Positions 1 to 64,000 of a stretch of DNA of 64,000 nt are shown here, piece by piece (position 1 is the first letter of the stretch; each line of letters starts with the position of its first letter). This DNA is from Verrucomicrobiota bacterium (GTDB lineage Bacteria; Verrucomicrobiota; Verrucomicrobiia; Limisphaerales; DSYF01), in NCBI GenBank assembly GCA_025457615.1, contig JALOTZ010000014.1, positions 1-64,000 on the forward strand, in the 5' to 3' direction. The translations under genes and the position numbers were made by a program. The notes under the pieces are model-generated. The model did no database searches and was not told the origin of the DNA. It saw only the letters and a list, made by a program, of their open reading frames with translations.

Positions 1-317
1 CACCAACACGCCAACAAACCGAGTCCGCCATCGGGTAACACCCCTTTTGGCACAACGTATCACCCTCCCGGGTAACAGTAACTTTTGGCGCACGGCGGGT
101 GGACAAAAGAGGTTGCGGATTGGGCAAGAATGGTGGGGATGGAGCGCGGGTTCTCCCGGCACGGTTCACGGGTTCACCTGAAGACGTTGGCAACAACTGA
201 CCAAGCGCAAGCTGCGTCTCATCACAGCGCGACCCTGGCAGACGGACGTTATGCGTTCAGGATTCGTCCGGTTCGGGCCCGATCGCGCCGTGGGGAGGGG
301 CAGGGATCACCACGAAC

Positions 318-1589
318 ATGAAGACTGACCACTCTGCCTCACAAACACCCGCCCCCCCGGCGGCCAATCGTGGCTGGACCGTCACGCTTGCCGGGTTGGG
401 CATCAACCTGGCCCTGGGCATCCTCTACACCTGGAGCATGTTCAAGGCCGCCATCGAAAAGGAGTTTGGCTGGAAAGGCGACCAGTTGAACGATCCTTAC
501 GCCCTCTGCTGCCTGGTGTTCGCTTTTGTCATGATCCTGGCCGGGCGATGCCAGGACAGGTTCGGACCGCGCCTCACGGCGTCGATCGGCGGGTTGCTCG
601 TCGGCGCGGGATTCCTGTTGTGCTCCACGACCACCAGCTATGGCGTGTGGTTGATCGGTTTTGGCGTGCTGGCGGGGACCGGGATCGGCTTTGGCTATTC
701 GTCCGCCACCCCGCCCGCCCTCAAGTGGTTTCCGCCCTCGAAGACGGGGCTGATCGCCGGCCTGGTGGTGGCCGGGTTCGGTCTCGCACCGGTCTATCTG
801 GCGCCCGTCTCCCAGTACCTCCTGGGGACCTGCCAGGTGCAGAAATCCATGTTCATCCTCGGCATTGGCTTCGTCGTCATCGTGTGCGGCCTGGCCCAGT
901 TGCTGGCCAATCCACCGTCCGGCCATGTGGCGGGCGCAAAACCGGCCGCCGGCGGCACCGCGCCCCCTCCCGCCGCCGCGCAGGCCACCCCCACCGAAAT
1001 CCTGCGCCAGCCGACCTTCTGGCTGTTGTGGGCGATCTATTTCATCGGCGCGGGAGCCGGACTGATGGTGATCGGCAGCATCAGCGGCATGGCGAAAAAA
1101 AGCATGGGTGAACTCGCCTTCGTCGCCGTGGCCGTCATGGCCATCGGCAATGCCGGCGGCCGGATCCTGGCCGGAACGCTTTCGGACCGGATCGGGCGGC
1201 GCTGGACGTTGATGCTGGTGTTGCTGATCCAATCGGTGCTGATGTTTGCGGCGATTCCGGTGACGGGCTCGAAGGAGATGGCGGCGGTGGTGATCGTGAC
1301 GCTGGCCGCGGTGATCGGCGCTAACTACGGCGCCAACCTGGCGTTGTTCCCATCGTTCACCAAAGATCTCTGGGGCCTCAAGAGTTTCGGCATGAACTAC
1401 GGGGTGCTGTTCACGGCCTGGGGCGTGGGCGGCCTCGTGTTGCCCCGGCTGCAACAAACCCTGACCGTGAGAAGCGGGGGTAACTACACCTCGTCCTTCC
1501 TCACCGCCGGCCTCCTGCTGCTCGCCGGAGCCGCGCTCACCTTCCGGCTGCAGGCTAAGCGCACTGGGGCGGCACCGGCCAACCGGTGA
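318..1589 (+). CDS. MFS transporter, OFA (oxalate/formate antiporter-like) family
   Basis: 423 aa ORF; multiple TM segments; MFS loop motifs (GRILAGTLSDRIGRR); OFA-like N-terminus (NLALGILYTWSMFKAAI). Confidence 0.85.
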   Translation: MKTDHSASQTPAPPAANRGWTVTLAGLGINLALGILYTWSMFKAAIEKEFGWKGDQLNDPYALCCLVFAFVMILAGRCQDRFGPRLTASIGGLLVGAGFLLCSTTTSYGVWLIGFGVLAGTGIGFGYSSATPPALKWFPPSKTGLIAGLVVAGFGLAPVYLAPVSQYLLGTCQVQKSMFILGIGFVVIVCGLAQLLANPPSGHVAGAKPAAGGTAPPPAAAQATPTEILRQPTFWLLWAIYFIGAGAGLMVIGSISGMAKKSMGELAFVAVAVMAIGNAGGRILAGTLSDRIGRRWTLMLVLLIQSVLMFAAIPVTGSKEMAAVVIVTLAAVIGANYGANLALFPSFTKDLWGLKSFGMNYGVLFTAWGVGGLVLPRLQQTLTVRSGGNYTSSFLTAGLLLLAGAALTFRLQAKRTGAAPANR

Positions 1590-1652
1590 ACAACTTGTAT
1601 GAATGGGAAATCGCGATTCATGTCGGATGCCGGACGGTCGCCTCGTCCGCTT

Positions 1653-3104
1653 ATGAAAACTCATCCTATGAACCTGCCGTTCCGGAGCGCGGGTCTGCGA
1701 CCCGCAGCGGCTGCGCCACGCTGGGCGTCCGCAAAAGTTCACTCACCCATTCGCCCGGCGAGGCGGCTGCGGCTCAGCGAGCCGCGCTCCGCCTCACGCC
1801 TCCATCTCCTGGCCGGGCTCGCGTTGAGCGCGCTGGGCCTTTCCGGAGTCCACGCGGGCGCCGGCGGCTGGTCGCTTGCCACCAACCTCACACTGAAGGC
1901 CGATGTGGCACTCAAGGAGACCTACGACAGCAATGTGTATTTGCAGGACGAGGAGCCGAACCGGGCTGTGGTGCCGCAGGCGGTGTCACCTTTCGTGGAA
2001 TCCTTCGTCACCTCGTTCACCCCGCGGCTATCGCTGGATTGCAGGCCGGCGGACGCCTTCCACGCCACGCTCAGCTATGCCCCCGAGGTGGTGTTCTTCC
2101 ATTCAGCATCCTCAGAGGACCACGTGGCCCATCGCGGCACCCTGAACCTCGGCGGCCAGATCGAGAAGGTCCGGTGGGACTTCCCCAACACCCTCAACAT
2201 CGTCCAGGGCAGCCGCGAGGGACTCTACTTCGGCGGGGACCCCCTGGCCCCGCCCCCCACAGGCGGCAATGCGCCGGCGATTGGCGGGGTCCCCATTCGC
2301 GACCGCCGCGCCCAACTGGTGTATCGCTGCGCCCCGCGCGTGACCGTGCCGCTGGGACGCTGGTTCGTGCGCCCCGCGCTCTCGGGTTATCTGCACGACT
2401 TCCAGACCGAACAAAAGGACACCACCATCGCCGCCAACCGCGGCTACGAGAACTACGTGGACCGGCGCGAACTCAATGCGGGGGCCGACCTTGGAATGGA
2501 TGTGGGGCGAGGGACGCGAGCCTTCGTCGGCTATCGTTACGGACAGGAGATTGAGGGGGACCTGGTGGGCTCCCCCTACCATTACGACACCGAGTATCAC
2601 CGCCCGACGTTCGGCCTGGAAGGCCAGCCGTTCCGGTGGGTGAAGGCCAACCTCAGCGTGGGCCCGGACATCCACCACACCATTCACAACCCCGCGCCGG
2701 GATTCGAGCCCAACTACACCACGGTGTGGGCCGATGCCGTGCTGACCCTGCTGCCCACCACCAACGACACCCTCACGCTGACGTGGAAGCAGAACACCCA
2801 ACCCGCCTTCGCCAGCACCTCGGTTTACGATGACATCGTCTATGACTTCGCCGGACGCCATGTCTTCAATCCACACTGGTCGGTGGGGGCCGCGTTCCGC
2901 ATCTACATCGGCGACTGGTTCGCGCCGGTGGACCGCACGGACTGGATCTACACGCCCAGCGTCACGGTGGGCTATGTGCACGACCGGCATTGGGCGGCGG
3001 ACCTGGGTTACTCCTACGACTGGGTGGATAGCAAAGTCCCCGATACCGACGGCCGCGAATTCACCCGCCACCTGGTGTGGCTGTCAGTGAAATACGCGTT
3101 CTAA
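1653..3104 (+). CDS. Putative outer-membrane beta-barrel protein
   Basis: Within ORF 1599..3104; hydrophobic signal segment LHLLAGLALSALGLSGVHA; alternating aromatic strands; C-terminal Phe (WLSVKYAF). N-terminal region is encoded by a palindromic repeat; start codon uncertain. Confidence 0.7.
   Translation: MKTHPMNLPFRSAGLRPAAAAPRWASAKVHSPIRPARRLRLSEPRSASRLHLLAGLALSALGLSGVHAGAGGWSLATNLTLKADVALKETYDSNVYLQDEEPNRAVVPQAVSPFVESFVTSFTPRLSLDCRPADAFHATLSYAPEVVFFHSASSEDHVAHRGTLNLGGQIEKVRWDFPNTLNIVQGSREGLYFGGDPLAPPPTGGNAPAIGGVPIRDRRAQLVYRCAPRVTVPLGRWFVRPALSGYLHDFQTEQKDTTIAANRGYENYVDRRELNAGADLGMDVGRGTRAFVGYRYGQEIEGDLVGSPYHYDTEYHRPTFGLEGQPFRWVKANLSVGPDIHHTIHNPAPGFEPNYTTVWADAVLTLLPTTNDTLTLTWKQNTQPAFASTSVYDDIVYDFAGRHVFNPHWSVGAAFRIYIGDWFAPVDRTDWIYTPSVTVGYVHDRHWAADLGYSYDWVDSKVPDTDGREFTRHLVWLSVKYAF
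1685..1790. repeat. Bipartite hairpin repeat, type A copy 1 (about 106 bp)
   Basis: Ends ggagcgcggg...gccgcgctcc are inverted; internal GGGTCTGCGACCC and GGCTCAGCGAGCC palindromes; matches 63761-63863. Confidence 0.75.
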
Positions 3105-3167
3105 GAGGCCCATTCCGGCAGGCTGCGAACTGCGGCCGGGTTCCAAACCACGGCGGCAGGTTTGGAC

Positions 3168-3236
3168 AGGATGGCCGATGACCAGGATGAACGGGTTCAG
3201 GTTCCCCTCCTGACCATCCGGTTCATCCTGTCAGTC
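3168..3236. repeat. Imperfect intergenic inverted repeat (GACAGGATG...CATCCTGTC)
   Basis: ggacaggatgg...ccggttcatcctgtc arms visible between OMP gene and alaS. Confidence 0.5.
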
Positions 3237-3461
3237 CAAGCGGCGCGGGCTCCGTTGCGCCCTCGGGACAAACAGGGCGCGCCCAACGGCAACCGGTTCC
3301 ATCGCTTGTTCAACGGCTGGAAAACTTCCAACTCGCATTGCAGGTCGGGATTCGCCTAACCTCACGGCCTGGGTTTGCGGCTGTTGCGGGTTGAACGTCG
3401 CAGGTTGCAGGTTGGCTGCAACCCGCGTGTCACGGAACCTTCAACGCGCAACCGGTAACTT

Positions 3462-6236
3462 GTGTCCATGACCTCATCCGAGATCCGCCAGTCGTTCCTC
3501 GACTTCTTCCAGTCGAAGCAGCACACCATCGTCCCATCGTCCCCGCTGATGCCGGACAGCCCGAACCTGCTGTTCACCAACGCCGGCATGAACCAGTTCG
3601 TGCCCATCTTCCTGGGCGAACAGAAATGTCCCTACACCCCGGGGCGCGCCGCCGATACCCAGAAATGCATCCGGGCCGGCGGCAAGCACAACGACCTCGA
3701 CGACGTCGGGCTGGACACCTATCACCACACGTTCTTCGAGATGCTGGGCAACTGGTCCTTCGGCAATTACTTCAAGCAGGAAGCCATCGACTGGGCCTGG
3801 GAACTGGTGGTCGGCACCTGGAAATTCCCGCCCCAACGGCTTTACGCCACCGTTTACCGCCCGGACAAGTCCAAGAACGACCCGAGCGAATTCGACCAGG
3901 AGGCGTGGAACTTCTGGGCCGGCAAGTTCCGCAGCATCGGACTCGACCCCGCCGTGCACATCGTCCACGGCAACAAAAAGGACAATTTCTGGATGATGGG
4001 CGAGACCGGTCCGTGCGGCCCGTGCTCGGAACTGCATGTGGACCTCACCCCCACCGGCGGCACCCGGGGCGCGCTGGTCAACCAAGGCAGCCCCGAGTGC
4101 ATCGAGATCTGGAACCTGGTCTTCATCCAGTTCAACGCGAACCCCGACGGCACGTTCTCGCCGCTGCCGGCCCGGCACGTGGACACCGGGATGGGCTTCG
4201 AGCGCGTCACCAGCATCATCCAGGGCACCAAGGGCCTGACCGATTTCGCCCACGCCCGGATCTCGAACTACGAGACCGACATCTTCCGCCCGATCTTCGA
4301 CGCGCTGGAGAAGCTCTCCGGCAAACGCTACGGCAGCACCCTGCCGGCGGCCCCCTCGCAAACCTCAGATCTGAAAGCTCAAATCGCCACCGACGTCGCC
4401 TTCCGGGTCATCGCCGACCACATCCGCACGCTGTCGTTCGCGATTGCCGACGGCATCCAGCCCGGCAACACCGACCGCAATTACGTCCTGCGCCGCATCC
4501 TGCGCCGGGCGGTGCGCTACGGCCGCCCGCTCGGCTTTCACGAACCGTTCTTCTACAAGCTCGTGGACGTGCTGGCCGACACCATGGGCGACGTGTTCCC
4601 CGAAATCCGCGCGAGAAAGGGACACGTGCAGGACGTGATCCGCGCCGAGGAGGAAGCGTTCAACAAGACGCTGGATCGCGGCATTGCGTTGTTCGAGGAC
4701 GAAGTCACACGGCTGCTGGGGAGCGCGCCCGCCCCGGGCGCCGCCGACCGCGCCCCCCAAATCTCCGGCGCGTTCGCGTTCCGGCTCTACGACGAGCAGG
4801 GCTTCCCGCTCGACCTCACCGAGTTGATGGCGCGCGAACGCGGTCTCACCGTGGACGTCGCGGGCTTCAATCAACTCATGGACGAGCAGCGCGAACGCGC
4901 CCGCAAGGCCCAGAAAAAGACGGTCATCGAACTGGCCCAGTTCGAGACCGGGACGCCCACGACCTTCCTCGGCTTTGATTATCTTGAAAGCGAAGCGGTG
5001 GTGGAAGCCGTCCTGCCCGGCAAGAAGCCGGGCGAGTTTAACGTCGTCCTCGACCGCACGCCGTGCTACGCCGAAATGGGCGGCCAGGTGGGCGACGCCG
5101 GCGTGGTCCGCGTGCCCGGGCACGACCGGAGCGAAGTGGGCCGCCTGCACGTGCTCGACACGGTGAAGCAGGGTGCCGTTCACATCCACCGCGCGGTGCT
5201 GGCCGAGGGACGGGCGCCCGAATCGGGCGAGGCGGTTCGGGTCGCGGTGGACGCGCGCCGGCGCCAGGCCATTCAACGCCACCACACCGTGACGCACCTG
5301 CTGCACTGGGCGTTGCACGAGGTGGTCAGCCGGGAAGCATCGCAGAAAGGTTCGTTCGTCGGCCCGGACAAGCTGACGTTCGACTTCAACAGCGCGCCGC
5401 TCACCCCGGCGCAGGTGGCAGACCTCGAGAAGCTCGTCAACGAACGCATCCTGGAAAACGCCGGGGTCTCCTGGACCGAGGTGCCCTACGCCGACGTGAA
5501 AGCGCGCAAGGACGTGATGCAATTCTTCGGGGACAAATACGGCGACAGCGTCCGGGTCGTCCAGATCGGCGGCCACCCGCAGAACCTCGACGGCTATTCG
5601 ATGGAACTCTGCGGCGGCACGCACACACGGGCCACCGGCGAGATCGGCCTGTTCCGCATTGTCGGCGAGAGCGCCATTGCCGCCGGCGTGCGGCGCATCG
5701 AGGCGGTGGCCGGACTCGAGGCCTGCCAGCAGGCGAGCCAGCAGGCCGGGTTGATCAGGACCCTGGCCGCCCGCCTGAACACCCCGGTGGCCGAACTGGA
5801 AAAAAGGATCGAGCTTCTGCTCGCGCAGCAGAAGGAGTCGGAGAAGGCGCTGAAGGCGGCGCAGCAACGCGAGGCCTCGAATGCCGCGAGTGAACTGCTC
5901 GAACGCGTGCACACCCTCAACGGCATCCCCGCCATCATCCACAACGTGGGCGCCGTGGATGGCGATTTCCTTCAGACCGTGGCGGATGCGCTGAAAGGCC
6001 GGTTCCAGGGCGTGATCGTGCTGGGCGGCGGACCGGAACGCGGCCATGTCGCGTTGGTCGCGGCGGTCTCGCCCGAGTTCACCGCGAGAGTGCAGGCCGG
6101 AAACCTCATCAAGCACATCGCCCCCATCGTCGGCGGCAAAGGCGGGGGGCGCCCGGACAACGCCCGGGGCGGCGGCAAGGACGCCCACCGCCTGGATGAA
6201 GCCCTGGCCCAAGCCCGAAGCCTGCTGGAGAAGTGA
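3462..6236 (+). CDS. alaS: Alanine--tRNA ligase
   Basis: 924 aa full-length; class II core (FTNAGMNQF), HHTVTHLLHWAL and CGGTHTRATGEIG motifs. Confidence 0.98.
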   Translation: MSMTSSEIRQSFLDFFQSKQHTIVPSSPLMPDSPNLLFTNAGMNQFVPIFLGEQKCPYTPGRAADTQKCIRAGGKHNDLDDVGLDTYHHTFFEMLGNWSFGNYFKQEAIDWAWELVVGTWKFPPQRLYATVYRPDKSKNDPSEFDQEAWNFWAGKFRSIGLDPAVHIVHGNKKDNFWMMGETGPCGPCSELHVDLTPTGGTRGALVNQGSPECIEIWNLVFIQFNANPDGTFSPLPARHVDTGMGFERVTSIIQGTKGLTDFAHARISNYETDIFRPIFDALEKLSGKRYGSTLPAAPSQTSDLKAQIATDVAFRVIADHIRTLSFAIADGIQPGNTDRNYVLRRILRRAVRYGRPLGFHEPFFYKLVDVLADTMGDVFPEIRARKGHVQDVIRAEEEAFNKTLDRGIALFEDEVTRLLGSAPAPGAADRAPQISGAFAFRLYDEQGFPLDLTELMARERGLTVDVAGFNQLMDEQRERARKAQKKTVIELAQFETGTPTTFLGFDYLESEAVVEAVLPGKKPGEFNVVLDRTPCYAEMGGQVGDAGVVRVPGHDRSEVGRLHVLDTVKQGAVHIHRAVLAEGRAPESGEAVRVAVDARRRQAIQRHHTVTHLLHWALHEVVSREASQKGSFVGPDKLTFDFNSAPLTPAQVADLEKLVNERILENAGVSWTEVPYADVKARKDVMQFFGDKYGDSVRVVQIGGHPQNLDGYSMELCGGTHTRATGEIGLFRIVGESAIAAGVRRIEAVAGLEACQQASQQAGLIRTLAARLNTPVAELEKRIELLLAQQKESEKALKAAQQREASNAASELLERVHTLNGIPAIIHNVGAVDGDFLQTVADALKGRFQGVIVLGGGPERGHVALVAAVSPEFTARVQAGNLIKHIAPIVGGKGGGRPDNARGGGKDAHRLDEALAQARSLLEK

Positions 6237-6384
6237 TCCCCAAGCCCCGGCCAGACCCGGATGCCCCCAGCCAGGCGCAGACCAACCCGGCGCGTCCATG
6301 CCCTGTTCCTGGCCCGGCTCGAAATCCGGCTGCGAGGAGCAGGGTTTGCGTCACAAGCCGGGATTTGTCAGGCTCTGCCAGCCT

Positions 6385-7524
6385 ATGAAGACGAGCGGCA
6401 ACGCCGACAACCAGGACCGGTTCGCGATCATCATGGCGGGTGGACGGGGCGAACGGTTCTGGCCCGTCAGTCGCGAGAAGACCCCCAAACAACTGATCCG
6501 GCTGCTGGGAGATCGATCCTTCCTGCAACAGGCCGTGGATCGGGTAACCCCGATCGTGCCACTCAAGAACATCTTCATCATCACCAACACCGCCCAGGTG
6601 GACACCGTGCGCCGGCAACTGCCCAGGCTGCCCAGGGACAATGTGGTGGCGGAACCGATCGGACGCGACACCTGCGCCGCCGTCACACTGGGCGCCGCCC
6701 TGGTCGGGGTGCGGTCCACCACCGGGGTCATGGCGGTCTTGCCGGCCGACCACGTCATCCCCGACCCGAGGAAGTTCCAGCAGGTCTTGCGCGATTCCTT
6801 CGACGTGGCCGGCCGCGGCCAGGTGATTGTCACCCTCGGCATCCAACCCACCGAGCCGGCCACGGGCTACGGCTACATTCAGGCCGGCCACGAACTGCCA
6901 CCGCCCCAGGGGGTGAAGCGCTACAAGACCACCTTCTTCAAGGCGGAGCGGTTCGTGGAAAAGCCCGACCTGGCGCGGGCGGTGGAATACGTGAGCAGCG
7001 GGCATTACCGCTGGAACGCCGGCATGTTCATCTGGTCCTTCGTCACCCTCACCAACAGCCTGGAGAAACATCAACCAGCGATGTACCAAGCCTGCCAGCG
7101 GTGGTTCAAGGTGGCCAAGGACCCGGCGAAACTTGGCCGGGTGCTCAAGAAGGAGTATCCCGACATCAAGAAGATCTCGATCGATTACGCGCTCATGGAA
7201 CACGCGCAAAACGTGGTGGTGGCCGACGGCGCGTTCGATTGGGATGACCTGGGGGCCTGGCCGGCGCTCGCGCGGCACGTCAAACCCGACGCCGAAGGCA
7301 ACTGCGCCGTGGCGGAGTTCATCCATGTGGACGGCGCCCGCAACATCATCTATGACGCGCGAACCAAGGCGCACCGGACGCCGATCGCCTGTGCCGGATT
7401 GCGCGACGCGATCCTGGTGCTCACCGATGACGCGGTGTTGCTGGCCCACAAGAGCCAGGCCCAGAAGATCAAGGATCTGGTCCGGAAGCTGGGCGAGGAT
7501 CCGAAGTGGAAAGGATTGGTGTGA
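6385..7524 (+). CDS. Mannose-1-phosphate guanylyltransferase / sugar nucleotidyltransferase
   Basis: IIMAGGRGERFWPVSREKTPKQ signature; 379 aa from ATG 6385. Confidence 0.93.
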   Translation: MKTSGNADNQDRFAIIMAGGRGERFWPVSREKTPKQLIRLLGDRSFLQQAVDRVTPIVPLKNIFIITNTAQVDTVRRQLPRLPRDNVVAEPIGRDTCAAVTLGAALVGVRSTTGVMAVLPADHVIPDPRKFQQVLRDSFDVAGRGQVIVTLGIQPTEPATGYGYIQAGHELPPPQGVKRYKTTFFKAERFVEKPDLARAVEYVSSGHYRWNAGMFIWSFVTLTNSLEKHQPAMYQACQRWFKVAKDPAKLGRVLKKEYPDIKKISIDYALMEHAQNVVVADGAFDWDDLGAWPALARHVKPDAEGNCAVAEFIHVDGARNIIYDARTKAHRTPIACAGLRDAILVLTDDAVLLAHKSQAQKIKDLVRKLGEDPKWKGLV

Positions 7525-7535
7525 GGATACTCCCC

Positions 7536-8492
7536 ATGAAAGGCCGGCTCCCCGTCCTGCTCGGTGCGCTCCTGCTGCTGGGGGCCGGTTGCTCGGCGCG
7601 TCACGACGGTACCTTCCAGGGCTACCTCGAAGGCGAATTCGTCTATGCCGCCTCGCCGGTGGGAGGGGAACTCAAAGAACTCTTCGTCAGCCGGGGAGAG
7701 CCCGTCGAGTCCGGACAACCTCTCTTCCAACTCGATCCCGAACCGGAATCTTCGACGCTGCGCGAAGCCGAACAACGCGTGACCCAGGCTGAGTCACGCC
7801 GGACCAACCTCACCAAGGGACTGCGCCCCTCCGAAGTCGCCGCGCTGGAAGCGCGCCTGGCCGGGGCCAGTGCAGACGCCGAGTTCGCCGAAAGCGAAGT
7901 GCAACGCCTGACACGCCTGAAGCAGGACAGTGTCATTTCGCCGGAGGAAATGGATCGCGCCCGCGCGCGCCGTGACACAGCACTCGCCTGGGTCGCCAGC
8001 CTGCAAGCCGACCTCGAGACCGCCCGGCTCGGGGCACGTCAGGACGAAATCGCCGCGGCCCAAGCCGAGGTGGACGCGGCCTTGGCGGCGCGGGACCGGG
8101 CCCGATGGACCGCTGCTCAGAAGCGAAGATCAGCCCCGGCCCGGGCCACCGTGGAAGACACCCTGTATCGGGTCGGCGAATGGGTGGCGCCCGGCCGGCC
8201 GGTCGTGGCCCTGCTGCCCCCCGAGAACCTCAAGGTGCGCTTCTTCGTCCCCGAACCCGACCTGAGCTCGATGGCTTTGGGCGCTCGACTGCTGGTTTCC
8301 TTCGACGGGGCGCCGGAACCCGTGCCGGCCCGGGTGAGTTTCATCTCCACCGAGGCGGAGTTCACGCCCCCCGTGATCTACAGCCGGGAGAACCGGGCCA
8401 AGCTGGTGTACATGGCGGAGGCCCGGTTCGACACCACCCCGTCCGCCAACCTGCGTCCCGGCCAGCCGGTGGATGTGCGTCGAGGCCCCTGA
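7536..8492 (+). CDS. HlyD-family periplasmic adaptor (membrane fusion) lipoprotein
   Basis: Lipobox LLLGAGC; biotinyl-lipoyl-like and coiled-coil regions; directly upstream of ABC ATPase and permease. Confidence 0.88.
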   Translation: MKGRLPVLLGALLLLGAGCSARHDGTFQGYLEGEFVYAASPVGGELKELFVSRGEPVESGQPLFQLDPEPESSTLREAEQRVTQAESRRTNLTKGLRPSEVAALEARLAGASADAEFAESEVQRLTRLKQDSVISPEEMDRARARRDTALAWVASLQADLETARLGARQDEIAAAQAEVDAALAARDRARWTAAQKRRSAPARATVEDTLYRVGEWVAPGRPVVALLPPENLKVRFFVPEPDLSSMALGARLLVSFDGAPEPVPARVSFISTEAEFTPPVIYSRENRAKLVYMAEARFDTTPSANLRPGQPVDVRRGP

Positions 8493-8504
8493 GCTTGTCC
8501 AGCC

Positions 8505-9428
8505 ATGACCGCGCCTGAACTCGTCATCGACGTGCATGGCGTCACCAAGTCCTTTGACGGCCGGGTGGTGGTCAATGCCATTGAAATGCAGGTCGCACGG
8601 GGCGAGATCTACGGGTTCCTGGGTCCCAACGGCAGCGGCAAGACCACCTTCCTGCGCATGCTCTGTGGCCTGCTCACCCCCGATGCCGGCCACGGCCACT
8701 GCCTGGGGTATGATTTCCGCTCCGGCTCGGCGGAAATCAAGAAGCACGTCGGTTACATGACCCAACGCTTCAGTTTCTACGAAGACCTGAGCCTGGAGGA
8801 GAATCTCGATTTCATGTCGAGGATCTACGGCTTGCCCAACCGCAAGACCGCGGTGCGTGAAAGCCTGGATCGCTTGGGCTTGGCGGGACGGCGCACGCAA
8901 CTGGCAGGCGAATTGTCCGGGGGCTGGAAGCAGCGCCTGGCACTCGCCGCCTGCCTGATTCACCAACCCCGCCTGCTGCTGCTCGACGAACCCACCGCGG
9001 GCGTGGACCCCAAGGCCCGCCGGGAGTTCTGGGAGGAAATCCATGTGCTGGCCGCCCAGGGACTCACGTTCCTGATCACCACGCATTACATGGACGAGGC
9101 CGAGCGCTGCCATCGGCTGGCCTACATCGCCTATGGCGACCTCTTGACGCGCGGCAGCCCCGAGGAGGTGCTGCGCCACGCGGGTCTGACCACCTGGCAG
9201 GTGCGGGGGCCGCAGTTGCATGACCTGGCCGAAGCCCTGCGCGGCCAGCCCGGCGTCGAGCAGGTGGTGGCCTTCGGCACCGCCCTGCATGTCAGCGGCC
9301 GAAACGCCGCCCAACTGCGCGCCAGCCTTGAATCCACGCTCACCCCGGCCCATCACTCCGAGCCCATCGAGTCGGGCCTGGAAGACGTGTTCATCAGCCT
9401 CATGGACCAGGCAAAAGACAAGTTCTAA
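8505..9428 (+). CDS. ABC transporter ATP-binding protein
   Basis: Walker A GPNGSGKTT, signature LSGGWKQRL, Walker B LLLLDEPTAG. Confidence 0.95.
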   Translation: MTAPELVIDVHGVTKSFDGRVVVNAIEMQVARGEIYGFLGPNGSGKTTFLRMLCGLLTPDAGHGHCLGYDFRSGSAEIKKHVGYMTQRFSFYEDLSLEENLDFMSRIYGLPNRKTAVRESLDRLGLAGRRTQLAGELSGGWKQRLALAACLIHQPRLLLLDEPTAGVDPKARREFWEEIHVLAAQGLTFLITTHYMDEAERCHRLAYIAYGDLLTRGSPEEVLRHAGLTTWQVRGPQLHDLAEALRGQPGVEQVVAFGTALHVSGRNAAQLRASLESTLTPAHHSEPIESGLEDVFISLMDQAKDKF

Positions 9429-9436
9429 GCGCCGCC

Positions 9437-10576
9437 ATGAAACTCCATCCCTTCAGCATCCGGCGGTTCGCGGCGGTGGTGTCCAAGGAGTTCATCCAGA
9501 TGCGGCGCGACCGGGTGACCTTCGGGATGATGGTGGGCATTCCGCTGCTGCAACTGGTGCTCTTCGGGTTTGCGATCAATTCGGATCCCAAACATCTGCC
9601 CACGGCGGTTTACAGCGCCGACCACAGCGTCTTCTCGCGCACCCTGGTCTGGGCCTTGCGCAACAGCAGTTATTTTGACGTGCGACGCATCGCCGACAAC
9701 GAGCGGGAGATCGAAACACTGCTCGCCGAAGGGGATGTGCAGTTTGTGGTTCACGTGCCGGTGGATTTCTCCCGCCGCCTGCTGCGCGGGGAGCGTCCGA
9801 GCCTGTTGATGCAGGCCGACGCCACGGACCCCGCAGCCACCGGAAACGCCCTGGCCGCGCTGAACGCGCTGACCACGACGGTCCTCGACCGCGACCTCCA
9901 AGGGCTGCTGACGGATCTGCGCGCTCAGCCCGGACCGGTCAGCCTGATCATGCATCGGCATTACAACCCCGACATCATCACCCAATACAACGTCGTGCCG
10001 GGCCTGATGGGGGTGGTGTTGACCATGACGATGGTGATCATCACCGGACTGGCCATCACGCGCGAGCGGGAGCGGGGCACCATGGAAAACCTGCTGTCCA
10101 CCCCGGTCCGCCCCACCGAGGTGATGCTCGGCAAGCTCGTGCCCTACATCCTGGTGGGCTACATCCAGGTCGGGTTCATCCTGCTGGCCGCCCGGTTCCT
10201 CTTCCAGGTGCCCATCGTGGGCAATGTGGCCCTGCTGCTCGCGATCATGTTGCTGTTCATCTTCGCCAACCTCGCGGTGGGCATCACCTTCTCGACCCTC
10301 GCCCGCAACCAGCTTCAGGCCGTGCAGATGGCCTTCTTCTTCTTCCTGCCTTCCATCCTGCTCTCCGGCTTCATGTTCCCCTTCCGGGGCATGCCGGTGT
10401 GGGCGCAGTGGCTGGGCGAGATCCTGCCCCTGACGCATTTCCTCCGCATCGTCCGGGGCATCCTGCTCAAGGGCAACGGCCTCGCCTTGATCGCCCCCGA
10501 GATCTGGCCCCTGGCCCTCTTCGCCGCCGTCGTCCTCACCATCGGCATCAAACGCTACCGCGAAACGCTCGATTAA
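9437..10576 (+). CDS. ABC-2 type transporter permease
   Basis: ABC2 membrane architecture; ERERGTMENLLSTPVRPTEVMLGKL motif; same operon. Confidence 0.94.
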   Translation: MKLHPFSIRRFAAVVSKEFIQMRRDRVTFGMMVGIPLLQLVLFGFAINSDPKHLPTAVYSADHSVFSRTLVWALRNSSYFDVRRIADNEREIETLLAEGDVQFVVHVPVDFSRRLLRGERPSLLMQADATDPAATGNALAALNALTTTVLDRDLQGLLTDLRAQPGPVSLIMHRHYNPDIITQYNVVPGLMGVVLTMTMVIITGLAITRERERGTMENLLSTPVRPTEVMLGKLVPYILVGYIQVGFILLAARFLFQVPIVGNVALLLAIMLLFIFANLAVGITFSTLARNQLQAVQMAFFFFLPSILLSGFMFPFRGMPVWAQWLGEILPLTHFLRIVRGILLKGNGLALIAPEIWPLALFAAVVLTIGIKRYRETLD

Positions 10577-10626
10577 GGGAGCCCCCTGCGAATCCCATCC
10601 ACCACTCGAAGCCGCGGCGGTTCAAC

Positions 10627-10734
10627 GGACCGCGAGTCCGCGACTCGCAGCGGCCACGCTGCTCCACACGCCCACAACCCACTCGCAGCCCACCCGCACC
10701 CGCGCAGCCGCTGCGGCTCACGGAGCCGCGCCCC
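10627..10734. repeat. Bipartite hairpin repeat, type C copy 1 (108 bp)
   Basis: ggaccgcgagtccgcgactcgcagc ... gctgcggctcacggagccgcgcccc; same 108-bp length as 44268-44375 and 47487-47594; extra left module at 10741-10764. Confidence 0.85.
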
Positions 10735-10878
10735 AACCAAGGACCGCGAGTCCGCGACTCGCGGTTTCAGGATGGTGGAAACTGGCCCTCACCCATCCAT
10801 TCGGAGTTCCATGTTGACGTGGCGGAACCGCCTGTTGCGCTTGCCCAACGACCGGCTCGCGTCGCACGATGACCCCGC

Positions 10879-11568
10879 ATGAACGCCGCCGTGATCGTCG
10901 CCGCCGGAAAAGGCACCCGCATGGGACGCGGGGTGGACAAGTTGTTCCTCGAAGTGGCCGGCCGCCCCGTCGTCGCCCACACCTGGCAACGATTCGAGCA
11001 GGCGGATTGCATTGATCGGATCGTGCTGGTGGTGCGCGCGGACATGCAGGACGAATTTCTGCGGATGGCCGGGCAGTATCGCTACGTCAAACCGCATCGG
11101 ATCGTGGTGGGAGGCCCCGAACGGCAGGACTCGGTCTGGAACGGCCTCGAGGCGCTGGAGCCCGGCACGGACATCGTGGCCATCCAGGACGCCGCGCGGC
11201 CTTGCGTGACCCAGGCACTGATCGAAGCCACCATCCTCGCGGCCCGCGAGACCGGCGCCGCCGTCGCGGCCCAGCCGGTGGTGGATACCATCAAGGAATC
11301 CTCGGATGGCCGGCTGATCGAGCGCACGGTTCCGCGCCACCGCCTTTGGGCCGTGCAAACCCCGCAGACGTTTCAGGTCCCGGTGATCCGCCGGGCCCTA
11401 CAGGCGGCACGCGAGCGGGGACTTTCGCTGACCGACGACACAGCAGCCTGCGAATTGATCGGTCAGTCCGTGCGCCTGGTTGTCCGCAACGATCCCAATC
11501 CCAAGGTCACCCTTCCGGCCGACCTGCCGTACGTAGAATCTCTCCTGCGTCAAACCATCCGCCCGTGA
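10879..11568 (+). CDS. ispD: 2-C-methyl-D-erythritol 4-phosphate cytidylyltransferase
   Basis: VIVAAGKGTRMG, QDAARPCV and TDDTAACE motifs. Confidence 0.95.
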   Translation: MNAAVIVAAGKGTRMGRGVDKLFLEVAGRPVVAHTWQRFEQADCIDRIVLVVRADMQDEFLRMAGQYRYVKPHRIVVGGPERQDSVWNGLEALEPGTDIVAIQDAARPCVTQALIEATILAARETGAAVAAQPVVDTIKESSDGRLIERTVPRHRLWAVQTPQTFQVPVIRRALQAARERGLSLTDDTAACELIGQSVRLVVRNDPNPKVTLPADLPYVESLLRQTIRP

Positions 11569-11578
11569 CGCTCCGTCG

Positions 11579-11719
11579 GCCATTCTCATTTTGGCCCGGA
11601 GATACGGCTCCCTGAGCCGCAGCATCCCCGCAACGGAAGGCCGTTTTCAATCTTCCAGTGGCCATGTTCCAGGCGAAGCGGCTGCGGGTCGCGGACCCGC
11701 GCTCCCAAATGAGAATGGC
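11579..11719. repeat. Bipartite hairpin repeat with terminal inverted repeats, type B copy 1
   Basis: TIRs gccattctcattttgg / cccaaatgagaatggc; strongly similar to 18423-18556. Confidence 0.85.
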
Positions 11720-11784
11720 TGGACGCTCCGTTCCGGCTCCTTGCCAAGCCCCCGGGCGCCCCTTATGGTCTGCCAGCCGAACCT

Positions 11785-13125
11785 ATGAAACGTCGCTTCA
11801 TTTACGGGGTGGTGCTGGCGGTGCTGGCCGTGAATCTGGGCGTGGGGCTCAGCCTCTATACCACGCTGGCCGCGTCCGGCCAGGAGGACAACGCCTATCC
11901 CAGCCTCGAACAGTTCGCCTACGTGCTGGAGCGGGTGCGGCGCGATTACGTGGACGGCGAAAAGCTCACCTACCAGGACCTGGTCCACGCCGCCCTCAAG
12001 GGCATGGTCAGCACGCTGGATCCGCACAGCGAATTTCTGGGCAGCGACCGCTACCAGGATCTGATGGACGACACCCAGGGAAGCTTCGGCGGCATCGGCG
12101 TGGTGGTGTCCATGCGCGAGGGCAAGCTCACGGTGGTGTCGCCCATGGAAGATTCCCCCGGATTCAAGGCCGGCATCCTTACCGGACACCTCATCGTCGC
12201 CATCAACGGACGCAGCACCGAGCGCATGTCGATCGAGGACGCGGTCAAACTGTTGCGCGGCGAACCCGGGACCGATGTGGACCTGACCACGATGGATCCC
12301 GCCACCGGCAAGACCAAGGACCACCATCTGACGCGGGAGGTGATCAAGGTGGACGTGGTCAAGGATTCCAAGGGCGGACGCCAGTTCGAGCTGGGCGAGG
12401 ACGGAATTGGCTACATCAGCATCAGCCAGTTCAACGAACAGGCCGGCGACGAGCTGGAGGCGGCGCTCACCAAGCTCAAGGAACAGGGGATGAAGGGATT
12501 GATCCTGGACCTGCGCTGGAACCCGGGCGGGCTGCTCGATCAGGCGGTGGCGGTGTGCAGCAAGTTCCTGCCGCGGGGCGACCTGGTGGTGACCACCGAG
12601 GGACGCACCCCGGCCCAGAACCGCGAGCAGCGCGCCGGGAGCCGAGGCCTGCGGTTTGCCGACGGACGCGAACTCCCCATGGTCGTGCTGGTCAATCTCG
12701 GCAGCGCCAGCGCGTCGGAAATCGTGGCCGGTTGTCTCCAGGACTACAAACGCGCCGTGATCATCGGCGAGAAGACTTTCGGCAAGGGCTCCGTGCAAAG
12801 CATCCTGCCGCTGGACGACGGCTCGGCCCTGCGCCTGACCACCGCCAAGTACTACACCCCCAGCCACAAGGTCATCCACGAAAAGGGCATCACCCCGGAT
12901 ATCCCGGTGGACCTGTCCGAAGACCTCCAGCAGAACGTCCGGCTCCGACGATCGCCCGGCGCGGTGGAATCCATGGACGAAGCCGAACGGGAACGCGTGT
13001 TATCCACCCCCGACCTCCAATACGATCGCGCGCGTGACCTGCTCAAGGGCATCCTCCTGTTCACCGAACGCGCCCCGGACCGCCTCGTCCCGGCCGGCAC
13101 CGAGGAACGCTGGGTCCGACGCTAG
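11785..13125 (+). CDS. S41-family C-terminal processing peptidase (PDZ domain)
   Basis: LEQFAYVLERVRRDYVD; PDZ; LDLRWNPGG; SASASEIVAGCLQDYKRAVIIGEKTFGKGSVQ. Confidence 0.95.
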   Translation: MKRRFIYGVVLAVLAVNLGVGLSLYTTLAASGQEDNAYPSLEQFAYVLERVRRDYVDGEKLTYQDLVHAALKGMVSTLDPHSEFLGSDRYQDLMDDTQGSFGGIGVVVSMREGKLTVVSPMEDSPGFKAGILTGHLIVAINGRSTERMSIEDAVKLLRGEPGTDVDLTTMDPATGKTKDHHLTREVIKVDVVKDSKGGRQFELGEDGIGYISISQFNEQAGDELEAALTKLKEQGMKGLILDLRWNPGGLLDQAVAVCSKFLPRGDLVVTTEGRTPAQNREQRAGSRGLRFADGRELPMVVLVNLGSASASEIVAGCLQDYKRAVIIGEKTFGKGSVQSILPLDDGSALRLTTAKYYTPSHKVIHEKGITPDIPVDLSEDLQQNVRLRRSPGAVESMDEAERERVLSTPDLQYDRARDLLKGILLFTERAPDRLVPAGTEERWVRR

Positions 13126-13140
13126 GCCGGCCTTGGGATT

Positions 13141-14163
13141 GTGATCCTCGCCCTCGAGACTTCCTGCGACGAGACCGCCGTCGCCGTCGTCCACCAAGGA
13201 CGCGTGCTGTCCAGCCTTGTCTCGTCCCAGACCCGGCTCCACCAGGAATACGGCGGCGTCGTGCCCGAACTGGCGGCCCGCGAACACCTGCGCAACCTCC
13301 TGCCCATCGCCCGGTCTGCCTTGAAGGAAGCCGGCGTGCGGAGGGAGGCCATCGACGCGGTGGCCGCCACACAGGGACCGGGCCTGCCCGGCGCACTGCT
13401 CGTCGGATTCAAGGCGGCGCAAGCCATGGCCTTCGCGTTACACAAGCCCTTCGTGGGTATTCATCATCATGAAGCCCACCTCTACTCCCCGTGGATCACG
13501 GGCGACCCGTGGGTTGCGGATTTCGCGGCGTTCCATCCAAACGTGGCCCTGATCGTCAGCGGTGGCCATACCATGCTCGTCCATGTCCGCGCCGAACTCG
13601 ATCACCGCGTGCTGGGCTCGACGCTGGATGACGCAGCCGGGGAATGTTTTGACAAGGTGGGCAAACTGCTCGGCCTGCCCTACCCCGCCGGTCCGGTGAT
13701 GGACCGTCTGGCCACCGGAGGCAATCCCCGGACCTACGACTTTCCGCGCCCGAAGAAGAACGATCCCGACGACGATTTCAGCTTCAGCGGATTGAAAACG
13801 TCCGTGCGCTACTTCCTGCGCGATCATCCCGGCTTGGCGGAGGATCCGCAGCGGTTGAAGGATCTTTGCGCCAGCGTGCAGGCGGCCATTGTCGAGGTGC
13901 TGGTCGCCAAGACGATGCGGGCCGCCGGGCGGTGCGCGGTGGACTGCGTCACCGCTGCGGGCGGCGTCACCTGCAACACCGAACTTCGGCGCCAACTGGC
14001 CCGCGCATGCGCCGCCCGGCGCCTGACCCTGCGCGTGGCCGAGGCAGCGCTCTGCACCGACAACGCGGCCATGGTCGGCGTGCTGGCCGAGCGCAAACTG
14101 GCGTGCGGACAAGGCTTGACCGGACTCGATGCCGAGCCGGCGCCCGGTCTGGCGTTGGGATGA
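13141..14163 (+). CDS. tsaD: tRNA N6-adenosine threonylcarbamoyltransferase
   Basis: GTG start; LALETSCDETAVAVV, HHHEAHLYSPW, SGGHTMLV. Confidence 0.97.
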   Translation: MILALETSCDETAVAVVHQGRVLSSLVSSQTRLHQEYGGVVPELAAREHLRNLLPIARSALKEAGVRREAIDAVAATQGPGLPGALLVGFKAAQAMAFALHKPFVGIHHHEAHLYSPWITGDPWVADFAAFHPNVALIVSGGHTMLVHVRAELDHRVLGSTLDDAAGECFDKVGKLLGLPYPAGPVMDRLATGGNPRTYDFPRPKKNDPDDDFSFSGLKTSVRYFLRDHPGLAEDPQRLKDLCASVQAAIVEVLVAKTMRAAGRCAVDCVTAAGGVTCNTELRRQLARACAARRLTLRVAEAALCTDNAAMVGVLAERKLACGQGLTGLDAEPAPGLALG

Positions 14164-14307
14164 CGCGGCGGCCTGTTCCGACGGATGCCTCGCGCCAAGC
14201 TGCAAGGCCGCCAAGGCTGGGAGACTCGGCGCAAAGCGCGGACTCCAGCGGAAGCGTGAAGATGACTGGGAAGCCAGCTCTTTGCGACTTCGCGTCTTTG
14301 CGCGAGG

Positions 14308-14637
14308 TCAACCCTTGGACACCCGTTCAGGCGGACCCGGCTTGAGCCGCACCAGGGTGGCACCCCAACTGCCCAACGATTCGCTCGCCAGTGTGAAGGA
14401 CTCCACGTTGGGATCCCGTGCCAGCAACGCATGCACTGTGCGGCGCAGATGACCGATTCCCTTCCCGTGAACCACCCGCACGGTCCGCAGGCCCGCCTTC
14501 CGGCACTCGGCCAGGTATTCCGGCACCAGATCCTTCACGTCCCGGGGCCGGAATGTGTGCAGGTCCAGTTCCCCCGTGATCGGAATGCGCACCGGTTCAT
14601 CGTCCACCCCGCCAGTGTTCCTCTCCCAACCACGCAT
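14308..14637 (-). CDS. Smr-domain protein
   Basis: LDLHTFRPRDVKDLVPEYLAECRKAGLRTVRVVHGKGIGHLRRTV is a canonical Smr domain. Confidence 0.85.
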   Translation of the reverse strand: MRGWERNTGGVDDEPVRIPITGELDLHTFRPRDVKDLVPEYLAECRKAGLRTVRVVHGKGIGHLRRTVHALLARDPNVESFTLASESLGSWGATLVRLKPGPPERVSKG

Positions 14638-14727
14638 GAAAAGCCGGCAATTGTCCGAAAAAGCGGGATTTTCCGCGAAGTGCCGGTTGCAGGAACCTCC
14701 AGCCATTCCCTACCCTGCCCACCGGGC

Positions 14728-17409
14728 ATGGCTGAATTGCTTCCCATCTACGAAATCGAGCCGGAGATCATCGGCGCGCTCCAGCAGCGGCGACGCCTGA
14801 TCCTGTCGGCTCCCACCGGGTCGGGCAAGTCCACCCAGGTGCCGCAGATGCTGCTCAAGCACGGCCTGCTCGACGGCGGAGGACCCGAAATCGGAAATCC
14901 AAAATCGGAAATCCGCAATGGAATGCGCAGCCGCGTGGTTGTTCTACAACCCCGCCGCATTGCCGCCCGCCTGCTCGCCGCCCGCGTGGCGGAGGAGTTG
15001 AACGTCCGACTCGGCCAGGCGGTGGGTTACCAGATCCGGTTCGAGAATGTCACCTCGCCCGACACCCGCCTCTGCTTTGTCACCGAGGGCGTGTTGCTGC
15101 GGCAGATGGTCGAGGACCCGAACCTGACGGGCATTGCCGCCATCCTCTTCGATGAATTCCACGAGCGCCATCTCTACGGCGACATCACCCTGGCGCGGGC
15201 CCTGGACATCCAGGAAACGACGCGGCCGGACCTGCGGCTGGTGGTGATGTCCGCCACGCTCGATTCCGCGCTGCTCGAACGCTACCTCTCCGGGCAGCGG
15301 GCGGAGCGCCGGCCCGAGCTGGACTGCGTCACACTGTCTTCGGCGGGCCGGGTGTATCCCGTCGGGATTCACTACAGCGACACCCCCGCCTACACCCAGC
15401 GCGAGCCGGTCTGGGAACAAGCGGCGGATGCCTTTGCCCGCTACGTGGCCGAGGGCGGCGAGGGTGATGTGCTGGTGTTCATGCCGGGCGCGTTCGAGAT
15501 CGCGCGCACGATTGACGCCATTGGGCAGCGGCCGGAGTCGAAAGGCTTCCTCCGCCTGCCTCTACACGGCGAGTTGAACCCGCACGACCAGGATGCCGCG
15601 GTGGCCCGGTATCAACAACGGAAGGTGGTCGTGGCCACGAACGTCGCCGAAACCTCGCTGACCATCGACGGGGTCCGGTTGGTGATCGATTCCGGCCTGG
15701 CCCGCATCCCGCGCTTCGACCCCTATCGCGGCATCAACACGCTGCTGGTCGAGAAGATCTCGCAGGCCAGCGCGGATCAGCGGACCGGCCGGGCCGGACG
15801 CACCGCGCCGGGCGAGTGTTACCGGCTCTGGAGCGAGGAGGAGCATCGCGACCGGACCGTGCAGGAGAAGCCCGAGGTACAACGCCTGGACCTGGCGGAA
15901 GTGGTGCTCACGCTCAAGGCGGCCGGCGTGGACAACCTCCACGACTTCCGCTGGCTCGAACATCCCGGCGACCAGCGCTTGGAGCATGCGGAGGAACTGC
16001 TGGTGGACCTGGGAGCGCTGGCCAAGGCGGAGGGCGGAGGGCGGAGGACAGAGACTGATCCGTCTGATCCATCCGCAATCTGCAAGCTGCATTCGGCCAT
16101 CACCCCCCTGGGCCGTCGGATGCTGGCGTTCCCGTTGCACCCGCGTTACTCGCGCATGCTGCTGGCGGCACACGAACTCGGCTGCGTTTACCAGGCCTGC
16201 CTGGTGGCGGCGCTGACGCAGGGGCGCGACCTCCTGCTGCGCAAGGTGGACAAGTCCTCGAAGGATTACCGCGAGGATTTGCTCGGGGACAAGGCGCCGT
16301 CGGATTTCTTCCTCCTGATGCGCGCCTGGAACTACGCGGCGAAGAACAACTTTGCGCTCGAGGCCTGCCGACGCATGGGCATCCACGCCGTCACCGCCCG
16401 GCAGGTGGGCCCGCTGCTGGAACAGTTCCTCCGCATCGCCCGGCGGGAGGGGCTCGAGGCCGAACCGCGCCCCGCCAACGACGAGGCGTTGCAGAAATGC
16501 ATCCTGATCGGGTTCAGCGACCGCGTGGCGCGAAGGCTCGATTCCGGCACGCTGCGCTGCGAACTGGTGCATAACCGACGCGGTGTGCTGGCCCGCGAAA
16601 GCGCCGTCCAACACGCGACGATCTTCGTGCCGGCGGAAGTGCGCGAGGTCGGGCAGCACGGCGGCGACACGCAAACCATCCTGTCGCTGGCCACGGAGAT
16701 CAGACAGGAGTGGCTCACCGAACTGTTTCCCGAGGATCTGGCCCGGGAACTCGAGGTGTTCTACGACGCGACGGCCCGGCGCGTGTATGCCGAGGAGTTG
16801 CAAACCTTCCGCGGACTCGAACTCGAGGCGCGCACGATCGAGCCGCCCCCGCTCGAACCAGCCGCCAAACTCCTGGCCGAACAGGTGGTAGCCGGCAAAC
16901 TCGCGCTCAAGGAATGGGACCATTCGGTCGAGCAATGGATCACGCGCCTGAACCTGCTGGCGAAGTGGTGTCCGGAGTTCGAGCTGCCGCCGCTCACCCC
17001 GGCGGATCACCAGACGTTGATCGAGCAACTTTGTCACGGCGCCTTCACCTACAAGGAAATCAAGGATCGTCCGGTCAAACCCGTGCTGCGCGACTGGCTC
17101 AATCCGATGCAACGCCAGCTCCTCGAGGAACACGCGCCCGAGCGGCTCAAGCTCTCGAACGGTCGCACCCCCAAGGTGGCGTATTCCGAAACCGAACCGC
17201 CCCACATCGCGCTGCGGATCCAGGAGCTCTACGACGTCACCGAGACACCGAAGATTGCGATGGGCCGCGTGCCGGTGCTGCTCCACATTTTGGCGCCGAA
17301 CAATCGCCCCGTGCAGATCACCCGCGACCTGGCCGGCTTCTGGCGCGAGCACTATCCGAAGGTGAAGTCCGAACTTCAGCGCAAGTATCCCAAGCACCCG
17401 TGGCGGTAG
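14728..17409 (+). CDS. hrpB: ATP-dependent helicase HrpB (DEAH)
   Basis: SAPTGSGKSTQVP, LFDEFHERHL, MSATLD, QRTGRAGRTAPGECYRLW; HrpB-type C-terminus (VTETPKIAMGRVPVLLHILAPNNRPVQITRDLAGFW). Confidence 0.94.
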   Translation: MAELLPIYEIEPEIIGALQQRRRLILSAPTGSGKSTQVPQMLLKHGLLDGGGPEIGNPKSEIRNGMRSRVVVLQPRRIAARLLAARVAEELNVRLGQAVGYQIRFENVTSPDTRLCFVTEGVLLRQMVEDPNLTGIAAILFDEFHERHLYGDITLARALDIQETTRPDLRLVVMSATLDSALLERYLSGQRAERRPELDCVTLSSAGRVYPVGIHYSDTPAYTQREPVWEQAADAFARYVAEGGEGDVLVFMPGAFEIARTIDAIGQRPESKGFLRLPLHGELNPHDQDAAVARYQQRKVVVATNVAETSLTIDGVRLVIDSGLARIPRFDPYRGINTLLVEKISQASADQRTGRAGRTAPGECYRLWSEEEHRDRTVQEKPEVQRLDLAEVVLTLKAAGVDNLHDFRWLEHPGDQRLEHAEELLVDLGALAKAEGGGRRTETDPSDPSAICKLHSAITPLGRRMLAFPLHPRYSRMLLAAHELGCVYQACLVAALTQGRDLLLRKVDKSSKDYREDLLGDKAPSDFFLLMRAWNYAAKNNFALEACRRMGIHAVTARQVGPLLEQFLRIARREGLEAEPRPANDEALQKCILIGFSDRVARRLDSGTLRCELVHNRRGVLARESAVQHATIFVPAEVREVGQHGGDTQTILSLATEIRQEWLTELFPEDLARELEVFYDATARRVYAEELQTFRGLELEARTIEPPPLEPAAKLLAEQVVAGKLALKEWDHSVEQWITRLNLLAKWCPEFELPPLTPADHQTLIEQLCHGAFTYKEIKDRPVKPVLRDWLNPMQRQLLEEHAPERLKLSNGRTPKVAYSETEPPHIALRIQELYDVTETPKIAMGRVPVLLHILAPNNRPVQITRDLAGFWREHYPKVKSELQRKYPKHPWR

Positions 17410-17531
17410 CCGGGCTCAGTCTGGAAACGGCAGTTCAACCAAGGAGAACGCAGAGAACACAGAGATGAATTTTTTGTATGGCCCGACGCGTTCAAAGAAC
17501 GAAAAGAAAAGGGGTCGGGCCAGAATGGCGC

Positions 17532-18017
17532 TTAGTTAAGGGCTCGGTAATTGCGGGGTCTTGCCTTCCAGTATCTGCCGCGATGTTGGACTTCAACGAA
17601 CTGACGGCGTGGGCGGGTGAGCAACGGATACTGTTTGGGCCGACGCTTGAGCGCCCGGGGTTCGCGCCGGTGGGGTCGCAAGGGAACCGGGTCGCGCCCC
17701 AGAGTGAGTAGTAGATCGTTCCAGAGCTGACGGCGCAGTTGACGTGAGCGCGCCCGGCCGATGGCCGCGCTGTATTGGCGGAGCGCATCCAACGTGCCTT
17801 TGAAACTGAGTCGATCCAAGCTGGCATCGTGCAGCAGCGCCGCCTCGGCCATCACGCAGCGCACCAGGTTGTGAGCAATGAAGTAGGCCAACACTTCCTT
17901 GCGTGCCATTGCCGGAGACTGACAGCGCAACAACTCCATGCCCATCGTGGTCTTCACATCGCGCAGACACAGTTCCAAACGCCAACGTCGGCCATAAAGT
18001 GCGGCCAGTTCTTCTTC
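17532..18017 (-). pseudogene. IS4-type transposase, C-terminal DDE fragment
   Basis: LYGRRWRLELCLRDVKTTMGMELLRCQSPAMARKEVLAYFIAHNLVRCVM; N-terminal catalytic region missing. Confidence 0.85.
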
Positions 18018-18371
18018 GTCGTCCGAATTACGGTCCAAAGGGAGGCGCTGAAGGATTTCGGCGGAGAAGGCGCGATAGCCGGTGTGGTATTCCGATAGCG
18101 TGGCGCCGAGAGCCAGGTTTTCGGTGAGGGTGAGGAACCGGTTGGAAACGTATTTCCACCAGGGCATGCCGCCTTTGAGCGCGTAGCCACCGAGAATGCG
18201 TGCCCCGATCACGCAAGGGTGGAGGCGGTTGACAATCATGGAGGCCATGGCCGGAATGAGGGCGGGGATATACTGGTAATCGGGGTGGATCATCACCACG
18301 ACGTCCGCGCGTGCCTCGATGGCGAGACGGCAGCAGGTTTTTTGGTTGGCACCGGTCATGGTCACGGTCAT
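18018..18371 (-). pseudogene. GT2 (dolichol-P-mannose synthase-like) glycosyltransferase, internal fragment fused to transposase
   Basis: NQKTCCRLAIEARADVVVMIHPDYQYIPALIPAMASMI...SEYHTGYRAFSAEILQRLPLDRNSDD; truncated at both ends, same ORF continues into the transposase. Confidence 0.82.
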
Positions 18372-18422
18372 CGGTCAAGGGCCAACAGCGGCCCCGCGGG
18401 TGGTCTGCGTTTCTCAGCAGCA

Positions 18423-18556
18423 ATTCTCATTTTGGCCCGGAGCGCGGCCCGATGAGCTGCAGCGCCCCCGCCACGGAAGGCGGTTCTCAATCTTCCAGTG
18501 GCCTGATTCCAAGCGAAGCGGCTGCGGGTCGCGGACCCGCGCTCCAAAATGAGAAT
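18423..18556. repeat. Bipartite hairpin repeat with TIRs, type B copy 2
   Basis: attctcattttgg ... ccaaaatgagaat; matches 11579-11719. Confidence 0.85.
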
Positions 18557-18615
18557 GACTGGTTTCTTGGCGCTTCCCGTTGACAAGCCCTTGGACGTTT
18601 GGCCACTCTGCACGC

Positions 18616-19536
18616 ATGTCGAAGCCAGCCTTGGGTCGTGGACTGGGCGCGCTGTTGGGATCCTTGCCGGTCACTGCCAAGCCCGCCATGGATGTGGTGT
18701 CCCCGGTCACCTCCACGGAGACCGCACCCGTGGGGTTCGACGGCGAGCAAGTCCAGCAGGTTCCGTTGAGCCAGGTGCATCCCTGCCCCCTGCAACCGCG
18801 CAAACAATTCGCGGCGGAATCCCTGCAGGAACTGGCCGATTCCATCCGCGAAAACGGCATCGTCCAGCCCCTGATCGTGCGCCAGGGGGCGGCTGGATTG
18901 GAGTTGATCGCCGGGGAACGGCGCTGGCGCGCGGCCCAGATGGCGGCGTTGTCCACCGTGCCGGTGATTGTGCGCGAGGCCGACGACCGCGCGGTGCTGG
19001 AGCTGGCCCTCATCGAGAATCTTCAGCGCGAGAATCTCAATCCGATGGAGGAAGCCCAGGGCTACGCCCAGTTGGTGGGACAGTTCGAACTGACCCAGGA
19101 CGACGTGGCCAAGCGGGTGGGCAAGAGCCGGGCCGCCGTCGCCAACGCCCTGCGTCTGCTGCGGCTGGAGCCTTCGATCCAATCGCTGATTCGCGAGGGG
19201 CGGTTGTCGGTCGGGCACGCCAAGGTCATCCTGGGCCTCGCCGATCCGCTCCAGCAAGCGCAGGCGGCCGAACGCGTCGTCAAGGAAGCCCTCAACGTGC
19301 GGCAAACCGAGGGCTTGGTAGCGCGGCTGCAGAAACCCGCCGATCAGGCGCCGAAATCGCAGTTGCCTACCCGGACCGACGCCCACGTCGCCCACCTGGA
19401 AGGCCGCATCCGCGAGCGGGTGGGCACCAAGGTTCGTCTCAGCTACAAGGCCGGCAAAGGCAGCGTCGAGATCTCCTTCTTCAGTGACGACGAACTGGAG
19501 CGCCTCCTCCAACTGTTGGGCGTCCAGGCCGGCTGA
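18616..19536 (+). CDS. parB: Chromosome partitioning protein ParB
   Basis: SKPALGRGLGALLGS; PLIVRQGAAGLELIAGERRWRAAQ; ALIENLQRENLNPMEEA. Confidence 0.96.
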   Translation: MSKPALGRGLGALLGSLPVTAKPAMDVVSPVTSTETAPVGFDGEQVQQVPLSQVHPCPLQPRKQFAAESLQELADSIRENGIVQPLIVRQGAAGLELIAGERRWRAAQMAALSTVPVIVREADDRAVLELALIENLQRENLNPMEEAQGYAQLVGQFELTQDDVAKRVGKSRAAVANALRLLRLEPSIQSLIREGRLSVGHAKVILGLADPLQQAQAAERVVKEALNVRQTEGLVARLQKPADQAPKSQLPTRTDAHVAHLEGRIRERVGTKVRLSYKAGKGSVEISFFSDDELERLLQLLGVQAG

Positions 19537-19546
19537 TCCGCGTTCC

Positions 19547-20128
19547 ATGGTCCTGCCTATCGTTTTCTACGGTCATCCGGTGCTGCGGGCCAAGGGCGCC
19601 CGGATCGAGAAGGTCACCCCGGACATCCAAGCCCTCATTCGAGACATGCTCGAAACCATGGAGGAAAACCACGGGGTCGGCCTGGCCGCGCAACAGGTGG
19701 GCAAGGCATTGCAGTTGACCGTGATCGATGTGCGGCCGGTGACGGACCGGCCATCGTGGGTGGAAATGGACGGACAACGTGTGGACCCGAACCGCCTGAT
19801 GCCGCTGGTGTTGATCAACCCCCAGATCACGCTCCTGGGCGAGTCCGAAACCGGGCCGGAAGGGTGTCTGAGCTTTCCGGAGCTGTTCGCGGAGATCGCC
19901 CGTCCGGAGAGTGTGGAGGTGAAAGCCACCAACGGCGAAGGAAAACCCCTGACGTTTCGCTGCGGCGGCCTGCTGGCCCGGGCAGTCCAGCATGAGGTGG
20001 ATCACCTCAACGGCATCCTGTTCATTGACCGGATGACGTCCAAGGACAAGCAGACGTTGCGGGACGAACTGGACGCGCTGCAAGCCGAGACCCGTGCCCG
20101 GTTGCCGCGGAGCGGGCCGGGTCAGTAA
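19547..20128 (+). CDS. def: Peptide deformylase
   Basis: GVGLAAQQVG, EGCLSFPE, QHEVDHLNG motifs. Confidence 0.97.
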   Translation: MVLPIVFYGHPVLRAKGARIEKVTPDIQALIRDMLETMEENHGVGLAAQQVGKALQLTVIDVRPVTDRPSWVEMDGQRVDPNRLMPLVLINPQITLLGESETGPEGCLSFPELFAEIARPESVEVKATNGEGKPLTFRCGGLLARAVQHEVDHLNGILFIDRMTSKDKQTLRDELDALQAETRARLPRSGPGQ

Positions 20129-21618
20129 ACCTTGCGCAGGTTCGAGGGCAGGATGTTCAGTTCGCTGCGATACTTCGCCACGGTGCGGCGCGCGATGACG
20201 ATGCCCTTCTCCTTGAGCATCTTCACGACCTCCTGATCCGAGAGGGGTTTCGCGGTGTTTTCCTTCGCGAAGATTTCCTGGATCATGTCCTTCACGCTGG
20301 TGTTCGAGAGGCCGGCGCCGTCCTCGGTGGAAATGCCCGCGGTGAAGAAGTACTTCATCTCGAACAACCCCTGCGGCGTCTGCATGTATTTGCCGGACAC
20401 CGCGCGGCTGACCGTGGTCTCATGGACGCCCACCACTTCGGCCACCTGGACCATGGTCAGGGGTTTCAAAGCCGACACGCCCCTTTCCATGAATTCACGT
20501 TGCCGTTTGACGATCTCCCGGGCGATGTTGGTGATCGTGCTCTGCCGCTGGTGCAGGCTCTTGATAAGGAACTTGCCCGCCCGGATCTTTTCCCGGATGT
20601 AATTCCGCACCTCGGGCTGATGGCGGCTGGTGGCCATGAGGTCCTTGTAGGTGTTGCTGATGCGCAGGTGGGGAATCTGCTCGTTGTTGGTGGTGATGAC
20701 GTAGTCCTCTCCCACCCGCTGGACGAACACCTCGGGCAGCACATACTGCTCGTCCTGCGGCGTGAAGGCCCGTCCGGGACGGGGTTCGAGCTTGCCGATG
20801 TTTTCGAGGGCGTCCTGCACCTCGTCCACCTCGGTGCCCGTGGCCCGCGCGATTTCGGGGATCCGGCGTTTGCCCAGCGCCTCCATGTGGTCGCGCACGA
20901 TGCGGTACTCGAGCGTGTCCTGCTCGCCCGCCCGCTCCAGTTGCAGCAGCAAACACTCGCGCAGGTCGCGGGCGCACACCCCGGGCGGTTCAAAGGTCTG
21001 GATCACCCGGATCACCTCCGCAACGGTCTCGACCGGAACCCCCGTGGACTGCGACATCTCCTCGACCGTATCCTTCAAGTAGCCCGTGTCATCAATGTTG
21101 CCGATGATCAACTCGGCCACACCCCAGAGGCGCTCGGGCAGTTCGGAATTCCGCACCTGCTCCATCAGCGTCTCCTGCAGGGAGGTGGAAGCCACCAGCG
21201 AGTCGAACATGAACTGGCGCTTCTCCTCGTCCTCGGCGCTGGCCCGCATGGGAAGGTTGGTCTGCGCAAAATGATCCCGCCATTCCTGGTCCAACTGCGC
21301 CAGCTTCTCGAACTCCGCGTCAAAGTCGTCCACCGGCTCCGGCGTTTCGGGACTCGAGGTGCTGTCGAAGTTCAAATCCGCGGGTGGCTCGCTGGGGTCT
21401 GCCGCTTCGGTCGTCCGGCTGTCCCCCTCGCCGTCCTCCCGCAGCTCTTGGTCGGTGGCTTCAGTCTCTTCGAGCACGGGATTCTGCTGCAGCTCCTGCT
21501 CGATCAGCGCCTTGAGTTCGAGGGTGGGCGCCTGCAGCAAAGCCAGCGACTGTTGCAACTGCGGCGCGAGCACCAGACTCTGCGTCAGGCGCGTCTGTAA
21601 TGAAAGCCCTTGCGACAT
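20122..21618 (-). CDS. rpoN: RNA polymerase sigma-54 factor
   Basis: LQTRLTQSLVLAPQLQQSLALLQ; ARRTVAKYRSELNI RpoN box. Confidence 0.97.
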   Translation of the reverse strand: MSQGLSLQTRLTQSLVLAPQLQQSLALLQAPTLELKALIEQELQQNPVLEETEATDQELREDGEGDSRTTEAADPSEPPADLNFDSTSSPETPEPVDDFDAEFEKLAQLDQEWRDHFAQTNLPMRASAEDEEKRQFMFDSLVASTSLQETLMEQVRNSELPERLWGVAELIIGNIDDTGYLKDTVEEMSQSTGVPVETVAEVIRVIQTFEPPGVCARDLRECLLLQLERAGEQDTLEYRIVRDHMEALGKRRIPEIARATGTEVDEVQDALENIGKLEPRPGRAFTPQDEQYVLPEVFVQRVGEDYVITTNNEQIPHLRISNTYKDLMATSRHQPEVRNYIREKIRAGKFLIKSLHQRQSTITNIAREIVKRQREFMERGVSALKPLTMVQVAEVVGVHETTVSRAVSGKYMQTPQGLFEMKYFFTAGISTEDGAGLSNTSVKDMIQEIFAKENTAKPLSDQEVVKMLKEKGIVIARRTVAKYRSELNILPSNLRKVY

Positions 21619-21818
21619 GCCCCGACTCTACGGGGACAGCCCCCAGCATCAAGCACAAACTGGCACGACATTCGCTTCACCTCGGAAACAGCTCCACCCG
21701 TGCAGCTTCCGTCAAGCTGCAGAACCCCTCAACCGGGTCTCCCGGTCACCGACCGGTTCTCGTCGGCGGCTTGCACCACAGCTCTGCCTTCCGCCAAGGG
21801 GTCATTCGTTGTTGTGTC

Positions 21819-22487
21819 TCATGTTCGCCTGTTTGCATCTTCAGCGCGCTTTGTCGGCGACGACGCGACCACGATTTCCTGGTTGCAGCCCTTGAATCGT
21901 CGGGTCCTCCAGCCCCGCTGGCGCAGCAAGCGCTGGAACTCCACCAGGCCCTTCTCCAGGCGGGGATGCGTCCCCCCTTCCAACCGGTGAATCCGATCGA
22001 AGATCTGGAAGCCGCGCGGCGACAAATCGCTCAGGACAAGTTTCCCGCCCGGCTTCACCACCCGCAGCATCTCCCGGAACACCCGGATCGGGTGTTCGAG
22101 ATGGTGAAAGGTGTTCACGCTGACCACGGTGTCGAAACTGGCTTTGGGCCAGGGCAGGTGCCCGGCGTCGTGGGTGACGAATCGAATACGCCGGCCGGAC
22201 CGCGTTTGGCGCACGTGGAGTCTGGCCGCGCGCTGCTGTTTGGCGTCCACGTCCAGCGTGGTGATACAATCCACGCGCTTCGCCATCGCGGCGAGGAAAC
22301 GGCCTTTGCCGGTGCCGATTTCGAGCACGTGTCCGGGCAACGGCAGAACTTTGGCGAGGATGAACCGGAGGCTGGCTGCCGAATCGTAGCCAAAGCGGCG
22401 AAACAGCGCCTCACGCTCCTTCATCGAGCGGTGATTCCGACGGCTTGCGATGCTTGGTTTGTTCATGTTCATGGCTTTCAAAATCAT
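21819..22487 (-). CDS. Class I SAM-dependent methyltransferase
   Basis: VLEIGTGKGRFLAAMA; NTFHHLEHPIRVFREMLRVVKPGGKLVLSDL. Confidence 0.88.
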   Translation of the reverse strand: MILKAMNMNKPSIASRRNHRSMKEREALFRRFGYDSAASLRFILAKVLPLPGHVLEIGTGKGRFLAAMAKRVDCITTLDVDAKQQRAARLHVRQTRSGRRIRFVTHDAGHLPWPKASFDTVVSVNTFHHLEHPIRVFREMLRVVKPGGKLVLSDLSPRGFQIFDRIHRLEGGTHPRLEKGLVEFQRLLRQRGWRTRRFKGCNQEIVVASSPTKRAEDANRRT

Positions 22488-22949
22488 GACCGAGGCGTGT
22501 CAACGGCTCAATGCCGCCGTTTGGGGCGCGATTCCTGTTTGCATTCCTCCACCAGCTCTGCTGGCAACGCCAGCAGGCAATGCCGGCACTGGGCCTCCTG
22601 TGTTGCCAGATCAAGCAGTGCATTTCTGCGGCGATATCGCGCAGGTTGTCACCGGTCAACCGGTTGGCAGACCCCGCGGAGAGAGCTGTCCGGATACAGC
22701 ACCAGGCTCAACCGCTGAATGGGCGACAGGCTCATCGCGACCTCGTCAGTGCTTCAAATAGCGGTCACGAGCGGCCCCATCGCCCTGCTGCGACCCGTCT
22801 CGCCGACCATCCGCCCCGCCGAAGGCCGGAAGCACAGGCCGAGCGCGTTGCCCGCCCGGCAATCCTCCGAGGCGAAACCAGTGGAGCCGACCGTTGTCGC
22901 ATCGGCGGGCTTGATGGACGAAGACGCTGTTCATCTCGCGATTTCCTGT

Positions 22950-23372
22950 TCATGTCGCTTTGCCAGTTGTCCTGCCGCGGGCGACTTCGGTCCGGGAGGG
23001 CCGCCGCCTATGGACGCACCCGCCGGCCCAGTGATGGCACCAGCATCCGGGCATCCGGAATTCCTCGCGATCCAGTTGACCACAACACGACGCCTTCAAA
23101 ATCGCGTCCACCGGCCCGCACAAGTGAGGTCGGACGCCGATCCCGTGTCGTTCCAACGCGCGATGCAGAACTTCGGAAAGCGCGGCACAGCAGAGCAGAT
23201 CCACGCGCAGTTCCGTCATGCTCTGCGCCAACCCCTCGGGCGGCAGTGGATGGAGCAGAACCTCCTTCCGGCATACTTCCCGGCCGCGCCGCCGGGTAAC
23301 CACCAGCAGCCGCGTCGCCGTATCGAGGACTGGCGAAACACGTTCCTTCATCACTGGGATGGCAATCGTCAC
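22950..23372 (-). CDS. NifX/NifB-family (dinitrogenase iron-molybdenum cofactor biosynthesis domain) protein
   Basis: VTIAIPVMKERVSPVLDTATRLLVV; GTG start proposed, within ORF 22950..23474. Confidence 0.78.
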   Translation of the reverse strand: MTIAIPVMKERVSPVLDTATRLLVVTRRRGREVCRKEVLLHPLPPEGLAQSMTELRVDLLCCAALSEVLHRALERHGIGVRPHLCGPVDAILKASCCGQLDREEFRMPGCWCHHWAGGCVHRRRPSRTEVARGRTTGKAT

Positions 23373-23384
23373 AAGGGCCAGTGG

Positions 23385-23400
23385 GGCAACGCGCGTGCCA
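23385..23400 (-). promoter_or_regulatory. Sigma54 -24/-12 promoter for 22950..23372
   Basis: Minus strand TGGCACG-CGCG-TTGCC, GG-N10-GC spacing. Confidence 0.75.
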
Positions 23401-23517
23401 GCCCGGCGCGGGAGCGGGGACCCGGCCCGTTTCCGCCGGTTACAATGGGGCAGGTTGGCGTTCAGCCCAGGCACGGCTCGCTGACCGTGGCGGAATGAGA
23501 GGCCCAGGAATCCGGAA

Positions 23518-23534
23518 CGTGGCAGAACGCCACG
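23518..23534. promoter_or_regulatory. Candidate activator (UAS) palindrome
   Basis: Perfect inverted repeat CGTGGC-AGAAC-GCCACG, about 120-127 bp from the sigma54-like elements on both sides. Confidence 0.45.
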
Positions 23535-23644
23535 GTCTCGATGCGCAGGGGATGCTCTTTCTCCTGAAACAACGCTTGGTGTTCGGTGTTCAGCGTTCAG
23601 TGTTGCGGCTCACTGCGTGGATATTCTCGCCCAACCCCGCCACC

Positions 23645-23660
23645 CGGAACAGCCCCTGCT
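23645..23660 (+). promoter_or_regulatory. Weak candidate sigma54 promoter for 23706..24137
   Basis: cGGaACaGCCCcTGCT, GG-N10-GC spacing correct but several consensus mismatches. Confidence 0.3.
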
Positions 23661-23705
23661 GAGGGAGCGCCGTGGCCAGGTCGGACACTGGCCCGCCAAC
23701 ACATT

Positions 23706-24137
23706 ATGAGAATCTGCATTCCCACCCTCGACGACCGCGGCTTGGACAGCCTGCCGCACATGCACTTTGGCTCAGCGCCCTGCTTCGTGCTGCACGATCT
23801 GGCGCGCGCTGAAACCAAGGTCATCCGCAATCGCAACGAACACCACGCCCATGGCCACTGCCATCCGCTCAAGGCGTTGGCGGGCGAAGCGGTGGACGCG
23901 GTGCTGGTGGGGGGGATTGGCGCGCGCGCGCTGGCCCGGCTGTCAGCCGCGGGCATCCAGGTCTTCCAGGCCCAAGAGCGCACAGTCCGGGAAAACCTCG
24001 AGGCGTTTCAACAAGGTCGGTTGGCCGCGTTCACCCCCGCGCTTGCCTGCCAAGGACACGGTCATTCACACGAGCACGACCATGAAGGCGGGCACCAGCC
24101 TGCCGATCCCCACCTGCTCCGCCGTCGAGATGAATGA
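23706..24137 (+). CDS. NifX/NifB-family (dinitrogenase iron-molybdenum cofactor biosynthesis domain) protein
   Basis: MRICIPTLDDRGLDSLPHMHFGSAPCFVLHDL; VDAVLVGGIGARALARLSAAGIQVFQ; His-rich C-terminus. Confidence 0.85.
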   Translation: MRICIPTLDDRGLDSLPHMHFGSAPCFVLHDLARAETKVIRNRNEHHAHGHCHPLKALAGEAVDAVLVGGIGARALARLSAAGIQVFQAQERTVRENLEAFQQGRLAAFTPALACQGHGHSHEHDHEGGHQPADPHLLRRRDE

Positions 24138-24210
24138 GGGCGGTGGAGTGCTGGAGTGTTGGAGTATTGGGATTTTCAATACTCCAACACTTCAATGCCC
24201 CATCACTTCC

Positions 24211-25620
24211 TCACTCCCCCGTCCGCCCCCGACCCACCGGCGCCACTTTGAGGCCCAATGCCTTGATCCGGCGGAACAGGGTGCTCGGAGCGATTCCCAG
24301 CGCCTTGGCCGCGCGGGCCCGGTTTCCGTCATGGCGCTGGAGTGCGTCCTTGATCAACAGCGCCTCGGCACGCGCCAAGGTCAACCCCTCCGACGAGAGC
24401 GGGGATCGTCCGGTCCCCGCCTGGAGTTGGGGGGGCAGGTGCTGCGCCTCGATCAAAGGGCCGCGGCAGAGGACGAAGGCGTGCTCGATGATGTTCTCCA
24501 ATTCCCGCACGTTGCCGGGAAAATCATGCGCCATCAGCCGCTCCAAAACCGCATCCGAGACCCCGGCGATATCCCGTCCCTGCAGCCGGTTGAAGCGCGC
24601 CACCGCATGCTCGATGAGCAAGGGAATGTCCTCCCGCCGTTCGCGCAAGGCCGGCAGTTCGATGCCCACCACGTGAACGCGATAATACAGGTCCTGGCGG
24701 AATTTCCCCTGCTCCACCAACGTGGCGAGCGGCTTGTTGGATGCGGCGATCACGCGCACGTCGCAGCGGACGGACTGCACACCGCCGAGGGGTTCATAGA
24801 CCCGCTCTTGCAGCACGCGCAGCAGTCGCGTCTGCATGGCCGGCGAAATATCCCCGATTTCATCGAGGAAGATGGTTCCTCCCTCCGCCAGGGCGAAGCG
24901 GCCGGGCTTGTCCTTGCGCGCGTCGGTGAACGCCCCGGCCTTGTAACCGAACAGTTCGCTCTCCAAAAGCGTGTCCGGCAGCGCCCCACAGTTGAGGGCC
25001 ACAAATCGCTTGTCCTTCCGGCGGGAGAGCTGATGGATGGCGCGGGCGAACACCTCCTTGCCGGTGCCGCTGGGCCCCTCGATCAGCACCGTGCTGTCGC
25101 TTTCGGCGACGGGCGGCAGCAGGTCAAACAGACGCCGCATCGCCGCACTGCGTCCAATGATGTCGGAAAAGGAATCCTGTTCAGCCGCCTGCCGCCGCAA
25201 CTCCTCGACCAAGCGCAGATCGCGAAAACTCTCCACCCCGCCCACAATGCGGCCCCGCGCATCCCGGAGCGCGCCGGTGGAGATGCTGATGGGGATGCGT
25301 TCACCCTTGGCGTTGACGATATAAACCACCTTGTTGGTCACCGGGCGATGCGTAGCCAGGGTTTGGCGCAGGGCGCACGCACTCTCGCAGATGGAAGCGC
25401 GAAACACCTCGCAACACGGCTGACCCAGCGCCTTGTGGCGGGGAATGCCGGTAATCTGTTCAGCCGCTCGATTGAAGAAGGTGATCCGCCAGTCGGTGTC
25501 CACCACGAACACTCCGTCCGGGAACGAATCGAGCAACTGGTTCTGGATCTCGTCCTGCATAAAACCAGGAAGGGCCTGCCACCCCTTCGACAAGCCATCA
25601 TCCGATGAGGACGCGCCCAT
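24211..25620 (-). CDS. Sigma54-dependent transcriptional activator (PAS + AAA+ + Fis HTH)
   Basis: PAS region; Walker A EGPSGTGKEVFARAIH; GAFTDA; EGGTIFLDEIGD; Fis-like HTH NRARAAKALGIAPSTLFRRIKALGL; start placed at MGASSSDDG. Confidence 0.93.
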   Translation of the reverse strand: MGASSSDDGLSKGWQALPGFMQDEIQNQLLDSFPDGVFVVDTDWRITFFNRAAEQITGIPRHKALGQPCCEVFRASICESACALRQTLATHRPVTNKVVYIVNAKGERIPISISTGALRDARGRIVGGVESFRDLRLVEELRRQAAEQDSFSDIIGRSAAMRRLFDLLPPVAESDSTVLIEGPSGTGKEVFARAIHQLSRRKDKRFVALNCGALPDTLLESELFGYKAGAFTDARKDKPGRFALAEGGTIFLDEIGDISPAMQTRLLRVLQERVYEPLGGVQSVRCDVRVIAASNKPLATLVEQGKFRQDLYYRVHVVGIELPALRERREDIPLLIEHAVARFNRLQGRDIAGVSDAVLERLMAHDFPGNVRELENIIEHAFVLCRGPLIEAQHLPPQLQAGTGRSPLSSEGLTLARAEALLIKDALQRHDGNRARAAKALGIAPSTLFRRIKALGLKVAPVGRGRTGE

Positions 25621-25679
25621 GGCAATGCCAGGGTGTGCCGCCTTCGCGGCGGACGCCACGGTGTCCACCTCGCGACCGC

Positions 25680-25695
25680 TGGCACCGGTGCTGCT
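25680..25695 (+). promoter_or_regulatory. Sigma54 -24/-12 promoter for 25708..26980
   Basis: TGGCACC-GGTG-CTGCT, GG-N10-GC spacing, one mismatch in the -12 element. Confidence 0.72.
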
Positions 25696-25707
25696 GGGCA
25701 GTCGTTC

Positions 25708-26148
25708 ATGGCTGAACCCTTCCCAATGGCTCCCGCACCCGGGCAACTCGCCCAAACCCAAGGTGAAGCGCACCCTTATTGTTTTGTCTGCAGCGGATCC
25801 AATCCCATGGGGCTCGCTCTGCGTTGCCAACTGCAACCCGATGGGGCGGTCCGCGGCACCTTCCTGGGCCACTGCGCGGTGGAAGGGTACCCGGGTTGGC
25901 TCCATGGCGGTGTGATTGCCGCGCTGCTGGATGGCGCGATGACGAACTGCCTGTTCGCGCACGGCATCCGGGCGTTGACCGCCGAGCTGCAGGTGCGTTA
26001 CCTCGCCCCCGTGTGCTCGACGGAACCATCGGAGGTGCGCGCCTGGCTGGAATCCTCACGCCACGGAGTGTTCCAACTCCGGGCAGAACTGAAGCAGGGG
26101 GACCACATCAAGGTCCGAGCCGGCAGCAAGTTTATGTCCCATGCCTGA
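25708..26148 (+). CDS. Hotdog-fold thioesterase (PaaI-like)
   Basis: CFVCSGSNPMGLAL; GWLHGGVIAALLDGAMTNCLF. Confidence 0.82.
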   Translation: MAEPFPMAPAPGQLAQTQGEAHPYCFVCSGSNPMGLALRCQLQPDGAVRGTFLGHCAVEGYPGWLHGGVIAALLDGAMTNCLFAHGIRALTAELQVRYLAPVCSTEPSEVRAWLESSRHGVFQLRAELKQGDHIKVRAGSKFMSHA

Positions 26149-26980
26149 GGAAATCCGCATCACCCTTCTGGTGGAAAACACGGTCCACGGAATGGGCCTG
26201 AAGGCCGAACACGGTTTGAGCTATCATATCGCCATCGGCACCCGGCAGGTATTGTTCGACACCGGCCAGACAGATGTGCTTCTGGCCAACGCGCGGCAAC
26301 TCGGTCTGGACCTGAGCCAGTTGGACACCATCGTCCTGAGCCACGGCCATTACGATCATACCGGCGGACTGGCCGTGACCCGGCGCCTGGCCCCGGAGGC
26401 ACGGATCGTCCTGCATGCCTCCGCCTTGGCCCCCAAGTTCTCGGCCAAACCGGACGGCAGCGGACGGGCCATCGGGATGAGCCCGGGCATGCTGGACAGC
26501 CTGACTGCGGCCCGGATCACGTTCTGCCGTGGCCAACCCGTGGATCTGGGGGAGGGCCTGTTCGCCACCGGCGAGATCCCCCGCACAACGCAGCACGAAG
26601 ATGTCGGCGGACGATTCTTCCTGGATCCCGCCTGCCGACAACCCGATCCCCTGCTGGATGACCAGGCGCTGTTCTTTGAGTCGGCGGAAGGAACCGTGGT
26701 GCTGCTAGGCTGCGCCCACGCCGGAGTCATCAACACGCTGCGGCATATCGAGTCCTTGTCCCGCACCTCGCGCTTTGCCGCCGTCCTGGGCGGGATGCAC
26801 CTGCTCAACGCCTCGGAGGAACGGATGCAATCCACTCTGGAAGAATTGCGCCAACGCGACATTGGCGCACTCGCCCCGCTGCATTGCACAGGCTGGAATG
26901 CGACGATGCGATTGTGGCAGGCGTTTCCCCAACAGTGCTGCGAGGGGGCGGTGGGGACCGTCTGGCGCTTCCCGCGCTGA
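26141..26980 (+). CDS. MBL-fold metallohydrolase
   Basis: SHGHYDHTGG metal site; FDTGQTDVLLANARQLGLDLSQLDTIVLSHGHYDHTGG; overlaps end of the thioesterase gene. Confidence 0.9.
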   Translation: MPEEIRITLLVENTVHGMGLKAEHGLSYHIAIGTRQVLFDTGQTDVLLANARQLGLDLSQLDTIVLSHGHYDHTGGLAVTRRLAPEARIVLHASALAPKFSAKPDGSGRAIGMSPGMLDSLTAARITFCRGQPVDLGEGLFATGEIPRTTQHEDVGGRFFLDPACRQPDPLLDDQALFFESAEGTVVLLGCAHAGVINTLRHIESLSRTSRFAAVLGGMHLLNASEERMQSTLEELRQRDIGALAPLHCTGWNATMRLWQAFPQQCCEGAVGTVWRFPR

Positions 26981-27024
26981 CCTTGGAATCACGCTTTTCC
27001 ACCCGACCCATTCTTCCTCGATTT

Positions 27025-27100
27025 CTTCCTCCTTCTCTTTCTCTTTATCGCTCCCCGCACCTCAACGTGCCCAGATAAAGAGAAGGAGAAAGAGGGAGAG
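27025..27100. repeat. Polypyrimidine/polypurine inverted repeat (possible terminator hairpin)
   Basis: ttctctttatc (27039-27049) / gataaagagaa (27074-27084) 11-bp perfect stem flanked by extended Y/R tracts. Confidence 0.5.
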
Positions 27101-27175
27101 AGGTTCATGGGTTCAGAGCCGTCTGGGCCAGGAAAAATCGTTGCTCCACCGCCGTGCCGTTTCTAACGTCCGCGC

Positions 27176-27958
27176 GTGCCTTGCAGTGTGACCATTCTGG
27201 GAAGCGGCTCCGGCGGCAATTGCGCCTATATCGAGACGGCGGAGACCCGGCTGCTGGTGGACGCCGGGTTCAGCGCCCGCCAGATCCGCCAGCGCCTGGC
27301 TGGAATCGGCCGGACCCCCGAGAACCTGACCGCCATCCTCGTCACGCACGAACACGGGGACCATGTCCAAGGCTTGCCCCTCATCGCCCAGCGCCTGGGC
27401 ATCCCGGTTTACGCCAACCGCCTGACCCTGGACGCGCTGGCGTTCCAGCAGGACATCCGCTTTGCCGGCCACGTCTTCGAAACCGGGGCCAGCTTCGAGA
27501 TCGGCGATGTGCGCGTGGACACCTTCAGCATCCCTCACGACGCCCAGGACCCGGTCGGTTTCCTGCTGCGGACCGAATTGGGCAACATCGGCTTTCTGAC
27601 CGATCTCGGACATGCGACCCGGCTGGTCATGGAGCGGGTGCGCAGCGCCAATGTCCTCCTGCTGGAGGCCAACCACGACGTCAAGCTCCTCCAGGACGAC
27701 GTCCGGCGCCCATGGAGCCTCAAGCAGCGGATTCTCAGCCGTCACGGCCACCTGTCCAACGACGCCGCAGCCGAGACGATTGAACAGATTGTCTCGGAGA
27801 ACCTGCGTCATCTCTACCTGGGGCACTTGAGCCGGGACTGCAACCGTCCGGAGCTGGCTCAGCAGACGGTCGGCGCGCGTTTGCAGCGGGCCGGCGCTCA
27901 TCATGTGCGCATCGAGGTGGCCTCCCAGGACGCGCCCTCCCCCACCTTGAGCCTCTAA
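27176..27958 (+). CDS. MBL-fold metallohydrolase, WalJ/YycJ-like
   Basis: VTILGSGSGGNCAYIETAETRLLVDAGFSARQI; THEHGDHVQG; ANHDVKLL. Confidence 0.9.
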   Translation: MPCSVTILGSGSGGNCAYIETAETRLLVDAGFSARQIRQRLAGIGRTPENLTAILVTHEHGDHVQGLPLIAQRLGIPVYANRLTLDALAFQQDIRFAGHVFETGASFEIGDVRVDTFSIPHDAQDPVGFLLRTELGNIGFLTDLGHATRLVMERVRSANVLLLEANHDVKLLQDDVRRPWSLKQRILSRHGHLSNDAAAETIEQIVSENLRHLYLGHLSRDCNRPELAQQTVGARLQRAGAHHVRIEVASQDAPSPTLSL

Positions 27959-27970
27959 CGCCTCACTCGC

Positions 27971-28789
27971 ATGCTGCATGTTCAACGGGTTGAATCGCTG
28001 GACCATCCGGCCCTGGCCCCCTACCGCACCATGCGCCGCCCGATCGACCACGTGCACCAGGGCATCTTTGTGGCGGAGGGCGAGAAGGTGGTCCGACGAT
28101 TGTTGGAAAGCCCGACGTTCCAGGTGGTTTCCCTGCTCATCCCGCCCAAGTGGTTGGAGGACTATGGATCCCTGGTCGAGGCGCGGCGCGAGAGCATCGA
28201 GGTCTTCGTGGCCGAAAAGCAGGTTCTGGAAGAGCTGATCGGCTTCTCGATGTACCAGGGCGTGCTCGCGGTGGGCCGGATTCCGCCTCAACCGTCACTG
28301 GAATCGGTGCTCGACGGCAGTCCAAAGCCGCTGCTCCTGCTGGCCACCGACGCCCTCTCGAACGCCGCCAACATGGGCGCGGTGGTCCGCAACAGCGTGG
28401 CCTTCGGATGCCACGCCCTGATCGTCGGCGAAACCTGCTCTCCCCCCTGGCTCCGACGCTCCGTCCGCTCCTCGATGGGCACCATCTTCGACCTGCCGGT
28501 GATTGAAACGGCCAGCCTGGTGCTGACGCTCCGCGGGTTGCGCCACCGGGGTGTGCACATCCTGGGGGCGCATCCGCATGTGGACGGCCACACCCTGGCG
28601 CAGGTCCGCCTGAACCGGGACGTCTGCATCGTGGTGGGGAGCGAAGGCAGCGGGCTCGGACCTGAAGTGTTGGAGGCCTGCGATGAACACGCCGCCATCC
28701 CGATGCAGTTGGGGGTGGATTCCCTCAACGTCACCAGCGCCACCTCGGTCTTCCTCTACGAAGCCAACCGTCAGCGGGGCCGGGGTTGA
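27971..28789 (+). CDS. TrmH/SpoU family RNA methyltransferase
   Basis: ATDALSNAANMGAVVRNSVAFGC; VVGSEGSGLGPEVLEACD; IPMQLGVDSLNVTSATSVFLYE. Confidence 0.93.
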   Translation: MLHVQRVESLDHPALAPYRTMRRPIDHVHQGIFVAEGEKVVRRLLESPTFQVVSLLIPPKWLEDYGSLVEARRESIEVFVAEKQVLEELIGFSMYQGVLAVGRIPPQPSLESVLDGSPKPLLLLATDALSNAANMGAVVRNSVAFGCHALIVGETCSPPWLRRSVRSSMGTIFDLPVIETASLVLTLRGLRHRGVHILGAHPHVDGHTLAQVRLNRDVCIVVGSEGSGLGPEVLEACDEHAAIPMQLGVDSLNVTSATSVFLYEANRQRGRG

Positions 28790-28798
28790 GGCCTTGGC

Positions 28799-29743
28799 TC
28801 AATCCAGAGGGTGTCCCCGAGCCGCCAGCAACAGCCGATACCATTCCTCGCGACTCAACTCGAGGCTGGCCGCCCGGGCCGCCTCCCGGATGCGGTCCGG
28901 CTGCGTGGAACCCACAATGGGCATAACCCGGGCCGGGTGTTTCATCAGCCAGGCCAACGCCACCACCGCCCGGCTTGCGCCATGGGCGGAGGCCACCTCG
29001 TCCAGCACCGGCTTGATGGGATCCGGGTCATACTTCTGCTGCCAGCTCAGCAACCGCCCGGCTCCGTCCGCCAACATCCCGCCGCCCAGCGGGCTCCAGG
29101 CCATCGGTGTAATGTCTTCCCTCAGGCATTGGTCCAAAGTGCCGTCCGTCAACGGATCCAACCGCATCAAGCTGAACTCGAACTGGTGGGTCACGATCGG
29201 CATCGGGCAGGCGGCCTGGAGAGCGGCGAGCAGGGTCGGGCGGAAATTGCTCACCCCGAAATGCCGCACCTTGCCCTGCTCCTTCAACTGCGTGAACGCC
29301 CGCGCCACCTCCCCGGGATCGACCAGGTAATCCGGACGATGCAACATGTAGATGTCAATGGTCTCAACCCCCAGACGCTTCAGCGATCCTTCGCAAGACT
29401 CGATGAGGTGTTCGGCGGACAAATCGTAGCGCTGCGGCGAGTGGGGATGCGGCAGGCCGGCATGCCGGACACCGCCCTTGGTGAGAATAACCACCCGCTC
29501 CCGCATCCCCGACACCTCCCTGAGCGCCTGGCCGAGAATCCTCTCCGCCGCGCCGCCGCCATAGATGTCCGCGTTGTCAAACAGCGTGTATCCGCTCTCG
29601 TAAGCGGCTATCACTGACCGGCGGCCGGCCGCCACGGCCTCGGGGGACGGCCCGGCGGGGCCCGCAGCCCCCGCAATCCGCCAACAACCGTAGGCCAGGC
29701 AGCCGCACCTGAGTTCGCTCGCGCCGATGGGAATCTGTTTCAT
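28799..29743 (-). CDS. Aldo/keto reductase
   Basis: AYESGYTLFDNADIYGGGAAERILGQAL; LGVETIDIYMLHRPDYL. Confidence 0.95.
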   Translation of the reverse strand: MKQIPIGASELRCGCLAYGCWRIAGAAGPAGPSPEAVAAGRRSVIAAYESGYTLFDNADIYGGGAAERILGQALREVSGMRERVVILTKGGVRHAGLPHPHSPQRYDLSAEHLIESCEGSLKRLGVETIDIYMLHRPDYLVDPGEVARAFTQLKEQGKVRHFGVSNFRPTLLAALQAACPMPIVTHQFEFSLMRLDPLTDGTLDQCLREDITPMAWSPLGGGMLADGAGRLLSWQQKYDPDPIKPVLDEVASAHGASRAVVALAWLMKHPARVMPIVGSTQPDRIREAARAASLELSREEWYRLLLAARGHPLD

Positions 29744-29827
29744 AACATGTCGGGTTTGGGTGCGCGCAGCTTTCCAAACCCGCGCGGCTTGTCAATGGAC
29801 AACGACGCTTGGTAACGTGGCGCGCTC

Positions 29828-30418
29828 TTGAAGAACGACACCTCCGCCCCCCAGCCGCCGTCTCCAACCACCGGCGGCGTGCCGTTGTGCGTGGACCTGG
29901 ACGGCACGCTCATCGGCACCGACACCATGTGGGAAGCCATGCTCTGGCTGGTCAAATGTAACCCGTTGAATCTCCTCTCGTTGTTCTGGTGGTGGGCCCG
30001 CGGCCGGGCGCATTTGAAACGCCAACTGGCGGCGCGCGCCCGGATCGACATCGCCGCCCTGCCCTATCATGCCGCGCTCATCCAGTGGCTCAGGCAGGAG
30101 AAGGCGTCCGGACGCCGCTTGATCCTGGTGACGGCTTCAGACCAAAGCATGGGCGAACGCGTGGCCGCGCATGTCCACCTGTTTGACGAGGTGATCGGCA
30201 GCAATGGGCGCGAGAACTTGCGCGGCCACACCAAACGACGCCGGTTGAATGAACGGTTCGGGAAGGGCGGATACGATTACGCCGGCAACTCCTCGGTGGA
30301 CCTCCAGGTCTGGCCTGACGTCCGCGCCGCCATCGTCGTGAACGCCCGGGCCAGCGTGCTGGAGCGGGCCCGGCGCCTGGCGCCCGTGGAGCAGGTGTTC
30401 GGTCCGCCGCCCGGATGA
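29828..30418 (+). CDS. HAD-family hydrolase (resembles N-terminal HAD domain of HAD-UbiA fusion proteins)
   Basis: CVDLDGTLIGTDTMWEAM motif; LVTASDQSMGERVAAH. Confidence 0.8.
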   Translation: MKNDTSAPQPPSPTTGGVPLCVDLDGTLIGTDTMWEAMLWLVKCNPLNLLSLFWWWARGRAHLKRQLAARARIDIAALPYHAALIQWLRQEKASGRRLILVTASDQSMGERVAAHVHLFDEVIGSNGRENLRGHTKRRRLNERFGKGGYDYAGNSSVDLQVWPDVRAAIVVNARASVLERARRLAPVEQVFGPPPG

Positions 30419-30620
30419 TCCCCGCCAGGCCGGCCTCGTCCGTCCGGTTGTCGGAGGCGCAATGCGACACCGTCAGCCGCTTTCCGCGCCCAAGATCGGG
30501 GTCTGGGCCTGAATCCCGGGACAACCCGACGGCTGCCGACCCCGGGCACTTCGGGACAACGCACTTGTCCAATCCCTTGGCCGCGCCCATGATCGCACCG
30601 CCGACCTGAAACCCCGTCTC

Positions 30621-30947
30621 ATGACATCTGCCAACGCATTCTCCGTCGTCCTGGTCACCGCCCCCACCCCTGCGGTGGCCCGGAAGCTGGCGCGCGCCGC
30701 GCTCGACCAACGCCTGATCGCCTGCGCCAATCTCGTGCCCCGCATCGAGTCATGGTACTGGTGGCAGGGCCGGATTGAATCCGGCAAGGAACAACTGATG
30801 GTGATGAAAACCCGCCGGACCTTGCTGCCCCGGCTGGAAAAGCTGATCCGCCAGTTGCACCCCTACGACACCCCCGAGTTCATCGCCCTGCCCCTGACCG
30901 CCGGCAACCGACGCTATCTGGACTGGATCCACCGCGAAACACAGTGA
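30621..30947 (+). CDS. cutA: Divalent cation tolerance protein CutA
   Basis: LVTAPTPAVARKLARAALDQRLIACANLVPRIESWYWWQGRIE. Confidence 0.95.
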   Translation: MTSANAFSVVLVTAPTPAVARKLARAALDQRLIACANLVPRIESWYWWQGRIESGKEQLMVMKTRRTLLPRLEKLIRQLHPYDTPEFIALPLTAGNRRYLDWIHRETQ

Positions 30948-31092
30948 CCAGGCGCCCCGCCGCCGGGACCCAACGGGGACAGGGTCATTGGTTCCCCAAG
31001 GGGACATGATCAAAGAGTCAGGACAAATCGGATACCTTTTCTTGCCACACCCCGGCGGCTGATGCACAGTGCGGCAAGATAAGGAAAATGCC

Positions 31093-31674
31093 ATGTCACT
31101 AGAATTGGAGCTGAACAAATTCCCGAAGCGGGTGAACCTCAAGGGCGGATTCTCCTGTGAGCTCCGTCCCTTGCGGCGCACCGACGAGGAGAGCCTGCAT
31201 GCCTTCTTCCGGATGCTCCCCGAGAAGGAGCGGATGTTCATCAAACACCGCGTCAACGAGCAGCCGGTCATCCGGGACTGGTGCCAGAACATCGATTACG
31301 CCCGGAATCTGCCCATCGTCGGCCTGGCGGATGGCAAGATCGTTGCCGACGCCACGCTGCACCAGCAGCAGGGCGGGTGGAAACGGCATGTGGGCCGGGT
31401 CAGCGTCCTCGTGTTGCCCGAGTATCGCGGCCGCGGATTGGCCCGGGCGCTCATCCACGAGATCGTGGAAGTGGCGCGCAACATCGGCCTGGAGCACGTG
31501 GAAGCGGAGTTCATGGGCGACCAGGAAGCGGCCATCAAGATGTTCGCCCTCATGGGCTTCAGCAATCTCCTGACCCTGGAGGATTACGTGAAGGACATGC
31601 AGGCCATCAAGCACGACTACGTCCTCATGGGACTGCAACTCAAGACGGACGAGGAATACGCCGGGATGGGTTAG
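31093..31674 (+). CDS. GNAT-family N-acetyltransferase
   Basis: VSVLVLPEYRGRGLARALIHEIVEVARNIGLEHVEAE; upstream aaggaaaa. Confidence 0.88.
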   Translation: MSLELELNKFPKRVNLKGGFSCELRPLRRTDEESLHAFFRMLPEKERMFIKHRVNEQPVIRDWCQNIDYARNLPIVGLADGKIVADATLHQQQGGWKRHVGRVSVLVLPEYRGRGLARALIHEIVEVARNIGLEHVEAEFMGDQEAAIKMFALMGFSNLLTLEDYVKDMQAIKHDYVLMGLQLKTDEEYAGMG

Positions 31675-31763
31675 GCGATCGCCCGCGGCGGCCCTTCTCC
31701 TGCGCCAGCCTCGGGTTCCCGGCCTTTTGAACCCCTGCCGGCCCTGGGTGTCGAATACAGACA

Positions 31764-33320
31764 TTGTCAGCGGTGAAAAACATCCTTCTGCCCCCGGGGA
31801 CACTCCTGTTCCTCGCTGCCGGGACGCTCTGGTGCCCGGCGCAACAGGTGCCTGTCCAGGAACGCCAACTCGACAACGGCCTGCGCGTGCTGCTGGTCGA
31901 ACGGCACGATGAACCGAGCGTGTCCGGAGGCTGGGTGGCCCATGTGGGCAGCGCCAACGAGCGTCCCGGAATCACCGGCATGGCTCACCTTTTCGAACAC
32001 ATGATGTTCAAGGGCACCCGCACCATCGGCACCCGGGATTACCAACGCGACCAGGCCGTCATCCAGCGCCAGGAGGAGGTCCGCTCCGCCATCCGCGAGG
32101 AGGAAGCCAAGCTGCGGGCCGCCTGGCGCCGGGGCGAAATTGACGACCTTCAGAACCCGGACCACAAACCGCCGCCACTGCGGGCCCTGGAGCGGGAGTT
32201 TGACGCGCTGGTGGCCGAACAGCGCGAGCTGCTCGTCAAGAACGAGTTCGACCGCATCTACACCACCGGCGGCGCCTCGGGCATGAACGCCTTCACCAGC
32301 ACGGACCTCACCGGCTACTTCATCACCGTGCCCGCCAACAAGCTCGAGCTGTGGGCCTGGATGGAATCCGAGCGGCTGCTCCACCCGGTCTTCCGCGAAT
32401 TCTACAGCGAACGCGATGTGGTGTTCGAGGAACGCCGGATGCGCACCGAGTCCACCCCGCTGGGCCGGTTTGACGAGGCCTTTGACTCCATGATCTGGAC
32501 CTCGCACCCCTACCAGTGGCCGGTGGGCGGGTGGCCTTCGGACATTGCGGCCATCTCGAAGGCGGAGGCGGACACCTTCTTTGCCACCTATTACGCACCC
32601 CAGAACATCACCTTGGTGCTGGTGGGCGATTTCGAGGCGGACGCGGCGATGCGGATGATCCAGCGGTATTTCGGACGCATCCCGCGCGGACCCCGGGCCG
32701 CGCCCGACCTGGTGACGAGCGAGATGCCGCAACTGGCCGAACGACGCATGAACGCCCAGGCCGAGACCAATCCCCGGCTGTCCATCGCCTGGCACACCGT
32801 TCCCTTCGGACACAAGGACTCCTACGCGCTGAACATCCTCTCCCAGATCCTGGCCACCCGCACCGGCCGCCTCTACAAGGGGCTGGTGCTCGGCCCGGAG
32901 GTCGCCACCGAGGTGGAGGCCGCGCCCGATTCCCGCAAATGGGCCGGAACCTTCGTCATCTCCGCCGAGGTCCGGGAACCGCACACCCCCCACGAGGTGG
33001 AACAGGCCATCAACGCGGAGCTCGAGCGGCTCAAACGCGAGCCGGTGCCGCCGGACGAATTGCAGAAGGTGAAGAACAACTTCGCCGCCTACGAGTACCG
33101 CCGCCTGACCTCCAACATGTCCATTCTCATCCAGTTGATTTTCTATGACGGACTCGGGGACTGGCGGGAGATCAACACCGCCGGGGCCAAACACCAGGCG
33201 GTCACGGCCGAACAGATTCAAGCGGTGGCTGCCAGGTATTTCACGGCCGAGAATCGCAACGTGGCCACCTACACGCGCAAGACCACGGAAGCGCAACCCA
33301 ACCCCTCCCCCGGATCATGA
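31764..33320 (+). CDS. M16-family zinc metallopeptidase
   Basis: HLFEHMMFKGT (HXXEH); signal-like N-terminus; start codon uncertain. Confidence 0.93.
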   Translation: MSAVKNILLPPGTLLFLAAGTLWCPAQQVPVQERQLDNGLRVLLVERHDEPSVSGGWVAHVGSANERPGITGMAHLFEHMMFKGTRTIGTRDYQRDQAVIQRQEEVRSAIREEEAKLRAAWRRGEIDDLQNPDHKPPPLRALEREFDALVAEQRELLVKNEFDRIYTTGGASGMNAFTSTDLTGYFITVPANKLELWAWMESERLLHPVFREFYSERDVVFEERRMRTESTPLGRFDEAFDSMIWTSHPYQWPVGGWPSDIAAISKAEADTFFATYYAPQNITLVLVGDFEADAAMRMIQRYFGRIPRGPRAAPDLVTSEMPQLAERRMNAQAETNPRLSIAWHTVPFGHKDSYALNILSQILATRTGRLYKGLVLGPEVATEVEAAPDSRKWAGTFVISAEVREPHTPHEVEQAINAELERLKREPVPPDELQKVKNNFAAYEYRRLTSNMSILIQLIFYDGLGDWREINTAGAKHQAVTAEQIQAVAARYFTAENRNVATYTRKTTEAQPNPSPGS

Positions 33321-34846
33321 AGCCCGCCGCCCTCTGGATCGGTTTGGTGATCGCCGGGCTCAGCAGCGCCGGCTGCCACACCCACCCCGCCAGCGCCGCA
33401 CCCGCCGACACCACGTCCGCCAGCCCGATCCCGGATCGTCCGGAACAGTTGGTGTTTCCCCCCCTGGACTATCAACCGCCCCATCCCGATGAATTCCGCG
33501 TGACCCTCACCAACGGGCCGATCGCCTATGTGGCCAGCGACCGGGAGTTGCCGCTGGTCAACCTCCTGGTGCTCGTTCGCGTCGGCCACTACCTGGATCC
33601 CCAGGGCCAGGAAGGTCTGGCCGATCTGACCGGATACCTGCTGTCCAAAGGCGGCACCAAATCGATGAGCGCGGAGGATCTGGAGGAGCGACTGGCCTTT
33701 CTGGCCGCCGATTTCTCCTCCGAGACCGGCGATACACAAGGCCGGGTTCACCTGAACCTGCTTTCCAAGGATCTCGATGAAGGCCTGGCCCTGCTGCGCG
33801 AGGCCCTCACCGCGCCCCGGTTCCAGGAAGACAAGCTGACCCTGCGCAAGGAACAACTCCTCCAGGCCATGAAACAGCGCAACGACGACTCCGCCAACCT
33901 CGAAGCTCGTGAACGGGGCTTCCTGGCCTATGGCGACAGCTTCTGGAGCAACCAGTACGACACGGAGTCCTCGATCGCCGCCATCTCGCGCCCGGACCTC
34001 CAGGCCTTTCACCAGCAATGGTTTCATCCCCGCAACTTCGTGGTCGCGGCCAGCGGTGATTTCGACCGTCAGGAACTGATCGGAAAACTCGAGGCAGTCT
34101 TCGCCCACTGGCCGTTCCCGGGGCAAACACCCCCGGCCATCCCCACCCACACGACCTTCGCCGCCCCCGGAATCTACCTGGTGGACAAGGACGTCACTCA
34201 GGGCCGGGTCTCCGTGCTGCTGCCGGGCGTGATGCGCACCGATCCCGACTATTTTCCCGTGGTGCTCATGAACCGCATCCTCGGCGGCGGCGGGTTCACG
34301 TCGCGCCTGGTCAACCGCGTGCGATCCGACGAAGGACTGGCCTACGCCGCCGCCTCCACGTTCCCCGGCAGCGTGTATTATCCGGAACCGTTCGTCGCCG
34401 GATTCCAGACCAAGTCGCGCACCGTGGCCTACGCCACCTCGATCGTGCTGCAGGAAATCCACCGCCTGGCGCAAGAACCGGTGACGGCGGCCGAACTCGA
34501 AACCGCGCAGCGGTCCATGATCGACACGTTCCCCCGCGCCTTCGCCAGCAAGGCAGCCACCGTCGAACGCTTTGCCACCGATGAATTCACCGGGCGATAC
34601 CATACGGAACCCGACTATTACATGAAGTATCGGGATCGCATCGCTGCGGTCACCATCCCGGACATTCAACGCGCGGCCCGGACGCATCTTGACGCCCGAC
34701 CGCCCGCCATCCTGGTGGTCGGGGACAAGGAGGAGATTCTCAAGGGACACCCGGACCACCCCGGGCGCTTGGAGGACCTGGTCAAAGGCCCGATGGTCGC
34801 CGTGCCCTTGCGCGATCCCATGACCATGCGGCCCCTGACCGAGTAG
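33317..34846 (+). CDS. M16-family peptidase-like protein lacking HXXEH (partner subunit)
   Basis: M16 domains; lipobox-like IAGLSSAGC; ADLTGYLLSKGGTKS at the active-site position; 4-bp overlap with upstream M16. Confidence 0.88.
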   Translation: MKPAALWIGLVIAGLSSAGCHTHPASAAPADTTSASPIPDRPEQLVFPPLDYQPPHPDEFRVTLTNGPIAYVASDRELPLVNLLVLVRVGHYLDPQGQEGLADLTGYLLSKGGTKSMSAEDLEERLAFLAADFSSETGDTQGRVHLNLLSKDLDEGLALLREALTAPRFQEDKLTLRKEQLLQAMKQRNDDSANLEARERGFLAYGDSFWSNQYDTESSIAAISRPDLQAFHQQWFHPRNFVVAASGDFDRQELIGKLEAVFAHWPFPGQTPPAIPTHTTFAAPGIYLVDKDVTQGRVSVLLPGVMRTDPDYFPVVLMNRILGGGGFTSRLVNRVRSDEGLAYAAASTFPGSVYYPEPFVAGFQTKSRTVAYATSIVLQEIHRLAQEPVTAAELETAQRSMIDTFPRAFASKAATVERFATDEFTGRYHTEPDYYMKYRDRIAAVTIPDIQRAARTHLDARPPAILVVGDKEEILKGHPDHPGRLEDLVKGPMVAVPLRDPMTMRPLTE

Positions 34847-34981
34847 GAATCGACCGCCAATCGTGAGCCAACCGGTTCCCCTTCGCGGACGAAAGGACCG
34901 CCCCATGAACCGGTGGGCAGAGGCTTCCTTCCAGCTCCCCGACCAGGGCGACGACCTCACGTCGGCGCCTGCAGCACCCAC

Positions 34982-36706
34982 TCAAATCCCCTCGCCCCGC
35001 GCGCGATCCACATCCGCAGCCTTGGGCGGCGCCTCGGCGACGTGTTCCAGCGGGTGCTCCTCCTTGTGCCACTCCTCGGACACACGCCCATCCCACCATG
35101 CCCAGTTCATCGGGTAGGTTCCCGGGGCGAAGATGACGTGGTAGAAATGCCAGACCACGATGGCCAGGCAGGCCAGGATGGCCTCGTAGTAGTGAATCGT
35201 GGTGGCCACTTCCACCACCCACCGCGGCAGAAACTGCGTCACATCCACCTTCAGCCAGATGGCCAGACCCGTGACCCCCATGATCACCGTCCCCCACACC
35301 ACCGCCCAGTACTCGAACTTCTCCACGTAACCGAACCGTCCGAACCGGGGCCGCTCGGACCTGTGTCCGGTGAGGTAACGCAGATTCAAGACGATGTCAG
35401 TCACATCCCGCTTCCGAAACCACAGGTCCCGGACCAACCGCCGTCCCTCCCGGAACAGGGCGATGTAAACCAGATGCCACACACCCAGCGCGATCAACAC
35501 CACGCCGGCGCCGCGATGCACCCAACGGCGTACATTCTCGTCATTGGCAAACAGCCAGGCCACCCAGGTGTCCGGGTATTTCAAGGCAAACCCACTCAGC
35601 GCCAGCAGAATGAAGGTGCTCAGCAGGATGAAATGCTGCGCCCGCTGATGCCGATCCATCCGCATCACGGTCGGACCCCGCGTGCCGCGGGCCAGCAGCG
35701 CGCTGCGCATGAGGGAAAGCAGGTTGTGAAGAGAGAGCGCGCCCACCACCCCGAAGATCAGCAAGAGGTAGATCCGCCGCACCCACCAGTTCACCTGCTC
35801 CCCCAGGTTTCCCTCCGGCACGCCCTTCAAATGCACCCGGCCCAGTGCGAACTGCTCGGAAATGCCCGGATGACACTGCCCACAGGTGGTCACCAGATGC
35901 GCCGGGTGCACCGAGGACTCCGGATCGGTCGAGGGCAGGATCCGGTGGTAACCGTGGCAACTGGCGCAGTTGGCCGCCGTGGCTGACCCGCCTTGAATCG
36001 CCAGCCCGTGATAGCTTTCAAAAAAGGTCTTCACCCGGTCCGCCGGGAGTCCAAACTTCGTGTTCAACCGCTCGGACGCATGGCACTTGCTGCAGACCTG
36101 TTCCGCCACCTGCTCGCCGGGCGCTCCGCGCAGGGCCTGAATGGAATGTTCCATGTGGCAGTCCGTGCAGGTGGGCGCCTCCCGCACCCCCTGCGCGGCC
36201 GCCTTGCCGTGGACGCTCCCCGCCACGTCCTCCGCCTCGGTGGGATGACAATCGCCGCACGTTGCCGCCTGCCTCGAGAAATGCAGCCGCGAGCGCGGAT
36301 CGGTCGAGGGCAGTACGTCGTGATGGTGGTGGCAATCCCGGCAACCCGGCGCCGCCGGGTCGCCCGACTCCGCAGCCTGGCCGTGAACGCTCAGACCGTA
36401 GGAGAGCGCCTGCCGCTCATGGCACGCCTCGCACCGGACCGGCTTGGGCTTCACCTGGTCGTCCGGATGCTCCCACGCGATGTCCGCGTGGCAAGCGCTG
36501 CAGGTGTTGGTCGAGTGGCTGGACGCGGCAAGCACTGAAGCGTCCACATACAGCGACCGCTCGCGCCCGTCCTCCGTTGTAGCGGTCAGATCCTGGTCCG
36601 CATGACATTCCAGGCATTTGTCGTCCGGAACCGGCTCGGCGGCGACGGTGGAAAGGCAACTGGCGCCGGCCGCCCCCCAAAGCATCAGCCCGAGACAGAA
36701 CGACAT
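34982..36706 (-). CDS. Multihaem c-type cytochrome (9 CXXCH) fused to cytochrome b-like membrane domain
   Basis: 9 CXXCH motifs counted, then a multi-TM His-containing domain; start placed at MSFCLGLMLWGAAG inside ORF 34982..37009. Confidence 0.85.
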   Translation of the reverse strand: MSFCLGLMLWGAAGASCLSTVAAEPVPDDKCLECHADQDLTATTEDGRERSLYVDASVLAASSHSTNTCSACHADIAWEHPDDQVKPKPVRCEACHERQALSYGLSVHGQAAESGDPAAPGCRDCHHHHDVLPSTDPRSRLHFSRQAATCGDCHPTEAEDVAGSVHGKAAAQGVREAPTCTDCHMEHSIQALRGAPGEQVAEQVCSKCHASERLNTKFGLPADRVKTFFESYHGLAIQGGSATAANCASCHGYHRILPSTDPESSVHPAHLVTTCGQCHPGISEQFALGRVHLKGVPEGNLGEQVNWWVRRIYLLLIFGVVGALSLHNLLSLMRSALLARGTRGPTVMRMDRHQRAQHFILLSTFILLALSGFALKYPDTWVAWLFANDENVRRWVHRGAGVVLIALGVWHLVYIALFREGRRLVRDLWFRKRDVTDIVLNLRYLTGHRSERPRFGRFGYVEKFEYWAVVWGTVIMGVTGLAIWLKVDVTQFLPRWVVEVATTIHYYEAILACLAIVVWHFYHVIFAPGTYPMNWAWWDGRVSEEWHKEEHPLEHVAEAPPKAADVDRARGEGI

Positions 36707-36740
36707 CCGCCCGGCATGATTCGCCAACGCCCTTCTCAAA

Positions 36741-36793
36741 AGGGTGGGGCTGTGCTGTGCGTGGCCCGGGCGCCGGCGCCGTGGCGCCCTGCC
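36741..36793 (+). repeat. Type F bipartite GC-rich hairpin element, copy 1
   Basis: agggtggggctgtgctgtgcgtggcccgggcgccggcgccgtggcgccctgcc; aligns to 57782-57833 and reverse complement of 39205-39258. Confidence 0.6.
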
Positions 36794-36840
36794 CAAACGG
36801 AAGTCTGTCTCCGACATGGGTCTGATCATGGCGTTCCCGC

Positions 36841-39027
36841 TCAATGCACCAGGCGCGTGGCCATGGCGTAAACAATCAACAGCAGCAGCACCAATCCCAT
36901 GCCGAAGAAGATGAATCCCACCGGCCGCGCAATCCGCTTCCACCGCAGCCATTCGTCCTTGACCCGATACTTGTCCAGCCGTCCGCTCTGGATCAACCGG
37001 TCGTACCACCGCCGCCGTTCGTGCAGCATTTCGGTCTTCGAGACGCGACCGGAGAAAATCACCGTGTCCATCGGGAACTTCTCGAGCCGGAAGTGCGTGT
37101 TGAAAAAGTGCACCGTAAAGATGAATCCCGCCGCCAGCAGTGCTTCATCCGAGTGCACAATCAACGCGACGTTGATGATCCAGCCCGGCAGGAAACGGGT
37201 GAAGAACTGCGGGAACCACATGATCAGGCCGGACGCCCCGATGATGAACACGCCCCAGAAGACGGCGAAGTAGTCGAACCGCTCCCAATACGTCCAGCGA
37301 TCAAACTGCGGCTTCTCGCCCTTGCCAAAGAACCACTTCTGGTGCGCCCAGAAATCCACCACGTCCCGGTGCGTCGGGATCATCGAGTCCGGACCGAACA
37401 CAACGCCGATCAATCGCCGGAACTTCCACCGTCCGGTTTGCGGATCGCGGACTGCGTGCCGGTTCTTCCAGGCCGAAACCACCAGGGCGCACAGGTGCAG
37501 CCCGAAGTAGAGGAACGTCACGATCGCCCCGAATCGGTGCATGGTGCGGGCCGCCTCCGCCCCGCCCAGGAACCCGAACATCACCCGGGCCCACTCGGTG
37601 TAGTAGAACTTGAGCGGCATGCCGGTGATCACCAGCAGCAGGAAACTGGTCACCACCAGGAAATGCAGGAACCGCTCGAAGGGCGAGAACCGCGTGAACC
37701 ATTCGTCATCCACCTGCGCGTTCACCTTGGCTTCCCGGAACTTCTTCGAGTCGGAGACGTAGAGATAGATCGAACGCCCCAGCCACAGCAACGTGTGCCC
37801 GCCGAAAAAGGCAAACACCCCCAGCAGCAGCACGGTCATGAACACAAAGGTCGCGTGCAAAACGGGATACTTCTGGCCATCCAGCGGATTCGCGTGCGGC
37901 TGGTACTGGGTGAACCCGACCGTGCTGTGCTCGTGACACTGACCGCAGGTGGCCACGATGTTCTGCGAGGACAGCCGGGAGTCCGGACTGGTGGGAGGCA
38001 GCACGTCGTGATGGCCGTGGCAATCGTAACAAGCCGCCACTTCGGATGCCTGGTTGGGTCGGCCCAGCGCCATGGCCTTCCCGTGGTACGTGTCCTGGTA
38101 ATGCAGGAGGCTGTCCTCATGGCACTTGCCGCAGCGCTGATCGCTCACCTGCTTGAAATGCCCGTTCCGGGGCTGCTCGATCTCGTGCGCCGTGTGGCAA
38201 TCCGTGCACACCGGCCCGCGCGCATCCCCCCGGTTCAACAAGGCGCCGTGGACACTCCGATTGTAAATCTGTTCGACGCCCAGGTGGCACTTGCCGCACG
38301 TGTCCGCCACGTGCGTCTTGTGGATGGACGCGCTGCGATCCACGCTGCGCTTGATGTCATGCGCGCCGTGGCAGTCGCCGCAGGATGGCGCCACGATCAA
38401 TCCCTTCCCCGACAGCGCCTTGCCATGGATGCTTTCGTGGAACAGCGAGCTTACGCCGGGGTACTTGATCCGGTATTCCTCGGTCAGACCGACGTTGCTG
38501 TGGCACCGGGCGCAGGTGCGCTCGAGGTTCATCTTGAACGTGGGCGAGTTCGGGTTGCGCGCGGAGAGGATGTCGTGCTTGCCATGGCAGTCCGCGCAGG
38601 ATGCCGCCTCCGAGGCGCCCATCGCACGGCTCACCCCGTGAATGCTGGTGGCGTAGATCCCCGCTTCTTCGGCATGGCAGGACGCGCAATCCACAGGCTT
38701 GGCCGCCAGCCCGTCGTCCGGATGCTCCTCGGTCAGGTCCGAGTGGCAACTGGCGCAGGTGTTGGTGCGATGGACCGACGAGAGCAGGAGATCCTCGTGC
38801 ACCAGCAGACTCTTCACCGACCCATCCGGCAAATCCTTGGTGAGGTCCGCCATGGAATGGCATTCCAGGCACTTGTCATTCGGGACCGGCTCGGCGGCGC
38901 TGACCTGCCGTCCGGCGCACAGCACGAATACGCCGGCGCAAAGCAGGCTGAGACGCTCAACAACCCGCCAACGGACCCGCGATCGGCCCCGGGCACAGGC
39001 CGGGAGCAACATGGGATGGGTGTCCAT
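36841..39027 (-). CDS. Multihaem c-type cytochrome (11 CXXCH) fused to cytochrome b-like membrane domain
   Basis: 11 CXXCH motifs counted; AEPVPNDKCLECH opening is paralogous to AEPVPDDKCLECH in the neighbouring gene; start placed at MDTHPMLLP. Confidence 0.86.
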   Translation of the reverse strand: MDTHPMLLPACARGRSRVRWRVVERLSLLCAGVFVLCAGRQVSAAEPVPNDKCLECHSMADLTKDLPDGSVKSLLVHEDLLLSSVHRTNTCASCHSDLTEEHPDDGLAAKPVDCASCHAEEAGIYATSIHGVSRAMGASEAASCADCHGKHDILSARNPNSPTFKMNLERTCARCHSNVGLTEEYRIKYPGVSSLFHESIHGKALSGKGLIVAPSCGDCHGAHDIKRSVDRSASIHKTHVADTCGKCHLGVEQIYNRSVHGALLNRGDARGPVCTDCHTAHEIEQPRNGHFKQVSDQRCGKCHEDSLLHYQDTYHGKAMALGRPNQASEVAACYDCHGHHDVLPPTSPDSRLSSQNIVATCGQCHEHSTVGFTQYQPHANPLDGQKYPVLHATFVFMTVLLLGVFAFFGGHTLLWLGRSIYLYVSDSKKFREAKVNAQVDDEWFTRFSPFERFLHFLVVTSFLLLVITGMPLKFYYTEWARVMFGFLGGAEAARTMHRFGAIVTFLYFGLHLCALVVSAWKNRHAVRDPQTGRWKFRRLIGVVFGPDSMIPTHRDVVDFWAHQKWFFGKGEKPQFDRWTYWERFDYFAVFWGVFIIGASGLIMWFPQFFTRFLPGWIINVALIVHSDEALLAAGFIFTVHFFNTHFRLEKFPMDTVIFSGRVSKTEMLHERRRWYDRLIQSGRLDKYRVKDEWLRWKRIARPVGFIFFGMGLVLLLLIVYAMATRLVH

Positions 39028-39084
39028 GACTCCACTGATGCGCTCTGCGAGCCCGGCTTCCCACACCTTTTTTGGGAACTAATC

Positions 39085-39100
39085 ACCCAATCTTGTCATT
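39085..39100 (-). promoter_or_regulatory. CAAGATTKGG-type motif upstream of the 11-haem gene
   Basis: Minus strand TGACAAGATTGGGTGATT resembles 59709-59728 and 60078-60097. Confidence 0.3.
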
Positions 39101-39204
39101 CCCGCCGTCGAGGCAAGGGCCAGCGCGTTCAACACCGAGACACGGAGGACTCAGTTCATGGGGAGCCCCCACGATCAAGAGGTCGCGCGTGGGGACCATG
39201 AACC

Positions 39205-39258
39205 TGGCAGGGCGCCGGTGCCCCGGCGCCGGGCCGCGCGCAGCGCGGCCCGGCCTTC
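39205..39258 (-). repeat. Type F bipartite GC-rich hairpin element, copy 2
   Basis: Includes perfect hairpin GGGCCGCGC-GCA-GCGCGGCCC at 39231-39251 and ggcagggcgccggtgccccggcgcc. Confidence 0.6.
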
Positions 39259-39266
39259 CCGCCGGT

Positions 39267-40136
39267 TCATGGAATCGCCTTCCGCGTGGCGATCTCCTCG
39301 ACCATCCGCGCGGCGGCCACAAACCCGAAAGTGCCGGTCACGAAGGTGGCGGTGCCGAAACCGCTCCGGCAGTCCAGCCGTAGCTCGGCCCCCGCCGGAC
39401 GGGCCTCGCAGACCGAGCCATCCGGCCGCGGATAGACCGGCGGCTCACTCGAATAGACACACTCGACCCCGAACTTCTTCCCGCCTCGCGGAAAACCGTG
39501 ATCGGCCCGAAGCGTCCTGCGCACCGATTGCAGCAGCCGGTCCCCCTCCGATCGGGCCAGATCATCCACACGAATCCGCATCGGATCGCGTCGTCCGCCG
39601 GCCCCACCCGCCGTGAGGATCGGGAGGCCCCGCTGCCGACAGAGCACGATCATCAGGCATTTCTCCCGCGCCCGGTCAATCGCGTCGAACACGTAGTCGT
39701 AATCGTCGTCCAACAGCGACGCCGCGTTGCCGGGGGTGAGGAACGCTTCGATGGGCCTGACATCAATATCCGGGTTGATGGCGCGGACGCGGTGCGCCAT
39801 CACCGCCACCTTGGTCTTCTTGATCTCCCCATCCAACGCATGGATCTGGCGGTTCACGTTGCTCACGCACACATCGTCCATGTCCACCAACGTCAGCCGA
39901 CCGATCCCCGACCGGGCCAGCGCCTCCACCGTCCAAGATCCGACCCCCCCCACACCCACGACACAAACATGCGACCGGCGCAGCGCCTCGAGTCCGGCTT
40001 TGGAATACAGCCGGCGAATGCCGCCAAACCTGAGATCAAACGAGCGCATGAACGGGCTCCAGTAGTAACGCCTCCCCCAAGTCGCCCGCAATCCGTCTTT
40101 CACCTGTCCGAGGGCTATCCGCGATTCCATTGCCAA
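39267..40136 (-). CDS. tcdA: tRNA threonylcarbamoyladenosine dehydratase (ThiF/E1-like)
   Basis: VCVVGVGGVGSWTVEALARSGIGRLTLVDMDDVCVSNVNRQIHAL; true start perhaps MRSFDLRFGG. Confidence 0.93.
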   Translation of the reverse strand: MAMESRIALGQVKDGLRATWGRRYYWSPFMRSFDLRFGGIRRLYSKAGLEALRRSHVCVVGVGGVGSWTVEALARSGIGRLTLVDMDDVCVSNVNRQIHALDGEIKKTKVAVMAHRVRAINPDIDVRPIEAFLTPGNAASLLDDDYDYVFDAIDRAREKCLMIVLCRQRGLPILTAGGAGGRRDPMRIRVDDLARSEGDRLLQSVRRTLRADHGFPRGGKKFGVECVYSSEPPVYPRPDGSVCEARPAGAELRLDCRSGFGTATFVTGTFGFVAAARMVEEIATRKAIP

Positions 40137-40164
40137 CCCGCCGCATCCTGCATAGCCTTAGCCC

Positions 40165-41592
40165 ATGCCGATTCCGGTTCTTACGGTGGACCAGATGCGC
40201 GAGTGGGAACAGGCCACATGGGCAACGGGTGTCACCGAACAATCTGTGATTCAACAGGTCGGACAACGCCTGGCCCGTCGCATCCTGACGTTGACCCGGT
40301 CCGGTGACTTCATCCTGCTGCTGGCCGGCAGCGGTCACAACGGCGACGACACCCGCGCCGCCGCCGGCCACCTGACGGATCGCGTGGTGCAGACCCTGAA
40401 TATCCGGAATCCAGCGGCGGACCTGGCCACGCTGCAATCCCTGCTGGCACAACGCCCCGCGCTGGTCGTGGACGGGTTGTTCGGCATCGGCCTGGATCGC
40501 CCTCTCGACGCCGCCTGGAGCACGCTGGTCGAATCGGTGAACCACTCGCAGAGCCGGATCTTGTGCGTGGACGTTCCCTCCGGGCTGCCGGCGGACACCG
40601 GGAACCCGGTCGGTGTGGCGATGCGCGCCAATCTTACCCTGACCATCGGGGCTCCCAAGGTGGGACTGCTGGCCTCGGCAGCGGCTCCGTTTGTCGGGCG
40701 ACTGGAGGTGGCCACCGACGTCGGCTTGATCCCGTGTTACCATCACCCTGACCTGTGGTGGACGTTGCCTGGGGACTTCGCAGGCTTTCCCCCGGCGCGG
40801 ATGGCGGGGGCGCACAAGGGCGCGTTTGGACACCTCTCCATCGTGGCCGGGAGTGTGGGGTATCAGGGAGCCGCGGTGCTGGCGGCGCGCGGGGCGCAAC
40901 GGGCGCGTCCGGGCTTGATCACCTTGCACACGCAAGAAGCGGTGTTTCCCATTGCGGCCTCCCAATTGCAAAGCGTGATGGTCCGTCCCTGGAACACCGC
41001 CGAGCTGGATCGCGGTACCGCCATGCTGCTGGGCCCCGGCCTGGCGGCGAATGACGTGGACGAAGAACTGCAGCAGCCCCTGCGCAGGCTTTGGACCAAA
41101 GACGGGCTGCAACCCATGGTCGCCGACGCCACGGCGCTGGACTGGTTGCCGATGGGACTGGCGGTTCCGCACCAGTTGCGCGTGGTCACCCCGCATCCGG
41201 GCGAAGCGGCGCGCATGATCAACTCCAACCCGGACCAGGTTCAGGCGGACCGGCTCGCCGCCCTGCGGAGGATTTCCACACGGTTCGGCAATTGTTGGGT
41301 GGTGCTCAAGGGACAGCACACGCTGGTCGGACGCAGCACGGGCGAGGTCTATGTGAACAGTTCCGGCAACGCCGGGCTCGCCCAAGGGGGCAGCGGCGAC
41401 GTGCTGGCCGGCTACCTGGCGGGCCTGCTGGTCCAACCTGAATTGCAGCAGGATGCCCTGACCACACTCCGATACGCCGTGTGGCAGCACGGCGCCACGG
41501 CCGACCTGCTGGAGCAGAGCCGGTCCAACTGGACGGTGGACGATCTGGTCGGACAGATCGGGGGAGCGCAGCCGGCAGACTTCCACCCTTGA
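40165..41592 (+). CDS. nnr: Bifunctional NAD(P)H-hydrate epimerase/dehydratase
   Basis: N-terminal epimerase-like plus C-terminal YjeF dehydratase motifs (AHKGAFGHLSIVAGSVGYQGAAVLAARGA; NSSGNAGLAQGGSGDVLAGYLAGLL). Confidence 0.92.
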   Translation: MPIPVLTVDQMREWEQATWATGVTEQSVIQQVGQRLARRILTLTRSGDFILLLAGSGHNGDDTRAAAGHLTDRVVQTLNIRNPAADLATLQSLLAQRPALVVDGLFGIGLDRPLDAAWSTLVESVNHSQSRILCVDVPSGLPADTGNPVGVAMRANLTLTIGAPKVGLLASAAAPFVGRLEVATDVGLIPCYHHPDLWWTLPGDFAGFPPARMAGAHKGAFGHLSIVAGSVGYQGAAVLAARGAQRARPGLITLHTQEAVFPIAASQLQSVMVRPWNTAELDRGTAMLLGPGLAANDVDEELQQPLRRLWTKDGLQPMVADATALDWLPMGLAVPHQLRVVTPHPGEAARMINSNPDQVQADRLAALRRISTRFGNCWVVLKGQHTLVGRSTGEVYVNSSGNAGLAQGGSGDVLAGYLAGLLVQPELQQDALTTLRYAVWQHGATADLLEQSRSNWTVDDLVGQIGGAQPADFHP

Positions 41593-41648
41593 GAAAGCTG
41601 AAATTTCCTTTCTAAGCCCGGACCGGTTTGTTATTCAGCCCCCACTCT

Positions 41649-42584
41649 ATGCGGACCATCCCACGCATCGTCCTCCTCTGCCTCCTATGCTGCGCCGTGC
41701 TGTTCCCGGCGGGTGCCGCCACCTATACCCTGGAAGACGGGTCCACGATCATCGGCGACCCGCTCCTGTCCACCGCCAGCGATGCCGGCGTGAAGATCCG
41801 GCAGGCGGACGGCACCTACAAGGACGTGTCCTGGGGCTCGTTCTCGCAGCCGGATCTCAAGACCTTCATGCAAAACGAGAAACTGACCGAGTTCATCGAG
41901 CCTTTCATCATCGTCAGCGCCGAGGACAAGGCCAGGCTCACCGAGGTGCCCATCAAGGAAGTCAGCCGGCTGTCGCGTCCGGACAAGGGGTCGGTGATCG
42001 GATCCCTGTTCGGCTCCGGAATCGGCTGGGTGGTGGTCCTGCTCGTTCTTGCAGCCAACATCTTCGCCGGGTATGAGATCGCCCTCTTCCGGGCGCGCAA
42101 CGTCTGGCTGGTGGCCGGGCTGGCGGCCATCCCCTTCGCGGGTTTCGTCAGCAACATCGTCTGGTTGAGCCTGCCCACCTACATCGAGAAGGAGCCGGAA
42201 CCCACCCCGGAAGAACTGGCCCACGCCGAGGAGATGCGGCCCGAGTTCAAAGTGCCGCTGGCCGGGGAAATCGAGGCCGCCCAGGCCGCCGCGGAAGGCC
42301 GGGACCTCAGCGTGCCCAAGGACGAGGTGTTTGCCCGGGGCAAGTTTACATTCAACAAGCGTTTCTTCGAGACCCGGTTCGCCGATTTCTTCGGCACCGT
42401 CCGCCGTGGCGAGCAGAAGTTCCAGTTCATGGTCATCAAGACCCCGAAGGCGTTGATCGTCGCCGATCGTATCACCCGCGTCACCGCCACCGATCTTCAC
42501 GTCAATGCCATCAAAGGCGCCTCCGGCGAGGTGGGCGTGAGCTTCGGCGACCTCCAGGAAGTGCGTCTGACCGCCAAAGCCTGA
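41649..42584 (+). CDS. Hypothetical membrane protein
   Basis: Signal-like N-terminus and two internal TM segments; no recognised family. Confidence 0.7.
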   Translation: MRTIPRIVLLCLLCCAVLFPAGAATYTLEDGSTIIGDPLLSTASDAGVKIRQADGTYKDVSWGSFSQPDLKTFMQNEKLTEFIEPFIIVSAEDKARLTEVPIKEVSRLSRPDKGSVIGSLFGSGIGWVVVLLVLAANIFAGYEIALFRARNVWLVAGLAAIPFAGFVSNIVWLSLPTYIEKEPEPTPEELAHAEEMRPEFKVPLAGEIEAAQAAAEGRDLSVPKDEVFARGKFTFNKRFFETRFADFFGTVRRGEQKFQFMVIKTPKALIVADRITRVTATDLHVNAIKGASGEVGVSFGDLQEVRLTAKA

Positions 42585-42636
42585 GGCCGCCGCGCCCCCG
42601 GAGGACACCGCACCCCGCCGCGCAGCCCGAGACCTT

Positions 42637-43236
42637 ATGAAATACCGCACCATCCTCCTCTTCGGCGCGCCGGGCTCGGGCAAAGGGACCCAAGGCAAGA
42701 TCCTGGGCACCATTCCGCACTTCTTCCATTGCGCGTGCGGCGATGTCTTCCGCAACCTCAAGCCCGAGACCCCGCTGGGCCAGGTCTTCGTCAAATACTC
42801 CGCCGAAGGCAAACTGGTCCCGGACGATTTCACCGTCCAACTGTGGCGGGAATCCATCGAGGCCAGCACCCGGGCCAACCAGTTCCAACCCAAGGTGGAT
42901 TATCTGGTTCTCGACGGCATTCCCCGCAACGCCAACCAGGCCCGCATCCTCGCGGAAACCCTCGAGGTGAAGGCGATGTTCTGGCTTCGCGCCCGCGAAG
43001 TCAGCAACCTGATCAGCCGGCTCCAGCGCCGCGCGCTCAAGGATAACCGGCTGGATGACGCCAACATCGACGTGATCCGGCACCGGCTGGAAACCTACGA
43101 GAAGGAGACACGGCCGGTGGTGGATTTCTACGGGAAGAAGCTGGTCCGGCAAATCGACGCCGACAAGACGCCGCTGGAGGTCTGCCACAGCATCCTTGGG
43201 CACATCAAACGGCTCGGCCTGCTGCCCTCCGTCTGA
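42637..43236 (+). CDS. adk: Adenylate kinase / nucleoside monophosphate kinase
   Basis: LLFGAPGSGKGTQGK P-loop; LDGIPRNANQA; RLETYEKETRPVVDFY. Confidence 0.88.
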   Translation: MKYRTILLFGAPGSGKGTQGKILGTIPHFFHCACGDVFRNLKPETPLGQVFVKYSAEGKLVPDDFTVQLWRESIEASTRANQFQPKVDYLVLDGIPRNANQARILAETLEVKAMFWLRAREVSNLISRLQRRALKDNRLDDANIDVIRHRLETYEKETRPVVDFYGKKLVRQIDADKTPLEVCHSILGHIKRLGLLPSV

Positions 43237-43241
43237 GTTTC

Positions 43242-44246
43242 ATGGGCCGGCTCCGCATCGTCTTCCTGGGCACGCCGGACCTGGCGGCCACCTGCCTGTC
43301 CAAGCTTCTCGCGTCCGCGGAATCCGAAGTCGTGGCCGTCGTGTCCCAGCCCGACCGGCCCAAAGGGCGGCACCTCCACCTGCAACCCACACCGGTCAAG
43401 ACCACGGCTGTGGCGGCCGGGATTCCCGTGTTCCAGCCGGACAAGGCCCGCGAACCGGATTTCCTCGAGACACTGCGGCAAATGAAGCCTGACCTGATTG
43501 CTGTGGCCGCCTACGGACAGATCCTGCCGCAGGCGCTGCTCGACATCCCGAAGCACGGCTGCCTTAACGTGCACACCTCGCTGCTCCCCCGTTATCGCGG
43601 AGCCGCTCCCATCCAATGGGCCATTCTCAACGGGGACCCCGAAACGGGAGTGACCATTATGAAGATCGTCCCCGAGTTGGACGCCGGGGATATCGTCAGC
43701 CAGGTGCGCACCCCGATCCAGGCCGAGGACGACGCCCTGACCTTGCATGACCGGCTGGCAACGCTGGGCGCGGAGTTGCTGGTCAAGACCATCCCGGATT
43801 ACGTCGCCGGCAAGCGGCAGCTTCGACCGCAAGCCACCCACGAGGTGGTTTACGCCCGCAAGATCACCAAGGCGGACGGGCGTGTGGATTGGACGCGCCC
43901 GGCGACGGAGCTCTGGAACCAGGTGCGCGGCCTGACGCCCTGGCCCGGGGCCTTCACCTATCTGCCCGTCGCCGCAGCCCCGGAATCCGCCGTTCGTGGT
44001 TCCGGCGTGAGCTGTCCAACCGAAACACCGCCCGCCCTCCTGAAACTATGGAAGGCTGAACGGGCAGCGTGCAAAGGCCCGCCCGGGACGATTCTTGAAT
44101 CGGATAAGGACGGCCTGGTGGTGGCCTGTGGGCAGGACGCCCTCCGCATCCTGGAACTGCAAACCGAAGGCAAACGCCGGATGACAACTGCCGAGTTCCT
44201 GTCCGGACACCCCCTCCGCGCGGGGGACATGCTGGGCAACTCCTGA
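43242..44246 (+). CDS. fmt: Methionyl-tRNA formyltransferase
   Basis: IVFLGTPDLAATCLSKLL; LNVHTSLLPRYRGAAPIQWAILNGDPETGVTIM. Confidence 0.97.
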   Translation: MGRLRIVFLGTPDLAATCLSKLLASAESEVVAVVSQPDRPKGRHLHLQPTPVKTTAVAAGIPVFQPDKAREPDFLETLRQMKPDLIAVAAYGQILPQALLDIPKHGCLNVHTSLLPRYRGAAPIQWAILNGDPETGVTIMKIVPELDAGDIVSQVRTPIQAEDDALTLHDRLATLGAELLVKTIPDYVAGKRQLRPQATHEVVYARKITKADGRVDWTRPATELWNQVRGLTPWPGAFTYLPVAAAPESAVRGSGVSCPTETPPALLKLWKAERAACKGPPGTILESDKDGLVVACGQDALRILELQTEGKRRMTTAEFLSGHPLRAGDMLGNS

Positions 44247-44267
44247 CCTCGCGGCCTGCCGCCCCAC

Positions 44268-44375
44268 GGACCGCGAGTCCGCGACTCGCAGCAGCACCAA
44301 AGCTCCCCGCGCCCACGTCCAGGGCCAGAACCTCCCACACCTGCGCTGCCGCTGCGGCTCACGGAGCCGCGCCCC
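44268..44375. repeat. Bipartite hairpin repeat, type C copy 2 (108 bp) plus extra left module 44376-44400
   Basis: Same end modules and same length as 10627-10734. Confidence 0.85.
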
Positions 44376-44458
44376 GGACCGCGAGTCCGCGACTCGCAGC
44401 ACTCACGCTGCTCCCGACGCACACGACCCGATCACCACCCACCCCGCCCTGATGACCT

Positions 44459-44533
44459 CGTAGCCGTGGACGTGGAGTCCGCGCAGCAACCAAGCCGTTC
44501 GAGATAGGCGCCGACTCACGTGCGGCGGCTACA
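44459..44533. repeat. Type D inverted repeat (gtagccg...cggctac)
   Basis: Ends gtagccgtggacg / gactcacgtgcggcggctac; related to 59761-59862. Confidence 0.65.
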
Positions 44534-44572
44534 ACGTCTCGGGAAAGGGGCGGCCGGTGTCTTACCAACCGA

Positions 44573-44944
44573 CTACCTGCTCAACGTTCGCGCCTTGGCG
44601 ATGAGCCGCTGGTATTCGGACTCGTCCACCTCGCGTCGAATCGCCCGACACCGCTCAACCGCTTCCGGCGTCGTCCACAGGTTTGGGAAGTCGCGGCATT
44701 GCTGGGGTTTCACGGGCTGCACGGCGCAGTCATTGCCGTCGAGGAACACGCATTCGCCACCCGGCTTCTCCTCCAGCGCCAAGCCACGGCGGTCCGGTCG
44801 CAGCCGCGTGAATTGCTGGATGAACTCGTGCTCGGACAGGCCTTTGAAGGCTGCCAGGCGCGAGATCTCGGCGTCCGCCAACTTCACCTGGCCCGGCCAG
44901 CGGCAGCAGGCCGTGCAGCGCTGGCACTCCAGGAAGACGGGCAT
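44573..44944 (-). CDS. YkgJ-family cysteine cluster protein
   Basis: FLECQRCTACCRWPGQV; GECVFLDGNDCAVQPVKPQQCRDFP. Confidence 0.88.
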   Translation of the reverse strand: MPVFLECQRCTACCRWPGQVKLADAEISRLAAFKGLSEHEFIQQFTRLRPDRRGLALEEKPGGECVFLDGNDCAVQPVKPQQCRDFPNLWTTPEAVERCRAIRREVDESEYQRLIAKARTLSR

Positions 44945-45001
44945 GAAACAAAATGCCCGCCTCCCGGACACCACCGGCGAGGCGGGCACACGGGTCTGCG
45001 G

Positions 45002-47236
45002 CTATTTCGCCGGCTGATTCGTGTCCACCGCGGCGGCGACCGCGTTCGAGTTTACGCCAGAGGGGACCGCGTTGGTGACGGCCGCGGCTGCCGGCTTCTG
45101 CCAGAAGTAATGGCCCCGCTTCTTGTGATCCACGCGGATCCACACGGCGGCGACCACGAGCACCAGCAGGAAGATATACAAGCCCCACGGACGCTTCTTC
45201 TCGGCAAACGGATCGTCCAGCGAACGCTCGGCGTTCGCGGGCAGTTTGGCCACATGAGTCAGCGCGGCGCCGAACGGCACGTTCATCTTGGCGCGGGTGT
45301 TGATGGCCCAGCCATTGGCATCGAGGATGGGCGCGATGTTGCGCCGGCGCAGCTTGAGCCAGGCGATGATCATCGAGGGCAGCGAGATGATCAGGATGAT
45401 GCCCACAAACACCAGCGGGATCTGCCACACCGCCAGATTCATCAGTCCGGTGGCAAGTCCGGTGACGGCCGTGCCAATGGCACCCACGGCAACGCCCAAG
45501 GCCGCCACGGTGCCGACATCGATCTTCTTCGGCTCGGCCGGCTTGCTCTTGTCGGCTGTGGCCACGGTCTCCGCCGCAGCCGCCAGCTTCTTGTCGGAGG
45601 CGGCCTCGGCGGCCGCCGCCCGTTTCGCAACCATCTCCTCGATCGTGCGCAGCAGCTTCTTGTATGGACTCCAGAACGCCTCGCGCAGGCTGATCGGGTT
45701 GGTCACCACCTTGGTGATGGTGGCGTCCCAATCCCGGCCTTTCCGGTCGTAGAAAACGCCGTTGCGGCCGACCATCAGGTTGTCGGCATCGCCGTCCGTG
45801 AACGCCGCCACGATGGTGCGCTTGGGGCTGTCCGGACGGGTGCAATCGCAGTAGGCGAGGTAGGCCCCGGCCAGCCCGGCCAGGGTGGCGTGCTTGCCGG
45901 CATCCACCACGTCCAGGCACAAGTGACAGGAACGGGCATCGAGGTAGAGGACACCGGACTGGAACACGGCGCCGCGACGGCCGTAGAACTCGGCGAAGTT
46001 CACGTAGTTGGCGAGCAACTTCACGAGGTCGCGCTGGAACCGGACCAGCTTCTCGACCGACACCATCTGCGCGTATTCCGGCGCCAGCGCGGCGTCCGCG
46101 GCGATGAGCTTGGCAATGCGCTGTTTCGCGTCGCCGGCCAGCAGTTCGCGGGCGCGGGCCACACCGATTTTCTCGACCCCGGTGACGGGCTTGGCCGCCT
46201 GCCACGCCGCGTAGGGAGCCAGCTTCGCCTGCAACGCCGCCCAGTCGGCTTCGCTCAGGCTGGTCTTGCCCGAACCCAGCAGCGGAGTCACCGCCTGACT
46301 GGCCAGTTGGCCGATCGCACCGGCCCAGGCGGGGTTCAATCCACCGGACAAGGACAGCGGTTTGCCGGGCTCGATCCGCGCCAGGGGGAATCCCGCCACT
46401 TCCTGCGCGGTGATCGTGAGGTCCTGAGCGGCAATGGAAAGATACTCCGCCTCCTGCCGGTTCACCGCCGCCGTGGCCCGGGCATCGAACGCAGCCAGGC
46501 GACCGCGCGCAAAGTAATCCTCCACCTTGACCTTGACGGCCTGCACGGCGGCATAAGCGGACGCCGTCTGGTCTCCCGCCGCCAGAACCGCCTTGTCCTG
46601 CTCGCCTTGCTTGTGCCAGTCGGACAGCGCCTGCGCCTCGGCAAAGAACTTGTCCAGCGTTGCTTGATCCACACCGGGCTTGCCGCTGCGATCCGTCACG
46701 CCACCGAGGGCGGCCAGGATGTCGGCGATGTCCTTCCGGGTGGCCTCATCCTCGGCGTCCCCCACGGGCACGATGCCGTCACCATTCAGACGCGTCTGGG
46801 TGAAGTCCTTGGTCATCCCCTCCACCTCCGCCAGGGAAATGCTGGTGGCGTTCGCCTTGCCAAGGTTGGACAGAATCCGTTGCGCCCCCTTGCGAATGCC
46901 CTCGTCCTGGATGGAAGCCAGCGGGACGGAGTCGCCCCCCTTGATCAAGCCCTCCAGGTCGCGGAAGGCGCCCCGGGCCCATTGAATCGCCGCCAGCACC
47001 TCCGGCGGCCGGATGCGGCCATCCTTGTCGGTGTCCACCAGATCGAGCGTGCGCGGATCAAACTCGATCCCGCGCGTAGGCATGGCCAGGGCCATCCACA
47101 GTTTGAGATCGAGTTGCTCCAAGTGCGCGATGTCCGATCCGCTGCGGATCATCACCTGATCCACGCCGCCGGACCGGAAGAACCGCCAGACATGCCGTGA
47201 AATTGTCTCTTGAGACGCTGAATTGCTCGTGGTCAT
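45002..47236 (-). CDS. Uncharacterised large membrane protein with EF-hand-like motif
   Basis: 744 aa; DTDKDGRIRPPEVL; C-terminal TM segments. Confidence 0.75.
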   Translation of the reverse strand: MTTSNSASQETISRHVWRFFRSGGVDQVMIRSGSDIAHLEQLDLKLWMALAMPTRGIEFDPRTLDLVDTDKDGRIRPPEVLAAIQWARGAFRDLEGLIKGGDSVPLASIQDEGIRKGAQRILSNLGKANATSISLAEVEGMTKDFTQTRLNGDGIVPVGDAEDEATRKDIADILAALGGVTDRSGKPGVDQATLDKFFAEAQALSDWHKQGEQDKAVLAAGDQTASAYAAVQAVKVKVEDYFARGRLAAFDARATAAVNRQEAEYLSIAAQDLTITAQEVAGFPLARIEPGKPLSLSGGLNPAWAGAIGQLASQAVTPLLGSGKTSLSEADWAALQAKLAPYAAWQAAKPVTGVEKIGVARARELLAGDAKQRIAKLIAADAALAPEYAQMVSVEKLVRFQRDLVKLLANYVNFAEFYGRRGAVFQSGVLYLDARSCHLCLDVVDAGKHATLAGLAGAYLAYCDCTRPDSPKRTIVAAFTDGDADNLMVGRNGVFYDRKGRDWDATITKVVTNPISLREAFWSPYKKLLRTIEEMVAKRAAAAEAASDKKLAAAAETVATADKSKPAEPKKIDVGTVAALGVAVGAIGTAVTGLATGLMNLAVWQIPLVFVGIILIISLPSMIIAWLKLRRRNIAPILDANGWAINTRAKMNVPFGAALTHVAKLPANAERSLDDPFAEKKRPWGLYIFLLVLVVAAVWIRVDHKKRGHYFWQKPAAAAVTNAVPSGVNSNAVAAAVDTNQPAK

Positions 47237-47486
47237 GGGAATGCCTTTCCTGTTTGGTTGAACCTCGGACTTACTTCGCGAAATATAGGCCCGGCACGGG
47301 GCATGGCCAGCAGATTTGTGGCGGCCTCCCCGCAGCGCGGGTTCCCAGGCCCGGAACTCCTCATTCCTGAGCGCAGGTTTGTCAGAGGCGAGGAACGGGC
47401 GTGATTACAGCGCTGCCGGGTCAGGGGACCCGGCCTGCCAGGAGGCCCGTTGCGGGCCCGATGTCCTGATAAGGATCTAACCGGGC

Positions 47487-47594
47487 GGACCGCGAGTCCG
47501 CGACTCGCAGCACTCACGAAGCTCCCCACGCCCACGCCCAGATTGCTGGCCTTGCACCCGGGCGCACCCGCTGCGGCTCACGGAGCCGCGCTCC
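47487..47594. repeat. Bipartite hairpin repeat, type C copy 3 (108 bp)
   Basis: ggaccgcgagtccgcgactcgcagc ... gctgcggctcacggagccgcgctcc. Confidence 0.85.
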
Positions 47595-47609
47595 ATACTC
47601 AGGCCCGGG

Positions 47610-48392
47610 CTAGTCCATGCTCTTCCGCAGCTCGACGAGCAACTGGTCGGACGCCGTGACCCGGATAAACCCCCGCCGCGGATGCTCGAGGTCCACGATG
47701 ACATACACCGTCAGGGCGGTGATGGCTGCGAAGGCGATCATATGCGTCCAACTGCGTTCCCGCGCCGCGGCCATGCCGTAGCCGGCGAGCAGTGAACAAC
47801 TGAGGCTGAGCCCGGATAACATGAAGAAAACGATGCGCGGCGGATGGCGCGACACCATGGCCGTGCGCACGGTGGCGACGTCATACATCTCGTTCAGCGC
47901 TGGCAATACCAGCATCGCCACGCCCCGGCCCGGGTCGCTCCGACAGGCTGTGGTGGCCTTTTCCCACATGGCCGCCTGCAATGCCTTGGAGTCCGCCAAC
48001 CCCTTCTGGGCCGCCGTGGCGTCCGCTATCCGGCGGTAGCTCTCCAGACGCGAATCCACGTAACGCCGGAACAGATCCCGCAGCTCGAGACGGGTCGGGT
48101 CCGGAAGCGCGTCCAGCCTCAACCACGCGGTGCCGATGGCATTGGCCTCCTGCACGATCAAGTCGCGGCGCTGATCGAACCGGTTCGCCGCACCATTGAA
48201 CGTGAAGGCCACGAGAAGGCCAAGCAGGCCAAACACGGAAGCTTCGACCGCGCCCAGGCCGGCTTTGGCGCCTTCCGGATCGCGGGCCAGGCGCCGTTTG
48301 CCGAGGCGTCGCCCCACCTCCAAGGCCAGGAGCATGCCCAGGAAGAGCGCCAAAACAAAAAGGGTCGCGGTCAGTGTGTTTCCGAGTTGCAT
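47610..48392 (-). CDS. DUF4239-like (bestrophin-like) membrane protein
   Basis: VEASVFGLLGLLVAFTFNGAANRFDQRRDLIVQEANAIGTAWLRLD. Confidence 0.82.
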   Translation of the reverse strand: MQLGNTLTATLFVLALFLGMLLALEVGRRLGKRRLARDPEGAKAGLGAVEASVFGLLGLLVAFTFNGAANRFDQRRDLIVQEANAIGTAWLRLDALPDPTRLELRDLFRRYVDSRLESYRRIADATAAQKGLADSKALQAAMWEKATTACRSDPGRGVAMLVLPALNEMYDVATVRTAMVSRHPPRIVFFMLSGLSLSCSLLAGYGMAAARERSWTHMIAFAAITALTVYVIVDLEHPRRGFIRVTASDQLLVELRKSMD

Positions 48393-48398
48393 AGGGTC

Positions 48399-48764
48399 TC
48401 AACGGGCCAGGCTGACGCCGTTGGCGTAGGAAGCCGGAAGCCGGGCGAACAGTTCGGGACGCTCCTTCCGCAACAGGGAGGCCAGCCAATGACGCATGAA
48501 GGTCCAAAGCCAGTCCCGACCGCCGTCGCCCGGGCTGCGGAGCTGGCGTCGGACGCGCGGGTTGCTGGCATAGACCGCCTCGGCGCGTTCGGTGAGGCGG
48601 ACCAGCCAGTCGCGGGGCAATTCCTCGCCCAGCCATGCGGACGCCTCCTCCCAGACGCCAGCCGCCACGGCGCCGGGCACCAGGGGGGTGTCCTCTTCAA
48701 TCCGGGCCGGCTCGGACCATCGCGGCCAGCCCCCGTGTGTCATCCGTTCTTCCAGTAGTTCCAT
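48399..48764 (-). CDS. Hypothetical protein
   Basis: 121 aa ORF adjacent to and co-oriented with DUF4239 gene; no recognised domain. Confidence 0.5.
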   Translation of the reverse strand: MELLEERMTHGGWPRWSEPARIEEDTPLVPGAVAAGVWEEASAWLGEELPRDWLVRLTERAEAVYASNPRVRRQLRSPGDGGRDWLWTFMRHWLASLLRKERPELFARLPASYANGVSLAR

Positions 48765-48860
48765 GATCGACCAGGAGGGTTCAGACAGTCACAAACTCCA
48801 AAGCTTGGGGAATGAGCGGAGGGGAACGCTTGGATAGGTTCCGCCTCTCGATCCGTCAAT

Positions 48861-49070
48861 TCAGGCTGAAGCCAGGTCAGCCTCCAGCGGCCTGTCCTTC
48901 CTGAACCGGCTCACGCCCAGCACGCTGAAGCCAATCACGCGCCCCTGAGCGTCCACCCGCTCCATCACCGCGTCGTGCTGCGTTTCCTTTTCGTAACCAG
49001 CAGCATCGGAAAACCGCACTTCCAGGTAGTCCGCCTCCGCGTCGAACCAGACTCTTACTTTATTGGCCAT
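48861..49070 (-). CDS. DUF2283-domain protein (putative antitoxin-like partner)
   Basis: KVRVWFDAEADYLEVRFSDAAGYEKETQHDAVMERVDAQGRVIGFSVL. Confidence 0.82.
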   Translation of the reverse strand: MANKVRVWFDAEADYLEVRFSDAAGYEKETQHDAVMERVDAQGRVIGFSVLGVSRFRKDRPLEADLASA

Positions 49071-49366
49071 AGATCTTCTCCAGCTTTCGGTTTGTCGGTG
49101 AGGTATCCCGTAACCACAAACGCGTCGTTCTCTGCATACTTAACCACGACACACAGCCATTTGCCACCCACAATCGTCTGTGCGCAAAACCCGTAGAACA
49201 GCCGGATGTCGAAATCCGAGCGTGATCGCCGCACCAGATCAGGCTGGCGGAGGGCCCGTTCCAGTTCGGCCCCCATCCCGGCCATCTCCGGATGCTCCAG
49301 GATATGCGCAAGCCGCTCCTCCGTGAGGCGGACTCTGCGGCCGAAGCAATCGCCGATCGACCTCAC
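49055..49366 (-). CDS. PBECR/DUF4258-like small putative RNase/toxin-type protein
   Basis: RVRLTEERLAHILEHPEM...DLVRRSRSDFDIRLFYGFCAQTIVGGKWLCVVVKYAENDAFVVTGYLTD; overlaps DUF2283 ORF. Confidence 0.65.
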   Translation of the reverse strand: MRSIGDCFGRRVRLTEERLAHILEHPEMAGMGAELERALRQPDLVRRSRSDFDIRLFYGFCAQTIVGGKWLCVVVKYAENDAFVVTGYLTDKPKAGEDLWPIK

Positions 49367-49590
49367 GACGGCCTGCCCTCCACGATTTGGACTTCGTCCG
49401 CAGTCAGACCGTAGAGGTCATAGACCAGACGGTCAATCTGCCCGTCCGTCGCCGCAATCTGCCGCTCCAACGCCACCCGCTCCTGCGGGGTCCGCACCCC
49501 GGCCAACTGCCGATGCAACGCCAGCATCGTCTCCACGAGTTTCACCATGTGGACATGCAAACTCTCGCCAGTGACAGCACAGTTCATCAC
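49363..49590 (-). pseudogene. Type IIG (Eco57I-like) R-M enzyme, C-terminal remnant
   Basis: KLVETMLALHRQLAGVRTPQERVALERQIAATDGQIDRLVYDLYGLTADEVQIVEG matches the usual C-terminus of Eco57I-type enzymes. Confidence 0.72.
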
Positions 49591-50552
49591 CGTTTACGTT
49601 GCTTCTTGGTTTGCTTGGATTCGGATACGCGATACGGAGAACGATGCTCGCGAAAGACACCTCCTGCTTCAGTCCAACTCAAATCCCTTCCAATCAATAG
49701 TTCGTTCATTTCAGCGTGGTGGGTGTTCTTCATAGCAACGGCTTTGGTCTCGAATCCGTGCCGCGCTGCTAGGGCACGAACCTCGTCCGCGTTGTCGTAG
49801 GTCATCAACAAATCACCACGCAGTTCCTCGCAAATCGAAAAAAGACGTTCATGGTCAACCTCGCAATGGGTGTAAAGCCGTGAACCGGCACTTTTCCCCC
49901 CAGCGGTGTATGGCGGATCAATGAAGAAGACTGCATTGCGATCTTTGCCGAAACGTTTGAGTTGCTCAAAAGCATCCCCCTGAATGAATTCAATCCGGCG
50001 GCTGACGAATTTGATGTTAGTAATTCGTTTGGCGATGGTTTGCGGATACCACCGGGAAAGAATGCCTCTACCGTTCTCGCCGCGCTTCAGAACTCCAGCG
50101 CCTTCAGCCAAAATTCCGCCATGGGCCGTGCGATTCTTCAAAATCGTTTGAAACGCAAGTTCCCGCTGACTTCTTACCTCCTTCGCAAATTCTTCCTTGG
50201 CGGATTCAGGGGTGAGTTCAAAGGAAAGAATCCGCTTGGCAAGCCAATCAGCATCACCTCCGAGAATCGTTTTCCATACCGACGAAATCTGGCCATCAAG
50301 CTCCACCATCACGATGTGATCAGCCAGTTGCTCGAAAGCGGCGGTCAGGCTGATGATTCCTCCTCCTGCGAATGGCTCAACCAGAATCGCTGGCTGATTT
50401 GGCAAGCTCATCATCCAACGGCGGAATAGCGGCACGAGCCACGTCTTGCCTCCGGGATAGCGAAACGGGCTTCGCTGCGGTACAGAAGCAACGTTTACTG
50501 GCTTCTCGCGCTGCTCGGTTTCAAATTCGGGTAACAGATAGGTCTGAGCCAT
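49587..50552 (-). CDS. DNA adenine methylase (D12 class)
   Basis: SPFRYPGGKTWLVP; EPFAGGGIISL; FFIDPPYTAGG (DPPY). Confidence 0.93.
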   Translation of the reverse strand: MAQTYLLPEFETEQREKPVNVASVPQRSPFRYPGGKTWLVPLFRRWMMSLPNQPAILVEPFAGGGIISLTAAFEQLADHIVMVELDGQISSVWKTILGGDADWLAKRILSFELTPESAKEEFAKEVRSQRELAFQTILKNRTAHGGILAEGAGVLKRGENGRGILSRWYPQTIAKRITNIKFVSRRIEFIQGDAFEQLKRFGKDRNAVFFIDPPYTAGGKSAGSRLYTHCEVDHERLFSICEELRGDLLMTYDNADEVRALAARHGFETKAVAMKNTHHAEMNELLIGRDLSWTEAGGVFREHRSPYRVSESKQTKKQRKR

Positions 50553-50555
50553 AGC

Positions 50556-51449
50556 TTACTTGGCAAATGGATTATCAAGCGATCGATTCGTGGGGGGCGT
50601 TTCCAGTTTTTCGTCAACTTTGGTCTGAAGCTGACGTAAGAAGTCCTCCATCCTGCCAGGCCGCGATTTGGTAATCTGATTCAAGGCTGGCTCAAACCGA
50701 GTGTAAACTGTGCGCTCACGGAAAATCTCGTAGCGTGCGGCTGCGTTCGACGGTGATTTTAAATCGTAAATCAACCAAGCGATGTCTGCCTGCGCCTTTG
50801 GAACCTCGGGCAACTTTGGGAGTGTGTTGAAGAAACCCTTGTTCAAAGCAACGGCGGTCTTCTTTCCCCAAGCATTGATGATGCCGCCTTTGAAGATTAG
50901 CTGTGGAGCGAGCCTTTTGCGGGAGGATGATAAGTAATCGGGCCTCGGATAATTCTCCTCAGTGGTCCAATCCATTCTGGAGTTCTTCGCCGGAGCTTCC
51001 ATGTAATGCTCAAACGGATTGCGGACGTTTCCGGAAATGTAAACAGCCTGCACTTCCAACGCGCCGAAGTCATAAACCTTGCCAGCTTTGTCGTATGCGC
51101 AGAGAACGATGTCTATGTTGCCAGCCGATCCGCCGTCAGCGTCCTTTAGGCGGACTTCGGTAAGAGTCGTCCAAGTTGCATTGGCAGGGAAAATGAAATC
51201 TGCTGCGTCATCAGCAATCATCCAACCCTGTCTGAATCGGATTGGGCAAGTGATGACAACTTCATTTTCATGGAACACACTGCACACGCCGAGCGGGTCT
51301 TGCGCCTTGTCCTTCGTGCAGTTCGGGACTTTATTGTTGAAAGGACAAAGGCGTTTGGTTCGATGGCGATTCGCTGCGGCGCTCGTATCGTCTGCGGAAA
51401 ACCCGAAGACTTCGGCAAGTGGGTGTTTGGGGTGGTTTGGGTTTGCCAT
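50556..51449 (-). CDS. NotI-family type II restriction endonuclease
   Basis: HPLAEVFGF; RLCPFNNKVPNCTKDKAQDPLGVCSVF; TCPIRFRQGW; LTEVRLKDADGGSAGNIDIVL; FGALEVQAVYISGNVRNPFEHYM. Confidence 0.88.
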   Translation of the reverse strand: MANPNHPKHPLAEVFGFSADDTSAAANRHRTKRLCPFNNKVPNCTKDKAQDPLGVCSVFHENEVVITCPIRFRQGWMIADDAADFIFPANATWTTLTEVRLKDADGGSAGNIDIVLCAYDKAGKVYDFGALEVQAVYISGNVRNPFEHYMEAPAKNSRMDWTTEENYPRPDYLSSSRKRLAPQLIFKGGIINAWGKKTAVALNKGFFNTLPKLPEVPKAQADIAWLIYDLKSPSNAAARYEIFRERTVYTRFEPALNQITKSRPGRMEDFLRQLQTKVDEKLETPPTNRSLDNPFAK

Positions 51450-51524
51450 GTTGGAGAGAGGCTAGGCAGCGAGGGCCAGTTCTTCGAGCAAATTACGTTC
51501 GTCCGATAGTTTGATTATTGACTC

Positions 51525-52621
51525 CGCGTGCCAGTCGAAGACGTTGATGCGGTAGCGATCCTCGTCGGTGAGGCGGATGACCTTGCCGAGGAACTGTTCA
51601 TAGACCTGGCCGAGAATGTCGGCGGAGAGGACGGAGAACTCGTAGGGGCTGTCGGGAAATAGAGGTCGCGCAGGATGCCGCGCAGGAGCTTGTCGTCGAG
51701 CGCCAGCGCCAGGGTGAGTTCGTCGGGATCTTCATGCCGGTCCTTCTCCCGCTTGAAATGGAACAGGCCGGAGTTGTAACGGTCGTCGGCGGCCTCGAAC
51801 AACTGGCACAGGCGCGGATAGATGCGGTCGCCGTTGACCAGGGCCCGGAGGCGTCCGTAATCCTCGATGCCGCGGTCCTCGCAGATGCGCAGGAAGATGA
51901 GGCGGTCCAGGATGCGCTGGACGGCGAAGTTGAGTTCGCGCTGGGTGAGCCGGGCGTTGCGGAGGGCGAGGTTTTGGGCCAGCTCGCGACGCCAGCCCTC
52001 GATGGTCTCGAGGAAAGCGGCATCGACCTCGGACGTGCCGCGCTTGGCCTTGGTGGCTTCGGCGAACTGGTCGAAGGCGCCCTGGAGCACGGCGTGGCGC
52101 GAGAACCGTTCCTGGATCCAATCCCATTTCTGCGCGTAGTCCCGGAAGGTGCAATAGAAGATGCGGGCTTTGTCGGCGGAGTCGTTCTGGTGCGGCTTGA
52201 AGCGTCCGTCATAGACGGCGAACTCCTCGAAATCCGAGAGCAGGCTCAACGGGAGTTTGGCCGACCAGGCGTAGCGGCGGAGCTGGTAGGCCGGACCCGG
52301 TTCGTCCTTGATCACCACGGACGGTTTCTTGGCTTCGAGGAAGAACTTGCGGGTGCCGCCGATGCGGAAGCAGTAATCGGGAGCCTTGGTGGCGCCGCCG
52401 ACCCGGATCTGGTCCTCGTGAATGACGTCCTTGTAGGCCTCGGCGAAACCCTGCTCGTTGTCCATGTCCCAGCCCAGCGCCTTGAAGAAGGGATCGAGGA
52501 ACTCGCGTCGGACCTGGGTTTCGTTGTAGGCGCCGGACTTGTAAGCCTCGTGTTGCTGCTCGAAACGGGTGATCAGTTCGAGGACTTGAGGTGGCGCGAC
52601 TCCCGGTTCCCGCGGCGACAT
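51525..52621 (-). pseudogene. Type IIG (Eco57I-like) R-M enzyme, N-terminal remnant with frameshift
   Basis: KAPDYCFRIGGTRKFFLEAKKPSV (PD-ExK); ILDRLIFLRICEDRGIEDYGRL; after about 51658 the homologous frame shifts (SPYEFSVLSADILGQVYEQFLGKVIRLTDEDRYRINVFDWHAES), then the gene ends. Confidence 0.85.
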
Positions 52622-52674
52622 GCGGCCAAATTACCGCGCAGGGGCGGCGGCATCAACACGGAACCAAGGCCATG

Positions 52675-54156
52675 CTACATGCCCTCCTGCAACTGGCCGT
52701 TGTGACATTCGCTGCAGGTGAACATCTCGAAGTCCGAATCGATGTGGAAGAAGGTGTGCCCCGCGGGATTCAGCCGTTGCAGATCCTCGCCGGCCCCCTG
52801 AGCCAGGATCACGTGGCAGCCGTTGCAGTCACCGGACGAGATCGAGTCCTTTCCGTCCGCGGTCGAGTGATCCCCCGCGTGGCAGCGGAAGCAGCCGGTC
52901 CATTCCTTATGACTGCGGTTGTCCGGATACGACCGCCAGTCGGCTTTCATCTCCGGGAAGAAGTTCGCGCCATAGATGCGCTGCAACTCGGCGACGGCGG
53001 CCGGCGCCTGGGGATGCCCCGGGTACACGGCGTTGACCTGCGCGGCAATCGCCGCCCGCGCCTGGTCCTTCGTGTCGTATTCGCGGGTGAGAATCCAGAC
53101 GGCATTCGAGCGCAGCCACGGCATCGAGCGATCCAACCGCCCGGTGTGCAGGGCCAGGTCCACCTCGTCGTTGGGCGAGTTGAACAGGTGCGCCGGACGG
53201 TTGTGGCAATCCATGCAGTCCATGGTCCGCACCTCGTAATCGGCGGGATTCCCCTTGAACCCTTTGGTCCGGTACTCGACCACCTCGCCGCCGGGCTTGG
53301 TGTAGCGCACCCAGGGGATCACCTGCCGCTTGTCGTCGGTGGCGATGTATTCGACACGGTTCGACTCGGAGACATGCCAGTGGATGCCGCCGCTGGGGTA
53401 GTTGGGATGATCCCCGCCGCCGACGTTGAGCAGGAGGCGGACGCTGAACGGCGTGTTGTGTTCGTCGGAGAGGAAATGGTGGAAGGACTTGTCCAGGTTG
53501 CCGGAAAAGCGCTGCGGCCAGTGGCACTGTTCGCAGGTGTCCTGGGCGGGGCGCAGACCCTTGATGGGCGTGGGGATCGGGCGCTGATAACTGTTCCCGA
53601 CCATGGCCAGCAACTGATGGACGCCGTTGAGTTTGGCTTTCACATAGTAGGCGGCCCCCGAACCCACATGACAATCCACGCACTCCACCCGCGCGTGGGG
53701 CGACTGCTGGTAGGCGACGAACTCCGGTTCCATCGGCTCGTGACAGGCCTGGCCGCAGAAGGAAATCGATTCCGTGTAATGATAGGTCTGCGTGCTGCCG
53801 ATGGCCGTCAGGATCAGAAAAATCACCGTCCCCCAGATGAACAGGGCCAGGACCCGTTTGTCCCGCGGGCGCGAGAGGTCAATGGTGAACGCGGTGTGCG
53901 CGCTGACCTGGCCGCTGCGGATGGCCTGGCGGCGTTCCAGGTAGATGCCGAGCACGATGAGCCCGACACCCAGGAAGAGGAACATGGGCGCCACCACGTA
54001 GGCGAGAATCCCCAGGTAGGGATTGCCCTGGTGCTGCATGATGTCGATGACAAACAGCAGCAGAAACGCGAAGAAACTGCCCAGGGCGACGATGGCCCCG
54101 GCCAGGCTGATCCAGTTGCGATGAAAGCGCCGGCGGATGAGTGAGGTTTCCTTCAT
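52675..54156 (-). CDS. NapC/NirT-family multihaem cytochrome c (6 CXXCH + 1 CX3CH)
   Basis: FCGQACHEPMEPEFVAYQQSPHARVECVDCH; EQCHWPQRFSGN; N-terminal TM helices. Confidence 0.88.
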   Translation of the reverse strand: MKETSLIRRRFHRNWISLAGAIVALGSFFAFLLLFVIDIMQHQGNPYLGILAYVVAPMFLFLGVGLIVLGIYLERRQAIRSGQVSAHTAFTIDLSRPRDKRVLALFIWGTVIFLILTAIGSTQTYHYTESISFCGQACHEPMEPEFVAYQQSPHARVECVDCHVGSGAAYYVKAKLNGVHQLLAMVGNSYQRPIPTPIKGLRPAQDTCEQCHWPQRFSGNLDKSFHHFLSDEHNTPFSVRLLLNVGGGDHPNYPSGGIHWHVSESNRVEYIATDDKRQVIPWVRYTKPGGEVVEYRTKGFKGNPADYEVRTMDCMDCHNRPAHLFNSPNDEVDLALHTGRLDRSMPWLRSNAVWILTREYDTKDQARAAIAAQVNAVYPGHPQAPAAVAELQRIYGANFFPEMKADWRSYPDNRSHKEWTGCFRCHAGDHSTADGKDSISSGDCNGCHVILAQGAGEDLQRLNPAGHTFFHIDSDFEMFTCSECHNGQLQEGM

Positions 54157-54400
54157 GATCGATGGTCAAACGCCTGAATGATGGGCAACGGCGCAAGCTG
54201 GCGTCCCTCCCCGGGGGCCCGGGCTTCACCGTCTTGCGCCGGCCCCCGGATGTTTGCCGCTCAAGTTGAACAGCCCGATCCAACAAACCCCGCTTCGCTG
54301 GTTGGACTTCGCACGCGCCGGCTTCCCCTCCCTTGCCAGCCGCTGGCGCCGCCGGAGGGGGGTGATCCCCCGACACCCGAGGGTGGCGGGGGACCGCTAA

Positions 54401-54730
54401 CTACTTCTTAAAGCTGCGGATGTGAGCCACCAACTCCTTGATCTCGTCGTCCGTGAGCTTTTCGGCGTAGGGCTTCATGACGGGTTTGCCGTCCTTCTCG
54501 ATCCCTTCCTTGGTGGCTTTGAAGGCCTGCTCGTCCGTGAAGCTTTCCTGGACTTTGGCGTCCGTGTAGTCCTTGGCGCCCGCCTTCTTGCCCATGGTGG
54601 TCTGGCCCTTGCCATCCGCCCCATGGCAGGAGGCGCAATGCTTCTTCCAGTTGGCTTCCACGTCAGCCTGCAGGCTTAACGCGCCACCGATCAAGGCCGT
54701 GATCACCGCCAGTTTGGTTGTGTGTTTCAT
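54401..54730 (-). CDS. Small monohaem cytochrome c
   Basis: Signal peptide MKHTTKLAVITALIGGALSLQA; CASCHGADGKGQ; MKPYAEKLTDDEIKELVAHIRSF. Confidence 0.92.
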   Translation of the reverse strand: MKHTTKLAVITALIGGALSLQADVEANWKKHCASCHGADGKGQTTMGKKAGAKDYTDAKVQESFTDEQAFKATKEGIEKDGKPVMKPYAEKLTDDEIKELVAHIRSFKK

Positions 54731-54819
54731 GTCGTTTGTTCTGTGTTTGTTGTGTTGACTGTGCCACCCGGCCAGGTCGCCGGAATTCACTGCTTGGACG
54801 TCCCCACCCGGGCAAATCT

Positions 54820-56907
54820 TCAAAACCGGTACTGAACGCTCCCATAGACCAGGTGCGAGTCGTAGTCCAGGTTCCCGCCGTAGGTTTCGTCCCGATACTG
54901 CGCGAACCCGTAGCGCAGATTCAAGCGGATGTTTTCGCGCAGACGGTGGGTCACGCCGGCGGTGATCCCGTGCTCTGTAGCCCCCACCCCATAGGGAACC
55001 CCCGCCGTCGAGTTGTCCTCATAGTTGTCGGCCTGGTAGAAGAAGTAGCCCGCGTGCAGATCCGTCTTGTCGGTCAGGGCGAACCCGCTGGAAAAGTTCA
55101 ACGTCCAGTAGTTGTTCTGCGCGTCGAGGATGGCCTGGGTGTAGTCCGAAGCCGGCGTCACGGTCTCGTTGAGCACATAATTGAAACCCACCTGCAGGAA
55201 CAGCCGGCTCCAAGGCGTCCAACTCACGTTCTGGGCAAAGATGTGGCCGGTCGTCTGCGACGTCTCGGTCTCCCCCAGGCCGGAAACCGGATCCGGCTCG
55301 CTTTGGATGGTGTTGTATTGGAAATCGTAGCGGGTCACCAGGGTCACCCGGGTGTGTGGACGCAGGGTGAGCCGCACGTTGGCGTCATGGGTCTCGAAGC
55401 CCTGCATCACCAAGTAGGCCGGATACCGGTTGCCGCTGGCGTTGGGCGTGCTGTCAAAGGTGTGGTCGTAGTCGTAGTCGTGGAGCTTGTAGTAATACTG
55501 GGTGTCCAGGCTCACGCGCCGAACGGGATACCAGGTGATCCCGGCGACATACTTCTGGAAGTTCCGACTGTCCTCGGTCTCGCGCTGGATCACCGGCGTG
55601 AGCCCGATTCCACCCGCCTCGTTGAGTTCGCCGTCCCCCTGGGTCCACTCCCCGCGCCCGTAAAACACCCAATTGGTCACCCCGGTGTAGCGCAGCTCGA
55701 GCTCCTCGCTGACATCGAGCGCGTCGCCGTCCGACTGCCCGATCGGCGCGGCCGGCACGCCGGAATCGGCGTTCCAATCCTCCTTCTGCACGCGCACGGA
55801 AGGGACGATCGAGAAGTGTGTCCACGGCCGCGCCAGCAAATTGAGGTTGAGGGTGTATTCCTGTTGCCGCGCCCCGCCGTTCAGCCCGGTGTAGTTCAGG
55901 GTCGGCGTGGCCGCCGAGCTCCGGCTGCCGGAATAGTCGCTGTCGAGGTCGCTAAACAGGAACCCGGATGAGAAGAACACGTTCTTCTGGATCCAAGTCT
56001 CGCTGAACGCATGCACGCTCAACAGGTCGTAGGAAGATCCCTCGCGATCCGTCGTGCCTTGGGCGACCGACGCGGTGTAATTGGTGGCGTTGAGGGTGTT
56101 GTCCAGGTCCCCCATCTCGTAACGCCCACCCACCCCCAACTGCGTGGCCTTGATCCGATGCGTGGCGTCCAGCTCGAAGATGTCCACCCGCTCGTCAATG
56201 TTGTAGAAGCTGGGCCTCAGGGAACGGCGCACGCCATTCGGATCGATCGGGTCCGGGCTGTCGATCCCCCACTTCGTCGAACTCTTGTCGCCCTCGCGAT
56301 ACCGGTGGGTGTAGCGGAAGACCACCTGGGGAACGTTCTCCAGCGTGAGCCCCGTCTCGAACTTCAATTCACCCCGATCCAACCCCAACGCGTCGTCGCC
56401 CAGCGGATACCAGACGTCCGTCGGCGCGTAGTAGCCGCCATCGCCGTTGTACCAGGTGCGATATTGCTCAAAATCGAACTTCACGTATCCCAAGTCCGCC
56501 TTGTTCACGTCGAAGCTCAGCCGGTAGTCCTCGTTGTCGAAGATCGCCCGCCCATCCATTTTGGACCGGGTATCCTTGCCCAAATCGCGCTGGTAGTGGA
56601 AGTCCTCGACTCCGCCAAAGGCATCGTTCCCGGTGCGCTGCCCCTGCTGGAACTGGCTGGTGTTGCCGCTGGGGAACCAGCCGCCCGCCGCCAGCTCGAT
56701 CCAGTTCTTGTATGGCTGCGATCCTCCCTCGAAAAACTCTTCGGGCGACAACACCGGGGTTTCCTCGGCTTTCGGCTCCGCCGAAGTTTCTTCCGCCCCA
56801 ACGGCACTGGCCGGGGACACCGCGAGGCCGACGCCAAGCAGGGACACCAGCCAACGGCTCAAGCGGGGCAGGACGGGTTCAGGGTGGCGTTTCATGGGAA
56901 GGGCCAT
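54820..56907 (-). CDS. MtrB/PioB-like outer-membrane beta-barrel (porin of porin-cytochrome complex)
   Basis: 695 aa; signal peptide; many amphipathic strands; C-terminal Phe (VYGSVQYRF); flanked by multihaem cytochromes. Confidence 0.78.
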   Translation of the reverse strand: MALPMKRHPEPVLPRLSRWLVSLLGVGLAVSPASAVGAEETSAEPKAEETPVLSPEEFFEGGSQPYKNWIELAAGGWFPSGNTSQFQQGQRTGNDAFGGVEDFHYQRDLGKDTRSKMDGRAIFDNEDYRLSFDVNKADLGYVKFDFEQYRTWYNGDGGYYAPTDVWYPLGDDALGLDRGELKFETGLTLENVPQVVFRYTHRYREGDKSSTKWGIDSPDPIDPNGVRRSLRPSFYNIDERVDIFELDATHRIKATQLGVGGRYEMGDLDNTLNATNYTASVAQGTTDREGSSYDLLSVHAFSETWIQKNVFFSSGFLFSDLDSDYSGSRSSAATPTLNYTGLNGGARQQEYTLNLNLLARPWTHFSIVPSVRVQKEDWNADSGVPAAPIGQSDGDALDVSEELELRYTGVTNWVFYGRGEWTQGDGELNEAGGIGLTPVIQRETEDSRNFQKYVAGITWYPVRRVSLDTQYYYKLHDYDYDHTFDSTPNASGNRYPAYLVMQGFETHDANVRLTLRPHTRVTLVTRYDFQYNTIQSEPDPVSGLGETETSQTTGHIFAQNVSWTPWSRLFLQVGFNYVLNETVTPASDYTQAILDAQNNYWTLNFSSGFALTDKTDLHAGYFFYQADNYEDNSTAGVPYGVGATEHGITAGVTHRLRENIRLNLRYGFAQYRDETYGGNLDYDSHLVYGSVQYRF

Positions 56908-56913
56908 GTCGGT

Positions 56914-57774
56914 TCAGAACTGCAGGGAGGAGTTGACCCGGGAACCATGAACGGCTTCGTGGCAACCGGCCGACCAGCAGGTTCCCCGTTGCAGTCGCAC
57001 CGTGTGGTTACCTCCGCCGATGTACACCTGCGGGCCGCGGCGCTCGGCCGGGTGGCATTGCAGACACAGATTCGCGTCCCGGATCGTCAGCATCTTGGCG
57101 TTGATGCTCCCGTGGGGATGATGGCAGATGCCGCAGCCCTCGCGCAGCGCCTCGTGCTCGAACACGTGCGGACCCCGCTGCGCCGGGTGACACTCCAGGC
57201 AACCGTCGTCCCTGTCCCGCAAAGCCGTGCCTCCTCCGACGAACGCCCGCCCCTTGTGCGGTGGATGACATTCGCTGCAGGTCATCCGCCCCTCGGGCAC
57301 CGGATGATGCGACGGCAGATTGAACTGGCCCCGCACATCGCCATGGCACTGATAACACACCTGCTCCGTCGCCCGCCCAGCAGGAACCAGCGGACGCGCC
57401 CCGTAATCGGCGGTTTCCGGGCGGCCGGCCGTGTAACTGAACGGCGGCTTCACATCGCCGCCGGATTCCGCGTGCAGACTGCCGGGGCCGTGGCAGGACT
57501 CGCACCCGATGTTGATGGCATTGGTGCCGGCGGCGATCAGCCGGGCGTGGCTGGCGGTGGCGAAATCCCGGACGATTTCCTCATGGCACGTCTCGCACTC
57601 GGAAGTGCCAATGTAGTCGGCGCCGGGCACCTGGGGGGGCACCACCACCGCGCGATTCACCGTGGTGCAGGAGATGGCCACCGCGACCACCAAGGCCAGC
57701 CCGACGGCCAAGGCCAGCATGCGGCCCCGCGACGGGGTGAGCGCCGACTGAAGCCATCCGTGCAAGCCTTCCAT
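56914..57774 (-). CDS. Octahaem c-type cytochrome lipoprotein (7 CXXCH + 1 CX4CH)
   Basis: Lipobox-like VAISC; CETCH, CESCH, CYQCH, CSECH, CLECH, CGICH, CLQCH, CWSAGCH; start placed at MEGLHGWLQ. Confidence 0.86.
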   Translation of the reverse strand: MEGLHGWLQSALTPSRGRMLALAVGLALVVAVAISCTTVNRAVVVPPQVPGADYIGTSECETCHEEIVRDFATASHARLIAAGTNAINIGCESCHGPGSLHAESGGDVKPPFSYTAGRPETADYGARPLVPAGRATEQVCYQCHGDVRGQFNLPSHHPVPEGRMTCSECHPPHKGRAFVGGGTALRDRDDGCLECHPAQRGPHVFEHEALREGCGICHHPHGSINAKMLTIRDANLCLQCHPAERRGPQVYIGGGNHTVRLQRGTCWSAGCHEAVHGSRVNSSLQF

Positions 57775-57781
57775 GCACGGC

Positions 57782-57833
57782 AGGGTTGGGCTGCGCTGGG
57801 CGCAACCGGGGCGCCGGGGCACCGACGCCCTAC
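57782..57833 (+). repeat. Type F bipartite GC-rich hairpin element, copy 3
   Basis: agggttgggctgcgctgggcgcaaccggggcgccggggcaccgacgccctacc; aligns to 36741-36793. Confidence 0.6.
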
Positions 57834-57944
57834 CGGCTTCAGCGTCTCCTGGGGCGATTCTGAGATCGTGGTGGCTCTTCATGAACTGTTTCATCGACTG
57901 CTTCCGCAATCCGGGTCCGACAGGAATCCCGGAATGGTCCGGAC

Positions 57945-59681
57945 CTACTCGGGCGCAACGCTCATCGCCTCGATGGCCCAGTCCTGCGCCGCCTCAAGCA
58001 GGTCCAAGGCGTAGAACGGGTTGTGTGATCCCCCGCTCCCATCGTAAAGCACCAAGTAGAGGTTGAACCGCGCCTTCTTGATCGCGTCCGGCACAGAGGC
58101 CTGTTGTTCCGCCAGCGTCGGACCATTGGCCCCCGGATTCAAGTCTCCAGCCGGCCGGTATTCCCAAGCCAGGGCCCCATAGTTGGTCAGCGCGGCTGGC
58201 GCATGCTGGGTTGCCCATTCATCCAACAGACTCTTGGTGTACCAGAGCTGCATCTCGATGGCCGCCGCGGTCAGTTCGACGAGGTCGCGCATCGCCGCCT
58301 CCCCCTTCTCCGGGTCCACCAAAGGTTGGTGACAAGGCAGGCAGGCGCCGTAGGACTCGACCTCGAAACGGTGTCCCGTCACCGCCGCCACTTCGGGCGG
58401 ACCATTCTGGTGCTCCTCGGTGGGCATGTGGCAGGTCACGCACTGGTTGGTCACGGCGATGACCTGGCTCAGGCTGTTGGTCACCAGGCGGATGCCGTTG
58501 TGCGCGGAGGCCCAGACCGGCGTACCGGCCGGCAGCACGCCCACCGTGCCCAGCAGCATGTTGTACTGCGGCGAATGATGGGGCGAACGAACGGATGGGT
58601 TGTTGGTCACCACCGTGCCATTGGGCAAAGTGACGAGGTTGTTGGTGGCATCGGAATTCCAGAGCGCTCCGCGGTGATTGTGGCACTGGGCGCACACGTT
58701 GACCTGGGCATTGTACTGGCTGCCCAGCGTGCCGGAGGTGATCAGAAAGTAGTCGTTGGTGGATCTCGTGGGGTTGCGCAACTGATACGGGTTCGACGTG
58801 GTCGAGTGCGGGTTGTGGCAGACCACGCAGGTGATGCCCATGTTGGCGTCCCCATTGACCGCCGCCGTCAGGCTGGATCCGGTCAACCCGCTCAGTTGAG
58901 CCAGGCGGGAGGACCCCGAGTGGCAACGCCCGCAACCTTCCAGCCGGCCGCCATTCATGTCTTCCGTCACCCCCGCATGTCCCGTCGTCTGCCATTCGTC
59001 GTAAGTGGGATGATGCGAGCCGGTGTGGCATCCCCCGCACATCTGACCCGCAATCTCGACACGCGGCCGGACGGTCAGATCAAACGGATCGGCCACATGC
59101 AACGCAGCCGGCCCATGGCAGTTCTCGCATTGCACACCGGCGAGATGCGGGGTGGCCGCTTCGGAGGTGAATCCCGTGGGCAATTGATACCCCACAGTGT
59201 GACAAGGCAGGCAACTCGGATTGCTGCCCTGTCCGATGCTCTTCAGGGTCTCCAGGGCGCGGGGGTGCCGTGTCCCCTGCTCAGTCGCGTGAATGCCTTC
59301 ATGACACTCCGCGCAGGAATCGGATCCCGCGTAGTTGGCCGAAGGCCCGATCACCCGGAAGAACTCCTGCGCCTGCAGCGCCGGCACCCGGGCCGATCGG
59401 TTGGCATTCCAAGGAACCGCCTCCTGCCATGTGCCGCTCGTCAACTCCAGCTTGCGCATCACCCGGTAGAGTCCGGACGGACCATCCCAACGGACTTCGA
59501 CCTGGTTGGTCCCCACCGGGAAAATCTCCGTCATCAGCGGTACCCCAGGCATCCCGCCGGTCACCGGGACGGCCAGATGCGGAGCCTGGGCCGGACACCA
59601 ATTCACCACCACCATCATCAGGCAGCCGAAGCTCGCCCGTCGCACTGCATCGAGGCACAGATTGAGTTGAAATCGATTCAT
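57945..59681 (-). CDS. Multihaem c-type cytochrome (9 CXXCH), probably secreted
   Basis: CAECH, CLPCH, CENCH, CGGCH, CGRCH, CVVCH, CAQCH, CVTCH, CLPCH; N-terminal signal region. Confidence 0.88.
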   Translation of the reverse strand: MNRFQLNLCLDAVRRASFGCLMMVVVNWCPAQAPHLAVPVTGGMPGVPLMTEIFPVGTNQVEVRWDGPSGLYRVMRKLELTSGTWQEAVPWNANRSARVPALQAQEFFRVIGPSANYAGSDSCAECHEGIHATEQGTRHPRALETLKSIGQGSNPSCLPCHTVGYQLPTGFTSEAATPHLAGVQCENCHGPAALHVADPFDLTVRPRVEIAGQMCGGCHTGSHHPTYDEWQTTGHAGVTEDMNGGRLEGCGRCHSGSSRLAQLSGLTGSSLTAAVNGDANMGITCVVCHNPHSTTSNPYQLRNPTRSTNDYFLITSGTLGSQYNAQVNVCAQCHNHRGALWNSDATNNLVTLPNGTVVTNNPSVRSPHHSPQYNMLLGTVGVLPAGTPVWASAHNGIRLVTNSLSQVIAVTNQCVTCHMPTEEHQNGPPEVAAVTGHRFEVESYGACLPCHQPLVDPEKGEAAMRDLVELTAAAIEMQLWYTKSLLDEWATQHAPAALTNYGALAWEYRPAGDLNPGANGPTLAEQQASVPDAIKKARFNLYLVLYDGSGGSHNPFYALDLLEAAQDWAIEAMSVAPE

Positions 59682-59708
59682 GCCACGCTAGCCTTATCCA
59701 CTGCATCG

Positions 59709-59728
59709 GCTATCCAAATCTTGGCAAT
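59709..59728 (-). promoter_or_regulatory. Shared motif upstream of 9-haem gene (minus)
   Basis: Minus strand ATTGCCAAGATTTGGATAGC; near-identical to TTGGCAAGATTTGGATAGC at 60078, same orientation relative to its gene. Confidence 0.45.
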
Positions 59729-59760
59729 CGCTCACCCTTCCTTGGCCTGCCCCTGAACCG

Positions 59761-59862
59761 TGTAGCCGCGGACGCCTGCCTGTGCGGGGCACGCAGACAG
59801 GTGAGTCCGCTCCATCTCAATTCGTTGGAGGAGTCAGAGCCGACTCACGTCGGCTGCTACAA
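59761..59862. repeat. Type D inverted repeat
   Basis: gtagccgcggacg ... cgactcacgtcggctgctac; related to 44459-44533. Confidence 0.65.
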
Positions 59863-60077
59863 TGCGGAATCGCCGTTCGCAACCCTTGGAGGCCCATGAC
59901 CTTCCCATGAACCGGCGGTTGGTGTTCAGTGTTCAGAATCGGTGTTCCGTGAACTGATTCCGAGTCCGAGCACCGATTCCCTCTCGCCGGTTCAAGGGTC
60001 ACAAGGAGATTTGGTAGTCGAGGGGCTCGCGCCCCCCAGAAACCTCAGCTCCGCCTTGAGCAAGGGAGGGTGAAAAG

Positions 60078-60097
60078 TTGGCAAGATTTGGATAGCT
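60078..60097 (+). promoter_or_regulatory. Shared motif upstream of 9-haem gene (plus)
   Basis: TTGGCAAGATTTGGATAGCT; see 59709-59728. Confidence 0.45.
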
Positions 60098-60180
60098 CAT
60101 GATTCGCAGAAGGCTACTGTGGCGCCATCCCACGTGTGTGGAAGAGCAACACGAACCGACGTTCGAGCAAATCGAGAATC

Positions 60181-62415
60181 ATGAAGACCATTCCTTCCGT
60201 CAAATCCATCGCGGGTGCGCTGCTGGTCCTTGGGCTGACGACCGCGGCAACCACAACTGCAACTGCCGACCAGATTGTTTCCCGCTCCCTAAGCCGCATG
60301 GAGATGACGAAATACGGTCTGGCCTCGACGAACCGTGTCTCCGGAGGGCTCTACGCCGTGGGCGTGGGACAACCCGTGTATCTCGAGGCGCAGGTCGGCA
60401 CCAACATTCCCGCCGCCCAGATTCTCGGGGTGACCTGGGCCGTCACCGCCAAACCGGCCGGATCGACGATCACCGCGCCCGGCCCCAGCCCGATCACCAC
60501 CAACGTCCCCATCTTCAGTCCGGGCGACGCCGCGATCTACCAACTGGCTTTCCCCCGGGCGATGCTGGTCCCCACCAACGTCGGCACTTACACCATCCGC
60601 GCGACCGTCGCCACCACCACCACCAACATTGTGCTGGTGCGCAACATCGAGTGCGGGACTTACATGGGCTGGCAAACCTGCCAGCTCTGCCACAGTGGCG
60701 GCTACATCCCCGACAAGGTGGGTCCGTGGTCCAAGACCGGCCACGCCACGGCATTCAGCCGGGCCATTGATAGCGTCGACCACTTTGCCGAGTATTGCGT
60801 GGCTTGTCATGCCGTCGGCTATGACAAGGACGCACGGGCCGTCAATGACGGCTTCGACGACCGCGCCACCGCGTCCAACTGGGTTTTCCCGACCAACTTC
60901 GTTCCGGGCAACTGGTCCAACATGGTCGCCAACTTTCCGGACGTGGCGGAAGCCGCCAATGTCCAGTGCGAGAACTGTCACGGGGCCGGCAGCCAGCACG
61001 CCTACTCGCTGGGCGATCCGGACAAGATCAGCGTGAGCTTCAGCGCCGGCGACTGCGGACAGTGTCACGACGCCGCGCCTTATCACGTGAAGAACGACGA
61101 ATGGCGCAATTCCCGCCACGCGATCGCCACGCGTTATCCCACCGGCGAAAGCCGCGCCTCTTGCGTGAAGTGCCATAGCGCCATCGGCTTCGTGGACTTC
61201 GTGGCGGGCACTACCCCGCCGCGGACCGCCTACGAGGCGATTTCCTGCGCAGGCTGCCACGATCCCCACGCCCCCACCAACAACCCGTACATCCTGCGCA
61301 CGATCGCGGACGTCAAACTCGCTGACACCAGCAAGCCGGGCGGACAGACCGTGATCACGAATGGCGGCCAGGGCAAACTGTGCATGAACTGCCATCAAGG
61401 CCGCCGGGACGTGCTCACCTACGTGAAGCCCGGGGCGGGCAGCAGCAGCTTTGGCCCGCACCACGGCCCGCAGGCGGACATGTTGGCGGGCGCGAATGCG
61501 TGGACCTACGGCAAGGTCATCCCCAGCAGCTCGCACCTGGCGGCCATCGGCGACAGTTGTGTGGCCTGCCACCTCCAAGAGAACACCAGTGGCAACACCA
61601 ACTCGATCGCCAAGGTCGGCGGCCACACCTTCCGCCCACGCTGGGATGGCGACACCCCGACCGAGGCCTCCGACGACGTGGCCTTGGTGGGCGGGTGCGT
61701 CAACTGTCACGGGGCGATCACCTCCTTCAACTTCCCGAAACAGGACTACAACGGGGACGGCATGATTGAAGGTGTCCAGACCGAGGTGGAGCATCTTCTC
61801 GAGGAACTGGGCAATCTGCTGCCTCCCGACGGCCCCACGGTCACCGTCACCAGTTCCTACACCACCAACCAGTTGCAGGCGGCTTTCAACTACCTGTTCG
61901 TCGAGGAAGACGGCAGCTTGGGCGTCCACAACCTCAGTTATGCCGTCGGCCTGCTCAAAGCCTCGATCGCCGACCTGACTCCGGATTCCGACAAGGACGG
62001 CCTGTTGGACGCCTGGGAGAACACCTACCTCGGCGGCCTGACCTACAACGGCAATGACGACGTGGACGGTGACGGGTTGACCAACGCCATGGAAGCCGGC
62101 GCCGGCACGAATCCCAACGTGAAGGACACGGACCTCGACGGCTTTGACGACCTGGCGGAACTGCGCGCTGGCAGCAGCCCAACCAATGCAAACGACAAGC
62201 CCGGGTTCTTCGTCCAGATCCTGCCGGCCGGCGAACTGGAGTTCCCATCCGAAATCGGCAAGACCTACTCGATCCAGATGATCTCGGAACTGAACGCGGT
62301 CTGGACGAACGTGAAGACCAACATGGCGGGCACCGGCGGTCCGCTCAACCACCTTATCTCAACGCATTACGGCGGTGGTCAGGCTTACTACCGCGTGGTC
62401 GCACAAACGCCGTAA
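60181..62415 (+). CDS. Multihaem c-type cytochrome (9 CXXCH) with C-terminal Ca-binding (thrombospondin type-3-like) repeats
   Basis: CQLCH, CVACH, CENCH, CGQCH, CVKCH, CAGCH, CMNCH, CVACH, CVNCH; DSDKDGLLDAWE, DVDGDGLTNAME, DTDLDGFDDLAE; start placed at MKTIPSVKS. Confidence 0.9.
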   Translation: MKTIPSVKSIAGALLVLGLTTAATTTATADQIVSRSLSRMEMTKYGLASTNRVSGGLYAVGVGQPVYLEAQVGTNIPAAQILGVTWAVTAKPAGSTITAPGPSPITTNVPIFSPGDAAIYQLAFPRAMLVPTNVGTYTIRATVATTTTNIVLVRNIECGTYMGWQTCQLCHSGGYIPDKVGPWSKTGHATAFSRAIDSVDHFAEYCVACHAVGYDKDARAVNDGFDDRATASNWVFPTNFVPGNWSNMVANFPDVAEAANVQCENCHGAGSQHAYSLGDPDKISVSFSAGDCGQCHDAAPYHVKNDEWRNSRHAIATRYPTGESRASCVKCHSAIGFVDFVAGTTPPRTAYEAISCAGCHDPHAPTNNPYILRTIADVKLADTSKPGGQTVITNGGQGKLCMNCHQGRRDVLTYVKPGAGSSSFGPHHGPQADMLAGANAWTYGKVIPSSSHLAAIGDSCVACHLQENTSGNTNSIAKVGGHTFRPRWDGDTPTEASDDVALVGGCVNCHGAITSFNFPKQDYNGDGMIEGVQTEVEHLLEELGNLLPPDGPTVTVTSSYTTNQLQAAFNYLFVEEDGSLGVHNLSYAVGLLKASIADLTPDSDKDGLLDAWENTYLGGLTYNGNDDVDGDGLTNAMEAGAGTNPNVKDTDLDGFDDLAELRAGSSPTNANDKPGFFVQILPAGELEFPSEIGKTYSIQMISELNAVWTNVKTNMAGTGGPLNHLISTHYGGGQAYYRVVAQTP

Positions 62416-62562
62416 ACCGGATTATCCGGCAGAACCCGCTGCAGCTCAGCCCCTCCCCTCACCCGGGGAGGGGCTTTTCGCTGCGACCGGACATTGGGGT
62501 GGCAATGGACATCAAAAACTCGCACGACATCAGCGGCCGTCTGGCATAACGTCACGCCCGAC

Positions 62563-63474
62563 ATGTTCACGGATGATCCGGCAGAGCAGGATGCGGCAGG
62601 AACCCTGCCCGTAACCGGCAAACGACAGGCCATGGACTGGAGCCTGGTGCTTCTGAGCCAGGGGATCGAGTCCGTCGTCCAACATGAGCCGGAGACGGGC
62701 CAATGGTGGCTGGAAGTGCCGTCCGGACAACGCACCCAAGCCACCGCCTGCTTGCAACGCTACGAACGGGAGAACCGCTTCTGGCCCTTCCGTCAGGCGT
62801 TGCCGTGGCCGGGGTTTGCCTTCGATTGGACCGTCCTGGCCTGGGTCGGACTGATCAGCGCGGTGTTTGCGCTCCAAACCCAGCCGGGGTCGGTCATCGA
62901 ACCCGCCGGCATTTTCAACATCGGCCTGGTGCGCTCGGGAGAATGGTGGCGGGCCCTGACGGCCACCACCCTCCACACCGATCTCGGGCACCTGGCCATG
63001 AACTCGGTGTTCGGCATCCTGCTCCTGGGCATCGCCATGGGGCGGTTCGGGTTCGGGCTTACCCTGCTAACGACGATGGTCTGCGGGTTCCTGGCCAACG
63101 TCGTCACCGTGCTGTGGCGCGAGGATCGGGTCAGTGGTCTGGGCGCTTCCGGAGTGGTCATGGCCGCACTGGGTCTGCTGGCTGCGGATGCCACCGTGCA
63201 ATACTGGCGTCGAAAGCAACCCCCGCGACTGATCGCCGAAGGGGTCGCCGCCGGATTGATGCTGTTCGTGCTCGTCGGGGTATCCCCCACCAGCGACGTC
63301 GCCACGCACACCGCCGGAATCCTCGGGGGATTGCTGTTGGGACTGCCGCTCGCCAACCTGCCCTTGACCATCATCCGCCGTCCCCTGTGGAATCTCGTTG
63401 CCGGACTGGCCTATTGCGCGATGATGTCGCTGGCGTGGATGCGGGCGCTGCTCGGCCAGGGTTCGCCGCCATAG
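62563..63474 (+). CDS. Rhomboid-family intramembrane serine protease
   Basis: Catalytic GASG (VSGLGASGVVMA) and His (ATHTAGILGG); HTDLGHLAMNSVFG. Confidence 0.88.
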   Translation: MFTDDPAEQDAAGTLPVTGKRQAMDWSLVLLSQGIESVVQHEPETGQWWLEVPSGQRTQATACLQRYERENRFWPFRQALPWPGFAFDWTVLAWVGLISAVFALQTQPGSVIEPAGIFNIGLVRSGEWWRALTATTLHTDLGHLAMNSVFGILLLGIAMGRFGFGLTLLTTMVCGFLANVVTVLWREDRVSGLGASGVVMAALGLLAADATVQYWRRKQPPRLIAEGVAAGLMLFVLVGVSPTSDVATHTAGILGGLLLGLPLANLPLTIIRRPLWNLVAGLAYCAMMSLAWMRALLGQGSPP

Positions 63475-63499
63475 TCCGTGGGAGTGACGGGATGGGAAT

Positions 63500-64000
63500 A
63501 TGGGGATTGGGAACTTCAAATGCCAGGTGTCGCATCCGCTCTTGGGCGCCACCTGCCTCTACGCGGGCGGGGTGCTGTTGGCCCACTGGAGCCAGTTCCA
63601 GGTCGCTTGGTTGCTCGTCCCTTTCCTCGCGCTGGCGCTCACCGCCCTGCTTCTGGGTCTGGTCCGGTCAGGGAAGCACCAAGCCGCGACCACCAACCCT
63701 CCCCCGGAACCGTCGGTCCCGGAGCACGGGTCCGTCCAGCCTCCGCAGTGGCTCTGGCACGGAGGACGGGCGACCCGCCGCGGCTGCGCCATGTCCGGCG
63801 ACCACCAAAGTTCGCTCACCCATGCGACCTTCGAGGCGGCTGCGGCTCAGGGAGCCGCGCTCCTCCAGCGCGCCAAACCAGGGATGCGCAATCTACCCGC
63901 CCCGCGCGGGTTGGGCGGCGCCTTCCTCCTGATCGCCGCCGGCTGGCTCAACCTCGCTGGACACACGCGGATCTGGTCCGATCACGACCTTCGCCGCTGC
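63500..64000 (+). CDS. comEC: ComEC/Rec2-like competence protein, 5' partial (runs off window)
   Basis: Open frame from ATG 63500 to window end, absent from the ORF track because it has no stop: MGIGNFKCQVSHPLLGATCLYAGGVLLAHW...AAGWLNLAGHTRIWSDHDLRRC, typical ComEC N-terminus. Confidence 0.68.
   Translation, partial: MGIGNFKCQVSHPLLGATCLYAGGVLLAHWSQFQVAWLLVPFLALALTALLLGLVRSGKHQAATTNPPPEPSVPEHGSVQPPQWLWHGGRATRRGCAMSGDHQSSLTHATFEAAAAQGAALLQRAKPGMRNLPAPRGLGGAFLLIAAGWLNLAGHTRIWSDHDLRRC
63761..63863. repeat. Bipartite hairpin repeat, type A copy 2 (about 103 bp), inside comEC frame
   Basis: Shares ggctgcgcca, aagttcnctcaccca and gaggcggctgcggctcagsgagccgcgctcc with 1685-1790. Confidence 0.75.

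Follow-up and report, generated by a model that had tools for sequence, protein, structure and literature searches.

REP doublets with a GGA[G/C] foot in Limisphaerales genomes, and a subset enclosed in a MITE-like shell

The closest described counterparts of the elements reported here are the REPINs of Pseudomonas fluorescens, inverted doublets of REP sequences with conserved ends and a less conserved spacer of maintained length. Common inter-REP spacings in strain SBW25 are 71 and 110 bp (Bertels and Rainey 2011; PMC3116915). Compensatory changes, clustering, intergenic location and RAYT genes near matching REPs further characterise that system (PMC3116915), and these properties recur in our elements, the last of them in related genomes. 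Described REPs carry the tags GTAG or CGTC (PMC3733652), or GT[AG]G, with a CnGA foot in class 3 repeats (PMC6006769). The elements also resemble these repeats in having a short hairpin with a conserved tetranucleotide foot, in forming dimers that include heterodimers, and in the location of some dimers within longer palindromes. REP dimers within palindromes were noted earlier, the palindromes being described as targets, and the TnpAREP of Escherichia coli has been reported to cut the GTAG foot (PMC3733652). In E. coli, REPINs persist in genomes without a RAYT (PMC8049555).

We analysed a window of 64,000 nucleotides from a Verrucomicrobiota bacterium (contig JALOTZ010000014.1). Unlike P. fluorescens REPINs, which have a GTAG foot, the elements found there have a GGA[G/C]C foot and arms that nearly always differ from each other (GTC versus CTC); they belong to another phylum, and the window's genome yielded no cognate RAYT. 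The 5' GT[AG]G foot tetranucleotide of the GTAG-tagged superfamily does not occur in them. The string GGAG is absent from the texts of PMC3733652 and PMC6006769, and we found no literature on Limisphaerales repeats or on a GGAG-tagged RAYT. The elements are very probably REPINs, that is, RAYT-mobilised REP doublets and non-autonomous miniature mobile elements, with one subset (type A) captured in a MITE. This REPIN class is new by its foot (GGA[G/C], against the described GTAG, CGTC and CnGA), its taxon and its near-fixed GTC/CTC heterodimer.

Anatomy and copy number of the elements

The copies in the window are intergenic, between domain-bearing open frames, and several lie just past stop codons. 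They and their parts are as follows.

1684..1790, + strand: free REPIN, type B, 107 bp
10627..10734, + strand: free REPIN, type C, 108 bp, between an ABC-2 permease gene and ispD
10627..10651, + strand: its left REP, with foot GGACC, stem GCGAGTC/GACTCGC and tail AGC
10710..10734, - strand: its right REP, inverted, with foot GGGGC, stem GCGGCTC/GAGCCGC and tail AGC
10741..10765, + strand: lone left REP arm, 6 bp past the 10627..10734 copy, the start of a truncated tandem unit
11577..11721, no strand assigned: type A element, a probable MITE shell (TIR CGGCCATTCTCATTTTGG / CCCAAATGAGAATGGCTG) with a REPIN body
11599..11705, - strand: REPIN body of this type A element, 107 bp
18418..18561, no strand assigned: type A element, a probable MITE shell (TIR CAGCAATTCTCATTTTGG / CCAAAATGAGAATGACTG), upstream of parB
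18439..18545, - strand: REPIN body of this type A element, 107 bp
44268..44375, + strand: free REPIN, type C, 108 bp, downstream of an fmt-like formyltransferase gene
44376..44487, + strand: second, partial REPIN copy abutting the previous one, with a decayed right end
47487..47594, + strand: free REPIN, type C, 108 bp, downstream of a bestrophin-like gene
63721..63863, + strand: REPIN of the 143-bp length class, with a type B-like middle and a decayed left arm

The copies at 10627-10734, 44268-44375 and 47487-47594 are exactly 108 bp each, as the first-pass annotation of this DNA had stated. All three have GCGAGTC-CGC-GACTCGC as their left hairpin and GCGGCTC-ACG-GAGCCGC as their right hairpin. 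The annotation had described these hairpins as two modules of a bipartite element; both are there, but they are a single motif in inverted orientation. Each end carries an inverted copy of the 25-bp REP unit GGA[G/C]C-GCGG-NNN-n3/4-NNN-CCGC-AGC, in which the GGA[G/C]C foot points outward, a 7-bp stem encloses a loop of 3-4 nt, and the AGC tail points inward. The left end reads GGACCGCGAGTCCGCGACTCGCAGC and the right end, once reverse-complemented, GGAGCGCGGCTCCGTGAGCCGCAGC (copy at 47487); the two show the same motif with a few differences. Since the ends are by inspection one motif inverted, the element consists of two inverted copies of one REP-like hairpin. Its arms are nearly always unlike, with GTC on the left and CTC on the right, which makes it a near-fixed heterodimer. 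The left module had further been proposed to read GAGTC in type C and GGGTC in types B and A. This holds for the three 108-bp copies but is not diagnostic, as many type C copies carry GGGTC. Between the hairpins the sequence drifts while its length stays near 58 nt, and the variable middle reported earlier indeed comprises three or more sequence groups (A, B and C) that are unlike one another but equal in length.

In the 3.33 Mb genome, the right-end core has 129 matches, compared with none for a reversed-pattern control, and a covariance model built from 53 copies retrieved 123 distinct loci. The claim of a fixed length, correct for the three 108-bp copies, does not extend to the whole genome, where length is quantised into classes of 107 bp (42 loci), 108 bp (30 loci; 72 loci are 107 or 108 bp) and 143 bp (10 loci), the remainder being mostly decayed. 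Doublets with a fixed core spacing of 77/78 dominate the population. Many copies stand in tandem with a linker of 6-7 bp, and copies are found on both strands. Most free type C copies share 72-85% identity with the query copy. No precise empty sites came to light for them, the relatives being too diverged or the contigs ending there.

The 143-bp class has an additional 36 bp and comprises 10 loci in all, including 63721-63863 in the window. At four loci (L009, L057, L061 and L063), REPINs abut a common flank resembling GGTTCATGGCCCCAACTC, with TGAACC opposite this flank, as if they lay inside a further repeat. Repeats of another kind occur in the window within long open frames (36418-36511 and 38673-38766; 36602-36644, 38857-38899 and 57187-57229) and, judged by inspection, may encode CxxCH-rich, multihaem cytochrome stretches.

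Stem covariation and distribution across the order

Across 53 copies of this genome, whose middles diverge, pairing in the two end hairpins reaches 97.6%. Both sides of the stem are changed in 12 cells, compared with 2.4 in shuffles, and ten of these 12 double changes represent one G-C to A-U exchange at a single pair in 10 of the 53 copies, the exchange that the first-pass annotation had noticed. Covariation inside this genome therefore supports structural constraint weakly, mainly via one pair. Between genera, the inner stem bases covary strongly. An alignment made up of the distinct examples among the matches listed and two own-genome stems, rather than a phylogenetic sample, contained 43 two-sided compensated cells at the inner stem pairs versus 17.5 when shuffled (score 0.388 versus 0.141; 0 of 500 shuffles). 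The pattern used to gather the cross-genus sites placed no constraint on the inner stem. The structural constraint on the palindrome that had been proposed is thus supported, weakly inside the genome and strongly between genera, and with the genome-wide covariance model run (123 loci), covariation was found rather than random divergence only.

Taken as single-stranded DNA, the 1684..1790 element forms one long hairpin from end to end (-39.5 kcal/mol, z -3.85). As a conserved structure uniting both arms, such a hairpin was rejected: it is 79% paired, and one of its pairs is mismatched in 53 of 53 copies.

The motif GGASCGCGG-N9/10-CCGCAGC was found in 63 of the 146 genomes and 47 of the 93 genera of the order (Limisphaerales-like Verrucomicrobiota), with near-zero controls, and is often paired at about 81-83 bp. 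Among the matches listed, Verrucomicrobiota make up the overwhelming majority of the named records with a related pattern; Limisphaerales, Pedosphaera and 'subdivision 3' are represented, and the name given to the order here rests on these records. The few matches in other phyla are single ones. The same-genus genome G001 has essentially no copies, in sharp contrast with the window's genome.

RAYT genes in relatives and the orphan status of the population

In G002, a genome of the same family, a Y1 transposase gene (L081) lies between two whole REPINs. Its protein scores 82.6 bits against the NCBIfam family REP_Tyr_transpos (NF047646; cut-off 80) and matches TnpAREP (PDB 4er8) at 1.1e-7 with the HxH motif aligned. 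On these sequence matches, L081 is classified as a RAYT, a Y1/HUH transposase of the REP-associated family. The profile of its subfamily has members in 66 of 146 genomes. Whole REPINs stand on both sides of the genes L081/L117, L122, L123, L125, L128 and L130, although one side of L128 is partly decayed, and REP arms adjoin the RAYT genes L129, L135 and L142. In the phylogenetic tree, every RAYT scored as GGA-REP-flanked falls within one clade (support 99/98), and the subclade L122/L129/L130 (100/100) is associated with GTC and CTC stems identical to those of the window. Some members of the 99/98 clade, such as L121, adjoin other hairpins; L124 and L086, just outside it, also have other hairpins beside them, with the GGAGC foot kept. 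RAYT presence and REP copies co-occur in a test that ignores phylogeny (Fisher p = 4e-8 for at least one copy and 4e-4 for at least ten copies), and six REP-rich genomes are without the RAYT subfamily (G012, G025, G057, G079, G106 and G144). In the named REP loci that the genome scan had yielded, tblastn found no RAYT genes. The free types B and C are REP doublets or BIMEs, as the first-pass annotation had anticipated, with relatives that flank RAYT genes in other genera. A candidate for the RAYT or transposase partner it had called for was found in relatives, flanked by REPINs, but no cognate one in the window's own genome.

At L135 (G071; 1185-2697), head-to-tail REP arrays with a 129-bp period lie on both sides of the RAYT, the arrangement elsewhere being inverted doublets. 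A Y1/RAYT-like transposase domain also sits in frame in two housekeeping proteins, within an alanyl-tRNA synthetase (L089:487-3351, G025; residues 339-454) and, at 479-556 of L076:70-2553 (G001), between helicase DEAD_2 and C-terminal domains. Many genomes of the order have similar long open frames with this domain.

If the elements behave as in the RAYT systems characterised so far, their hairpins would form in single-stranded DNA, where the HUH/Y1 transposase would recognise foot and stem and then cut, with GGA[G/C] standing in for the GTAG guide. The RAYT would then copy the whole doublet, in trans, to new intergenic sites. RAYTs of the 99/98 clade may be the enzymes that move GGA[G/C] REPINs, and may have been active in the window's genome in the past. 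The type A subset would have been taken up by a MITE to form its body and have spread by a second, DDE-type route.

Three Y1_Tnp hits were found in the window's own genome, none of them with GGA[G/C] REPs within about 1.5 kb. L001 and L002 were rejected as partners, with no such REPs within 1.5 kb, as was L003/L127, the genome's own A1-type RAYT, which belongs to a remote clade and has a different repeat at its flanks. This other repeat family (GTAGCGCAGACAGTCTGTCTGC... and CCGCAGACTGCCAGTCTGCG, around G000:C68:37094-37798) possibly represents a second REP system. Because the assembly holds no RAYT that matches the clade, the REPIN population is probably orphaned: its members probably no longer move, or their RAYT sits in an assembly gap, the assembly being 94% complete in 96 contigs, with 5-6% missing. 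We lean towards a relic population, amplified by a RAYT that has since been lost and now drifting, with type A spread via its MITE shell. This is a status variant of the REPIN reading, compatible with it and no alternative to it. Besides the cognate RAYT not found in the assembly, it is consistent with the 72-85% identity of most free type C copies to the query while many shells keep perfect duplications, and REPINs are retained in E. coli genomes that lack a RAYT (PMC8049555). Conversely, the stems are still well paired despite the divergent middles, and a short-read assembly of this completeness and contig number would be likely to break at a RAYT gene placed between near-identical REPINs.

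The type A shell and its nested REPINs

Type A copies are enclosed by an 18-bp TIR (CAGCNATTCTCATTTTGG / CCAAAATGAGAATNGCTG) with target duplications of 9 bp, sometimes 10 bp, outside it, and for these REPINs the earlier description as MITE-like is apt. In the window, the shell 11577..11721 is bracketed by a 10-bp duplication (GACGCTCCGT at 11567-11576 and 11722-11731) and the shell 18418..18561 by an imperfect one (GTTTCTCAG / GTTTCTTGG, 7/9). Among 65 shell candidates drawn from nine genomes, 39 had a duplication of exactly 9 bp in which 8 or all 9 bases matched, compared with 0.9% in a swapped-flank control and 0-5 at other lengths. For 11577-11721, the orthologous ispD-S41 spacer in G001 is empty (score 170 with the shell and one duplication removed, versus 80); an empty orthologous site was shown for this shell-borne copy only. 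The shell TIR CAGCNATTCTCATTTTGG occurs in 18 of 146 genomes. With its 18-bp TIR, 9-bp target duplication and lack of coding capacity, the shell resembles the MITEs of DDE insertion sequences, and the TIR together with the constant length of the duplication indicates that it is probably a DDE-moved MITE. No autonomous IS with the shell TIR was found among 20 fetched TIR neighbourhoods. An open frame at 17532-18371 (- strand), which is separated by 46 bp from the shell 18418..18561, combines a weakly glycosyltransferase-like N-terminal part with an IS4-family transposase C-terminal end and may be a remnant of the transposase family that served the shell.

A DDE transposase is expected to leave a target duplication, and an HUH enzyme is not. 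At free REPINs (types B and C), no target duplications above shuffled flanks were found in a scan that took REPIN ends as boundaries and was blind to shell duplications, the shells being scanned at their own boundaries. This lack therefore fits an HUH enzyme and not a DDE enzyme. It would be very surprising if all types were ordinary MITEs, moved in trans by a DDE transposase with the element ends as its TIRs. By inspection, each end is indeed an imperfect inverted repeat of the other, and type A has outer TIRs with duplications of 9-10 bp, but these duplications sit at the outer CAGC.. TIR and not at the REP ends, and the free types have none above shuffled flanks. In addition, the REPs flank HUH RAYT genes, and each end on its own forms a covarying palindrome, a property not required of a DDE TIR.

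Functional RNA or terminator hairpins under selection, such as mRNA 3' ends or attenuators, would account for the intergenic sites, several just past stop codons, and for the conserved GC-rich stems, but are highly improbable given that no U-tract follows the stems (by inspection), that presence differs sharply between two same-genus genomes, that one orthologous site is empty, and that copies lie on both strands and in tandem arrays. None of the results favours an RNA role. The window has no Rfam match, a result with which such a role would be compatible; the near-absence in relatives argues against an essential one, and later co-option is possible.

For the type A REPINs, the contents of the shells differ among genomes. 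Unlike in DDE MITEs, the shell encloses as its body an entire second mobile element, namely a REPIN, and this body differs between genera. The bodies are of the GGAGC-GCGGCTG REPIN class in G006, GGAGC-GCCGGC and GGAGC-GCGGACT REPINs in G112, and GGAGC-GCCGGC REPINs in G133; G054 and G133 have GTAG-like hairpins, and G037, G064 and G098 unrelated sequence. As the spacer between TIR and REPIN differs among shells, these sequences suggest that the shell took up REPINs several times. That across the order a single MITE family (TIR CAGCNATTCTCATTTTGG, 9-bp duplication) repeatedly and independently took up complete REPINs of different classes, giving composites that a DDE transposase and a RAYT can each move, has in our judgement an even chance of being correct. 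The recurrent nesting of REPINs in a MITE is the novel part of the finding.

The GGA[G/C] class is large, has a RAYT clade to itself and stems that covary strongly, and so offers a natural series for studying how RAYTs recognise hairpins. The order has REP-rich genomes both with and without the RAYT subfamily, which makes it possible to test whether REPINs persist in its absence. Because of the 9-bp duplications, the enclosing palindrome is in this order a transposon end, and nesting could explain the earlier notes of REP dimers inside palindromes. It also suggests that the same miniature cargo can serve unrelated systems of transposition. If the repeated uptake is true, REPIN-in-MITE capture would be a general route for REPINs to outlive the loss of their RAYT.
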